Source of the DNA: Bolinopsis microptera
Lineage: Eukaryota; Ctenophora; Tentaculata; Lobata; Bolinopsidae
Assembly (NCBI RefSeq): GCF_026151205.1
Contig: NC_087079.1
Coordinates: forward strand, 4,173,230-4,237,229
Length of the DNA stretch: 64,000 nt
Reading direction: 5' to 3'
Part shown: piece after piece, positions 1 through 64,000 of the stretch
Layout: the number at the start of each line of letters is the position of its first letter
Numbering within the stretch: the stretch's first letter is position 1
Notes under the pieces: model-generated
Databases searched by the model: none
Told to the model about the DNA's origin: nothing
What the model saw: the letters and a program-made list of their open reading frames with translations, nothing else
Program-made: the position numbers and the translations under genes

Positions 1-93
1 CAAGGCCATCTTTACTGATTTCCCAGGGGTCGAAATCTGAGAGAGATAGCGAGTTAACGTCTCTCGGAGAATCCATTTTTAGTGATACGATAG
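1..93 (-). CDS. CNOT4: CNOT4 exon 13 (partial, runs off window)
   Basis: It follows a GCTGCAG acceptor in phase 1 and encodes SLSLSDFDPWEISKDGL after an acidic stretch. This matches the conserved LGFDPF-type tail motif of CNOT4. The exon is open to the window edge. Confidence 0.75.
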
Positions 94-3000
94 CTGCAGC
101 ATATCAATAATTATAGTCCGAGACGAAAGGGAAACTCGTTAGCTTTATGTGTTAAAAGCGATTTCTCGACGGTTATCACCTCTCTAGATGATGCTTAAAA
201 CATTTTGACTCTATTGCATTTTTGTACTAAATGCAATACGGGTGTTTTCGGCTGCACCCTTTTTCAGGGTTTCGAGGTCACTTTTGTATTTCAGCCCAGA
301 AACATCGTATAGAGACTATTCCCATACACCAAAATGTGCCCAATAGCCATATTTATGTACAACTTATGAAGCAATGTATACCTTAAAATACTTATTTTCG
401 GAAAAAATTCGGCACTGGATCCGGGCCAGATTGTTGCTTGACCACTGACCAGTACCCCACTTTATAATTATAATTGACTTCGCTGCCTCGACCAATATTG
501 GTCTGTAATCCCTGGATTGAGATGTGTTGGCCGCAGTTAAATTTAGCTAATTTCTTATAATACCGCAGTGGTTTGGTTCCCACTTCAGAATAACCCCATA
601 TTCTTTTTGCGGTATTACTATTATGGTAAATGAGCTAAATTAAACTGCGGCCAACAGATCTCAAATGTCAAAAAAAGTTGGCCGCAGTTAAATTTAGCTA
701 ATTTCCTATAATACCGCAGTGGTTTGGTTCCCACTTCAGAATGACCCCATATTCTTTTTGCAGTATTACTATTATGGTAAATGAGCTAAATTAAACTGCG
801 GCCAACAGATCTCAATCCAGGGATTACAGACCAATATTGGTCGAGGCAGCGAAGACAATTATAATTATAAAGTGGAGTACTGGTCAGTGGTCAAGCAACA
901 ATCTGGCCCGGATCCAGTGCCGAATTATTTAAGGTCTGGTATTCTTAGTACATGTCATAGTTTCATGGAATGAATAAATTAAAAGTTGAATTTTGGTCAT
1001 TACATTTTGGCTAAATTCGTGCCAATGAAAAATTGTTGGAGTTTTCACAAATCATGCAGTAGTTAAACTTATTTACTAATCACTCCTAAACTAAGCGTTT
1101 CTGAGTATATGTTGTGCATGAGTCGGCAATTGCGAACAATTTGCTGTTAGCAGCTGACCCTTTGACCTTTACTAATAAAGAAACCGTAATTTTGAAAAAT
1201 TGCCCTTTCGTAGGACAAAAATATGCTGGCCAGGCCCAATAAGAGAGATGCCCAATAAAGTAGATCATTCTCCGATTTTTTTAGGTGTTTCTGGACACAA
1301 AGCGAGTCATCTTACATCTTGTGACAAATGTTATGTTGCTCATGAGTCTTTAGGACCTTTCTAGTTGACAGTCCAATAGCCCATTTGTGAATATTGTCAT
1401 TGTTCGCTCGGCAAAAATCCGTTTTTCAGCCACATTTCCGAAAATAAGCCTTTTAGGGTATATTTTGCTTCATAAGTTGTATATAAATATGGCTATTAGG
1501 CACATTTTGGTGTATGGGAATAGTCTCTACGACGTTTCTGGGCCGAAATACAAAAATTCGAGTGACCGCGAAACCCTGAAAAAGGGTGCGGCCGAAAACA
1601 CCCGTATTGCATTTATTTGAAAAATGAGATCGTCAAAATGTCAAAATGTTTTAAGCATCATCTAGAGAAATGATAACCGTCGAGAAATCGCTTTTAACAC
1701 GAAAAGTTAACGAGACGGCCTGTTAGAATGGTTGGGATCCGACTATTAAATTGAGAACTGCAGAAATAATCTGCTTGATTCAGAAGAGTCCAAGAATCTA
1801 ATGCGCGCGCGGCGCGCCTAAACACACTAAATGCTTTGAACAACTGACTTTACTTACAAAGTGACAGAAAATTGTAATGCTCACACTTAGTATTCTAGTA
1901 GACCTCCGCGCCGCGCGCAGAGTTTCACTTTCATTATGGCAAATATTGCAATATTCCGTGAGAAATTTCTAGTCACCTAATTCGTCCTCTGACGGAGAAG
2001 ACAGAGAATTTCGTCGTTGACTATTAATTTCATTCCAGTCTGCTGTATTCGGCGGTTCTAAAGAACCCGATTCTCGACTTCCTGCAAAAATGAGTTCATG
2101 ACTATCAATACAACATGGTAATTAATATGACGCTAATTAATTTACACTGAACTGTCGGTGTAAGTCAAGATTTACTACCACATATTTTTCAAATACCTGA
2201 ACTAAGGTCTGGGTCGGATATGGACGTCTTGTTGTAGAAACTGTGTTCACTCTCGCTCATGGACCTGATATTACGGTTGTCCAGTAGCTCGGCGGGTTGA
2301 GCGCACCACGCGTCGCGCGTAGCTGCAGTTCCACACGTTAAGTCGTCTAGGTGATTAGATTATTAAATGAGATAATTATTACAAATCAGTCATAAATTAT
2401 CTACAACTCATTACGAGTAGTGGATTTTACGACCAAGTGGGAACAGGGTTAACTCTGCGCTGATAAAACTACTGTTCGTAATGAAACGTTAAGCAAATCG
2501 AGCATTTTAACCCGTCAAATTTCAAACCTTTAGCAGTTATTTTCTGTCTTGACATATTCTGTTTCATGGTCTCAGCCTTTTTACTGAAATACCTGAAATG
2601 TTTGGGGGTAAGAGTAAAATCCCGCGTATATTGGTGGAATGTGCTAGGAGGGAGATGAACACAGATCCCACACCGCATAATGACATTATGCTGTTTGGGA
2701 GTGGGCCAAGGGAATCTCGTTACACTGATAAATGTCTACAGTCCCATGATGTTATATCTTATCAGGTTACGAGATCAAGGCATGTTACGTGTAAACTGTA
2801 TTGCTATGTAGGTGTCATTTCCGCTTCAGTCAGAACAAAAATCGGACGATGGTTCACGTTGATGGATTTACTTTTTTCCAAAATGGAATTTCTTTCAATT
2901 TTCCAGGTTAATGTTAGATGATATAATACGATGACTTAATCCAAAATTGTGTTACAATCGGCAAACTTATTTAAAACTTTATTAATGCAATCAACAAAAT

Positions 3001-6000
3001 TTCTGTAAGCAGTTATGTTAAGTTAACTTACTCTCTGAAGATAATATTCTCGTACTGCTGGTGTTTGCCGGCTTGCATATCTGCTTTAGTGAAACTAGCT
3101 GAACTGTCTCCTAATCCGTGTAGATACATACAATCCTGGTAAAAGTGATAATTTTAATATCCCAATTGCAATCTGAGAAAAAATGTTATCTTAGAACAAA
3201 AGTATCAAAATAAAGAAATAAACTTTGATAAAATGCACATTTTGGTTTACTATGGTAACGTGTTGCTATGGTAACTATACCTGTTTTGGACAAGGGAGAT
3301 GTCGGAGGAAGTAACTACAGTATTTTGTCGTACCCAGAGAGGCTCTGTAAAGTTAACACATAGTCAAATGCTTCCTAGAACTCAGCCTGCGCGCCGCTGC
3401 CGTGGCGATAACCAATCTACTTATATACACGTGCAGCTACGCGTATGAGTAGAGACGTTTTGCGCCACTGTAGTTTTAAGGCAGCTTGCTCGCAAGCTGG
3501 ATGAGTTCTCAACATTACTATGAAACTGGAAGTAACAATGAAAACATTAATTAATGGTTAAGAGTAGATATAGTTTTAAAGAGTTTTTACCTTAAAATGT
3601 TGTTCTGAAGATACGTCCCGTTAATACCCAACACTGCTTTGAATGCGTCCTGCAATTGATCATATTAATATTACAGTTTCTCAGGATGATGTAGTATCGC
3701 AGTTTAGAAAACATGATCTGATATACACATCTTTTATGACAATCCAGTTTTTCTAGATCAAAATTAAATATCTTTTACCTTGATCATCCTTTAATTAAAA
3801 CCAGACTATAACATTAAAAATCAGGGTGACCCCCCCGCCCCCCTTTAATGGACACACACTAAACTTCAGTAACACACATTAAAAAAGTTATAACAATAAT
3901 TATGTTGACATAACGCGTATTATCATTATTCGTATAGAGGAACAATGTCACTATCAAGATAATAACTGAATGCATTCTACAGATGATTTCATCCACTACT
4001 TGTACACTGTGTGAGCCAGCAGTCTTGTGACTTGTGAGATAGTGGCAAAACTGGCTATTGTTATATTATGCTATATTTATTATTTAAATGAAATAAATCT
4101 TGACAATTTGCCAAGCGGCGCAAGTAAGGTAAAGGGGACAAAGGAGAGTATGATTAACAATGCATTGTTGACTGGTACACTTAATCTATAGTACTGAAAA
4201 AAAATACAGTAACAATTAAATATTCGTGTTGTGATCCTCACGATTAAATAGGCAGATTATTTACATCTTATCAAAAGAAAAGACATAGTTGTTCTAGATG
4301 CTGTCTCTGTGATGGGTTGAAAGTAAGTGAGAATCAGTGTAATGTAACAATTTCTTAATAACAAGGATTGTTTACAAAGACAATAATGTAAATAACACTC
4401 AGCTATTGTAGTCATTTACATACCCACAACAACATTGCACAGTTCAATACATAGATAAAAAGTCATTGACTTAATTCTTTCCCAACCTATCCTTAACATG
4501 TGAAAACTGATTTTATCATAAAAATCTACTTTTTCGGAAGATTCTCTCGACCTTAAATGAAGGACTAGACTTGCTTAAAGAGTTAAAATCTATAATATTT
4601 ATAAAATTGAGCTAGACTGCTCTCGTGAGGAATATCTTGGGTGGTAATTGATGGACAAACAATCCACTGCAATTATAAAACAGTGGTGGCATATGACTTA
4701 GAAGAATTTAGACGATTTGGACAATATCCTTAAAGTGAAAGTGTCGTACCTCATCGCGGACGTATGTTGCGTAGGCGGTGGCGACTGGTCCCTGTTGATT
4801 TAATACACACTTGTGTATTTTACCGTACCGCCCAAAATACTCCGGCTTTTTTAAAATCTGAAGACATTCATGATTAATGGGTATAAAATATAATATAGTT
4901 GATCATGCTTGCTTCTTTTTAAAGTGAGTCAAAATCAACTGATTAAAAGTATAAAGTATTATCGGAATGTAAGAGTATCTTACCTCTACGTCCGCTAACT
5001 TAGGAGGAATTCCAGTGACAAACACCAGGTTACGCTGCAACACTCTGAAATATTAATTAAGTTAATTAGTTTATAGTTAACTTCATTTGAGTAATAACAT
5101 ATTTTCCTTCATGAATACGTTACAATTTACGTGCGCGCTACAATTTTACACTTCAATCCCATGACTTTCATCACATTCTATATTTAAGTTATGAAATGTA
5201 ACAGAACAGATGGAATATAACATCTGATCTGGCCAAATAGACCAGAACAATCAACTGTTTTAATAAGGTGGCCAGATAACGCCATTATTTGCGGAGTAAA
5301 TTAGTAACTCGAGCTGATCCGGGGAGATCATACGTGAAAAACACTGGCGTAAAGTGACTTTTTAAAAAGGACGCTGACTGAATGAAGAGACTGTGCAGTT
5401 CTATCTTCACATAATTATATGTAAAAATGTGGAATATTCAGGAATATTATGCAGGTTTGTAGTATCGTTCTGTATTGTGGAGGTTTATAGTGTGCAGGAT
5501 CAAGATATGTGGAGAATGTAGTATAAAGGATGAGTGGGGTCTGAGCAACACTTGTGACGTCATAATGCTCGCCACATTCAATAAGAAACTAAGGGACTAA
5601 TAACGTAATAACAATGCCATTGTGTATGTAGGGTGTAACTTACTTGATTATGGTATGCTAAATATTTAACGTGATGCAACATATCTTGGTGTCTAACCAA
5701 AACACGCAGAGTAACATTATACCACAATGTAGTTCGCCGTTAAGATAGCAATTTAATTTATGATTAATTAGCAAATGTAAATGTAACTCTCAAAAGTGCG
5801 TGAATAGGTATAAAATTGAAAAGATAAAGAGCCGCGCGCCCGACAAACCTGATATCTGATAGATGCTTTCTGCTCTCTGCCATTTTCTGTTTCTTTTCCA
5901 ATGACCGCTGTTTCTTTTCATTTTTAATTCTCACGATACTGAAGATTCGAAATGCTAGTTCTTTCAACACTTTGATTATATAATAAAACTTTTCTGATAA

Positions 6001-9000
6001 AATTAACGAAAATGGATTGTTATATTTAACTCTTTAAAGCATGGTACGAAACATTAAGGGATAATTTAGATGATTAACAAAAACAAAATTTAACTAAGTT
6101 CATAAAATTGTGTAATATTACGCAATTTTATTTAATAACAATACTTCATAATATGCGTGCTGATAATAAAACGTCAAAACAATCACACAACAGAAACATA
6201 CGGACAAACAGACGAACGAACAGTACTCACTCTTCGCATGTCAGCGGTTTAAAATTAACAGGGTCTTCCTTGTACTCCTAGCAGAGAGAATAGCAATTAG
6301 TATGAGCAGAACACAATCACGTGACATGCCACGTGCCAGACAATACCATATTAGGAAGTCACGTGTGATGCTGTAACAGCGAATAGGAAGCAAGTATGCA
6401 ACCACGTGACTCAAATTAACCATTCAGAATTTAGATTGCCCCGTCATGTGAGTACAATTTGGAGAATGCGGGTCACAGCACTGAAATTGCACTCATTACG
6501 AGATGAAATTTGGTAAATTGTTTTCGGAGCTGATTAGTGGCCAAGAGAGAGAGAGAGAGAGAGAGAGAGAAGAAATAGGAACGGAGAGGAGAGGATAGCA
6601 AGTACGTTACAAATAATAAAATCATCAGCTAACATTTCCAAACCACATTAAATAATCCCAATACGAGCAACATAATTTCCCAACACATTATCGTGGATAT
6701 CAATAATATTTATCTTTATGAATTATTGCTTTCTTATATATACTACGATTAGAGGTTGGTTAGTTAACATTAGCTCTAGCAACGATGATGAAAAAGCCCT
6801 TAGCTTCATAAAACAAAGTCCCCTGACATTCTCCAGCAAAAAGCATAATTCACTGATTTCTCTTTTAACTTTGTACACACGTATAGTGTATACCCAGCTA
6901 ATAAATTTATACTATTATAAACCAAATTAGCTTATCAACATTATTACATGATTATTCAATAATGAGTTCAATTAAATCAGCCTATCTTGTATTACATAGC
7001 TATTAGCTATAGGTCGGGTTTACTGTGCAATATATGATAATGTAATTAGTGAGATTAGAGGACGACCCCAGTTATCAAGGGCCAGGGGTTGGGTACATAC
7101 TCATCATTTGTAGTATACGTAACGGAACTAATTAAAAGTACAGGTTATATCATAATGTCTCCTAATCACGTAATCGGTTGTTAATCACGTGATTATATCA
7201 GTTGGTTGTATAATATCTACTTTAAGGGAGGATTATTATACCTGTAATGACGTGTACTGTACATTCTGTGTGAGTAAAGTTGGAAACTGCATTTTTACGA
7301 CGGTTTATTTTATGTAGACCTCAAAGTAAAATATTAAAGTGTCCGATTTGTTCTTTTATTCCCTTGAATATAAAATGCAATCTTGTCATTAAATGAAGGA
7401 GATAGTGAGAGATGTTTCTTAACACTAAAACTCCGTCACCCCGATTTGCTGTGTAAGTGACATATGAATGATAGCTTACCCACCATTATACTGAAAAGGC
7501 ACTAAACACACCCGCTCTCTTCGACAAGAAACTGGGCACTATTTTAAACGGTACCCATTAAAATACCAACTATTTAGCCTGATTCCCGCTGCCTATTAGG
7601 CGGTGATGGCGAGAACCGTTCACTTGTTCATTGTTAGGGCTGCTGGAGCTAAAGAGATTGGCTTGAAGCCTGCAGGGTGGAGCCACGACTGACAGGGAAG
7701 CGAGCATAATGAATTTCTGGACAGAAGAGGCGAAAATATAAATTAATAAAAGTTATAAATAAAAATATAAGTTAAGGAAAGTAACCATAGCAAGGGCAGG
7801 AGAGAAAGGAAAATGATAAAAACGGAGACTCAGAAAAGCAATAAAATTCGGGATTCAAGTTTTGTCAGTGGACAGACCACGTACTACCTGATGCCCGCAC
7901 ACCACCGGTACCACCCCTAGTCGCGCCTAATTTTTCGTAAAATTGAGGCTAACAATAATTTAATCAGTTAACCTCGCATATAATAACCGTTTCTAAAATT
8001 AAAATTTTTCATGGAAAAATTGGACATCCATCGGTTGAAGTTTTCATTTACAATAAATAATTACAGATAATAAATTTAAAAATTTAACTCGCGATATCTC
8101 CAGATCGGAACTTTTTTCCGGTGAGGACAAAAACGATTGAGAATTTAAACCGAGCTCTGCATTCTACAACATATCAAAAGTTCTTATAACTGACATCGGA
8201 CTTAATATGGAAACGGTTGACCATGCTGCCCAATAAATATAATTAAATTTTAAAAGGTTTGCTGCAAGAGTTGGTGCACTTGCTTATTATAACTAGAATG
8301 GAGGCGGGGCACCAGTACTTAGTAGTTAGTATTTAAACTGTATAAGAGATATAATAAGATAACCTTTACAGCTCACATATAGCAATAAATTGTGAAATGT
8401 GTTGAAATGCCTGTGCTAAGTTAGTTTGATTAACTAAAGAAACTCAATTCTGAATAATATGTTAAGTAAGTTGAATATGTAAACCTCTAGATTTTAACAA
8501 AAGTCTAGAAGTAGAAATATGTCATAATGGTACCAAAGTTCGACCGAAGGCAAAGGAATTTATGCAACACAAAATGTGGTAAATATTTTAGCATGGGACC
8601 GGAACCAGTCGTGGGTGCGGGTGTAGACTTCGAGGGAGAGCCCGGGACAGGTGGATCTCTGCTGACGATGCAACAAGAAGCCAACTAGACAAGAAGGTAG
8701 TAAATAATGTACGAAGGGACGATGTATGTTTAATTCACAAAGAGGGTATGCTGGGTATAAACCACGTGACTTGATCGTTATACCATGTGACAAATGAGAC
8801 CACACTCAACATGGTAACCTAGGAGCAAAGCAAGCCGCACACACTCACACTCTCATAGCCTCCGTATTAGTGGTGTATAAGCGTTACTTTGTCACGTTAC
8901 ATTATTTTGATTAGTCACGTGGTGCTGGAAATCTCTCTTATTGCCCGCACAACAGCACGTGCTGTGCGCGCAGGTGCACGTGCAATACACTCACCAAACC

Positions 9001-12000
9001 ACTGGCCAGATCCCCGTGACACGTGCACTGGTTTAATAATTGTATTAATTAAAATGCAGGTACATAATATAATCTTATACCAAGCTTGTGTATTAATTGA
9101 GAGCTAGGATATGGAGACCGGGGTATGTTTATTCCTCCTTCATTAAGGTATTCACGGTATGCGGCCGCGGGGAATGTATAAACCGACCAATCCAATCATG
9201 TTACACTTACAAGTCTTACATACAACCTTGTTTGAATATTAAAGAGTGGTTAGTGGTATATGGAACAGATGTGACCTTACTTTTTCTAGTATAGGTTGTG
9301 GTTGCACGTTTTTAGAATATGAGGTGGATAAAGGTGTGTTTCCACCACCGCCTGGCAACCAGTAACCCGGCAACCAGTAACTTCGGGTTATGGTTTGAAA
9401 TTTCAACAGGTTTTTACAATGTGGTACAGTGTTGACAAGGACATCGAAATAAAAAGTTATAAAAAACTAATAAAAATTTTATATTTCGGCCCAGGTAGTT
9501 TGAATGGTGAGCTATGAAATATAAAAACACGAAATAATAAGATTTGCTGATTTTCTGTTTCCGTTTTCCAGAAATAACCTGTCTGAAGGGCACATAATGT
9601 TACAATTATTGCACAAGAAAATTTTTACAGGCGATCTTAACTTTCTTAAGCTTATTCTTTTATCGCTCAGTTCAAACCCTAGATAAATCTCGCACATTAG
9701 TATTACAGCACATTCTCAACTTAAATATAATTCAACTTCAGTTTCACATTTCACGACCTCATCTTACGAGAACAAGACTAGTTGTTCAAGTCTTGTTCTC
9801 TAGACTAGACTAGTACTACTAGACTAGTACTACAAGACTAGTCCTTCTAGTCTTGTTCTTACCACTACTGTACTAATTTAAAAATATTTCTTCTAGATCA
9901 TTACATGACTCTGTAAGCTCACACACGATAACTAAATTGGCAAGCAAATCTTGCACTGTTTTATATCATAACAGGAGCATTTTATCACGTTACACATCTC
10001 TCCAAACCACGTGATCTCACAGTCACATGACCGTATAAGGATACAACGTGACGTCACATGACCAAATATGGTAACCACGTGACACGTTGGTGGGGCCACC
10101 TGACTGGCAAACTACCAAGATATATGTACAATAATTCATGTAGAATGAGCAGATTGTGTGCAGGGCAGGTGTGTGTAATATTAAGACGCAATGAAACTAA
10201 GTTTGTAATTAGTGATGACATTTTTATGATAACCCCGGTGACATTTTCTATTTTAAAACGCTCTCCTGACAGCCATCAAACAGATATTTTATAATAATAT
10301 ATGTTGTTAAATATGTGAGCTCACAATTATTATTCAAACAGAAAAGCGATATTTATTGATTTCGATACATAACAGCGATGAAAAAAGAGAGGGTAAAGAA
10401 CTGATCAAATTATGGAATACAATTAAACAAACGAAAACCAAGAGTTCAACCCTTATTAAGATGTTTTATATAATATGTACACTACACACTATACAGCACG
10501 CAAATTGAACAACTGCGGCAATAAACCCAGTCTTAATCAGACATTTCATGAGGAACAGGTGTAGATTTAAAAGTTATTTAGGAGTGGTTTAAGAATATAT
10601 TGACTGACCAAGCAGGACTAAAACGTGATTTTCAATAATGCTAAATATTTGGTATATAATAATGGGGGGGGGGGGGGGGGGGGGGGGTGTCATGTCCGTC
10701 TATGTCCGCCTATGTCCTGTCCTTTTTGGATTCTATGAGACAACGGACGTGTTTTTTGGGACATTGGCGGACACGGACGGACATTGGCGGACTCGGACGG
10801 ACATTGGCGGACTCGGACGGACATTGGCGGACTCGGACGGACATTGGCGGACTCGGACGGACATTGGCGGACTCAGACGGACATTGGCGGACCCGGACGG
10901 ACATTGGCGGACTTAGATGGACATTAGTGGACATTAGCGGACATTGGTGGACATTAGCGGACAAACATTTTGAGGACTGAAGAGTACTGAAGAGTACTGA
11001 AGAGTACTGAGGAGGATGGCTGAGAAGGATGGCTATGGAGGATGGCTGAGGAGGATGACTGAGGAGGATGACTGAGGAGGATGACTGAGAGGGAGGAGAA
11101 GGATCAGGAAGACCCAGGAGGAGGAGGAGGAGGAGGACCCAGAAGGAGGACCTAGGAGGAGGAGGAGAACTGAGAAGGATGACTGAGGAGGAGGAGGACT
11201 CAAGAGGAGGACTGAGGAGGACTGAGAAGGAGGAGGACTGAGGAGGATGGCTGAGGAGGATGACTGAGAGGGAGGAGGAGGAGGAAGAGGAGGAAGAGGA
11301 CTGAGGAGGAGGAGGAGGAGAAGGACTGAGGAGGAGAAGGAAGACCCAGGAGGAGGAGGACCCAGGAGGAGGAGGACCCAGGAGGAGGACCCAGGAGGAG
11401 GACCCAGGAAAAGGCCCCAGGAGGAGGAGGAGGACCCAGGAGGACTGAGGAGGAGGACTGACGATGACTGAGAAGGAGGAGGACTGAGGAGTACTGAGGA
11501 GGATGGCTGAGGAGGATGGCTGGGGAGGATGGCTGAGGAGGATGACTGAGGAGGATGACTGAGAGGGAGGAGGGGGAGGTCTCAGGAGGAGGACTCAGAA
11601 GGAGGAGGATCAGGAGGAGGACTCAGGAGGAGGACTCAGGAGAAGGACTTAGGAGAAATGAGAAGGAGGACTGAGGAGAACTGAGGAGGAGGAGGACTGA
11701 ATAGGAGGAGGAGAAGGAGGGGGACTGGGAGAGGACTGGGGAGGAGGAGGACTGATGAGAAGGATGAGGAGGAGGACCCAGGAGGAGGAGGACTGAGGAC
11801 CGAGGAGGAAGAGAAGGAGGATGAAGAGGAGGAGGAGGACCCAGGAGGAGGAGGACTGAGGAGGAGGACTGAGGAGGACTGAGGAGGACTGAGGAGGATG
11901 GCTGAGGAGGATGACTGAGAGGGAAGAGGAGGAGGAGGAGGAGGAGGAGGACTGAGGAGGACTGAGGAGGACTGAGAAGGAGGAGGAGGAGGAGGAGGAG

Positions 12001-15000
12001 GACTGAATAGGAGGAGGAGGAGGGGGACTGAGGAGGACTGAGGACTGAGGAGGAAGAGGAGGAGGATGAAGAGGAGGAGGAGGACCCAGGAGGAGGACCC
12101 AGGAGGAGGACTCAGGAGGAGGAGGACTGGGGAGGAGGAGGACTGTTGAGGACTGATGAGGAGGACTGAGGACAAGGAGGAGGAGTAGGAGGACTGAGAA
12201 GGGGAGGAGGAAGAGGACTGAGGAAGATCAGGAAGACCCAGGGGGAGGAGGAGGAAGAGTAGGAGGAGGAAGCATCTAAATGTTATTTCCATTTTTGTCC
12301 GTTTTTGTCCATTTTTGTCCGTTTTTGTCCGCTCTATTTTTTGTCCGTTTTGAAAATATAGGGTACCGAACGGACAAAAAACATGATCCCCCTATAACAG
12401 AAAAATTGAACATTTTATTTAGCAACTTAGGTGTCCATTAATGTCCGCCTATGTCCGCCTATGTCCGTCTATGTCCGCCTATGTCCGCCTATGTCCTGTC
12501 CTTTTTGGATTCTATGAGACAAGCGGACATAGACGGACGTGACACCCCCCCCCCCCCCCCAATAATGGAACAGATGAAACACGCAGCAAAGGTAGTAAAC
12601 TTCACGTGTAAATAGCACTACACTTACACGTGTAAGAGAGGTTATATAATAAGACTAAACCACCAGCTGCAGATATCTGATAAAGTCTACATTACAGGTT
12701 AATATAGGTGTGTACAGCTTAATTTAATATATTATCCGTGATATAAACATTATAATGTATATATATATATATATATATATTATATAAACACAGGTGATGT
12801 ATAGTTTGGTTATTATTATTAGGCGTGTACTGAGTGTGAGTGTGAGTGAGTGTGTGTGGTATAGTGGTTTAATTAAACGTATTGTGTGGTCTGATTTCCA
12901 TGTGTGTACCTGTGTACACTGTACATATATCACGTGGGGTTATTTATAGGCCGATTATATGAGGTTAGTATGAAGTGTAATGGAACACATTTAATACGTT
13001 ATAACACTGATAAACGTATAAAATACACTCACAGTGCAGTGAAGTAAAACTGAAGTGACAAGAAATAGTTCTGCATTCATTCTACCATTTTACCTCAACA
13101 AGTAGTGGGATTATCAACACGAGACTTAAAGCCTGGGGTTAAGCCACGTGATTGCTATATTTGGTCATGTTACTGTCATTTTGGTAGACTGTTGAAATGC
13201 TCTGTACATAGGTTTATCACAGTTGCCAGCAGACCGACTTGATGGCCTTTTAAAAACTAACTACAAAACAGGGAAAACTTTACTGTACGGTCTCCGGGAG
13301 GATAGTCTCGGGTGACGTCACTAGGACCAGTCACGTGACACTCCCTTGAGTTAGAATTACGCAGCAACACTGCTCACTAAATCCTACTTTACTAAGTTCA
13401 GCTTTACCAAGTCATGGGTTTCCTACTGATCAATGCTAAAACTACTGTCAACAACTGTTAATAATTCTCATGAGGTCGTTAGTTTTTCACAGCTCTTGTT
13501 TACAGTCTGGAAGTACTTATACAATGGGGATTACTAGAGTCAGATTGAACTCTAACTTTAGGCTTCAACAGTGATCTCACTGGTTATATTGAGTTTTAAC
13601 TTTAGAGAATCAGATATCTTCAAAACAGGATAAACCCCCTTCATTTTATGTCATAACTTAATATTATGAGTATTGGAGAAGGTCTACATTCTATGACCTA
13701 TGTCCCCGGGAAGTTTAGCAACTAAACCTTCCCGGAAAATGTTACAAAGTTTGACTTCAAGTAACAATAACTACGGTCAGAGGCCTCCGTTTGAAAATGC
13801 TACAGTTTTAACATCGCTCAGAAATATCACTTTGCACTAGGACCACATACATTAAGATAAAGAAGTAATTTGCCCGCTGACTTGAAACAGATATTAATCA
13901 CATATTGAGGGGTCCGACCATCCGCTCTACTCCTAATATACAATAATTGCAGTTTCACCATATAAAAGCACATTTAATCAGTGAATATTCCTATAACACA
14001 GCACATTTAATCAGTGAATATTCCTATAAGTAGAACATTTAATCAGTGAAACTAGACTTTCTTTCACAGAAGCACTACAACTGTTGGTCAGATGGATCTT
14101 CAAAGCCTCGCAACTTTTGGGATATTGTAAATTCTACTCTAGTGGTAAAGATAGAGATCCTTTTGAATCCTCACAAATTTTCAGGATATTGTGAACTGAC
14201 GACTGTGGGCAACATTGTTACATGTCAACCAGTGGGTTACTGAATGGAGTGAAGCTGGACAAGGACCTGTTAAAATGTTAACTCTCACCTCCTATCACCG
14301 TGTCAGTGTTATGACAACTTGATGGTCACTCGTAACATGGTGACCACTCAGACCAGTCACTGGTTACTAGTAAGTGGTCATGGAAACTAGTGATCAGTAA
14401 TAACTTCTGACAGGGTTGGGATAACATTTTCCTCGCAGTGTTTGGGAAGTTGGCAAATCTGTGATCTAACAGGGCCCACTCATAACTTAATATATGGAGA
14501 ACGCGAACGGTCGACTGTCATCCCCCTGCAGGGGGATGACAGTCGACCGTTCGCGTTCTCCATATATTAAGTTATGAGTGACTATGCAGATTAGCAGCAA
14601 GGGGTAACATTAGTTACCAACTTGGTAACCAAATTGGTAACTTGGTAACCAAATTGGTAACTTGGTAACCACCTTGGCCTTGGTAACTTGGTAACCATAC
14701 GCAGACAGCGACGGAGGAAGCACGTGAGCAGCTGTGGAAGATATGGAGTGACACTGACACAGTGATAACAGATGATTTCATATTCTAAGTCACGTGTCCT
14801 GTACAATAACCAATGTGAGACAAGTCACGTGGTCCAAAGAAACACCACGGGACCATATACGGTGATCACATGGTCAGTCAACATGTCTCTGCTGTATTTG
14901 GCAGGAGTGTTCCAGAAAAGGAAGGTAGAAATCGGATAAGTGTACTGAATGTCAGAGAGAGGGAGAGAGAGAGAGAGATGAGGTTTCAGTTACAGTGTAA

Positions 15001-18000
15001 CTAAGTGTGCACATTGTGTAACGTTATTGGAACACAAAGAACTGGACCGGGTGCAGTTTATATGCTAATTTGACACATCAGTTTGAAATTAGTGCTTTAG
15101 GAGGCAGTGTTAAAGTGTAAGTAACAGTTTTAGAACGCAACTGAGATATTGATAGAGGAAGCGAGAACTCGTACATTGTTAGAGAAGACGGGTAAGGAAG
15201 ACGTACATATTAAATTGAAGTAGTTAGAAAGGATATTGGAGAGCATTCGGGAATTATGAAAGTCTCCCATCGTCAAAAATACCGCCTTCTATCCAACGTC
15301 ATTAACATGATTGCAGAAGGAACAATCCTTATGTAATTTTGTGTGAAAGTTAAGAAACGTCACAAGACTGTTTTCTTAGAATTGGAGCAAATAAAAGAAG
15401 AGCTATTAAATAAACAGGTTAGGCTTATTCCTTAGATAAAGCTCACATTGCTATAACAATATTATACCATTATATCATTACAGTCTAGGTGTTCTTATCA
15501 AGTTAGCTAAGTTCAGATAAGGCAATAGTTCACCAAGGATATCAAATAACAATGGGCTGGTAACCGCGGTGATGATATTAATAATAATGATAATGATAAT
15601 ATTATTACGATGATATAATTATTAATACCAATATAGTGGTATGATATCTACCTTGTCTCGTATGATGAATGATCACTGTGCAGTGTAACTCACTGCAGCT
15701 GCACATTGCACACACACAGATATAATGCCCGACTACGCCCTCACTACGCCCTCACAATTACTACTCCCATATACTGATCAGAGTATTGAACATGGACACA
15801 ATGGCTTGTAATTGTGGATATTATATGGTGCTGTGAGTGCTGTGGTAGTATTAGTGATCTGTTGTTGTTGGATCACACACAACTTTTGTGTGCGCTCGTG
15901 CGTTGAGACATGATGGTGTACGATATTATGCGTGTTTCTATGAGATGAAAGTGTTGTACAGAAAAATGTGTGTTAAAAGAAATGAAATAAAGTATGTACA
16001 TCCCGCTCAAATTGATAAAAATATCAAACAAAAACAAAAATTAATTGTTATGATAGATATCGACTAACGAGATTCAGATGTAATCGAAGTGCGGGAGGAA
16101 ACATTGAAAAAGTTATACATCAACTATATAAAAGCACGGTCTTGTTAGAATGACAAATCATATAAACTACAAACAAGATATAAAGCACTTTAATCAGATC
16201 TGATAACAAGCAAATAGTTGGGCAACATAATCACTGCCACATATATCCGGGAGAGCAGTGAATAGCTGCACTATGCAACAATGTAGGGGATGGAAGATTA
16301 AATTACACAAATATCTCAAATTCTTTACACCATACACTAACATTCTGATTTAGTCCCAGGATCAGTAATTACCGCACCTACTACTCCGATATAGGAAGGA
16401 GAAGTTTTGAAGGGAAACAGAAACAAGATATAGAAGAAAATTTTATCGGTTGAACTATCGGGCGGATTATTCGTGCGCAGGATCATATTTCAAATTTCAT
16501 AGTTCTTCTCGGTTTTATTTCTGAGCGAGTGGCAAAACGGTTCATAATGCAATGAAGATTTTGAAGATTCCTGACAATTTATATATATTTTATATTGAGG
16601 TGTGAGAATAAGACGTAAAATTGATTTTTCTCAGATTCTGAAAATTTAGAAATTGACGAAGGTATGTTGCGAAACGTCGGCAATTTCGAAGTGCTCAGCG
16701 GAGAAAAAAGCTATCTCATTTGCTCTTACTTTAATGTGACCGAGGCAAATCGTCACAACTGCGCAACAACCCCAAATTGATAAATTTCTTTCAACAGAAT
16801 TGAAATATTTTGTCTAATTGTAGCAATTCGGCGAATAGGAATATTTTGATTTGTTAGAATTTAGTCACGGAAAGAGAATAGAGTATTGCAAAATGCGAAT
16901 CGTTGCTAAAATATGATATATCAGGGAATAGGCGACACAACAAGAAAAAGAGATTTAAAAATACAATCATAGAATTTAAAACGGCCTGCAGGAGAGAACA
17001 AGAATAAGTATAGAGAGCAGGGAATGTAGCCACTCTCAGAAGATAAGGTTCCTCAGAAGATAAGGTTCCTCTGATAAGAGGCCAAATGAAGTGTAACATG
17101 GGAGGATTGCGACAATGTGAGAATGTTACAGGTACTAATAACGTGCCTATGATCGGGTACATGGTACCAACGACTTGTGTCAAAGTAGCAAATGTAGCAG
17201 AGGAGGACGAATCAAGAGGAGGGGACGAGAGGAGGGCTGGAGGGGACGAGAGGAGGGGACGAGAGGAGGGGACGAGAGGAGGAGACGAGAGGAGGGGACG
17301 AGAGGAGGGGACGAGAAGAGGGGACGTCGGTTTTAGCGGATCGAAAATCAAAGATTTCCAAAAAACCATGACGTCTAGATGTTGGAATCACCACTGAGTC
17401 AATTGAAGGATCTCCAATCAATTATTATACCAGTCATTCAACCAGTCAATTGATTGAAGCAAATCATAAAAGTGTGACGAGAATATACTTGGAAGTAAGT
17501 AAACCCAACGTGTCATGAATGAAACTAGGTATAGTTGATTTAAGAGAGAGGGGAGAACGGAAGCTAGATAAATCAAGTTCTATTATCAGTACAGCACCGC
17601 TAATTGAATTGATAATTTGTCTTTGTGTTAATTGACTCCTCCAGAGTAGTAACCATTGTGACTGGCTGGAAGGATCATATTTGATTATACGGTATAATTA
17701 ACCTTGCTCACTGAGTTGTTAGAGCCACCAATTAGTTGAGATAATTACCTATATTTAATCGAGTTTAAATATTATGGGAGGTTTATTATTCACTCTCCGT
17801 AATTATCTGTAATTGGTTGAATAACTCGAGCTATTTAGTTATTGGAGTGGTTTAAGTTTGAGTAATACACGGATATGGTATAGGTACTAGGTTATTATTA
17901 ACGATTGCGTGGTTTTAATTTTACGCTGATGACAGATTTTACTGGTGAGAAACTAATATATTGATAAATTATTCTTAATGTTATAATAAGTGATTTATTC

Positions 18001-21000
18001 TACCGTTACGAGAACTCGTCACTCGATCACTAAATTACCAAGATAGTTCGAGTGAAGACTGACGGGGAACGGGTCCTTTAACTTAAGGATTTTTAACATT
18101 AACGCTGTATAACCCACATGTAAATATCAAAAGAAGAAATGAGTCAGCAACGACCAGCAACAAAACGACATAGATCGTAACGAGTTAATCAGCATTTAAC
18201 ACAAAATATTAACTCTATTAAAGCAACGAGAAAACCAACCAATAAAAATATCTCACTCTATTAAATTACGTTCAGCATAAAAAAGATGATTTTCTGAATC
18301 CTCACTACATTGAACAATCTATCGGATTATTTACATGACCAGTGCATTTTCCAGTTAAAAGTGGTGGAATATGGTGTGATGGTACCGGCAATCCACACTC
18401 TACAGCCAACCCACAAGTGGTGACAAAGTTCAGGTCGTGTTTCAGGAGACTGTGAAGGTGATGACTGGTAGCAAATTAGAACATGATGTTAGCTATCACG
18501 TGATTTACAAGCGCTCCACACGATCCGAAGTACCATGTGCTCCTTTAACTCTCATCACGTAATAAACAAATGCCAACTACTCTAGACACAGTGCCCAGCC
18601 AACCACACGGATTAGTAGACTGTGGACTTAGAGGCCAATTACAAGTTTGGGCAGTTTCGAAGAACATCTCAGATTTCAGTCCAATTATACAGCAAGAACC
18701 CACAAAACATTAACTCACACCCAAAAAACTTGAGATTAAAATGTTACTGAACACACCTTAAGTTTGAGATATATAAGCAATATGAATATCTCAACATCTC
18801 GTATTGATAAACATTATCAACATGTTTAATAAGGCACCATAACATTATTAAATTCAGATATTTTATTGTTTTATTTGCAGTGACTTGTCACCGACTGACA
18901 TGGTCACCACAATAGAAAATATTAGAGCCAATATAAAGATTGCGCACTTGTCCCTGGATAAGTTTATTGTCACGTGCCACTCCAAGTAAGGTCATAACAC
19001 TCCTCAATGAATACATGTACCATATCTTAAAGCCGCTATGATATTAAATGAACTCTCCTTTAGATTGAAACACCGTACAAATGGTGGACATGAACGGTAG
19101 CATTTTAATTGAAAACGGTTGAGTACAGGAACAAATAGCTTACAAGCGACCGGGCTGCGCATAATGCGTCTAGCCATGATAACTGTCGGGGAAGCTGCTA
19201 TCTCAGCAGACATTGAACATGCATTAAAAACTGGGCTATGAACCAAATACACATGAACAGCTGGGATAGTGGGCCGGTGAACAATGCTGTGTTCATTCTG
19301 CGCTCACATCTCAGCTCTTTTTTAATACATGAAATTCAGTGCTGGCTGGTGTAATCCATGGAAACTAAACTCAGTGAATGATAAATGAAAGATGAATTAA
19401 TGGTAAATATGAACACAGATAGTGAGAGTTACGGAGGCAGGCCATGGTAACTATGGAAACAGATAGTGGTAACTATGAAAACAGATAGTGGCAACTATGA
19501 AAACAGACAGTGGCAACTATGAAAGTATGAAACCATATAGTGGTAACTATGAAAACGATTACGGGAAACTATGAAAACAGATAGTGGTAACTACTAAAAC
19601 AGATAATGATAATTATGAAACAGGTAGTGGTAAATACTTAATATGAAGATGTAGAGAGTGGGGATTATGGCCTGCAATTCATAGAGACAGAACGGCAATC
19701 GTGGAAACATAGTACAAGTGGAGTTAACTAGTGGTAACAAATAAAACAAATGGTGATAGCCTTGGAAACAGGCTGTGACACTATGGCAACAGGTAGTGGT
19801 ATTCATAGAAACAGAGCCGTAATCGACGAAACAAATCGCGAGTGGTACAACCATGGAAACAGGTAGTGGTAATCATGGAAACAGAGTGGTAACCATGAAA
19901 ACAGATAGGGTTTTTTCACTCACCGTGAGACAGAGTTGAGTGGGGACTGAGCCGGTGTATAGAGTTACGAGATACATTTTATCTGATATTATCTGATTGA
20001 GATGAGCTGATCCAGGAAACTGTGATGATACGATCTGATCCAGGTTACTGAGAAGATCTGATCTGGTCTGCTTTGTAAGAGGAGACTGGTCTGAATACTA
20101 CAAAATATAGGACGAGCTAAGCTATCTGAAGGCGGAAATTTTGAAAAGAGCAAGTACTACAACTGCTACTAAAATCTAAACGTGTAGTTACTGTTAGTTA
20201 AAGCGCACTACAACAACAAGACACAGCGCTCACTCGCGAAATATGCGCCAAATAAGGCCTGATCTCTCATTAGTTATGTTAATCAACGAAATTCGTCCTC
20301 ACGTGACGAAACTCAGCGCATGTTATTGGCCGGGGAAATGTCACGTGCAAAGTTTGCTTTGCTGTGATTGGTGGAGGAGCTTGTTGGGCATATTGGATTG
20401 GCTATCATGTGTGTGCTGAGGAGAGGGAGCTGATTGGATCAGTCAGCGTTGGTTAAACTACCCTTCTTTTAGGAATAATAGCTCTGATTGGTCACAGCGT
20501 GTCCCACGGACACTTCTCACTGGTCGGACTAAACACGTGACAATTGCTTGGCCGTCATTGGTCGGCTGGTATCACGTGATGACAACCTGTTGAAATGTGC
20601 GAAGTCGAAACCCTAATTTCTTACTGACAGGCGAGAGGACAATCCTAGCGTACTGGGTTTTACAACAAGACTAGTATTTACCCCACTATATAGTAGTCCA
20701 CTTGTTATAACAAGAATGTCAGGACACGAGAGAGAAACGACACTTGGATTCAGTGCGATAGAAAATTACAAGAACGCCCTGAAGCCAAAAACTCCCGAGA
20801 CCTCGAGAGCCAAATAAAGTTCGCTATCAAGGACCAGAAATTATGTGACACAATTAGTAGCAAACGTAATCTCCACTGCATAATATTGCTATTATTTGTA
20901 GCCACGTGAGTGGACACGTGACAGTTCATAACGAATGGAGGCACAGTACTTTGTATATGTCAGGTCTAATCTCGGTGAGACTTGTGGCACTCCATATAAG

Positions 21001-24000
21001 GTAATGCTCTCACCCCACGTGACACACCATATAAGGTAAAAACAGTCAGATGAGAGCTCCTCCTGATCACGTCTAGACTCACTATGTGTACAATTAAAAG
21101 ACCGGAGGCGCAACGAGGTTTCATCAGGGTAGCAGCGCAGCCGGCAGAAGGAAGGGGCCGGGTGATTGTTAGTGAGGCCCCGTGTTATATTGTATTGTTA
21201 TCATCAATATTATACCAAGTGTGTTATAATGTGGCCCCATAATCCTAGTCTATTATTATAGCTTGTAGTAGTATTAGTAGTATAATAATAATAATAGGAC
21301 TAGTAACCTAGTAATCAGGGAGCATTGTGAGATTCTATTGGGGAGGTGCCCGCTATAAATAGTAATACTGTAAACTTATTGTTCGTCATAGGTATAATTA
21401 TAGCTACTTTGCCAGAAACTCTTTAAAATATCAGATGTATGGCTCCTTAATCTAGGTTATAATAAAATCAATTTAGCTTACAAGAAACTCCAAAATTGCG
21501 CTGATTTATAATTACGTTATTTTTTACTATAAAATGTAACTGAGTTCTTAGATGTTGTATCATAAAGTGCACATGCAAATAAGACGAGATAAAATAATTC
21601 ATGCTCGAGCTGAAGTTTTAAAATTTAGAAGTGAGTTTCTGGTGCCAGCATGATAGTGCTCGGACCGGTCGTAGAATCGCATCACGCCACGTATAAAATC
21701 AAATTTAACGCTGGCCGACAAAAATCTGTAGCGTGGTACTAAGGGAATATTGGAGATTTGATATAAATCCCAAGTGGAGCCCGCGCACCGCACGCTGTGC
21801 CGGTGAAACTTAAAGATGGTCTGCTGAGCTGAGAGCAAGCCATAGAGTCCAAAATCCAGCTTGACATTGACCCAGTGAGTGCAGCTAACTTTGACCGTTG
21901 TGACTTGGTGAGTGTTGGCAACACACAGAGCTCGAATAGTGGCCTACAAGTCACGAAGTCCGTGGAGGATAAAACACTCGTTAACCGATGACAGGAATGC
22001 GAGGTGTTTACTCCAACTAGCGGACAGGCGTCCTCCACGCTAATTTCACCGAGGGAGTCACGTGACTCAGCTAATAAGTCACGTGACAAACCGTATATGG
22101 GCATGTCGTCATGAGTTGTGAGGAGACAGTGATATTGTAACAGGTCATTACAGAAAGTGGCACAGTTGGTAAAGGGGACATTCCAGCATCGGCCTATTAA
22201 CAGATAATCCTGTTTTCTGCTTTTATATGGAGAGACCGTATTGTGCCAATTTTTGCGCGGCTTTCATCATTGCAATTGATCAATGGAAATATCTCTTATT
22301 AAATGCAGCCTTCTAAAAATAAGTCTCATATTGATTACGAGTTTGTCAGCACTAGCTGAATCCTGCAGAAATGGAGAGTATGACGTCAGGAAAACAAAGC
22401 TGTGGTTTCATTAAGTCAGGTTCACCTCACCAAACACAGATACTATCGTAAAGAGAACAATACCTGTTCTAAATGTTGTGCTCTTAAAAATGTAATACAT
22501 TCGAAATATTCGCATATTTTCGATAAAAACGGACATATTTTGAACAAAAATGGGAATGTCTTCAAGCTTCATCCATCATCCTATATTAGTATTATATCAC
22601 TCACAATACCATTATTGAACAGTGCGACGTAACTTTTGTCCACCTTTCGACACAACCAAATTTAGAATATCACGCGTGAGTTTTAGGCCAAATTTAGAAT
22701 ATAACGCGTGACTTTTCCTACTTTGTACAAAAATACAAAAACCTTACAATTACTGTAGAGCATCATTCAACCTGTGCCTTATAACCTAATAATTTGATTT
22801 GCTATTATCAATGAAGCAAATACCAGAGCTTCCACCAGAACTATGCTTTGTGATCAAACACCTCTGTATATAACATAGCAGGAGAAAGAGTGTAAAGGAA
22901 GAATGTTGAGTTACGGAATACGAGTTCAACACTCAAAACTAATGATCTTTTTTATACGTAAACTGTATACAGTAAGGACTGGCTCTAGCTAAGGAGGGGG
23001 ACTGGGGAGGGGCTCAGAATGCAAAACTTATAGATTACACTGTAGAATGTAGATGGCATGGAAATACGTGGGCAGATTATCGTAACTATATTAGTGTCAA
23101 AATAGTTGATTGAATATTATTATAATTATGCGCAATGCAGTTCCTTTGTTTGGATTTTGAGGCATTCAAAAATAAGAAATGATCAGAATGTTACGGAAAG
23201 AAAGCCAAAACGTGTGATCACGATACGATATTTTAAGATGCGATTTAAATTGTTAGACGTATAGATCATGCCTTAAATGGGGGGGGGGGGGGGGGGGGGG
23301 GGAGTAATCATATACTGATCTGAAATGTATCTGTATTTGCTAATTAGAGGGTTGCCCCCCCCCCCTCCCCCTTTAATTACATTCGATTTGTATTTAAATG
23401 CTTTAAAATAGAAGAAAACATATTGCATAAATTATTTTACCTATGGTATTATTTTACATATACCATATTCGGAGCTTCCAATCAACATTTCATGTTAAAA
23501 GGGTACGTTAAAAGGGTACGTTAAAAGGGTACGTTAAAAGGGTACGTTAAAAGGGTACGTTAAAAGGGTACTTAAAATTCTTTAAATTTTTCAAACATTC
23601 TTCATTGCCATAGCATACTTTCATGGCAAAGATCACAGCAGAAAACGTTAAATACAATTGTAGTAAAATTCAGATATATAAATCTAGATAAAATGCTTAT
23701 AAAACCTGTTAAAAGAGTTGAGATTTAAAGTTGTTAGCTTTGTTTATTGACTTTATTCCTACATGCCAACATTTTCTTCTACAGAGCAAAGTCTTTTTGG
23801 AATTTGGAATCATCGACATATTTGTCGTGGTGTAAAATTCGCCGACGTTCAAGACATTTTAACTAAGCAGGCGAAAATACCGATACATTTATAATTATGG
23901 TAAGAAAAGATGCAGGAGAGATTTTCCAGTTCTTAAAAAGCAAATTCCTAGAATTATCGAATATCAATGATTAAGCGGCTACTTGATAAAATCTTATCAC

Positions 24001-27000
24001 TTCAAGGAATTGTACTTCTGCTCACTTATTTTTATCTGTTATCAAGTAACCAAGTTTTAAATGTGGCGCAATCTCTTCACTTAAAATACATTTCATGAAT
24101 TTTAACGTAGTGTCACAAGATCAAGAAAGTACATATGCATATATTATAATCTTCATCGAATTATCAAAAACGTTTAAATTTGCCTCATCATTCATACTTT
24201 AACTCATAAATCTGTTTAACCTTAAGATAAGGGAGGCCGAGGGTTCCACTTTGTTTAAACAATTGGGTAAAGAGATACGATGAGGTCTAATTCAACCATG
24301 TGCTGAGATAAGAAGCTTCAGTACAGAGCTACTATACTGCTATACTATCTGGTTTTCTTGAATGATGAGGTAGAGAAGCACTACAATCACAGTTTGCTCA
24401 GTAAGGCTTCTACTTCTAGTAACACATATCAGAAGTATATGGGGTACAATATCTTCCTTATCAGTACGTAATATAACACCTGTACATCAGACGTAGTGTA
24501 CAGCGCCGTGATAACTTAACCATATAAGGTCATATGCCGCGTCATGTATTGCCCAAATATGGTCATATCCGGAATATCAGACTTCAGATGACAATCTCCC
24601 CCTACACTCGCTAACACTAGTGTGCTTTGTACAGGTCAGATAGGACAAAGTATAGGCGCTAAAGATAGGCACACGTCAACGAGTCAACAAGTTGGCAGCA
24701 AGAGAGTGGTCAGTATGGTGTTTACAATGAGTGTTGTTGACAGGACCTACTGTGCGGGTCTGGAGTTGTGCAGAGCGCGGCGCGCCTGCCACATGATCAT
24801 GAAATGGAGTAAGCGCAGCGCTTTTGACAGATCATCATATGAAATGCAGCAAGCGCTGCAGCAAGTGCTGCATCAAGCGCTTTTGTCACCTAAAATGCAT
24901 AAGTGCAGTAGCAAGCACAGCGCTTCTACAACCTCAAACACACTGCAGCAAGCGCTGCAATTTTTTCACTTCACAGTCTACAATGCCAAACATTTTCAAG
25001 AAATATAATGCAAAGTAATTTCATATCAACTCTACTGTACCATCACACTAAACAGGGACTGTGGGATACTGATCACATCACCAACAGCTAATGTATCTAA
25101 ACAGTAAACAAACGGGTACCAGCAATAATGTTTAATTGATAAGTACTCAGAAACGAGTCATTTTAAAAGGGCTTGAAACTCAAGAAATTGAAGTTAGATA
25201 ATTTTTAGACTGTAAATTCCTTTTCATCAGCCAAGTTAGGAAGTACAGTGGCTCTGCTGAATGAAGATTATATTTACAACTTAGCGTGTTGGCGTTCAGA
25301 TGATCTGCTAATGGTGTGACTCTACTCTACTCTACTCTGCAACTCAATGATTTCTCTCCAAAATAATAGATAATCTAGTCGGGTGGTGTGCAGGTATAAT
25401 TACAAAACAAAAGAACACAGCTGCTCATGACAACAAAAGTTAGGTTATCACTACATGGTAAAATATCATAACTATATACGAAACAAAAGGAGAGAGAGAG
25501 AGAGAAGAGTACAACGTCCATGCTACTATCTACTCCTCCCTGCTTAACACGTGACAAGCCCAAATAAGGTCCCTCTCCACGTCACGTTATGCCCAAATAC
25601 GGTCATAACCACTCCTGGTTGCCATGTTAGCCGGGTAATTACAGACTGTACTCCATCTCGTACTACGAACAGTAAACAGTACCGTCTGACTTCATAGCTG
25701 ACTCTAATGCTGCTAACTACGCACTGTGACAGACCACCTTCTCTCCTCTCTACTCCTCCTCTGGTGTACTAGGTTTAACAAGGGTTATTAGCTAGTTTAT
25801 CTCGTTAATTCAGGATAATCCTTGATTACAGTTAATTTTCTTCTATTGTGGGTAGGTCTGTATTGTTGGTTACAGGATTGTTAATTGCCCGCTTTAAATA
25901 AACTCTTGTTTAGACATTTAAGTTAAATGGGGAGTTAAGATGGTTAATTAAAGGAAATGCAGGTAAGAGGGGATCGTTGTCTCGTGTAACACAGCGACGT
26001 TTTGGTTTGACCATATATGGAGATAAATGTCATGGGATATGCCCAAATAAGGAGATAGTTTAAGATGTTCGGCCCAAATGTGGATAAAAGAGTCGCGACA
26101 TCAGTAAGTCAGAACAAATCAACAGTGGACAGGGAATTTAAAACGAGCAGCTCAATCTGTCCTGTGAGTTCATTGGATGGTCCACTTAAGCTGTAATTGA
26201 AGCAAGTTCAGAAATCTGCCTGGATTTTCCAAAGGTCCGTATTCACTTTGATTCATGGCCCGCCGGCCGCGAACGCCAAGTGAAATCAACGGAAATATGC
26301 CGAAACTACAATCTGAACCAGCATGAGCACTGAGCAGTCTTAACAAAAAGGCAGACTAGAACCAAAATAATATTTACTGAGAGTCTTACTAAGCATGTTT
26401 CCTAATATCGTGCTTTCTATTATTATATAATGACTAATGAGCATGATGTGTATTTGTATCGTTAGTTACTGGCAGTGGACACAGCACTATCAGTATCAAT
26501 ATATATACTGACTAAACAGTACCAAGATAACAACAAACCGACTGTGCCAACTACTTTCTATGAATCCAGGACATGCTGTAGGAGTAAGAGCTGCAAATCG
26601 TTTCATTACTTGTCAAGATGACCAAGTACACGACCAAATATAGAAAAACTGGGTGCATAACATCGCGTAAACGCCCGATAACACAGACTAACTGTTTTAC
26701 GAGTAATGATAATCAGATGTCATGCGAGGGAAAGCAATCACTGAGACCTCGAACAACACAAAGCTATACTAGCCGTGGTCCCAACGACCACACTGCCCGG
26801 TCATTGGTGGAAACCTTGGTCACGTGTAGCTGGAGCCTGGATCCCGGCTCCCGATTGGAGGAGAGGTGAGAGTGAGGGGGAGAAAAGGATTATAAGGTGT
26901 GTTGAATATATGCAGCTAGGCGGGGAGATAAGATAGTACTAGCTTAGTGTATTGTTAGGAGGAAGATTCTACAAAACCGTGTGTAACCCTGACCTATCTG

Positions 27001-30000
27001 GTATTAGCATAGTTAGTGGATCTGGCCGAGCCGTAAAATGGCGCATTACAGATCCTATCTTACTATATATAAAGCGAGACGATATATATGGTTCCGTGCC
27101 ATTTTACTGACACCATGGCATCAACTTTAACGCGACTTTCCGCAAAAACCGTAAAAGATATACAACTGAAACTTTTTTGACTGGGTCAAATGCTTTAATG
27201 GCCTTCAAATCAGCATGAAAAAGTAAAAAATTGGCCAAGAAATAAGAATTTTAGTGCCCAAAATTTGGACTCCCAAGTGGTGTCAAAAACGCAAATTAAA
27301 TAGGTAATAATTATTTTAGTCTCTCTAGTCTTGACACCACTTTAGGGTAGACGGGTTCCTGCTAGTTAGTATAGTGGCGCAGTAATCAGTATAGTGGCGC
27401 AACTTTGCCAAAAAAGGAGAATTTAAGCTAAGTGGGTACTTCAGTTACACCAAATGATTAATGAGGCTTTATCGTTTATTTCTTTTCATGCTACGTAAAG
27501 AAAAGAAAATGATATGCAGACAGATTCTTTAGAAGCAGGCATAATTGGTACACTCATATTATACAAGACAAGCTTTTAAAGTGAAGCCTGAGGAAAGCTA
27601 AATATTATTAAGCGGTTTTATGCAATATAATGGCCTTTTATGTCATACTAAAATGCTTTATAGTTAGTAAGGTTAATTCAAATTTAGCCAGAAAGCACCT
27701 TAGAATAGCTGAATATATAACTTATATTGTATATCCAATTAATTTATTCAATAAATATTGAGTCAAGTTACCGTAATTCATCAATTATCAAATCGTCAAA
27801 GATACATATTTAAAGATTTAAGTATGAACACTAATTCGCCATAAAAAAATCAACTGAAGAGGGTCAAGAAAGAAGCTGGTCAATATGGTTATTGGTTACT
27901 ATGGTTACTATGGTAAATGGTTACTATATTATGCATATGGTTACTATGGTATGTGTCCCACAATGGGACACTATTGTAATTCAAAGCTATCTCTGGGAAA
28001 TCCGTAATTCACCTAATTTAAGAAGAGTGAGCAGGCACCAACTGCATTTAAAAGGTAATATCTAACATAAAAGTGAAACAAAAGGTCGATATTTCTGTGT
28101 AAGCTAAAAAAGCAGGTTGCTCTAAATTTAAGAGAGGCTAAAATGGGTGCTAAGAATTGGGGAGAGAAGTAGGGAGGTCGGAACAAGCAACACACAACTC
28201 TCACAGCTACACAACTCCCCTGCTCTATACAAAGTTAATGTCATTATAGCTAGCGACTCCTGACGGATGTTCATATCTGCTCTCCCCATTGGTTGTTTTT
28301 TAGTCACGCGACACGTGTTCAGCTCTCTGATTGGCTCGGAGACCCGGGTCCCGGTTTGACTGACCGAGTATACTAGGGTACCTGTTCAGTTTCACACTGC
28401 CCCTCGTCCAATGTGAAATGTCAAGTGAAGAGGAGATGGTCATCAACCAATACCAGCAGAGGTAGTTTGATGAAAACAAATGGAAAATTAAATTGAGTGT
28501 CACGTGAGTGTCACGTGATCAGCGGTTTGTGACGAGTTGTGTGTGCTGTGTGGCTTGTCCACAGTGTACAATGTGAATTTGGACAACTTTAAGAGAGAAT
28601 GAGACCGACGCTGTAATTCTCGTCATTACACGTATTGTTAGAAAATGTATTCTGGTTGTTTCCTCGGAATACTTATCATTGTTCCACAGTATTATCTACA
28701 TTTTTAATACAAGGCTACATCACCTGTGCTCCTGCGAAATCTTTTAAGACTTAATATTAAACACAGCAAACAAAATAGATCAAGATGTGTTATTTTAATC
28801 GTTTAAAAGCCGCGCCTGTTCACAATCATACTGACATGTCAACAGAAAATACAAGATAATAAACTAAATTTAGCGTGTAAGTGTTATCAAATATCATAAT
28901 CTTAGAAGTCAATTCCCTGAATTCTTCTTCGGTGGTCCAATAAATAATAATCACGTGTTTTTTAAACCAATCAATGACACTGATACAATTAGAGGATGTG
29001 AACCCTTCGCAGTGAAGGCATTGAGAAAAGTTGAGTCAGACAACATACAATTCTTTGCAAATATGATTCATATCAGTTTGTTCGCAAAATGAAAGTGGAT
29101 GTGCATTTAGAATTGCTCTTGTGCAAGCAACAAGGTTACCAGGTAAAGGATTTTTCGACCTATGACAACGAATCGAGTGCTTAAGACCTTAAGTGCTGAG
29201 GATATTCTCTTTGTTAAGTTTAGCCAAGTTACTCATTTCAAAGTTATCATACTCGTCTTTCTCCCGGTTATATCCGCCCAGTTATATATCATTAGAAGAC
29301 TGTTGCAGACCCAAGAGGACCGGAGTCTCAAAGGCTAGATGGCATTAAATATCTGCATACCAAGCAACTATTGCGCAGCAAACGTAGCCTATTAACTTTT
29401 CTTCCTCTTACATACTTCATTATCTACAAAGGTATGAAGAACACATCTTGTAGAACGGCTAGGGCTTCTCTACTAATAATATAATTATTACTAAATCAGA
29501 AGTAAAGCGGATCTTGTCTTGTGACCAGACTTTGGACTACAAATTTCAAACTGATTAAAAAGTGCACCCTGACCTAGAGCAAATTACAAGCAAGACACTG
29601 TGTCCCTGGTATGAGAGGCAGGCTGAATTATAACCTGACATTTAGTATCAGCTTACTCTGGAGGAGGAGGTACTGGGTAATTAGAGCAACAATAAAGTTC
29701 AGTAGAGCCCATTATCCACCCCACACTAGGAGGAGGAGGAGGAGGAGGAGGGGGGAGGAGGAGGGGGCTGCTTTGTAAACAGCTGTGCAGTCCCCTCTGT
29801 CATTACACACACACAAACAGTTGTAATAACCTCACTGCAATGAGTAATAACCCGGCTGCAACTGCTGCACAAAACTAATTTCACTCTTCAATAGACTACC
29901 TGGGCCTTCGAGCATTGTTCCAATATTCCTGTAAGAGAGCTGACAGCCACTCACAAGCCAGAACACGGGACGAGGACCAATCAGAGAGCGTTATTGTGGT

Positions 30001-30550
30001 CATGTGGGGCTAGTCAATGACCTGGACTCTTTACCAGGGAGCAGCAGGTGTGTATATGGTAAATAGCTAACATTCGACCTGGGCCCTACCAAGCAAAGCT
30101 TAGAATAACAATGGCAAACGACTAATTCATAATGCGCAGCAAAATGTGACGTATTTTACCCGAACTGGGTTTTACTGTATACTTGAAGGAAGAACACAGC
30201 TGGTTGAAGTGTTGTAGATAACAACGTGGGTGCAGCAAGAGAGAGGGGGAGATATTATACACACCGACCAGGTACAGCTCAGTGCCCTTACACTGATCAT
30301 ATTATATACAGCACTGTAATCTCCCTTCACAAGACACCGCCTCCATTGGCTCTCACCTTTCATGTGATACCAATACTGTGATTTGATTGGCTATCAGGGT
30401 TCATGTGACACGAATACTGTGATTTGATTGGCTCGAGTTTATCACATGGTGTGAATACTGTGATTTGATTGGATGGTAATTATCAGATCGCCCGCAATCG
30501 TATCTTACACGGGTTCATTTAATCAAGAGACTGTTCCTTATGAATAATAA

Positions 30551-30596
<46 letters not shown>

Positions 30597-33500
30597 CATT
30601 ATGCAGATTAGAAGCCGAGCAGTCGTAAACTTGGATCACGGGACAATAAATGCAAATGAAGATGAGGATGACGTGGAAATATTTGAGGAAATATCGTTGG
30701 AAGCATCAAGGGAAATATCACGCAAAAGACTACTTAATGAGATATTGTAGTATTGTAGTAATGATAAATGTATCTATGTTTTAACAAGTGAAAGGCTTAG
30801 TTGAGGTCCACAAACTTCAGATTGTGCATTGGTGACTTAAACTCGTTTTTTTTTGTCAGAAGATTGCAATGTCTAGACTTTATCACCATAATTAATTACT
30901 TACTGCAGACACAGTGTCCATTTGAAATAAGGGTAATGGAGATACAGATGAAGTATTATTTATGTTAAATACACTGTTATTGTTAAGCTCTTCAACATGA
31001 CATGAAGTAGCAACAGGTGTGTATACGGTAAATAACCCATAACTAAATATTAAATGCTTGGTTCGTACGATTAGTCTGCTGGTTAATTGCCCCGGTGCAT
31101 AAATTTGCCAATGGGGTAAAATTGTCTGTCAGCCAACAAAAGCACAATAAAAACAGCACAGAACACAGAACACAACAAGACCCTGGATCAGGTAAACAAT
31201 TCTACAAGAGCTCACATTCCACGTCTATATATAATAATACCAGCGGACCTGTGTAGTGTAGAGAACATAGAGCTTGTTGCAGATCTCACTAGACTCTAGC
31301 TGTAAAGCTCACGTTTCTATGTGCAAACACAGAGAGAGAGAGAGTATAGAGCACTTTAACAAGATTAGGGGGGTTATATATTGAGTTACACTATGTAATA
31401 TAGTTTGGAGATGCTCAGTCGCTGAACTGTAAAGCACAGTATGATAAGAAACAATAGCAAGATGAATTCCAACACAGGGACTTTGCTTGTGGGTGTGTGT
31501 CAGGACCGGGAGAAATGTAAACTACATTCCGGTTCAACAATGAGTATTATCATCAGAGTTAAGACTCTTGTGAAATGAAAGAGAGTTCAGATGTTTTCTA
31601 ATTTCAGATTTAAATAAACGAAAGAAAACGTTCTAATCAGAGTCACACATTTTAGGAAACGATTGTATGTGATAAAATAACGATTGTATGTGACAAAATT
31701 CGAACTGTGGATGATCATTATTATATAATCCATTCTTGCCACGCATTTAATGAAATAAACTTTTACTCTTGATTGTCTTTTAATGCTATTATTGATATGT
31801 TGCCCACAATGAATGAAAAACAATTATAGCTTCGTTTAGTGGTGTTCACTGTTCCTTAACAAAAAGTTTCTCCAAAACATTTCACATCTAATGCGCAGAG
31901 CACAAATAATCTAATATAAAATGATAAAAACACAACAAAGAAGACGTATGGTGAAGAATACAAAACACAAGTATCTACCGTCAGCAACAACACACACACA
32001 CACACACGCACACACACAGACAACTCGTGACAACAGATAAAACAGTAAACAGTACAGATCATTGTGAGGAGGAGAGGGGAATACTGAACAGGTCACACAG
32101 TGGCCTTCTCCCCGAGTGTGGACTGCTACAATATATCATCGTCATTATACCTAGTGGGTTTTAACCCACACACACCCTGAACATTGTTTGTGGCCGGGTT
32201 CACGTGCTATCTACTTTTTGTATTTCTGTTGATGAGAATTTCCCGTGTTTGGATGGGTTGGGATATGGATAAAGCGAGCTCAATTGGGCTAGAATTTGTT
32301 TTTCTGTGAAAGTTGGGCGTGGTTTGATATGTAACTGATGCTGCATTGTTTTTACCACGGATAAGATGAAATAAATTGTATTTCCCCATCTTAGAACAAT
32401 TTACTGGATGGGTGAAATCTTGAGTTTATTGAAACCATGATGTCGAAAGAATCAATACAGCTATATATTAACCATAGATTTCACAGAAAGCTTCTCCTAT
32501 CACTAGATTGGAGTAAGAAAATGTAACTTAGGTAGGCGGGGAGTCTCATGTCGGCACTTTCAGTTACAATATCTATCTAAAATGTCTCCACTTTCAGATA
32601 AATTAGAAGATCACGACTTCCGCGTGTGCAACCAGCAACCACCAGGATAACTAGTCATTATCCGTGCTTCTGAACACGGATCATGTACATTTTGCTGTGC
32701 TTAATCGATTGACAGGACAGTAAATACCTAATTAGGGTAATTATCAATAGGGCAATTAACCGTCACCATGTTTGAAGTGAACTCCAATTGACAAATGTAC
32801 TCTTATCAATACGGGTATTGGAACTGGTAGGTGGCAAATTATTGGACACCTTATGATTAACTCCACTTTTCTAGTCAATTCCCGCCAATATTCAGTTGAT
32901 CCACACAATCTCGTATTTTGAAAGGCACCGAAAAGCGTTGAAAAACAACAAAAGGTGACAAAATTTGCTTATATACCCTATATAGTGTTGACATCTAAGT
33001 AGACTATAAACACCAAATCAAGCCAATTCCACCATATTTATGTAAAAAATCGTTTCACATAATATAATATGCAATTTACATTTTACTTGCAATCTGTGAA
33101 AGATCATCGGTACGTTCAGTAACAAACTGATTTGTAACCAAAGATTTGAGCTCCAAATCTTTCATCTCACTGTTTTGGTTGATAGAAGAAGATTTAGTTA
33201 AAAGAAGGAAAAAGGAATACACAGCTACACTTCTCAAGAGTTTGCAGGATAATTATTTTAGGCACGTGATTTCACACGTGGAGCAAACAGTATATTTTCA
33301 CTTTAATAATTATAATATGCCTCTGCTCTCTTATATAGGAGTGGCACGAGTCTTTTACATCTTTGATTTTCGAGGCAAGAGTTAATTTGAGTCACATGAT
33401 TTCATCAACACAATCTGAGCAAAATGGAATTTGAAATAAGATTTAAGCAAATATCTAGCTGTGCAGTAGATTTTGCATTTTAAAATGAAAGTCAAAATGA

Positions 33501-34863
33501 ACGTCACATAATTGAGCAAAGCGAGATTAAAACTTACTCACCCTTCTACACGCTGGACAAAGACCGTTGTCGTTCGTTCTGATTCGATGCCAACAGAACC
33601 GACAAATCTGAGATGCTTTATGTGAGAGAGAGTCGAATGTAAATTACAATTGGAAGTTCATGAGGTTTTATCTTTTTATCTATTATGTAAGATGATGGAA
33701 CCCAAAGCCTACATCACCATGTTCATGTTAGGTGTGCGGTAGGCATGATTTAGTTTAGGCACATTTTCTAAGTTATGATTAGAAGAAGTTCAATGATTTT
33801 AAATTTTTTGTAATTACGTTTTCATCTTTCTCTGTAGTATTTAGATAATTTATATTTTTGTATGTTGTCAATTTTCGCCTACATTACTTCGAACCACATT
33901 TCATACCTGTCAATAACTACCTTAGCCGCGTTTCCCTTCAACCAATAGTTACACTCATAAACCTAGTCCACCAATAGTATCATTTACAAAGTCACGTATG
34001 TTATATCATGCTAACACCTTCATACTTAGGTACACTACTGCAGATATCATTTGCCATCCTCCCTAAAAACACACCTATCACATGACTTTCGCGTGAAGGT
34101 TTTTATTTATTTTAAATCCCAGATCTTTGATTGTAAGAAGAGAGTTCTGATTATTTTAAAACAGTGCCGTTCATTGTAAAATGGTTATGTGGATTACAAT
34201 TTTAATATCGTTTACTTCATTAACTTAATTTAATAACCTTTACGTGATTACCACAAAACCAATCTACGTTTATTACTTTATTATTTTGTATCCTACCATA
34301 AGACGAGCAGCTAGGCACTATGTCGAGTGTTACATAGGGAGCATGACGACCCTAAATTAGATGCACTTGCAGAATCTACATTTAATATTGGGACGACGGA
34401 TCTTTTAAATCTTTTGTAAACTGTTTAAAATACAAATATACACTAGATCTCTTGATCAGTTGTAACTTTCTACATTGTACAGTTAAATCTGAAAACCAAT
34501 TTAAAGAACAATCTTATTTCTTGTAGTCTATTGAATAGAAAAAAGGATTGATTGTCTCACCTGATAACCACAGCCGCAGGGGAAAAATGTCTGATCGTCA
34601 ATTTCTAACGCCTCCATGCACAAGGGGCACTGAAAATTGTCACTATGTAAATATTGGAATAATGATATAATGTTGAACAGTAGAAGTGGTGAAGAAATAA
34701 ATATCTTGATGTTTTCAATTAGCCATTATCATAATAACATGAAGTGTTTGGGATTGCCATTGAAAAGATAAATCATTTGATCATGCAAAATTTATCAAGT
34801 TGTACACACCTCTGGGCAGTCTTCTTCATCGCTAAAATTGACAACTTCCTCGGCTTTGCCCAT
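1..34863 (-). CDS. CNOT4: CNOT4, E3 ubiquitin ligase subunit of CCR4-NOT (spliced, 3' end off window)
   Basis: Thirteen minus-strand exons with GT-AG borders reproduce the CNOT4/Not4 order of domains. Residues 19-61 give a C4C4 RING (Cys19, 22, 36, 38, 43, 46, 58, 61) containing ICRFCWHRIR. A basic helix containing RIKNEKKQ follows. Next is an RRM starting RNLVFVTGIPPKLADVE, then a CCCH finger (C-x8-C-x4-C-x3-H, starting KYCSYFL) and a C-terminal region including LSLSDFDPWEISKDGL. CNOT4 is known to be a cytoplasmic RING ligase of the CCR4-NOT deadenylase, active in mRNA and ribosome quality control. Phases agree at every junction I tested except between exons 10 and 11, where a linking exon is missing from my model. 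The start is the first ATG at 34863, 18 codons before the splice. Intron 3 is 27.3 kb. The gene continues past position 1. Identity is very secure; the 3' model is partial. Confidence 0.93.
526..655. mobile_element. 130 bp MITE-like element, copy 1
   Basis: It starts GTTGGCCGCAGTTAAATTTA and ends with the near-complement GAGCTAAATTAAACTGCGGC plus CAAC, giving terminal inverted repeats of about 28 bp. A second copy with a few mismatches lies 21 bp downstream in the same orientation. Confidence 0.75.
677..806. mobile_element. 130 bp MITE-like element, copy 2
   Basis: It is the same length as the copy at 526-655 and differs at only a few bases. Both copies sit at the apex of the larger foldback. 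Confidence 0.75.
1977..2081 (-). CDS. CNOT4: CNOT4 exon 12 (candidate, variable tail)
   Basis: A 105 nt phase 1-1 segment lies between TTTTTGCAG and GTGACT. It encodes Ser/Glu/Asn-rich sequence including TADWNEINSQRRNSLSSPSE, which resembles the Ser/Asp-Trp-rich tail of the family. The phase matches exons 11 and 13. Confidence 0.68.
2197..2322 (-). CDS. CNOT4: CNOT4 exon 11 (candidate, variable tail)
   Basis: This is an open 126 nt segment between CTGCAG and a GTATTT donor. It encodes polar sequence (RDAWCAQPAELLDNRN, then Ser/Glu-rich). Its end phase matches exon 12. Its start needs phase 1, so at least one exon between 2323 and 3031 is missing, or a different acceptor is used (one lies about 30 bases upstream). 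The tail of CNOT4 is poorly conserved, so the evidence is splice phase and open frame only. Confidence 0.6.
2323..3031 (-). other. CNOT4: CNOT4 intronic stretch with an unresolved exon
   Basis: The exon 10 to exon 11 phase conflict implies a missing exon here. A 51 nt segment at 2593-2643 has good borders (CTCCTAG and GTATTT) but does not change phase. No other conserved sequence was recognised. Confidence 0.5.
3032..3135 (-). CDS. CNOT4: CNOT4 exon 10 (CCCH finger end)
   Basis: It encodes DCMYLHGLGDSSASFTKADM and then QAGKHQQYENIIFR, matching the conserved segment after the CCCH finger. It ends in phase 2. That phase does not join exon 11 directly. Confidence 0.92.
3281..3344 (-). CDS. CNOT4: CNOT4 exon 9 (CCCH finger, first part)
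   Basis: It encodes ASLGTTKYCSYFLRHLPCPK plus Q. This is the start of the C-x8-C-x4-C-x3-H finger that follows the RRM in CNOT4. The exon ends in phase 0 before GTATAG. Confidence 0.93.
3591..3649 (-). CDS. CNOT4: CNOT4 exon 8 (RRM end)
   Basis: It encodes DAFKAVLGINGTYLQNNIL, which is RRM helix 2 and strand 4. The acceptor is CAATTGCAG, the donor is GTAAAA, and the exon ends in phase 2. Confidence 0.9.
4750..4857 (-). CDS. CNOT4: CNOT4 exon 7 (RRM middle)
   Basis: It encodes 36 residues, including ILKKPEYFGRYGKIHKCVLN and TAYATYVRDE. These are the RRM helix 1 and the RNP1-like strand of CNOT4. The exon is phase 0 to phase 0. Confidence 0.93.
4984..5044 (-). CDS. CNOT4: CNOT4 exon 6 (RRM start)
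   Basis: It encodes VLQRNLVFVTGIPPKLADVE, the first beta strand (RNP2-like LVFVTGI) and following loop of the RRM. The acceptor is ATTTCAG, the donor is GTAAG, and the exon ends in phase 0. Confidence 0.93.
5849..5938 (-). CDS. CNOT4: CNOT4 exon 5 (coiled-coil linker)
   Basis: It encodes a Lys/Glu-rich helix with RIKNEKKQ and ESRKHL, which matches the linker between RING and RRM. It has the length needed to keep frame with exons 4 and 6. Confidence 0.93.
6231..6277 (-). CDS. CNOT4: CNOT4 exon 4
   Basis: This 47 nt exon encodes EYKEDPVNFKPLTCEE, matching the segment after the RING in CNOT4 (family pattern: Tyr-Pro-Glu-Asp-Pro followed by a Lys-Pro-Leu stretch). The acceptor is CTGCTAG, the donor is GTGAGT, and the exon ends in phase 2. 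Confidence 0.9.
6316..6408. promoter_or_regulatory. E-box and CArG cluster 1
   Basis: Four CACGTG E-boxes (from 6318, 6330, 6360 and 6402) surround a perfect CArG box, CCATATTAGG, at 6346-6355. E-boxes of this type bind bHLH-Zip factors (USF/MYC/MITF) and CArG boxes bind SRF/MEF2-like MADS factors. Function here is inferred from motif clustering only. Confidence 0.45.
6545..6572. repeat. (GA)n microsatellite
   Basis: About 14 GA units lie just after the first E-box cluster of the intron. Confidence 0.95.
8760..9025. promoter_or_regulatory. E-box cluster 2
   Basis: CACGTG or CACGTGC/GCACGTG occurs near 8763, 8917, 8956, 8976 and 9019, two of these inside GCACGTGC-like contexts. No CArG box is present. 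Regulatory role is inferred. Confidence 0.35.
9769..9867. repeat. Imperfect palindromic ACTAGT-rich repeat
   Basis: GAACAAGACTAG and its complement CTAGTCTTGTTC recur at both ends, with several CTAGACTAGTAC copies between. The stretch can fold into nested hairpins. Confidence 0.8.
10005..10083. promoter_or_regulatory. E-box and CArG cluster 3
   Basis: Within 80 bp there are two CACGTG boxes, two CACATG boxes, the CArG-like CCGTATAAGG (10031-10040) and the perfect CCAAATATGG (10062-10071). A GACGTCA element also lies between them. This is the tightest mixture in the intron. Confidence 0.5.
10756..10975. repeat. 20 bp minisatellite (GGACATTGGCGGACTCGGAC)
   Basis: About ten tandem copies are present, near-identical in the middle and more diverged toward 10975. 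The copies all encode open frames, but these are low-complexity artefacts. Confidence 0.95.
10980..12272. repeat. 1.3 kb purine-rich GGA/GACTGA/CCCAGGA tract
   Basis: The plus strand is overwhelmingly A and G, built from GGAGGA, GGACTGA, GGATGACTGA and GGACCCAGGA blocks. Such strand asymmetry can form triplex DNA or G-quadruplexes. The 218-codon minus frame (Ser/Leu/Pro only) is a by-product. Confidence 0.95.
12290..12490. repeat. TTTTTGTCCG and TATGTCCGCC tandem repeats
   Basis: Two short tandem arrays, at about 12295-12350 and 12430-12490, share the TGTCCG core with the element ends. They are separated by AT-rich DNA. Confidence 0.85.
12757..12786. repeat. (AT)n microsatellite
   Basis: About 14 AT units. 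Confidence 0.95.
13143..13338. promoter_or_regulatory. E-box and CArG-like cluster 4
   Basis: CACGTG near 13144 is followed by CTATATTTGGTCATG (CArG-like at 13155-13164), and TCACGTGACA lies near 13331. Regulatory role is inferred from motifs. Confidence 0.35.
14477..14580. repeat. Perfect 104 bp palindrome, no loop
   Basis: The halves 14477-14528 and 14529-14580 are exact reverse complements around CTGCAG. The palindrome starts CACTCATAACTTAATATATG. Neighbouring bases do not extend the symmetry. It is either a cruciform-forming element, the remains of a MITE, or a joining artefact of library or assembly. Confidence 0.95.
14612..14697. repeat. Short tandem GGTAACTTGGTAACC repeat
   Basis: Repeated palindromic GGTAAC/GTTACC units alternate with AAATT and CTT spacers. 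Confidence 0.85.
14718..14880. promoter_or_regulatory. E-box and CArG-like cluster 5
   Basis: CACGTG boxes near 14720, 14790 and 14826 are followed by the CArG-like CCATATACGG at 14853-14862 and CACATGG. Confidence 0.35.
17205..17328. repeat. GGGGACGAGAGGAG minisatellite
   Basis: About eight imperfect 14-15 bp purine-rich units. Confidence 0.9.
19440..19908. repeat. Degenerate minisatellite (ACTATGAAAACAGATAGTGG)
   Basis: More than fifteen imperfect units of about 20 bp cover 470 bp and diverge toward the right end. The overlapping minus-strand frame is a by-product. Confidence 0.85.
20296..20580. promoter_or_regulatory. CCAAT/E-box promoter-like module
   Basis: Seven ATTGG (inverted CCAAT) boxes begin at 20325, 20367, 20392, 20397, 20433, 20487 and 20557, all in the same orientation. 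Four CACGTG boxes (near 20301, 20343, 20534 and 20572) are mixed with them. NF-Y and bHLH-Zip sites in this arrangement are typical of metazoan promoters or enhancers. No transcript start can be seen, so it could be an alternative promoter, an enhancer or a nested gene promoter. Confidence 0.5.
20900..21036. promoter_or_regulatory. E-box and double CArG module
   Basis: CACGTG boxes near 20903, 20914 and 21016 flank two identical CCATATAAGGTAA elements (20992-21004 and 21027-21039). The second follows the E-box with a short spacer. Confidence 0.5.
22057..22100. promoter_or_regulatory. Paired E-boxes with CArG-like site
   Basis: Two TCACGTGAC palindromic E-boxes lie about 20 bp apart. The second is followed five bases later by the CArG-like CCGTATATGG (22091-22100). 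Confidence 0.45.
23279..23371. repeat. Poly-G and poly-C flanked 93 bp segment
   Basis: Twenty-four G (23279-23302) and a C-rich run (23355-23371) face each other across 52 bp, with TTAAAT before and TTTAAT after. It resembles a very short version of the poly-G-ended element at 10664-12560, or a TTAA-targeted MITE. Confidence 0.6.
23494..23571. repeat. Six tandem copies of GTTAAAAGGGTAC
   Basis: Six 13 bp units, essentially identical, in AT-rich intron. Confidence 0.95.
24520..24566. promoter_or_regulatory. Tandem CArG boxes with GGTCATA extension
   Basis: CCATATAAGGTCATA and CCAAATATGGTCATA begin at 24520 and 24553. The shared GGTCATA tail extends beyond the core CArG motif. Confidence 0.5.
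25546..25609. promoter_or_regulatory. E-box and CArG module with GGTCATA
   Basis: CACGTGACAAG runs directly into CCAAATAAGG (25560-25569). CACGTCACG with CCAAATACGGTCATA (25593-25607) follows about 33 bp later, again with the E-box-like element first. Confidence 0.5.
26011..26083. promoter_or_regulatory. Three CArG-type sites
   Basis: CCATATATGG (26011-26020), CCAAATAAGG (26043-26052) and CCAAATGTGG (26074-26083) are spaced about 31-32 bp apart, close to three helical turns. Confidence 0.5.
28285..28520. promoter_or_regulatory. CCAAT and E-box cluster
   Basis: ATTGG boxes near 28289 and 28329 lie around CACGTG near 28311, and two tandem GTCACGTGA boxes follow near 28501 and 28511. Role inferred. 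Confidence 0.35.
29729..29767. repeat. (GGA)n microsatellite
   Basis: About twelve GGA units, interrupted by a G run. Confidence 0.95.
30372..30472. promoter_or_regulatory. Three 41 bp repeats carrying CCAAT boxes
   Basis: The core AATACTGTGATTTGATTGG occurs at 30372-30390, 30413-30431 and 30454-30472, exactly 41 bp apart. The spacers each contain a CATGTGA-like or CACATGG E-box. The equal spacing of about four helical turns would place the sites on one DNA face. Confidence 0.5.
30554..30594. repeat. (GA)n microsatellite
   Basis: About 19 GA units, followed by GGAGAGAC. Confidence 0.95.
31990..32019. repeat. (CA)n microsatellite
   Basis: About 14 CA units, with one CG interruption. Confidence 0.95.
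33542..33607 (-). CDS. CNOT4: CNOT4 exon 3 (RING, second half)
   Basis: It encodes ICRFCWHRIRTNDNGLCPAC plus RR, which is nearly invariant in animal CNOT4 and supplies the last four zinc ligands. The exon is phase 0 on both sides. Its donor GTGAGTAAG opens the 27 kb intron. Confidence 0.95.
34561..34629 (-). CDS. CNOT4: CNOT4 exon 2 (RING, first half)
   Basis: The exon follows a TTTTCAG acceptor and encodes 23 residues, CPLCMEALEI through PCGCGYQ. These include the first four zinc ligands and the Leu that in human CNOT4 contacts the E2. It is phase 0 to phase 0, with donor GTGAGA. Confidence 0.92.
34810..34863 (-). CDS. CNOT4: CNOT4 exon 1 (start codon)
   Basis: This exon encodes MGKAEEVVNFSDEEDCPE and ends in phase 0 before a GTGTGT donor. 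It holds the acidic leader that precedes the RING. The ATG at 34863 is the only upstream in-frame start seen. Confidence 0.88.
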
Positions 34864-35275
34864 TTTCGTGTTGAGTGAGAACAGAAACTTAGCTATTTAA
34901 AATAATTGATGAGCGTTACTTAAAAAGTTTGAAAGATAATAAAAGATATTATATAATGGAATACGTTTCTTGTCTCTACTGCCCATGAAAATTGATGTAC
35001 AATTGCTCTTGATACATGATCAGGTCCTCTCTATCCCAGGATGCAGACAGGCATTCACCCATGTCTTTAGGTGCATGTCACTAAAGCAAGGAACCTTCAT
35101 TTCTGAATTGCCAACACAGCCAACCTACCTTTTGTCTGTTACTAATGTTTCAATAAATCTTTTGTTGCTGGATATACATACGTTTTACTTTGACGCACCG
35201 CCCATGTGCCAGTATTTTTTAAAGATTTGAATCTTAACTAAAAACTACAGTTTGGACTATCCCCATTGCCGTTGT
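34864..35275. other. CNOT4 5' flank
   Basis: This should hold the 5' untranslated region and promoter of CNOT4. No TATA box or strong motif was recognised. Confidence 0.4.
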
Positions 35276-36217
35276 ATCAGCTGCTTTTGGTCCCATGGAA
35301 AAATATTGTTCCTAGCCGAAATTATAACCGGTCAAAGGTCAGCGCTTATGTGTAATTGTATTGCGCAAGCGATTTTCAATCGCGCGTTCTGAAAATCGAG
35401 TCTAAAAATCTATCTTCTCCTACATTTTTTTGAGCAATCACCCTCAAACTTTCAGGATATGTTCTCAGGATCAGTTAGATCCTCAATTAAAATTACCCTA
35501 GGCTACTGTTTTCCAAGTCTTGTCCTGTGAGTAAAGTATGTGTGAGAAAGTTTTAATAAAATTATTGTATATTTACTTTTGAATTTTTAAAATCTAATTT
35601 GAGAATGAAGTTTAAAGAAATTTTAATTAGCACTGTATAGTTTAAGATATTTATAGCTTATTATAACCATTGATACAAAGGCCATAATCTTTCGCCAGCT
35701 CTCCAATATCCACCTTGAAAGCTTGAAGCTGCATTTTATATCCTTGAACTACACAATATAAACTAAAGAATGTTTTAGTGTAGACTTTTTGTCACAACAA
35801 GACTGCAACCTATAATAACAACTATAAACAGAACCCCTAATGTCTGCTTACAATTTTTCTTCTAGTCCTAATCTGAGCCTTGTCTCTATAAACTTAACTG
35901 AACTAGCGTTTCGGTGTGTGCAAAAGCTTCCAGGCACGCGCATTCCTTGCCCCGTTAGTTACCTGTCCTTCCAAAACCAAACTAGCAGTCAAGGACAAAA
36001 AGTCATACATCAAATGGGCATTATATTTTATGAATTGTTTTACATCTTTTTATTCTGTAAAAATGTGCTAAAATTAAATTTCTTGTTTCATTGAAATTTC
36101 TTGTTTCATTGAGAAGAGAACTCTAGAGCCAGAATTTTGAGATAGGCCTTTAAAGATTTTTAATTTGATTTAAAAAAATCTTGGACCTTGATTTTTAGAG
36201 GTTACTGGTGCTATGTT

Positions 36218-36385
36218 GTTTTCTTGAAAACAGTATAGCACCAGTTTCCTTCTCCTGAGAACAGTAATAGTGCACCAGTTCTCCTTAAACAGTATAGCAC
36301 CGGTTTCCTTCTCCTGAGAACAGTAGTGCACTAGTTCTCTTCAAAACAGTATAGCAACAGATCCCTTCTCCTGAAGACAATGTAT
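36218..36385. repeat. Three imperfect ~65 bp tandem repeats
   Basis: The motif ACAGTATAGCACCAGTTTCC followed by TTCTCCTGAGAACAGT recurs three times in the loop of the foldback. Confidence 0.85.
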
Positions 36386-36641
36386 CATCCCAGATCGCTT
36401 CCGGAATTCAATTGAGTGCTATGCCGGTATTCCTGACTTCTATTAACAGTAACATGCTCGTGCCCATCTCCAGTATGGTTGTAAGATAAAATGCTAGAAA
36501 ATCTTGGTTTAAAGTTAAAGAAAGTAGTATATTTTTGGCGCACGAGCGTCTGCGCTGAGACGCGCATGGATTTAACGATACATTTGAACGTGTATTTTGG
36601 ATTTTGCGTGCATTTTTAAAGACGTGGCGGAGTGTTGGGAA

Positions 36642-36762
36642 GAAAGAAAAGAAAAGAAAAGAAAAGAAAAGAAAAGAAAAGAAAAGAAAAGAAAAGAAAA
36701 GAAAAGAAAAGAAAAGAAAAGAAAAGAAAAGAAAAGAAAAGAAAAGAAAAGAAAGAAAAGAC
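36642..36762. repeat. (GAAAA)n microsatellite
   Basis: About 23 GAAAA units. All Lys/Arg/Glu and Phe/Leu/Ser frames across it are artefacts. Confidence 0.97.
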
Positions 36763-37445
36763 AAAGTGTGGAATGTCGATTATTAACCAATCTTTCTATA
36801 AGCATGTAAATACAGATGTAAATACGAAGACAACAACAACCGGCTTAGGACCTACGAACAACAACGAGAGTGTCCGACTTGAAGCCGGTAAGTGTTTGAG
36901 TGTAAGTTGTTGTTATTCCTGTTTTACATTGTGATTGTATACTTCCTGAGAGGATGTTCCTTACAGTGTTTAAAGTGCTTAATTACCCCAGGTTGTTTTG
37001 TGGATGCTAGCGTAGCAGTCCAGTGAAGTTAGATTGAGGATATAGTTCTGAGTGAACAGCTCTGAAAGAGCAGACAAGTATAGTTAAGAGTAGACCTGAG
37101 TGAGCTCTGAGAGAGCAGTAACCAGCACAGTAAGAGGGAATCTTCTGGAAAAATCGTTAAAAAATGAGGTCCAAGATTTTCAAAATTGAATTAAAAATTT
37201 TTTGAGGCCTATCTCAAAAATCGGCTCGATAATTCTCTTCTAAATGATCCCTAGAACATATCCTGAAAGTTTCAGGGTGATTGCTCAAAAAATGTAGGAG
37301 AAGATAGATTTTTAGACTCGATTTTCAGGACGCGCGATTGAAAATCGCTCGCGTATTAATACAATTACACATGAGCGCTGACCTTTGACCGGCAATAATT
37401 TTGTCCAGGAACAATATTTTTCCATGGGACCAAAAGTAGCAGATA

Positions 37446-39055
37446 AATATTACTCCCCTCTATTAGAAAACTATAAAATCAATTTCGAGAGAATTTTGAT
37501 GAAGACCCCCCCCCCCCCCCCCCCGGCCCCCTTAACAGTTTAATCTTCAAAGTGAGTTGTACAATCTAGGTTGTTTTAAGTAGCTGTTGATAGTGTAAAA
37601 CAGGAGTGACCTGATCGTTTTCATAACTTCGATTTACAATTTGTACCATAATAAAACTAGCACTGCCATGGGGTTCAAAAAGGGTGATTGTAAGCCTCCA
37701 GCGTAATGGTCATAAGTCTCTGCCCCATGCGGTGCCTGTCAGCATCAGCTAACAGAATAGCCCTAACATAATGATTAAGCCACAATTTAGGTCCCTATAA
37801 TGATTTAATATTGTTGAATAAAGAGATTTGAATACAATATTTGTTTTATTCTGAATATTTCTTTTATTCTGAATAGGTTTCCTGAAAGGTGAAATGTAAA
37901 ATATTTCTTACCAAGGAAGATAAATTTGTTGCTTAAGAAAATAAATCTCATTAACAGTGATGAATAAGGTCTACCAAATCAAACTAGTACATCAAACCAA
38001 GGCTCTAGTCATCACCAGCAGGTTCCCACTCCAGTCAATGAGTCATGATATAACAGACCAATAGGAGGGAGTGATTTGTTTCCTTTAATGTGGAGGATGC
38101 CATTTAGGAAAACAAGTTGATGGATGGGCACTATAGCACTTATAGCAGTCACCCACAAGCCCTGGCCACTGGGGCATGTTTCTGAATTTGGTCTACCAAT
38201 TAGTTCAGTTATGAGACCATTCCCAACACCAGGGAAGACAGTGTAATCCTGTGTAGCTTTCTTACTTACGCTATGTGACGGCTCCACAAAGAAAATGCCA
38301 CACAAAAGTTGTACGGAACCCCTAAAAAGATTTACTCCAATTTAGCTGGTGGCAACATACGGCAATGCTACTTTGGAGCATCCTCATAGCTGTTCGAGGG
38401 GCCAGGGGGAAAGCAGCTCATACTGGATTCATTCTGTTTAACCGCATTCCATCACGCAAATTATATGACTGTTGACAATTTTCTTGGTATTACACCTACA
38501 TTTCTTGGATGTTCCAGACAGCACTTGATATTTGCTTTGGGACATTAATTAAGACGATATTATGATTACAAATATTACAAATATTTCCAATTACTTGATT
38601 TACAACTTCATCCTTGCCCCGATGATGGAGTAGATATGTTTTGAAAATTTGTGTGTACATATTTGATTGTATAAAGTTCAATTGGTAGCAATAGACCATA
38701 TCCGTTCGTTACCTATGTATAATATTGTGCTTTGCTAATTGCAACACTTGAATTGATTATGCTCTGCCAATTGTTAGGTGTAGAATTTTTGAAAAAAAAA
38801 TTATGCTCTGCCAATTGCGTCACTTGATTTAATTGTATGTGTATTTTGTTTGAATGACCTTTTTTCAGGACTTTTGCATGTATAGTAATTATTTCCATCT
38901 TTCACTGGAATATGACTTATCTAGCTTGCTATTTTATTGCTCGCTTCTCCCTCATAGATATAAAACAAATGTGAATGCACGCAGCTGGAGTGGTGCGTAA
39001 ATTAATTGCATAAATAATTGTTTAATTATTTGTTTGCAGCTATGATGTGTGGCAT
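37446..39055. other. Intergenic DNA
   Basis: A poly-C run followed by GGCCCCCTTAA sits at 37506-37534. The 97-codon minus frame at 38012-38305 shows no recognisable domain. Two copies of TTATGCTCTGCCAATTG lie near 38757 and 38801. Nothing else was seen. Confidence 0.5.
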
Positions 39056-39059
39056 TTAA

Positions 39060-40420
39060 TTGACGATGTCAATTCATGGCAGCTCGGCGCGGCACAGTAG
39101 CGCATCTCGCCGATCTAGCCAGAGAAGCTGTGAGAAGCCTCATTGAGTGCGCGGCACGGCACAGTAACGCATCGCGCTACAATGTGGCATAAAATTTAAA
39201 ACCTTAACCCTTTACTAAATATGTTTTAATCCTAACCTAATCGTTATCTCAAACATATACTTCATGTATCATATATTAAAACTTAGTTGCGTGATTGGCG
39301 ATGCACTATATATATATACTGCATACTGGGCGGCGCCGCGCGCGCATCAAACATTATATTATGTTTTCACGCTTGATGGAATTATAGCTTGTTTATTGTT
39401 AATGGACTAGCCCGGCGTGCTCTACTTCGTAGCACTTGTGACTTGTCTTTTGAGAAGAAAGCGGCGGCGCGTGTTACTTCAAAGAAATTTGAACGAGTAA
39501 CATCCGTCAAAATCTTGTATCACGTCGTGAGCCCCACCACCCACTGTCGTTTTACTTAAGACCGGCAGACCTCCACTGTGCACTGTTGTATCACTGTTGT
39601 ATACACTGTAGAGTTTCAACGATACATGGCGCACTCGTGCGCGGCGGGTCATACAACGTTCCATACAACCTGGGTCCCTAGTTTTTACTGTTTATAATAC
39701 CTTTCGGGAATTATATCCACTAAAACTCGTGGAAACACTCGTGCGCGGCTCCCCTGTATCGTAGAAACTCTTCAGTGTAGTGAAACGACGATGGGGGTCA
39801 CGACGTGATACAAATAATATTTGTTTTTACTTTTATCAAGCAACTATTATTTTGATTGACCATTGTTAATGATCTGGCCCGGCGCGCGCTACTTCGTAGC
39901 TTGTGCCGTCGGGCCATTTCGAGAAGAAAGCGGCGCGCGCTACTTCGAGGAAATTTAGACGAGTAACATCCGTCAATTATTTTAACCATTGTTAATGATT
40001 TGGCCCGGCGCGTGCTACTTCGTAGCTTTCGAGAAGAAAGCGGCGCGCGCTACTTCGAAGAAATTTAGACGGGTAACATCCGTCAACTATTATCAAGCAA
40101 GTTAAAAGCAAAAACCCTGGACTGTAGTTCACACATTGAAACTTGTATCACGGTCGTTGTGACACCCACGGTCGTTTCACTTTATCGTCCTGACGATACA
40201 GGGGTTGATTCACGATGTCAATCCTTCGCAGCTCGGTGAGGCACAGTGGTGCATCTCGCCGATCTACCGAAGAGTAGATTGCGAGAAGCATTATTTGATG
40301 CGCGCGCGACCCAGTAGTGCATCGCGCTACAAATACAGGGGGAGCCGCGCACTTCGTGCGCGGCGGGTCATATACAACGTATGACAAATTGGAACATGCT
40401 AGTCCATGCATAGTCAATAT
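39060..40420. repeat. GC-rich dispersed repeat cluster
   Basis: Two repeat families alternate in otherwise AT-rich DNA. Family A (39396-39510, 39861-39975, 39987-40086) contains GCGCGCGCTACTTCG twice and ends in GTAACATCCGTCAA. Family B (about 39060-39181 and 40201-40331) contains CGCATCTCGCCGATCTA and ends in GCATCGCGCTACAA. Both are rich in GGCGCGC. No coding frame spans them. Confidence 0.75.
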
Positions 40421-40477
40421 ATTATTTTGACGATTTAACTACCCCCAATATCAGTCATAATTTGACCATGGACTAGC

Positions 40478-40586
40478 ATCTTCAACTCTACCGGATAAAT
40501 ATCTTTGCAAATTATATCGACAGTCTTATGACTCATAAGACTGGCGTTATAATTTGCAAGGATATTTATCCGGTAGATTCGAAGAT
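40478..40586. repeat. Near-perfect 109 bp hairpin
   Basis: The arms start ATCTTCAACTCTACCGGATA and end TATCCGGTAGATTCGAAGAT, with CTTATGACTCATAAG at the apex and few mismatches. A smaller inverted pair (ATGCTAGTCCATG and CATGGACTAGCAT) lies just left, at 40396-40480. Confidence 0.9.
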
Positions 40587-42033
40587 CGTAGTTACAAACT
40601 CTAGCAGCTAGCTATAGCATTTTGTCTACGACATTTCTTGGAGGACTTCGCCGCAATTCGACGCGCCGCACAAACTATGAACTAACATTTTTGCTTCGCA
40701 TCGAAGATGGTTGCAGAACAACGATCTGGAGGGGTTGATATCGTCAATCAACGACATTTATTGATTTGGACATTTATATTTTGAACAATCGTTTCTACAC
40801 TAAATTCTATGACAAACGACGTGATTTCAGTTTTAAAGTTGTTTATACTGAGCATTTTTAGGCGAACTGTATAGGATATGCAAATCCTCCTCGCAGTCGC
40901 AGCTAGCAGTTACTGAATTTATTCATGATGTTAAATTATTGACTTTAAGTGATAAACTGATATGATTATCCAAAATTTTTAACGGAAGATCTTACATAAA
41001 TATCTTAAATTATTTATTAATAGCCAGCCAGCGTGTATCCTCAGACACTGGCATAATTTCACAGTCAATGACTTCATGTAATTATAGTGCATGTGTTAAG
41101 CCTCCTAGCTTGTAATTCCTTATGCATCGTTAACTTTTGCGAGAGTTTTCTCTTCGGTTGTATCGAAATAGTTTTATTTACGTTGACCACTCTTTCACAG
41201 TTTACTATTAAGCTTTCAAGCAGACAGCAGTAAATTATTTTGTTTTTATCAGACTTTTACTTAAGTCTAGTTTTACATTACTTTATCTGCATACTGTATT
41301 GATCTAAGGTGTAGTATTGCCAGATCCCAGTTCAATTTGTAACGGAGTTTTATATTAACAGGAAACGTTGTAACAGAGTCAATATTGAATATGGGGTGGC
41401 AAGTCCCCATACATTGTAGACCGATAGTTTCACTGTGTCATAATATGTAAACACGGCACACGAACAGCAAAAGGATGTATTTCAAATGATTACAGATTGC
41501 CAAATTTCAGATTGTATTAATATAAGTATTACGTCGCCTTATTGTCATTGATGTATGATGAACAAATAACCTGACTGCATGTGTAGTTTTAAAACAAAAT
41601 GTCACGGATGAAACAATAAAACGAACATCTCAACATCTAATTCTAAATGGAATATTTATATATATTTTTAATTACAGTTATACTTAAAGTCATATTCATA
41701 GTTGGTGACATTTACGAATATTAATAAAAAATAATAATACTAATACCGATCTGAGTCAGATTTCTAACTTTTAGCTACAAATTAGTGTTAAAAAAAACTT
41801 CTAAACGGAAAAAATCATGGATTTATTAAAACTAATATAACGGATACTGTGCAAGATCACTGTACAGCAAGAATCTATCAACTCAAAATCTTAACCACGA
41901 TATCTAATGGTTGATCTTGAAGCGTTTAAGATACTAACAAAATCTGGACATTCAATATATAATTGCAACTTCTGTCCAATATTTGCAAATTAGAATTGTC
42001 TTCAAATGTCAAAGGCCGACAAAAATTCCAATC
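40587..42033. other. Intergenic DNA 3' of the LPMO gene
   Basis: AT-rich sequence with no recognisable gene. It should contain the LPMO 3' untranslated region, with a minus-strand AATAAA at 41822-41827. Confidence 0.5.
41822..41827 (-). terminator. Candidate poly(A) signal of the LPMO gene
   Basis: Minus-strand AATAAA lies about 210 bases after the stop codon of the LPMO frame. It is the nearest good hexamer seen. Confidence 0.4.
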
Positions 42034-45000
42034 TTACTTTCCGCTGTAATCATTACCAAGTTCCCAATCGATGTATTCCTGTTCGTCCCCAGTATCATCT
42101 CTTTTTAGAAGTTTTACTCCGCTGTAATCATCGCCAAGTTCCCAATCAATGTATTCCTTTTCGTCCTCAGTATCGTCCCTTCTTAGAAGTTTCACTTTTG
42201 AATCTTGTTCTCGTATCTCCACTTCACTGATTAGAAGATCACCAAACTCACCTTCTGGGTACACACCAATCACTTTACCCTTGGCATTTTTGGGACATTC
42301 TAAGGTCACCGAAACGGCTGGAGCATTTTCGTTCATTTCGGAAATGTCAGGAATTTTATAATCTCCAACTGTTCCGCAAACGATCTTTTTAGTCTTTTCC
42401 TTCTTTTGTGTCCAAACTACAGCCGTGACACCCTTGAGCTTGTTCCATTTTTTAAGACAACTGTCTTTGTCCTGAGAACACTCCTCGTCATTGAAATACC
42501 ACAATTTCAGAGTTATGGATTTAATCTTATAGATCTTTTCCAACCATACCTTCAGTTCTGGATTCTTTTCTTCTTGCTCAACCGATGTAACAACCGATGT
42601 TTTAACGTAACCATCATAAGCATATTTCATATTAGCTCCCGCCATGGCACCATTCAGAGTTGCCTCCTTCGGCGTCAAAAGTTGTCCGTCAAGCTCTTCC
42701 TCTTCTCCGTCATCATCCTCAGCTTCCGCCTTTCCTTTTGCGTAACCTTCCTTAAAGCCGATTTCATACCCATCCTTGTATCCTTTTACGTAAGAAGCGT
42801 CGGATCCATCAGACCCGTCAGACCCGTCTGATCCGTCTTTTCCATCTGAATCTGATCCATCAGACCCGTCTTTTCCATCTGATCCGTCTTTTCCATCAGA
42901 TCCGTCTTCTCCGTCAGAATCATCAGAACCATCTGATCCGTCTTTTTCATCTGATCCGTCTTCTCCGTCAGAATCATCAGAGTTTTCACATTCTTTCTGG
43001 ATTCCTGAAATTACGCCGTCAGCTTCCACCGATTTTACAATTTTGTTCTTGAGCCAGCAACTCCTAGCGTACTCACCATGGAAGTTTTCGAGCACGTAGG
43101 AAAATGCAACACAGTCAGATCTTGCACTGCACTGTTTCTCACAGATATCAGCACTATCAACACGATTTTCTAGGCCGTTAACTAAATCCCCCTCATGAAA
43201 GGCTAAGTTCTGTTTACGCTCAAATGGACAGTTCCCATCTTCGTTTCCGTCAGAACCATCTTTTCCATCAGATCCGTCTTTTCCATTTGAATCTGATCCA
43301 TCAGACCCGTCTTTTCCATTTGATCCGTCTTTTCCATCTGATCCATCAGAACCATCAGACCCGTCTTTTCCATCTGATCCGTCTTTTCCATCTGATCCGT
43401 CTTTTCCATCTGATCCGTCTTCTCCGTCAGAATCATCAGAGTTTTCACATTCTTTTTGGATTCCTGAAATTACACCGTCAGCTTCCATTGATTTTACAAT
43501 TTTGTTCTTGAGCCAGCAACTCCTAGCGTACTCACCATGGAAGTTTTCGAGCACGTAGGAAAATGCAACACAGTCAGATCTTGCACTGCACTGTTGCTCA
43601 CAGATATCAGCACTATCAACACGATTTTCTAGGCCGTTAACTAAATCCCCCTCATGAAAGGCTAAGTTCTGTTTACGCTCAAATGGACAGTTCCCATCTT
43701 CGTTTCCGTCAGAACCATCTTTTCCATCAGATCCGTCTTTTCCGTCTTTTCCATCAGACTCATCGCATTCCGTTCGCATTCCGGAAATTACCCCAGCTGC
43801 ATCACGCTTATCATTTAGGTTGTTCTTCAACCAACAGCTTCGAGAATATTCACCCGCGTTTTGAAGGACATAAGAGAAACCGATACAGTCGGATCTTGAA
43901 TTACACTGCTCCTCACAAATTTCAGCACTATCAACAAGATTTTCCAGACCGTTGACAAGATCCCCGTTCCAATAACCGACATTATTTTGACGTTTGAAAG
44001 AACATTTCTCCGCTTCTTCATCCCCTCCATCAGATTCGTCACCTCCATCACCTCCATTATCTTCAGTGACCTTGATAGCGGAGCAGGTATTCCATATCTG
44101 AGGGGTCTGCTCGTTGTCCCACCTCCAAGACAGCACGTACTCTCCAAGCTCCAAATTTCCTGGTACTACCACCTTGTCAACTACTGCAAACTTGAAAGCT
44201 TTCTCAAAGTGTGTATCCCCTTGAGTAAAGCTGAACCCATGTAGACCCGGTGAAGGTGCGGGGAACTGAGTACCCTTAGGACAGCTGTTGTCGCTGAAGA
44301 ATCCTCCATCTCCTCCTTCACAAGGTGGGATAGGGTTTCTCCTCCAAGTAGAGCCAGTAGGTTTCGTTCCAATGTTAGTATCTGTAGCAGGGATAGACTT
44401 CCAAGTAGATTCTTCACCGTTGTGTGCAATGAAGTGGTTAGAGCCATAGAACTTGAGCGGAGATTTCTGAAAGCATTCCTCAGTAACACCAGCCCTTCCT
44501 CCGGCAGGAACCTTACAGATCCTATACTGGTACCCACCACCATGGTTAGCAGACAGAGAGAAGCCTACATTTTGAACGCTACCTCTGGGCCAGGTAGTCA
44601 TGGGAACATCTCTCTGCGCGTAGTACTCCTCCGCAGCCCGTCCGAAACTATGACCACCCCCCGGGCAGTTAATTTTCTCCTTGTTTACTCCCCTCGGGCA
44701 ACCCTCTGGATTCCCACCCGCTGATCCACAAGGACTGAAAACGCGGGCTGTGCCAGGGGCGTACCAAGGATTCAGTCCGTTTCTCCTGTCCACCTGCCAG
44801 TGCTTAAAGGTCCTCATACTTTCTGGAAGTGTCTGTCCCACTCCGTCCGGTACTCTGGTGAAGTTAGAATACCACTGTAAGGCACAGCTGTTGTCCACAC
44901 CATTTGCAGGATCGTTCCGTCCACATCCGATAAATCCTCCGTGGTTTTTGTAGGCTCTGTAGAGATTAAGTCCGACCTTTTGCCAATCTTGAAATACTGG

Positions 45001-45072
45001 AGGGTAGACCATGTTGCCATGTCCTGAAATCTGAGCCAGCAAGATTGCGAAGAAGGTGCAAACACGCAACAT
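42034..45072 (-). CDS. Secreted LPMO-like protein with three PAN/apple modules and a galactose-binding-like domain
   Basis: Single 1012-codon frame, no intron. Residues 1-17 are a signal peptide (ending LLAQISG) that exposes His18 as mature residue 1, the copper-brace His of lytic polysaccharide monooxygenases. The candidate second His is His177 in SANHGGGYQYRICK. WNTCSAIKV near 327 and EYVLSWRWDNEQTPQIW (311-327) end the catalytic-like domain. This set of motifs resembles LPMO-like proteins of algae and other protists (from recall) more than insect AA15. Three PAN/apple modules follow (about 357-436, 462-542, 614-694), joined by (SDGKDG)n linkers. A GYKDGYEIGFKEGYAKG helix spans 764-780, a fucolectin/F5-8-like domain 798-955, and a twofold acidic repeat ending EYIDWELG 958-1012. 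Likely role: oxidative binding or cleavage of an extracellular polysaccharide. The substrate is unknown. Confidence 0.85.
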   Translation of the reverse strand: MLRVCTFFAILLAQISGHGNMVYPPVFQDWQKVGLNLYRAYKNHGGFIGCGRNDPANGVDNSCALQWYSNFTRVPDGVGQTLPESMRTFKHWQVDRRNGLNPWYAPGTARVFSPCGSAGGNPEGCPRGVNKEKINCPGGGHSFGRAAEEYYAQRDVPMTTWPRGSVQNVGFSLSANHGGGYQYRICKVPAGGRAGVTEECFQKSPLKFYGSNHFIAHNGEESTWKSIPATDTNIGTKPTGSTWRRNPIPPCEGGDGGFFSDNSCPKGTQFPAPSPGLHGFSFTQGDTHFEKAFKFAVVDKVVVPGNLELGEYVLSWRWDNEQTPQIWNTCSAIKVTEDNGGDGGDESDGGDEEAEKCSFKRQNNVGYWNGDLVNGLENLVDSAEICEEQCNSRSDCIGFSYVLQNAGEYSRSCWLKNNLNDKRDAAGVISGMRTECDESDGKDGKDGSDGKDGSDGNEDGNCPFERKQNLAFHEGDLVNGLENRVDSADICEQQCSARSDCVAFSYVLENFHGEYARSCWLKNKIVKSMEADGVISGIQKECENSDDSDGEDGSDGKDGSDGKDGSDGKDGSDGSDGSDGKDGSNGKDGSDGSDSNGKDGSDGKDGSDGNEDGNCPFERKQNLAFHEGDLVNGLENRVDSADICEKQCSARSDCVAFSYVLENFHGEYARSCWLKNKIVKSVEADGVISGIQKECENSDDSDGEDGSDEKDGSDGSDDSDGEDGSDGKDGSDGKDGSDGSDSDGKDGSDGSDGSDGSDASYVKGYKDGYEIGFKEGYAKGKAEAEDDDGEEEELDGQLLTPKEATLNGAMAGANMKYAYDGYVKTSVVTSVEQEEKNPELKVWLEKIYKIKSITLKLWYFNDEECSQDKDSCLKKWNKLKGVTAVVWTQKKEKTKKIVCGTVGDYKIPDISEMNENAPAVSVTLECPKNAKGKVIGVYPEGEFGDLLISEVEIREQDSKVKLLRRDDTEDEKEYIDWELGDDYSGVKLLKRDDTGDEQEYIDWELGNDYSGK

Positions 45073-46349
45073 TTTGATTCTTGAAGCTACAAATATCCAC
45101 GAATCGAATAATTGGGTAAACCGTAAAAGAAGAACAAGAAGTGGTCACTTGGTCAGGTTATCCACCTTTTGTAGTGGTCTGGTGACAGGATAAACAATAG
45201 CGAACAAGTGACGTCAGGCCGTCAGGGACAACAAAGTGTCATTGTTACTTTGTTAGTATAGTAGTACCACTGCCCCTACCTTCTATTGTAGCTATTGTAG
45301 TATCAGTAAAGCTTATTGTTGCTCCGAGTCTTTTTAGCTTTTTAGCATAGCTTATTTTTAGTCTTTTTAGTTTAAGTGCATCTGAATAGCCACATAACGG
45401 TTATGCGACAAAATTAACGTTTAGGAATATTATTCGCATTGATATACAGAATGTGAAATAATGATATTAGCGGAAATGAGTAGTCCAGAAGATAACCTAT
45501 TGTGGGTAGATGATGATATTATGAGAAAGTTAGGCGGGTATAGTTATCGATAAAAGCTCTATTACATCTGATCTCGCATACAGGGAGCTTGAATAGAGTT
45601 TACGGAACAATCGAGTAACTTTAACAACAAAGAACAATAAGATATGATGTCAACACCAATGAATAGAAGCAGCAGCTTGTATCGTAGTATCATCAAAACA
45701 AACAAGATAACAGAATCAGTAACCCGGGTAACATCAAAACAATCAAGATGACAGAATTAGTAACCCGGGTAACATCAAAACAAACAAGATACCGAATTAG
45801 TAAACAGGGTGATAGAATAACAAACAGACTTTTCATCTTGAGTTCTTCTTCTCGCATGGTTTAATTCCACGCGGTAACGAATTTCAATATGTAATAAATT
45901 TAAGTTTGCTATGTCATCTTTGTCATATTATGAAAATTAAAAAAGTCTCATCTCATCTTTATCTAATCTGGTACAACAACAGCTTCTGCTGCCAATAATT
46001 TTAGCATATAAAATTTCTCAGAATTCACTCGGAAGAGCAGATAAGATGGTGGACACGCTACATAATGTTTAAAGGTTTTATAACGAAGTTATCATTAATC
46101 AATTTTGGTAATGGGACTGCCTAAATAAGTCGAGACTCGAGATTTTATATCTTTAATTTATTCAACTTCACCATGTTTACAAACCCTCACCATAACTTCC
46201 TGTCCCGGTAACATGTTATCTTAACCGCCGAACACTGGGACCACTGTGAACATGACTCACTCATTGTTATATTATATGCAACAAACTCACTCAGTAACCA
46301 TCCCCCATTTTGTACGTTTTTACTTTGCAAATAGTTATTGGTTAAAACG
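45073..46349. other. Divergent intergenic region between LPMO and pentraxin genes
   Basis: The two genes are head to head, 1.28 kb apart, so both promoters must lie here. A 38 bp tandem repeat is present (listed separately). No TATA box was recognised with confidence. Confidence 0.5.
45690..45815. repeat. Three ~45 bp tandem repeats
   Basis: AACCCGGGTAACATCAAAAC with CAAGAT and CAGAAT recurs three times with small changes. Confidence 0.85.
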
Positions 46350-47249
46350 ATGAGAGGTCAGGTAAACCTAGCAGTAGGTCTACTGTTCCTGTTGGTCAGT
46401 CCTGCTGTTGGATACAACACTGCAGAAGGTTCCAGACTAGTAGACAGACGGCAGTTCGCTCTCAAGTTCGGGGATACATTAGATGATTTCATCGTGTTCA
46501 GGCCCGATATGTCACCTCTACAAAATGCGCTTACAGTATGTTCCTGGGTGAGGACGCTGCAGACTTCCAATTGCCATCCTACCTGGTTATCTTATGCTAC
46601 TAGCACTTACAATCACGAAATATACATCTCTGATAACGGTCTCCACAACTATTTCCTCAATACTGACTTAGACATGAGCAGCAAGATAAACTTGTCTATA
46701 GGTGCATGGAACCACTACTGTGCTTCTTGGAGTACATCATCCAACACAAGGAAGATCTACTTCAACGGGGAACTTATTGGGCAGGGTGCGACAACCTCCA
46801 GAACTCTCGCACTAGGCGGGTCTTTAAACTTTGGACATGAGCGACACTTTGACGGCAGTAACAGGGAGGTCAGTGAAATATTCGGAGGGGAGCTTTTTAA
46901 GGTTAACTTTTTCGCAAAGGAGCTGACAGGGGAGGAGGTACTGGGGATGAAAGAGGCGGGACTCTGCTCGGACGTGGAGGAGAGTTACGGGAGAGTCCGG
47001 TATCTCAGATGGGAGGACCTACTCCTGGAGCAGAGAAACGGGAACATCACCGAAGTGACCCAGGATGTCCTGCTCGGAGTTGTCACGCAGAGAATGAGGA
47101 GGAGACTACAAACGATACAGAGAAACCCATACCAGGATCACCGGACAGCAGGAGTGTTGAGAAGAACACGACGGAATGTGAGTGTGAGAAGAAGGATCTC
47201 ACTCGCTGGGATCTACTATATTCTAAAGAGTTCTTCAACCGGACCCTGA
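46350..47249 (+). CDS. Secreted pentraxin family protein
   Basis: Residues 1-20 form a signal peptide. Residues about 30-205 are a pentraxin fold. The family signature H-x-C-x-[ST]-W-x-[ST] is present as HYCASWST (122-129), and Cys64 and Cys124 match the conserved pentraxin disulphide spacing. GHERHFDG (162-169) occupies the position of the calcium-binding loop, but the exact ligand residues are not clearly kept. Pentraxins are secreted lectin-like pattern-recognition proteins. I start at the ATG at 46350 rather than the TTG 12 bases upstream. The gene is intronless. The last ~60 codons in this frame are Arg-rich and unlike a protein. The +2 frame from about 47090 to 47311 is far more protein-like, so the C-terminus is probably frame-shifted or spliced. 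Confidence 0.85.
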   Translation: MRGQVNLAVGLLFLLVSPAVGYNTAEGSRLVDRRQFALKFGDTLDDFIVFRPDMSPLQNALTVCSWVRTLQTSNCHPTWLSYATSTYNHEIYISDNGLHNYFLNTDLDMSSKINLSIGAWNHYCASWSTSSNTRKIYFNGELIGQGATTSRTLALGGSLNFGHERHFDGSNREVSEIFGGELFKVNFFAKELTGEEVLGMKEAGLCSDVEESYGRVRYLRWEDLLLEQRNGNITEVTQDVLLGVVTQRMRRRLQTIQRNPYQDHRTAGVLRRTRRNVSVRRRISLAGIYYILKSSSTGP

Positions 47250-47311
47250 CTAAGAGCCTTCTGGAACAAATTAGATCTTACTGGGACATCCTTGGCATGT
47301 ATGCTTTATAA
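47090..47311 (+). other. Probable true C-terminus of the pentraxin in a second frame
   Basis: After an acidic Thr/Asn linker (ENEEETTNDTEKPIPGSP) this frame encodes TECECEKKDLTRWDLLYSKE and then an amphipathic end closing with a stop at 47311. The composition is typical of a secreted protein tail. A one-base indel, a real frameshift or a very short unseen intron near 47085-47110 would connect it to the pentraxin domain. Confidence 0.55.
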
Positions 47312-47533
47312 CTGAGTTAAAGGTTTGACATCTACAACATCACTAGGCTAAAATGCAAAATCATTTTCCCTGTTATGAATTAAGATAAATAAGCTAACTA
47401 ATTAACTGATTAATTAACTAATTAGTTTCTCCAACAGGACATTTCGTGGGTACAACAATAACTGAAGAATTGATCACTCATTTCAAGATCTTCCACTCCT
47501 GCAGAGAGTCCTGCAGTATCCTTACTGGATAAA

Positions 47534-47539
47534 AATAAA
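47534..47539 (+). terminator. Candidate poly(A) signal of the pentraxin gene
   Basis: AATAAA lies about 220 bases after the second-frame stop. Confidence 0.4.
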
Positions 47540-48479
47540 CATTTTCCAAAAAGGACCTTGGACACAGACCACAGTGGTTTAGAGTGATTTAGGATTTTAA
47601 CTCCGGATTATTTAATAGAAATATTTAAACATTCATTTCTTCTAACTTAAAAATATATCCACATCTTTTTGCTAAGAAAAGACCTTAATTTCTGCTAACC
47701 ATCTTCGAAGTATGAACACAAACTCATATTAAAAGATTATTTCGAGACGGTTAAATTATACTGTAACGAGATATCTATATATTTTGATCTTATCGTAATT
47801 AATTCTTATGGTTAACTTTTGTCGATTTTTGTTAGAAATATTATTCACGTGGATTAGTATTCTAGTAAAAATCTACTAGATCTTAATTTCAGATCTAGTC
47901 AGTCCCATTAGCAAAGAACTTAAGTTCGTGCCACTCCGCTAAGGTATAATTTTCCGATCTGAATACACGCGAATTGACGATGCAAAACAGCGTAATTAAA
48001 TATTGCTCCAAAATTGTTTTGGATCCTCATCTGTACGTTTGATGAGGCTCTATTTTCTCAAGATAACGTAATACCCTGGAAAAATTTAAACTGATTACTG
48101 ATTAAATTAATTATTGGTATGATTAGCATCATAGGTACTAGCATTATAAATATAAGTACAATGGCAAATAGGTACAATTCAGGCTGGCTATTAGCCATAA
48201 ACATAAGTAAGTGTCGGCTATTAGCCGGATGTTGAAGGGCTGTTAAGATTTTCCTTAAAACAAAGACTGACCGATGTGGGTGGAAAGGGCTGGTAGATGG
48301 CTGTTAGAAGTGCGATTAAAATGTCTATATTAGCCTGCTGTTACGGTTACATCCGGTTAATGTACATGAGTTAATACCTTAGATGTGTGCTGGACGGTAT
48401 ACCTAAGATCCACAGTAGTGTGTCAACCTACAACCATCACGTCAGAAAAGAACCGTCTTATAGGCCCTTCCAATGGGAA
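47540..48479. other. Intergenic DNA between pentraxin and LINE
   Basis: AT-rich; no gene, repeat or motif recognised. Confidence 0.5.
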
Positions 48480-51400
48480 TTAAACAGGAATTAAACAGGA
48501 ATTAAACAAAATTGGGTCAAACGGCAGATGCCGTGTCTGACCAATATAGGAATAGAAGGTTTAAAATTCAAAACTACCCCAATGTATCAAATAACCAAAC
48601 AAGGTGGTAAAAGTAGATAACCATGTGAAAGAATATAGCACAGATAGCACAGTCGTATGCAGAAAAAACTCAGCCAAGAGCACTCAACAATGACAAAGAA
48701 AGTATCATACAATGTCCACACACTTATCAAAATATACAAAACACGACATTCATTCAGTATTTTTCTTCGTGAACCTCCGTTCATCGACCTTATTTAAAAA
48801 CCGTCCAATGTCTCTGATAGTTGTTGAGTCGTCGAAGATTTCTCCCGGTTCTTCTCTCATTACTAACAGGTCCCTCGTTCGTTGATGTAGGTTTTTGCGT
48901 AGGTCTTCGTATAGGGGGCATTCGTAGAGGATGTGATGCTCATCTTCTATCACTGGATAGGCCCCTGGTAGCTCATAGAGAAGATCTAACAAGTCATCGT
49001 CACTTGAGCAGCAATGTCTGCAGGCCCGATGTTTTATGTTAAACCGCTTTTTGCCGTAGCGACCAGTTTCAACGTTAAAGCGGTGGGAGCTGCTTCTGAA
49101 TTGCGCGATCTTCTTTGAGCAGTTAGGTTTAAGATCAAGGGCTAGATACGTCTCTTGAGCAAACTTTCTCTTCACTAAGTTGTAGAATGATAGTTTTCTG
49201 TTAGATGTCCTTTCTGTTTCCCATGAGTTTATAAACCACTTTTGCAAACTCTTTCTAATCTGGCTTGGTCTTAATCCTTGGTTTCTCTCTGATGCCTCGA
49301 TGGTTTCTTGCATCTGCTCGAGAGTGGAGAACCAGCTCAGGTTTAGGGTCGCCTGCTCTTCGAAAGCGTGTCTAGCAAAGCAGTCACGACCGTCTACAAC
49401 CATTTGTTCAAGTCTTTCTTTGTAGTTAAACACTTGCTTTGATAGCGTGATGCCTAGTGGATGCCTGCCTGTGTCACCCCATATCGCAGCATTGGATGTT
49501 GACTTCCTCACCCCTAAGGTCCATTTCAAAAGAGACAGATGAAAGTTCTCTAGAGGGTCCCTGGCAATGAGTGTACACACGTTTCCTGTTTCTGGTGTGG
49601 TGCTCGTGTTTGCGGGGAAGTTGCGGAACAGAGCTGTGCTTGGCAGCCACACTTGGCAACCATACGACACCACAGGTACAATAAGTGTATCATATAGCTT
49701 GAACAGTATAGATTTCCTGATGTGGCGGGTATCAATGTAGCTTTTCAAAGAGAAATAACTTCTTAATGCTTTTTGCCTCAGCTTTTGTTGTGTTAGCTTA
49801 AGTGATCCGCTCAGAGTAAATGTAATGCCAAGGTAACAGTACTCTCTCCCGGAGGGGATCTGTTGTTCTCCCAGTTTGAACTCATGACTTTCCTTCAGAT
49901 GCCTTCCTGTTGGGTTAAACACAAGGACTGAAGTTTTTCCAATGTTTACTGTCAGGCCCCATTCTGAGCAGTAATTGTTTAGGACATCAAGCATTTGTTG
50001 AAGACTGTGTTTGTTGAGGGCTAGAAGGACAAGGTCGTCTGCCCATAGCAGATGAGTTATATCTGTATCATTTAGGACAGGGACTTTCACTCCTTCGATG
50101 TTGTTGAGATCATGTGAAAGCTGGTGGATAAAGCATTTAAACAGTTCAGGGGACATGGGGTGTCCTTGTTCAGTACCACATATTATGTCGATCTTCTGTG
50201 ACAGCTTGTCTAGTAGCTTCACTTTGGCTGAGGAGTTTGAGTACATGAACTTAATGCACTCAAAGAATCTCCCTTGAATACCCATTTTCCACAACTTGTA
50301 TAGGAGTGCCTCACGACAGATGGAATCAAACGCTTTGGCATAATCGACAAAGCATGTGTATAGCCTTTGGCGTTTCTTGGTGACATACTTTTCCACGCAG
50401 GTTGAAAGTGTGAAAATGTGGTCAGCTGTCTGTGCGTCTTTACAGAAACCTAGTTGGTTGGCTGTATCAGGATCACATTGATCACGGAATGATATCAATC
50501 TTTTCAGCAATATGCTTGCAAAGAGCTTTCCGAGATTGCTCGCTACAGCGATGGCTCTGTAGTTGTTTGGATCATAGATATCACCTTTTTTGTGTAGTGG
50601 TGTAACTACTGATGAAGTCCATGGGTAAATTGATAGGCTTAGGCAGTGGTTGAAGAGGTTGAGGACTGCTTTGAGCATGGATCGTGTTGAGGCTTTGAAG
50701 AATTCATTAGAAATTAGATCTTCGGAAACTGCCTTTCCTTTTTTAGTGGCCTTAATGCAAGCACACAGCTCTTCCATCTTTATATCTTGATCCAAAAGCT
50801 TGGTCAGGTCGTCACAAATGTTGTTTTTCTGCATCTTTGACTGTAGCTCTGCGATCTTAGAATCTTTGATGTTCTTTTTGCCGTAAAGTTCACTGAAGAA
50901 CTTGCAAAAGTTGATCATATCGAAGGCATATGTCTTGATATCAAGACTGGTTGCAGGCGATTTTGTATTTTTAAGAGCTTTGAAGGATTTCCAGCAGATG
51001 TTGTTCCCTGTTTCTATGTCCTTGCAAAGCTTCTCAAAGAATTCTGATCGCTTATGTCTGATCATCTTTCTATATTGTCGCCGAGTGTCGTAATAAGAGT
51101 CCCTGAGGAGCTTGTCCAATGGGGATCTTCCATACTTTTTTGCTAGAATGTTGAGTGTCCTCTTAAGACGGATACATTCACTGTCAAACCATGCCATTTT
51201 TGGCTTCATTCGACTCTTCTTTTTGGTGCTACCATATTTATTATGTCTCGGCCCTTTCTGACGACTTGAGGCGTTTTTTCGGGGCATCACTTGTTCAGCA
51301 ACTTGATGATACAGCTCAACAATTTGGTTGTTAAGGTTAAGAACGTCTTGAGGGGTTTTGCATGAACTTGTAGCCAGAGTTTCCGTCTTTTCCTTTATAC

Positions 51401-52052
51401 TAGGGTCACCCATAGCTAGCAAGAATTTGAGCTCAGCATTATCCTCACATGGCCATTTGTACTTCCTGGGCGCGTCCTCGAGGTCACGCAGTATTTCTTC
51501 TGAAAGGGTTATGTTGTGTCTTAGGCTAAGTGTTGTGACAGAGGGTTTGTGATCGGAGAATTTGTTCAAATCAAGGACTCTGAAACTCTTAACGATCGCT
51601 TTTATGTCAGCTCCTACAGCAACATAGTCTACAACGCTAGCTCCGCCATAATTCACCGATGTGAATTCCCCTAAGGAATCGCCAAGTACGCTGCCGTTTA
51701 GGATGGTTAGATTTGCACAGGCCAGAAAGTCAAGGAGTAACTTTCCTCTAGGATTAACCATGTGGTCCTTGCTAGAACGATCATTGAGACAGGGGTGGCT
51801 GCGTTGGCTAAATGGGTTTGCAGCAGATAATGCTTCAGTATCTTCCTCGATGGTGTTGTTCAAGGTTGCGGTCCTTGCATTGAAATCACCTGCTAGTATC
51901 ACCTTCCTGCCGTTTTGAATACTATTCATGGTGAAGTCAAGTAAGTTGTCTAGAGTTGAAGCATCGTCATCGTATGTACTTTTGCTTGATTTCAATCTCT
52001 TCTTGTAGGAAGAGTGCTCATTTGTAAAACATGGTAATCTCAGTTCATTTTA
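48480..52052 (-). mobile_element. 5'-truncated LINE (non-LTR retrotransposon)
   Basis: The minus-strand element starts inside the endonuclease domain, since the frame meets a stop at 52050-52052. It ends in a 3' region with about three tandem TTAATTCCTGT units at 48480-48510, as short tandem 3' tails do in several LINE clades. Endonuclease remnant, reverse transcriptase and a C-terminal Cys/His domain are all in one frame. Loss of the 5' end makes it non-autonomous unless another frame upstream was missed. Confidence 0.88.
48750..51995 (-). CDS. LINE polyprotein: partial APE endonuclease, reverse transcriptase, C-terminal zinc knuckle
   Basis: The uninterrupted frame of about 1080 codons begins at a non-ATG codon and stays open about 19 codons further upstream. 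Visible motifs are endonuclease GDFNAR (36-41) and SDHKP (147-151). Reverse transcriptase motifs are NNYRAIAVASNLGKLF (477-492), FVDYAKAFDS (549-558), GTEQGHPMSPELF (607-619) and catalytic WADD (651-654). The C-terminal motif is CRHCC with HHILYECPLYEDLR. The intact frame suggests a recent insertion. The clade (CR1/Jockey/L2-like) cannot be settled by eye. Confidence 0.9.
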   Translation of the reverse strand: MKSSKSTYDDDASTLDNLLDFTMNSIQNGRKVILAGDFNARTATLNNTIEEDTEALSAANPFSQRSHPCLNDRSSKDHMVNPRGKLLLDFLACANLTILNGSVLGDSLGEFTSVNYGGASVVDYVAVGADIKAIVKSFRVLDLNKFSDHKPSVTTLSLRHNITLSEEILRDLEDAPRKYKWPCEDNAELKFLLAMGDPSIKEKTETLATSSCKTPQDVLNLNNQIVELYHQVAEQVMPRKNASSRQKGPRHNKYGSTKKKSRMKPKMAWFDSECIRLKRTLNILAKKYGRSPLDKLLRDSYYDTRRQYRKMIRHKRSEFFEKLCKDIETGNNICWKSFKALKNTKSPATSLDIKTYAFDMINFCKFFSELYGKKNIKDSKIAELQSKMQKNNICDDLTKLLDQDIKMEELCACIKATKKGKAVSEDLISNEFFKASTRSMLKAVLNLFNHCLSLSIYPWTSSVVTPLHKKGDIYDPNNYRAIAVASNLGKLFASILLKRLISFRDQCDPDTANQLGFCKDAQTADHIFTLSTCVEKYVTKKRQRLYTCFVDYAKAFDSICREALLYKLWKMGIQGRFFECIKFMYSNSSAKVKLLDKLSQKIDIICGTEQGHPMSPELFKCFIHQLSHDLNNIEGVKVPVLNDTDITHLLWADDLVLLALNKHSLQQMLDVLNNYCSEWGLTVNIGKTSVLVFNPTGRHLKESHEFKLGEQQIPSGREYCYLGITFTLSGSLKLTQQKLRQKALRSYFSLKSYIDTRHIRKSILFKLYDTLIVPVVSYGCQVWLPSTALFRNFPANTSTTPETGNVCTLIARDPLENFHLSLLKWTLGVRKSTSNAAIWGDTGRHPLGITLSKQVFNYKERLEQMVVDGRDCFARHAFEEQATLNLSWFSTLEQMQETIEASERNQGLRPSQIRKSLQKWFINSWETERTSNRKLSFYNLVKRKFAQETYLALDLKPNCSKKIAQFRSSSHRFNVETGRYGKKRFNIKHRACRHCCSSDDDLLDLLYELPGAYPVIEDEHHILYECPLYEDLRKNLHQRTRDLLVMREEPGEIFDDSTTIRDIGRFLNKVDERRFTKKNTE

Positions 52053-53840
52053 TACTTTTTATAAGCTGTTTTTACAAGGTTTGTTCCTTTTGTAATCAAT
52101 GTGAAGTACTCGTTATTACAGATTAGTGAAGATACATAATGAGTTTTGAGATGAGCTTAAAGTTAGCCAAACTCAACTTTTTGCAAGTAGAGTTTATAAC
52201 AAAAGCAAGTTTACTGTAAATATTTCAGGATCGGGGACAGAAAATCGCTGGAACAACATCTGAACAATCATTTCACGGAACACAATCTCCTGTACAACTC
52301 CTCCGCTTCTTTCCCAAGCAAAAACAGGGTTACAATTCGAGAAAACGGAGCTGATTCTCATTCGTACAATCTTATATCGTGATATGTGGAACCAAGATAT
52401 GCAGATGAATGATCCAATGATCAATTGTCAAACTGTCAAACAAATACGCTTGCCGAAAGATGTATTTGAAATTTTTTGTTGATTTTATGTATTTATGTTT
52501 GAAGAAACCTGCACTGTGCGGCTGCAAGATTGTTGAGCTTTTTTGGAGGATTTATCATTATGCATGACCTATGATTTAGTTTAATACTAAATTCCGATAT
52601 TGTAAAAGTGCACTTTTGTATGATTGTGTTACACTACGTTACTTACTTACTTAGTATTGCGAAATAGTTGAATGTAAAATGATATACCTTATCGGATTTT
52701 ATTTGAACGGACATCAATTGGATGCTGGAAGCCCTAGCGTTCATTTTAATGTACTCCGTTTAAATAAGGTCTGACAAGGTACCTAGTTAAATTAAATACA
52801 TTTGAAAAATGCCTTGGAGTGTTCATTTTAATATCCCTTCAAAATTATGTCCGTTCATGCAATGTCCGGTCGAATAACGTCCGATAATGTATATCTAATT
52901 GATCAGACAAAAAAATCACAACATTTTATAGGTATTTAACATCAGTCAATAATCCTGGTATCATTTCAATTTTCAATCATGATCATGACGTATGTAGTCA
53001 CAATTGCCTTCAATGAAACGAGTTGATTTCATGAAACAATTATATAATGATAATTAGGTAACCCTACAGTATATCCAATATTTCAAAAGCTAGTTAACCA
53101 AAGCAAAGCCATAATACGGACTTCAGCTCATCGAGTAATGGCCCATGAATTCCCCTCCTGGAATTGCCGACCCCTATAATTCCAATTGTAATTCTTAGTC
53201 AAGTCCACGTCAGTTTTTTTACAAGTTCAGCAAATAAGAAATAAAGTATTTTATTTCGAGGACGAAGCACTGCGAGACCGACTTGCGACTATTAAGTAAA
53301 GATGTAAATTGGATAAGTAAGACGAAGGAGGATAAGGAGTTTGAGCCAAACAAAAATCGCACTAAATCGCAAGATTTTCGAAGCCATTGTAGATCACCAG
53401 ACAGGATCAGGGTCGAAATTTTACATCTCAGCTTATAATTTTATAAAATACAGAATTTTGTTAATGATTAACGAACATAACACTTTTCACATCGAAATTA
53501 ATTGAATTTGTTGTATTTTCCTCCTAGAAGCTCCGGTTGCTAATAAAAACTGACAAGTCTGAATACTAATGTTCCACAATATTCGTCTGTAGCTCAACTT
53601 TTAACAGGACTGCAAAAATTAAGTAGATTGACATAACTTCTCGAGCGCTGATTATGTTTTTAGCACAAACGCTGAGCTTAATTTACTGTATAATAATATA
53701 ATAATAGTATAATAATGAATAATAAATTATAATAAATGATCGTGTTGGTGTGAAAATAGAGATTTCTACAAACCCGAGACAAATAGAATTACGGGTATGG
53801 GCTGAAGGAAACACGTGATCTGCACTGATGCTGAGACTGG
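52053..53840. other. Intergenic DNA
   Basis: AT-rich. TGTCCGTTCATGCAATGTCC-type repeats occur near 52850-52880. No gene was recognised. The 76-codon minus frame at 52194-52424 shows no known domain. Confidence 0.5.
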
Positions 53841-53848
53841 AGAGGCTG

Positions 53849-53857
53849 TATATATAA
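53849..53857 (+). promoter_or_regulatory. Candidate TATA box of the Cys-rich secreted gene
   Basis: TATATATAA lies 380 bp before the ATG at 54236, with a CACGTGAT E-box 37 bp upstream. It is the best core-promoter-like site before this gene. No initiator was identified. Confidence 0.35.
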
Positions 53858-54235
53858 CAGCTTGCAAATCAAACCAATCTCACTTCCAAGATTGCGTTTT
53901 ACTGTTATAGTAAGATAGTACTAGGTCGGAGCCAAGTCCGCTTTATGCTAGATAAATTATCCGTATTACATCGCTGTCCAGCATGGCTCATGCAAGGGCT
54001 CTCACGTCCTTTTTAGAGTTTGTTCAACTTACCTTGTGTAACATATAAAATAACCTTGATTCGGTTGGCTTGTTGTGCTCTATCCTACCACGTATAATAC
54101 TATTACTATAATAGCGTCACTTAAGGCAATATATCGCTGGTTATAGTTATCGTCTCCTATACTTCATATACTTCGTATCACCACCTCTAGTATCACTTGT
54201 TTGAATCGAATTTATTTTAATATAGTTTTACCAGG

Positions 54236-54308
54236 ATGAAATTTTCTCTGAATATCGTTGTGATTGCTACTTTGGCGCTTTTGGCAGCCAAAGCAGTTTC
54301 TGAAAAAG
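54236..54308 (+). CDS. Cys-rich gene exon 1 (signal peptide)
   Basis: It encodes MKFSLNIVVIATLALLAAKA then VSEK and ends in phase 1 before GTAGG. The hydrophobic core and AKA end fit a cleaved signal peptide. Confidence 0.85.
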
Positions 54309-57300
54309 GTAGGAAAAGATTCAGATAATGCTTACATATTGAAACTTTGATAATAAATTATTGGGAATTAGAGTTTTCAGCGCATATCAAAAAGTTACTA
54401 ATCCAATCTTATCAAGCTAATTGCAATACGAATAAAAACAGTCGCTTGCTTTTGTCATTAATTATTTATGGCCTTCCATTTTTGGAAATTTCATAATATT
54501 CAAAAGCTTTCCATTCCAGCTTGGAGAAAAGATAGGAGATGTGGAGAAAACTTTCCCCTCGCTGACGGTACCCCTGCTCAGTGTAATCCTGACAGCGAAG
54601 AGCTATGCTGTACACCGTCTGGGTGGTGCCGCGGCTCAACCTGTGATTGTGAAGATTGCATTGACTACAGCAAGGAACTGAACAGTGAGTCTTACTTAAC
54701 TATAATTGATAAACAATTCATACAAAAATCCCCTGATCGGTTTCAAATCCCCTCAGTGTTGCTCGCTTATATGATGATATTGTTATACTTATAATATTGA
54801 TATGTGCCGCTGTCCTTATGCTCTTATGTAAAAGTACAAATTGTCATTAACTCATCCCTTGTCATTGACTCATCCCTTAATTACTTGTAATGGCCTTTAT
54901 AGCTTTAAGCACTTTTTACGGATCTGACTTCTGAGGTAAGCGTTTATCCAGAGATATGTTCTTTATAGCCACACAGTTAATTTTATTTTATTTTCACAGG
55001 TAATGGTATAAGTGAGTGGAAGCGTGTGCCCTATTATGGCCTGTTGGAAATTCCCACCGACAGCAACCTCAGAAAGGTGGAAAGGTACTTCGTCAGCCAA
55101 CATTGCATAGCCGGAGTATATAAGGGTTGGTTTAGGCTTATCCTCCGAAGTGAGAGTGCGTCAGTCGGTATCACGAAGGGTGCCAACTCGATAGTCAGTT
55201 TTTTTCCTAAGGTGCGTTTTCCAATTTTAATAACGTTAATGTGGCTCATGGCCATGCTGTGTGTTCGTTAAGCCGAATTAATTATTATATAATCAAGTTT
55301 ATTTTGTAATTTAGTTAGTTGTCATCCGGCTGCTTAGTATATGCAACTAGGTACGACTAGCCCGTACTTTTCATCTTAGGTGTTAAATCAACTTAATGTA
55401 GAGTTTATATTTATCATTATCCCTTAGTTAACGAAACTAACAAATACAACATATCCTCCAGGGCAATGGGCACATCTGGTGTGGTGCTCATGGTGCAAAT
55501 CCAAATCAGCTAGGAGTGTATACTTTCTTTAAATTGAACGAAGATGCTATAAAATGTGAACCTGATGGAAGATACATTATCTTTGTGTGAGTTTGGAATA
55601 GTGACCTTCAACACTGCTAGAGTCACAGAAATTAAGATGTTTTTTATGATGTCAGCTAAATCCATTTAATAATTTATATATTTATTGGAGACGTTTTAAA
55701 TTTTCGGAACGTTTGCATATTATAAATACTACAATTTATAAATTAAATATTCCTGTAATAAATCAATAATTATTATTAGAGTGGAGAAAACAGCAGACAG
55801 AGTCACCATCAAGAACGAAAGAAAAGTTTTGTACAGCCTGCACTTTGATACTGAAAAGTACGCAAAATGCAGCGAGAAGACAAACTTTGTCTTACCTCAA
55901 ATATTCGGGGAAAAAAAAGATAAATTGTTGTATATTGGTCTATACTCTCATTTAGGTAAGTTCGCGGAATTCCACTATAAGTAGAGGGGAGGGGTGTTCT
56001 GTAAAACATTTCAGTTCCTCTCTTATCATATTATAATCATTCATGTCAGAATCTTTTTAAATTTCAGGGATTACTAATATGGGCCAGATTCCCTGAGAGT
56101 TTTGTAAAGTTTCGTCGATTACAGTAATTGGTGTGGCGTGCCATTTCCTTTCTTCCACTATTTTCGTCACAAAATTAGAACACATTATTGTTGGACTTGT
56201 TATATGAGGGAAAGTACAAAATAGGTAAAGTTGGCGGGTTTCCATCGAGGCCCGATTACTGCATATGAGTTTTCGTACAGCGTTTGACTTTGATCACGCT
56301 GACTGCTGGCTAGACTCGGGACAACTCAGCTCCTTTTTGGGGATGTCTGAGTGTTTCTGAGAACTGAATGTTAACATCAATTGGGTATCCAGGCATCTGC
56401 CATGTAGGATTTTCCATACATGAATGATCATGTACCGTTCTCGTTTTCTGTGAATATGCGCTGAGACCCCCCCGGCCAGTTTCTGTATATCTGCATTTTT
56501 GCAACGGTTCAATAAGGGGCAGCTAGCGATGGCTCCTGACAAGAAATTTTAAATGGTCATCACCGTGACTTCATTTCCGCAATTTAAAAAAAGTGGAAAC
56601 AAATAATTCTTCGCACAAGTGAATGGTACTTACTATAGGTAAGAGTTATAAAGTAAAAGACCCCAGCGGAGTGATAGGAGGATGTACTTGATACTGTTGT
56701 CCTGAAGCGATCCCAGCCATAGTTGGTTGAAGTTTTTTTCGTGCGTTTAAGTGCGGTAAAGTGCGTTACGTGCGTCTGCCTTTACATTACGAGGTTTACG
56801 AATTAAAAAATGACAAAATTCTTCATTCCTGCATCTTACTAGGGTAGTGTAAAAGAAACTACCACGTGCAGCTGCACCAGTCGATTTTCAGATGCACTGA
56901 TATTGCGTACATTACGGTGGATATATACAAGTTCCTCCATTTTTTCCGTGCCCACGCACTGTTTTGTTAGAAACAGATATGAAATTGCGTTTTTAAAAAA
57001 TTTCGTGCGTAAAGTGCGTTTAGTTTTAAAAGTGCGTTTAGTGCGCACGAACCAACTATGATCCCAGCCAAACCTACTCAAAGTACTCGAAGTACTAAGT
57101 ACTTTATAACAATAATGTTTGTTACAGATCGCTCATGCTCGGCTGGAAGCGCCATGTCACCAAGACACGAATGTCAGCAATGTGGAGAGGACACTTTCAG
57201 TGCTGCTGGAGCTTCTTCATGTTCTGATTGTCCTGAGGACAAGGTCTCAGCTGCCGGTTCTACAAAGATTGACGACTGCGTTTATGGTAAGAAAGATACT

Positions 57301-60300
57301 CTCTTCCTTATAAACATTGAACGTAATATAATGATGCGATATGAACAATTACTAAACAATGATTCCTTGAATTCAATTAAACAGTGCAATTGTGATAATC
57401 ATTTTAGATTATCAAAAGACGAATATTTTAGTACCAAATAGGTGATTTTAGAAAACAAATTGTCTTAAACAATTTTCCACATTTTTTTACAAATTTTGTG
57501 TCTTAAAATATTATAAATTTGGTACTAAAAGATTCGTCTTTTCAAGTTGATTACGATTCTGTAAAAATTATTTCAAAAAAACTGATACTTTTTGAGTTAT
57601 AGGCATTTTAAGCCTTAAATCTGCCATGTTTGGCCCTTTTCTACGATGAATTTTACTAAGTCGTTTGGGGCCACATTTCATACCTTAAAACTCAAAATTG
57701 AGAGAAATTCTGTTCCGAAAAGTTGAATATGATCATCAGCTACACTCACAAGAATTTTTGAAGCGATATTTTATGACCTGGGTGAATGGTAAAATATACA
57801 ACTTTGATTTTTACAAAAATTTCAATTTTGCTTCTCTCGACCTTGTTTGGTTTGTAACTTCGTTATCTATATTTTAAGTATACAATCTTTTGAAGGGCTT
57901 CTTGTACGGATTGTAAATAATGTTCAGTTAAAAAAATCAGCCAAAAAACTTTTAAAATGGCCGAACTATCGGTATTACTATTACAGTGACAGACTTCTCC
58001 AAATTTTAAAAATTTTCGAAAAAAGAAAAACATTTTTTTCTCGATGAGGGACTATTTTCAGAAAATTTTGAAGGTGTGCAATCTTATTCTTTTTGTCTAA
58101 TTAACCATAATATAAAATAAAATCGATGTTCGGAGCAAAAACGTTTTTGGTGTATCTCCCCTTAATAATAGCGTTTGGTTTTTTTTGCACTGCTAATGGT
58201 ATTTGTTACAGCTCCCTGCTCGGCTGGAGGATACATGACGGATAGTGGATGTCAGCAATGTGGAGAGAACACTGCTGCTGGAGCTTCTTCATGTTCTGAT
58301 TGTCCTGAGGACAAAGTTTTAGCTGATGGTTCTACAAAAATTGACGACTGCGTTGGTAAGAAAAATACTATCTTCCTTACTTCCTAATTATAAACATAAT
58401 ATAGTGCTGCGATGTAAAAAACTAAACAATGATTCCTTGAATTCAATTTAAGCAGTGCAATTGTGCTAATCGTTTTAAATTATCATTTAAATAGCGTTTA
58501 GTTCTTTCGCCAATTAACAGCTTATAAAGGTCGTTTTAATTTTATCCAAACCTAGGATCACTCGCAAGATTTAAGGCAAACGCACTTTAACGCTCTTAAA
58601 TCACTTTAACCCTTATCATACTGTAGTGATTGGAGCTCATTCATTACTGGGGGTGGCTTGAAAGGACCCATCCCAAATAACTTTGGTTCTAGACGGTAAT
58701 CAGCCACCACCAAAAGTGGAATGATTTCGGTATACTTATATTAGTTCTACAAATTTTGCAGAACGTTGGTGGGCCTTGGTGAATTGCAAATATAAGTGAA
58801 TTTGTGTGTATTTGAAAGTTGTGAACTATATGATTCTATTCCAAATATGACAAACAAGGTAGAGACATTTTAGGAAAGATTAAAAGTTTTAGAAATCAAC
58901 TCAAGTTTTCAATCATAATCATCGTACAAAATGTATAAAATTTGGATACGAGTGTTCGTAATAAAGAATTAATGGCTCATTTACACGAGTCACATAATGA
59001 AATAAGATGAACCTTCGTGCACATCCTAAGGCCACAACTTTTACACTGACATTTGACCTTCGACAAACCGCTGACCTTCTTCTTATAGGCCTACCAACAC
59101 TCAACAGTTGCACCCATTTCCCACACCTTAACAGGCCATTAATAGGCTCCCAATCAGTGACGTGATCTGATTAGTCATTTCGGATTCTCAAAACGACAGT
59201 TGCGCCCTAGGATCGCCGGAGATGCTCAAAGAACCAGAGTCTGAAGTGCCTGAAGAGGGGAGGGAGAGGGAGAGGGAGATCAGAGGAACAAATTATAACG
59301 CACTTTACGCACTTTTCGACACACGAACCAACTATACTGTCGATCGCGCCCGCCCTATTACTAATAATAATAACCGTGCATCAGAATTGTGACAACTTTT
59401 TTGAATGGTACTCTGCAGGTTGTGTAAAGCTATAAAAATATTTATTTCAAGGAATTTGGAGGAAGAAATTTGGCAAATTTCTGAGCCGTTACAGTGCTGG
59501 AACCGCCAAGTACAGTACTCTTTTGGTGGCTCAGGGCGAATGTCTCAAACGATCTGGTGAGTTCATACTTGCAGATATATATTGAAATAATCATATCGAT
59601 TAGATAATGTGTTAGGCAGAATCTCTGGTAAGAGTCAACCTTGTCATAAATACAATATTGTCCCACTAGATTGTGGAGGTATAACATACGAATCCTTCTC
59701 CAAAAAGTACTCTCTACGAAAAGGAACCGAATTCAAGGATAGTCCCTCCGGCCTCGAAATATCCTGGATACATGAAGGTGAATATCAATTGTGATAATCA
59801 TTTATAATCATTTAAATAACGTTTAGTTCTTTTGCCAGTGAACAGCTTATCTTATCTTATCTTATGAGGATTCGTTGCGACGCAACAAGGCCATCGAATG
59901 AGTCGACCACCTTTGTTATTTTATTTCGGCATTACCTGCATTACAATGTAAACCAGCACTTTCAAGGAAGAGCTTTACAAGAAGCCGAAGGATCGTTCCT
60001 AAGGCCAGCAACGGTTAAGGCACTATGCCACACTTTCTTCGCCCGAGGCTTCGCTGTGTTGATCAAGCACAGCTCCTCATTTAACCCTCACACCCGATTT
60101 CTCGAGCATTCGGCTGAGTGAACCGTGGGGCTACATAGACCACTCGGGATCCTTAGCAGAGCGTCAACGACGCTCACCCCACGACTAGGCAGGCAGTGGG
60201 ATTCGAACTCGCAATCTTACGATTACAAATCCGATGATCAACCAACTACGCTACCTGGCCGTTGTAGTTTAGCTTATTAAGGTTGGATAATTTTTATCCA

Positions 60301-60865
60301 CACCTAGGATCACTCGCAAGATTTAACTATTTAAGGCAAACGCACTTTAACGCTCTTTAAATCACTTGAACGCACGAAAAAATCATAACGCACTTCACGC
60401 ACTTTTCGACTCACGAACCAACTATGCTGTCGATCGCGCCCGCCCTATTACTAATAATGATAGCCGTGCATCAGAATTGTGACAACTTTTTTGAATGGTA
60501 CTCTGGGTTGTGAGAAGTTATACATTTATTTATTTGAAGGAATTTGGAGAAAGAAATTTGGAAAATTTCTGAGCCGTTACAGTGCTGGAACCGCCAAGTA
60601 CAGTACTCTTTTGGTGGCTCAGGACGAATGTCTCAAACGATCTGGTGAGTTCATACTTGCGGTTATATATTACATTAATCATATCGATTAGATAATTTAT
60701 CAGGCAGAATCTCTGATAAGAGTCAACCTTGTCATAAATACAATATTGTCCCACTAGATTGTGGAGGTATAACATACGAATCCTTCTCCAAAAAGTACTC
60801 TCTACGAAAAGGAACCGAATTCAAGGATAGTCCCTCCGGCCTCGAAATCTCCTGGATACATGAAG
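54236..60865 (+). CDS. Secreted Cys-rich modular protein with ephrin-receptor-like (GCC2/GCC3) repeats (spliced, 3' end not seen)
   Basis: I joined eleven exons with matching phases: 54236-54308, 54520-54684, 55000-55211, 55462-55586, 55780-55955, 57128-57286, 58212-58355, 59452-59556, 59616-59777, 60540-60644 and 60704-60865. Exon 1 is a signal peptide. Exon 2 is a Cys-rich module (RCGENFPLADGTPAQCNPD to CEDCIDY) like those found beside chitin- or carbohydrate-binding domains. Exons 3-5 encode about 170 residues I do not recognise. Exons 6 and 7 each encode one ephrin-receptor-like repeat (CSAG, CQQCG, ASSCSDCPEDK, DDC). Exons 8-9 and 10-11 are near-identical cassettes of unknown fold. No stop was found, so the gene continues to the right. 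A secreted or cell-surface role is likely; the specific function is unknown. Confidence 0.75.
54520..54684 (+). CDS. Cys-rich gene exon 2 (eight-Cys module)
   Basis: This phase 1-1 exon, with acceptor TTCCAG and donor GTGAGT, carries eight Cys. It contains GENFPLADGTPAQCNPD, ELCCTPSGWC and CDCEDCIDY. Confidence 0.85.
55000..55211 (+). CDS. Cys-rich gene exon 3 (unrecognised domain)
   Basis: Phase 1 to phase 0. It encodes sequence beginning SNGISEWKRVPYYGLLEIP and ending IVSFFPK, with beta-rich character. The acceptor is TTTTCACAG and the donor GTGCGT. Confidence 0.75.
55462..55586 (+). CDS. Cys-rich gene exon 4 (unrecognised domain)
   Basis: Phase 0 to phase 2. It encodes GNGHIWCGAHGANPNQLGVY onward, ending YIIFV. 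Donor GTGAGT. Confidence 0.75.
55780..55955 (+). CDS. Cys-rich gene exon 5 (unrecognised domain)
   Basis: Phase 2 to phase 1. It encodes VEKTADRVTIKNERKVLYSL onward, ending LLYIGLYSHL. The acceptor is TTATTAG and the donor GTAAGT. Confidence 0.75.
56057..56542 (-). pseudogene. LINE 3' coding remnant in intron 5
   Basis: Minus-strand frames at 56294-56542 and 56057-56245 resemble the extreme C-terminus of a LINE reverse transcriptase frame (RKRERYMIIHVWKILHGRCL followed by a polar tail). The frame is broken and no catalytic part is present. Confidence 0.45.
56719..57059. mobile_element. 341 bp MITE with 10 bp target duplication
   Basis: The ends are ATAGTTGGTT and AACCAACTAT. GATCCCAGCC is repeated exactly at 56709-56718 and 57060-57069. 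Subterminal GTGCGTTTA/AAAGTGCGTT blocks face each other. A 9-11 bp duplication is typical of Mutator-like elements. No coding frame is present. Confidence 0.8.
57128..57286 (+). CDS. Cys-rich gene exon 6 (ephrin-receptor-like repeat 1)
   Basis: Phase 1-1. It encodes CSAGSAMSPRHECQQCGEDT and FSAAGASSCSDCPEDK, a canonical GCC2/GCC3 repeat with six Cys. The acceptor is TTGTTACAG and the donor GTAAGA. Confidence 0.88.
57287..58211 (+). other. Intron 6 of the Cys-rich gene
   Basis: AT-rich intron. Its first part (to about 57420) is homologous to the start of intron 7 (58356-58500). No other feature. Confidence 0.6.
58212..58355 (+). CDS. Cys-rich gene exon 7 (ephrin-receptor-like repeat 2)
   Basis: A paralogue of exon 6. 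Flanking intron sequence is also duplicated. It is five codons shorter and lacks the three residues after GEDT/GENT. Confidence 0.88.
58356..59451 (+). other. Intron 7 of the Cys-rich gene
   Basis: It contains a stretch (58460-58610) homologous to that around the SINE at 59800-60390. It also has an AACGCACTTTACGCAC-rich segment ending ACGAACCAACTAT near 59333 that matches the end of the MITE at 56719-57059, so it probably holds a related degraded element. Confidence 0.6.
59452..59777 (+). CDS. Cys-rich gene exons 8-9 (cassette copy 1)
   Basis: Exon 8 (59452-59556) encodes GIWRKKFGKFLSRYSAGTAK onward and exon 9 (59616-59777) GKSQPCHKYNIVPLDCGGIT onward. Both are phase 1-1, separated by a 59 bp intron. 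Exon 8 uses an AAG acceptor after TTTATTTC. The upstream CAG would give an early stop. Confidence 0.7.
59851..60270 (-). mobile_element. tRNA-derived SINE
   Basis: The minus-strand head has RNA polymerase III boxes: A box TAGCGTAGTTGG (60242-60253) and B box GAGTTCGAATCCC (60198-60210), in a tRNA-like arrangement. The body is about 300 bp and the 3' tail is (ATAAG)n (59846-59865). AGCTTAT flanks both sides (59844-59850 and 60271-60277). The paralogous intron at 58516-58530 shows the empty site AACAGCTTATAAAGG. Confidence 0.85.
60540..60865 (+). CDS. Cys-rich gene exons 10-11 (cassette copy 2)
   Basis: A near-identical copy of 59452-59777, shifted by 1088 bp. It has two visible amino acid changes (Gly to Asp in AQGEC, and Gly to Asp in ISGKS). 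Intact splice sites and frame suggest it is functional, either as a repeat or as a mutually exclusive alternative. Confidence 0.7.
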
Positions 60866-61000
60866 GTGAATATCATAGAGTTAGTTATATATTGATAAAC
60901 TAACTCAGCTAAGTTTTAAGACATTAAACTTAAAAGTTGTGCAAAAGTTTACAGTTATCTAACCGAAGTTCACTGCTTAAGTTCCAATTTTATATACTTA

Positions 61001-63915
61001 TAGTACAGACAAATCCGTCTGAAAAAATCGATCTGCTGACACACGAAGCTTTCAGAGGATTTTTGACGTTTTTGAGTTCCATTAGGTGCCCTTTATGGCT
61101 GACCAACTTTTCCAAACTTTTCCACTTGTCTTAAGGCCACTTTTTGCCACTTTACCACTTTTTACCACCTTTCTTGTTTGTCGAATATCTTTAGTTGTGA
61201 ACATCGTAAAAGGTTGCGGATCAATCGAGTGTGTTCATATTATCAGGAAGAAAAACTTTTGTTCAAACAATTTTTACGTCAGATAATAAGTTAATTGGAT
61301 AATTATCAATTAACTAATTAGCAAAATTCTAAAAATTTTTTATTGGCTTAAAATGATCGGAATAGCTTGAAACACGGAGAAAAGTATTTTTTAGAAAAAC
61401 TTTGAAAATTTTTCACTTACATTTTTTTTCGAGACTTAGAAAAAATTTCGAAAATTCAAAATATTTTTTCCGCCAAATGTGATCAAACCGCATGAAACAC
61501 GGAGAAAAATGCCTTTCAAAAAAACTTAGTGAATTTTTCGTTTCAAGAATACTTAAATCGCCAATATTTGTAGTTGGAGTTCAGTAAATCTCGGCAGATT
61601 TTAGTAATCAGGAATTACTAAGTGAAGAGGTCTGAAACTGAAAAACGTTAACCATACGATCGCGCGGCGATATAAGAGTTTCATAAACTAATTTTCACAG
61701 AAACTGCACCAATGGCACAGTCAAGATCGAAACGATAGCCTGCTGTACTGTCATTTTATTGATTTCAATGATGAATCAGTGGGGTTAAGATAATCACATT
61801 TGTAATAAATAAACATCTCTGTACCGTCAATTGTGCTAATCTAAACCAGCCTACCTGTATTACCAGACCTCTTCTTTTCCTCGACAATCAAACCAAGTTG
61901 TTCATATCGCATTTGGTGGGTGATGTAAGTAGTAATACATATCGAGCTGTATTCAATCACAATACGACACAATGCAATACGTGTATATTATATTATGGCC
62001 CTTAATGAGGTATATGAAACGTTCTATACCGTACACTTCTCGTTACTCCAGTGAGAGGCCCAGTATGGAGAGGTTTAACAGTTTAGCACGAAAACGTCTA
62101 CTTGGCCTCATGGCTCTTTGACAGCTCAAAGAAGGCGAGAAAAGACCAGAAAGCTTAAATTTTCAACTCCACATTAATCCTGAGCTGATCATCATGGCCC
62201 CGAATATCCTACGGGAAGAACCTGTATTTTTACCTCACGACGTCCGGATTTCAAATCAACACCCTCAATAACATTAACAATCCTTCCTGATCAGGATCTG
62301 TCTCTATTAGCAATTTCCAAAATATCCTGACTCTCGTGGAACATTTCACTGAATTAATTATTACTGGTTTTTTATTACCCCTTGCCCGTCATTCGTATCT
62401 ACATCTTACCCTTGCCAGTATGTTACCCTTGCTGATTTTACGTTTAGCCGACCCTGACATATGGGGGTGATTTGAGGTAACCACCGATCCAGCATAGTAA
62501 ATGAAGCGGTATGCAGAACAATACAAAACAAGTCACAGTTGATGTTGGAAGGTGTATTTACACTTGCTTCCTGGACCTGGCTGTTCCTTAGTTTCCCTGA
62601 TCTGTTCTTGCCTTCTTCGAACTGTAAATGAGCCATGAGGCCAAGTATACGTTTTCGTGATAAACTTTAAAACGTCTCTATACCGGGTTTCTCACGGTAT
62701 AAAGCGTTACATAAACCTCATTAGTCATTAAGAGCCATATAATATACACGTATTGTGTCGTAGTCTGATTGAATACAGCTCGATATGTATTAGTTTCAAT
62801 ACTTTCAACACTATACTATATAACAAATAATTTTAATGACAGGATGGATTACTGAGGGCACTGTGTTAAGGTGATTTAAGTGGGTACCAATTCCCACCGA
62901 CCATTCTTCTTTGTGTTATGAATACTTGCTTCATCATCTCCTTTTAATAAAAATCACGGTGTCTTTATTGACTAAGCGCATTACTACTTACTTCACCCAC
63001 CAAATGCGATATGAACAACTTGGTTTGATTGTCGAGGAAAAGAAGAGGTCTGGTAATACAGGTAGGCTGCTTTAGATTAGCACAATTGACGGTACAGAGA
63101 TGTTTATTTATTACAAATGTGATTATCTTAACCCCACTGATTCATCATTGAAATCAATAAAATGACAGTACAGCAGGCTATCGTTTCGATCTTGACTGTG
63201 CCATTGGTGCAGTTTCTGTGAAAATTAGTTTATGAAACTCTTATATCGCCGCGCGATCGTATGGTTAACGTTTTTCAGTTTCAGACCTCTTCACTTAGTA
63301 ATTCCTGATTACTAAAATCTGCCGAGATTTACTGAACTCCAACTACAAATATTGGCGATTTAAGTATTCTTGAAACGAAAAATTCACTAAGTTTTTTTGA
63401 AAGGCATTTTTCTCCGTGTTTCATGCGGTTTGATCACATTTGGCGGAAAAAATATTTTGAATTTTCGAAATTTTTTCTAAGTCTCGAAAAAAAATGTAAG
63501 TGAAAAATTTTCAAATTTTTTCTAAAAAATACTTTTCTCCGTGTTTCAAGCTATTCCGATCATTTTAAGCCAATAAAAAATTTTTAGAATTTTGCTAATT
63601 AGTTAATTGATAATTATCCAATTAACTTATTATCTGACGTAAAAATTGTTTGAACAAAAGTTTTTCTTCCTGATAATATGAACACACTCGATTGATCCGC
63701 AACCTTTTACGATGTTCACAACTAAAGATATTCGACAAACAAGAAAGGTGGTAAAAAGTGGTAAAGTGGCAAAAAGTGGCCTTAAGACAAGTGGAAAAGT
63801 TTGGAAAAGTTGGTCAGCCATAAAGGGCACCTAATGGAACTCAAAAACGTCAAAAATCCTCTGAAAGCTTCGTGTGTCAGCAGATCGATTTTTTCAGACG
63901 GATTTGTCTGTACTA
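61001..63915. repeat. 2.9 kb foldback (large inverted repeat)
   Basis: The outer arms 61001-61936 and about 62980-63915 are almost perfect reverse complements. Both encode the same 66-codon frame starting MPFMADQLF, which is not a convincing gene. Inner arms (61937-62160 against 62560-62800) are more diverged, and about 185 bp at 62800-62980 is present on one side only. The centre is about 62458. A 76-codon minus frame at 62406-62636 is unrecognised. It is probably a foldback-type transposon or an arm-homogenised inverted duplication in a downstream intron or intergenic region. Confidence 0.85.
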
Positions 63916-64000
63916 TTACTAGAAAGCCCGAAGTCAGAGGGAGGAAAGTATTAGTAATAGTATTCTTTGGTAGTGAGTTTTTATCGCATCAAAAATATAT

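Follow-up and report, generated by a model that had tools for sequence, protein, structure and literature searches.

A single-exon ctenophore gene for a predicted secreted modular protein with a putative AA15-related LPMO-like head

Does a ctenophore possess an LPMO and, if so, from which LPMO family would it derive, how did the gene come to reside in the genome, and on what would its product act? These questions are raised by a long open reading frame in Bolinopsis microptera, located in a 64,000-nucleotide stretch of genomic DNA that was analysed as a whole and is referred to below as the window.

Gene structure and accessory modules

The frame at 42034-45072 on the minus strand, which an earlier note made from the sequence had described as an intronless modular gene, is real: it runs uninterrupted from ATG to stop and encodes 1012 amino acids in a single exon, with no intron in the coding part. 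The log10 probability of a 1012-aa open frame arising by chance, estimated from the window's stop frequency, is -26.8. Contamination was rejected, as an 18.5-Mb scaffold surrounds the gene. Host genome searches covered 264,652,675 bases in 232 contigs; the table entry for B. microptera, in the part of PMC11797021 available to us, gives 265 Mb, 13 chromosomes with a largest size of 26.2 Mb, 346 scaffolds and 38.5% GC. No Rfam family exceeded its gathering score over the window. The features of the transcription unit, all on the minus strand, are as follows:

42034..45072, minus: single-exon coding sequence, predicted secreted modular LPMO-like protein, 1012 aa
45022..45072, minus: signal peptide, aa 1-17, cleavage placed by inspection at ...AQISG|HGNM
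44059..45021, minus: LPMO-like domain (head), aa 18-338, of three families tested closest to AA15
45019..45021, minus: His18, the would-be mature His1 and first arm of a histidine brace
44542..44544, minus: His177, residue 160 of the domain, aligned with His91 of 5MSZ
44092..44094, minus: Trp327, opposite the axial Tyr184 of 5MSZ in a stretch of the alignment not clearly above chance
43765..44004, minus: PAN/apple module 1, aa 357-436
43690..43764, minus: acidic Gly-rich linker, aa 437-461
43447..43689, minus: PAN/apple module 2, aa 462-542
43231..43446, minus: acidic Gly-X-Asp linker, aa 543-614, collagen-like by Pfam, proline-free, longest run 15 triplets
42988..43230, minus: PAN/apple module 3, aa 615-695
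42784..42987, minus: acidic Gly-X-Asp linker, aa 696-763
42205..42705, minus: galactose-binding/F-type-lectin fold, aa 790-956
42037..42195, minus: acidic tail repeat in two copies of 26-27 residues each, aa 960-1012
41822..41827, minus: AATAAA polyadenylation-like signal, about 200 bases 3' of the stop codon

The three PAN/apple modules that had been proposed are all present, scoring 38.9, 39.1 and 37.7 bits for modules 1, 2 and 3, respectively, over the Pfam PAN_4 cut-off of 27 bits, and module 1 matches the apple domains of plasma kallikrein in the PDB (E 4.9e-7). The resemblance to plasma kallikrein lies in the modules themselves, whereas here they are fused to an LPMO-like head, and the Pfam scan lists no protease family. 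Of 243 bases, 238 are identical between modules 2 and 3; five codons differ, two of them altering the amino acid, and the pair is apparently the product of a recent internal duplication. When module 2 was used to search the genome, a first look in which six candidates were scored, the three in-gene copies alone were found.

On the linkers, Pfam Collagen scores 49.7 bits, exceeding the 27.2-bit cut-off; despite this score, a collagen triple helix was rejected as the main reading, because the Gly-X-Y runs in the three linkers are short (15 triplets at the longest) and proline-free. Six NCBIfam families were listed for the protein, none over cut-off, and the best four fall on the Gly-rich linkers. 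The fucolectin-like domain that had been suggested downstream of them stood up as well, with a fold of the galactose-binding or F-type-lectin type at aa 790-956. The fucose-binding motif of F-type lectins is His...RxD; as this region contains neither a histidine nor an RxD, the motif is missing, which sets the domain apart from F-type lectins such as eel fucolectin (1k12).

Affinities of the head and its candidate copper site

The earlier note had also read the N-terminal domain as LPMO-like, with both candidate copper histidines in place, and the alignment bears this out: His18 falls on His1, His177 on His91 and Ala175 on Ala89 of the AA15 protein TdAA15A (PDB 5MSZ), for which the accessible part of the AA15 paper names His1, His91, Tyr184 and Ala89 as copper-site residues (PMC5823890). 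The leader in front of His18 is a hydrophobic stretch of 17 residues, its cleavage point being placed by inspection. LPMO_10 (PF03067) was the sole Pfam family listed for the head at E up to 10, while the reversed control yielded none. Its score, 20.6 bits (E 7.8e-4) on the head alone and 16.8 bits (E 0.012) on the whole protein, is below the curated cut-off of 23 bits, as compared with 68.1 bits on 5MSZ itself, and no LPMO was among the matches listed by phmmer against the PDB. In pairwise BLASTP of the head with 5MSZ, the segment around domain His160 was recovered at E 2e-4 (12/55 residues identical), together with an N-terminal segment at His1 (E 0.06), the two being collinear.

The significance of these resemblances was assessed with 2000 shuffled targets at gap 11/1, repeated at gap 9/1, for the whole domain, the second-His region, domain aa 1-60 and the last 47 residues. 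The comparison covered one structure for each of AA15, AA10 and AA9. The numbers of shuffles, out of 2000, that reached the real score are listed in the order whole domain, second-His region, N-terminus, last strand:

AA15 (5MSZ), gap 11/1: 6, 1, 4, 359
AA15 (5MSZ), gap 9/1: 6, 2, 6, 504
AA10 (2BEM), gap 11/1: 533, 468, 1384, 103
AA9 (2YET), gap 11/1: 1320, 1136, 581, 106

When the head was shuffled instead of the target, the AA15 score was reached in 0/1000 cases in local and global mode alike, and the CBP21 score in 244/1000 local and 20/1000 global alignments. The AA10 (CBP21, 2BEM) and AA9 (2YET) structures share the His1 start with the head, but show no above-chance likeness at the His1 or His160 segments, nor in local alignment of the domain as a whole. 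Two separate, collinear histidine segments rise above chance against 5MSZ and thus point to AA15. Against AA15, the C-terminal strand of the head stays within the range of chance, and it scores slightly better with AA10 (103) and AA9 (106). The suggestion that the head is of a protist type rather than AA15 was thus not upheld, as 5MSZ alone of the three LPMO structures stands above chance at the histidine segments; moreover, the contrast is not a clean one, because AA15 itself includes algae, oomycetes and cnidarians, according to the part of PMC5823890 at hand.

Taken at the level of sequence, the head would be a distant LPMO relative, closest to AA15 among the three families compared. In common with TdAA15A, it has a histidine at the predicted mature N-terminus of a secreted animal protein, a second histidine in the motif A-x-H-x-G-x-[FY]-x-[FY]-R-[LI]-C followed by T-x-[DE]-C-F, and ten cysteines, seven of which occupy shared columns in a pair alignment whose second half is doubtful. 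It differs in length, 321 aa versus 192 for the stretch of 5MSZ, having long insertions and about 130 extra residues, and in its partners, which are PAN and lectin-fold modules as opposed to the CBM1, CBM14, GH18 or GH19 described for AA15 in the available text of PMC5823890.

The residue of the head that aligns with the axial Tyr184 of 5MSZ is Trp327, in a stretch that scores no better than chance against 5MSZ. The Gln-x-Tyr of AA9 (2YET) aligns with Gln325-x-Trp327 as well, with a score reached by 99/2000 shuffles at gap 9/1. For arthropod proteins, one figure of the AA15 paper marks Y, F or T as the axial residue (PMC5823890, consulted in part). The assignment of Trp327 to the axial site is treated as a lead, since the aligned stretch is not clearly above chance. 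A single-sequence AlphaFold model of the head reached a pLDDT of 31.4, too poor for histidine-brace geometry to be read from it.

Might the head simply belong to an ordinary AA15 enzyme, vertically inherited and fast-evolving in ctenophores? Such an explanation overlaps with the one we prefer, differing from it in claiming family membership, and we regard it as quite possible, if somewhat short of an even chance. AA15 is the nearest of the three families compared, and the family, as presented in the part of PMC5823890 seen, takes in cnidarians, oomycetes and algae; on the other side are the 12/55 identity even in the best segment, the LPMO_10 score under its cut-off, the additional residues and the aligned axial Trp. 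We do not file the head as a member of AA15 but treat it as putatively AA15-related, because it falls below the Pfam cut-off and the identity of its axial residue is uncertain.

Origin of the gene

The lack of introns had been called compatible with horizontal transfer or retroposition in the earlier note, a reading that the data do not bear out. With regard to retroposition, 41001-46500 lacks A/T runs of 10 bases or longer, the flanks 45073-46400 and 40801-42034 have no exact direct repeat of 13 bases in common, and no parent gene or paralogue was found in the animal's own genome in a first look with a single candidate scored. A Pfam LPMO_10 search over the whole own genome gave 0 matches at E up to 1; it missed the window gene itself, and is therefore insensitive. 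Nor is the single-exon structure peculiar to this gene, as a second secreted single-exon enzyme, a chitinase with an N-terminal CBM14 and the GH18 motif FDGLDLDWE, is encoded at C3:6173624-6174661.

Motif scans of viral contigs yielded 4, 0, 0 and 2 stretches, with no LPMO-like frame seen by eye in those six, and viral origin was rejected. A scan of viral contigs at the protein level yielded a single stretch and no relative, the same type of scan gave nothing in the phage set, and one motif in prokaryotic contigs gave 6 stretches, all judged from their frames by eye to be due to chance.

Acquisition of the head from a protist by horizontal transfer, with later fusion to animal modules, would account for a protist-like sequence and the lack of introns. 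It is consistent with the gene being single-exon and present as the single copy found in the first look with one candidate scored, and we also count in its favour the algal and dinoflagellate proteins that, we assume, carry motifs similar to those of the head. However, the gene is embedded in an 18.5-Mb scaffold, and in GC3 the head (0.489) comes close to the resident chitinase (0.537), though it exceeds the PAN/linker part (0.320); the C-terminal part has 0.396. The resident chitinase, too, is single-exon. AA15 is described, in the portion of PMC5823890 available, as ancient and common to protists and animals, so that vertical descent suffices and requires no transfer; as the family is widespread in animals, algae and oomycetes and also holds cnidarians, protist likeness by itself is no argument for transfer. 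Overall, there is no positive evidence for either transfer or retroposition, and we consider an origin by transfer improbable.

Chitin-related setting, proposed function and neighbouring features

The genome has at least ten matches to GH18 chitinases, on C3, C11 and C15. Those at C11:10877600-10886065 are in tandem and contain stops within the matched region, as introns would give. No chitin synthase homologue was identified in ctenophores according to the part of PMC10216261 consulted, so that an endogenous chitin substrate is not expected. Three chitinases with the catalytic motif are reported for each of the crustacean-eaters Mnemiopsis and Hormiphora, and none was found in Beroe, which feeds on ctenophores only (PMC11184263, in the text available).

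Our preferred explanation, to which we give an even chance, is that the gene is native to the ctenophore and that its product is a secreted modular protein, the divergent AA15-related LPMO-like head of which nicks prey chitin. We infer copper binding, activity, substrate, expression site and the role of the other modules along the following lines. Cleavage of the signal peptide would expose His1, which together with domain His160 would hold one copper ion; given a reductant and O2 or H2O2, the copper site would make oxidative nicks in the crystalline chitin of crustaceans taken into the gut as prey, which would thereby become accessible to the GH18 chitinases of the animal. Anchorage on glycoproteins, mucus or the prey surface would come from the lectin-fold tail and the three PAN modules, spaced by acidic flexible linkers. 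The protein may in this way help in the digestion of crustacean prey; judging from diet, a ctenophore LPMO would most likely act on prey chitin beside the chitinases.

The chief competing explanation is that of an LPMO-fold protein which no longer cuts polysaccharides and has a secreted adhesion, mucus or immune role, its head binding copper or glycans while attachment is the task of the PAN and lectin-fold modules. Binding modules and linkers take up about two thirds of the length, and the near-identity of PAN modules 2 and 3 (238/243 bases) would mean that the binding part is what grew recently; the Trp aligned at the axial position and the chitin synthase unreported in ctenophores (PMC10216261, as excerpted) are in line with it as well. 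Nevertheless, both histidines of the candidate copper site have been kept, as have the Ala next to it and ten cysteines, none of which a non-catalytic protein would have to retain. Furthermore, a study of Mnemiopsis tentacle and colloblast genes has lectin categories, but the terms "apple domain" and "PAN domain" are absent from the part of it at hand (PMC6278862). On balance, a non-catalytic role appears rather unlikely, and we favour the chitin-nicking protein.

In the open-licence literature we found no paper joining LPMO with ctenophores, and none joining AA15, LPMO and the PAN domain. We tentatively suggest, with more doubt than confidence, that this is the first ctenophore LPMO described, representing a separate AA15-related family with an axial Trp in place of Tyr/Phe, with PAN and F-type-lectin-fold modules, and with a foreign or non-chitin glycan as its substrate, in a lineage without a known chitin synthase. 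An LPMO in a ctenophore would be a case of such an enzyme serving to attack food or foreign glycans, as opposed to a cuticle made by the animal itself, and would be relevant to the question of whether the first animals had LPMOs; the axial Trp and the PAN and lectin-fold partners, if true, would extend the range of designs known for animal LPMOs.

Several other features were observed in the window and in the genome at large. A genome search for Antp-type homeodomains gave 19 matches, the most similar being 55% and the top-ranked 47% identical, with no clear Hox gene. The frame at 57013-57441 (plus strand) has weak ELAPOR1 and ephrin-receptor-like cysteine-rich matches that are under cut-off. 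The stretch at 10001-12000 is G-rich on one strand, with a GC skew of 0.47, and several long overlapping frames at 10710-12391 (minus strand), in or near it, possibly represent a repeat tract. A 1099-aa open frame at 48750-52049 (minus strand) belongs to a non-LTR retrotransposon; among PDB entries, its RT part matches proteins of LINE-1 and R2. A gene at 46335-47249 (plus strand), divergent from the LPMO-like gene and starting some distance upstream of it (about 1.3 kb), encodes a protein with a signal-like start and a pentraxin/laminin-G-like domain (Pfam E 9e-11 and 2.4e-13).
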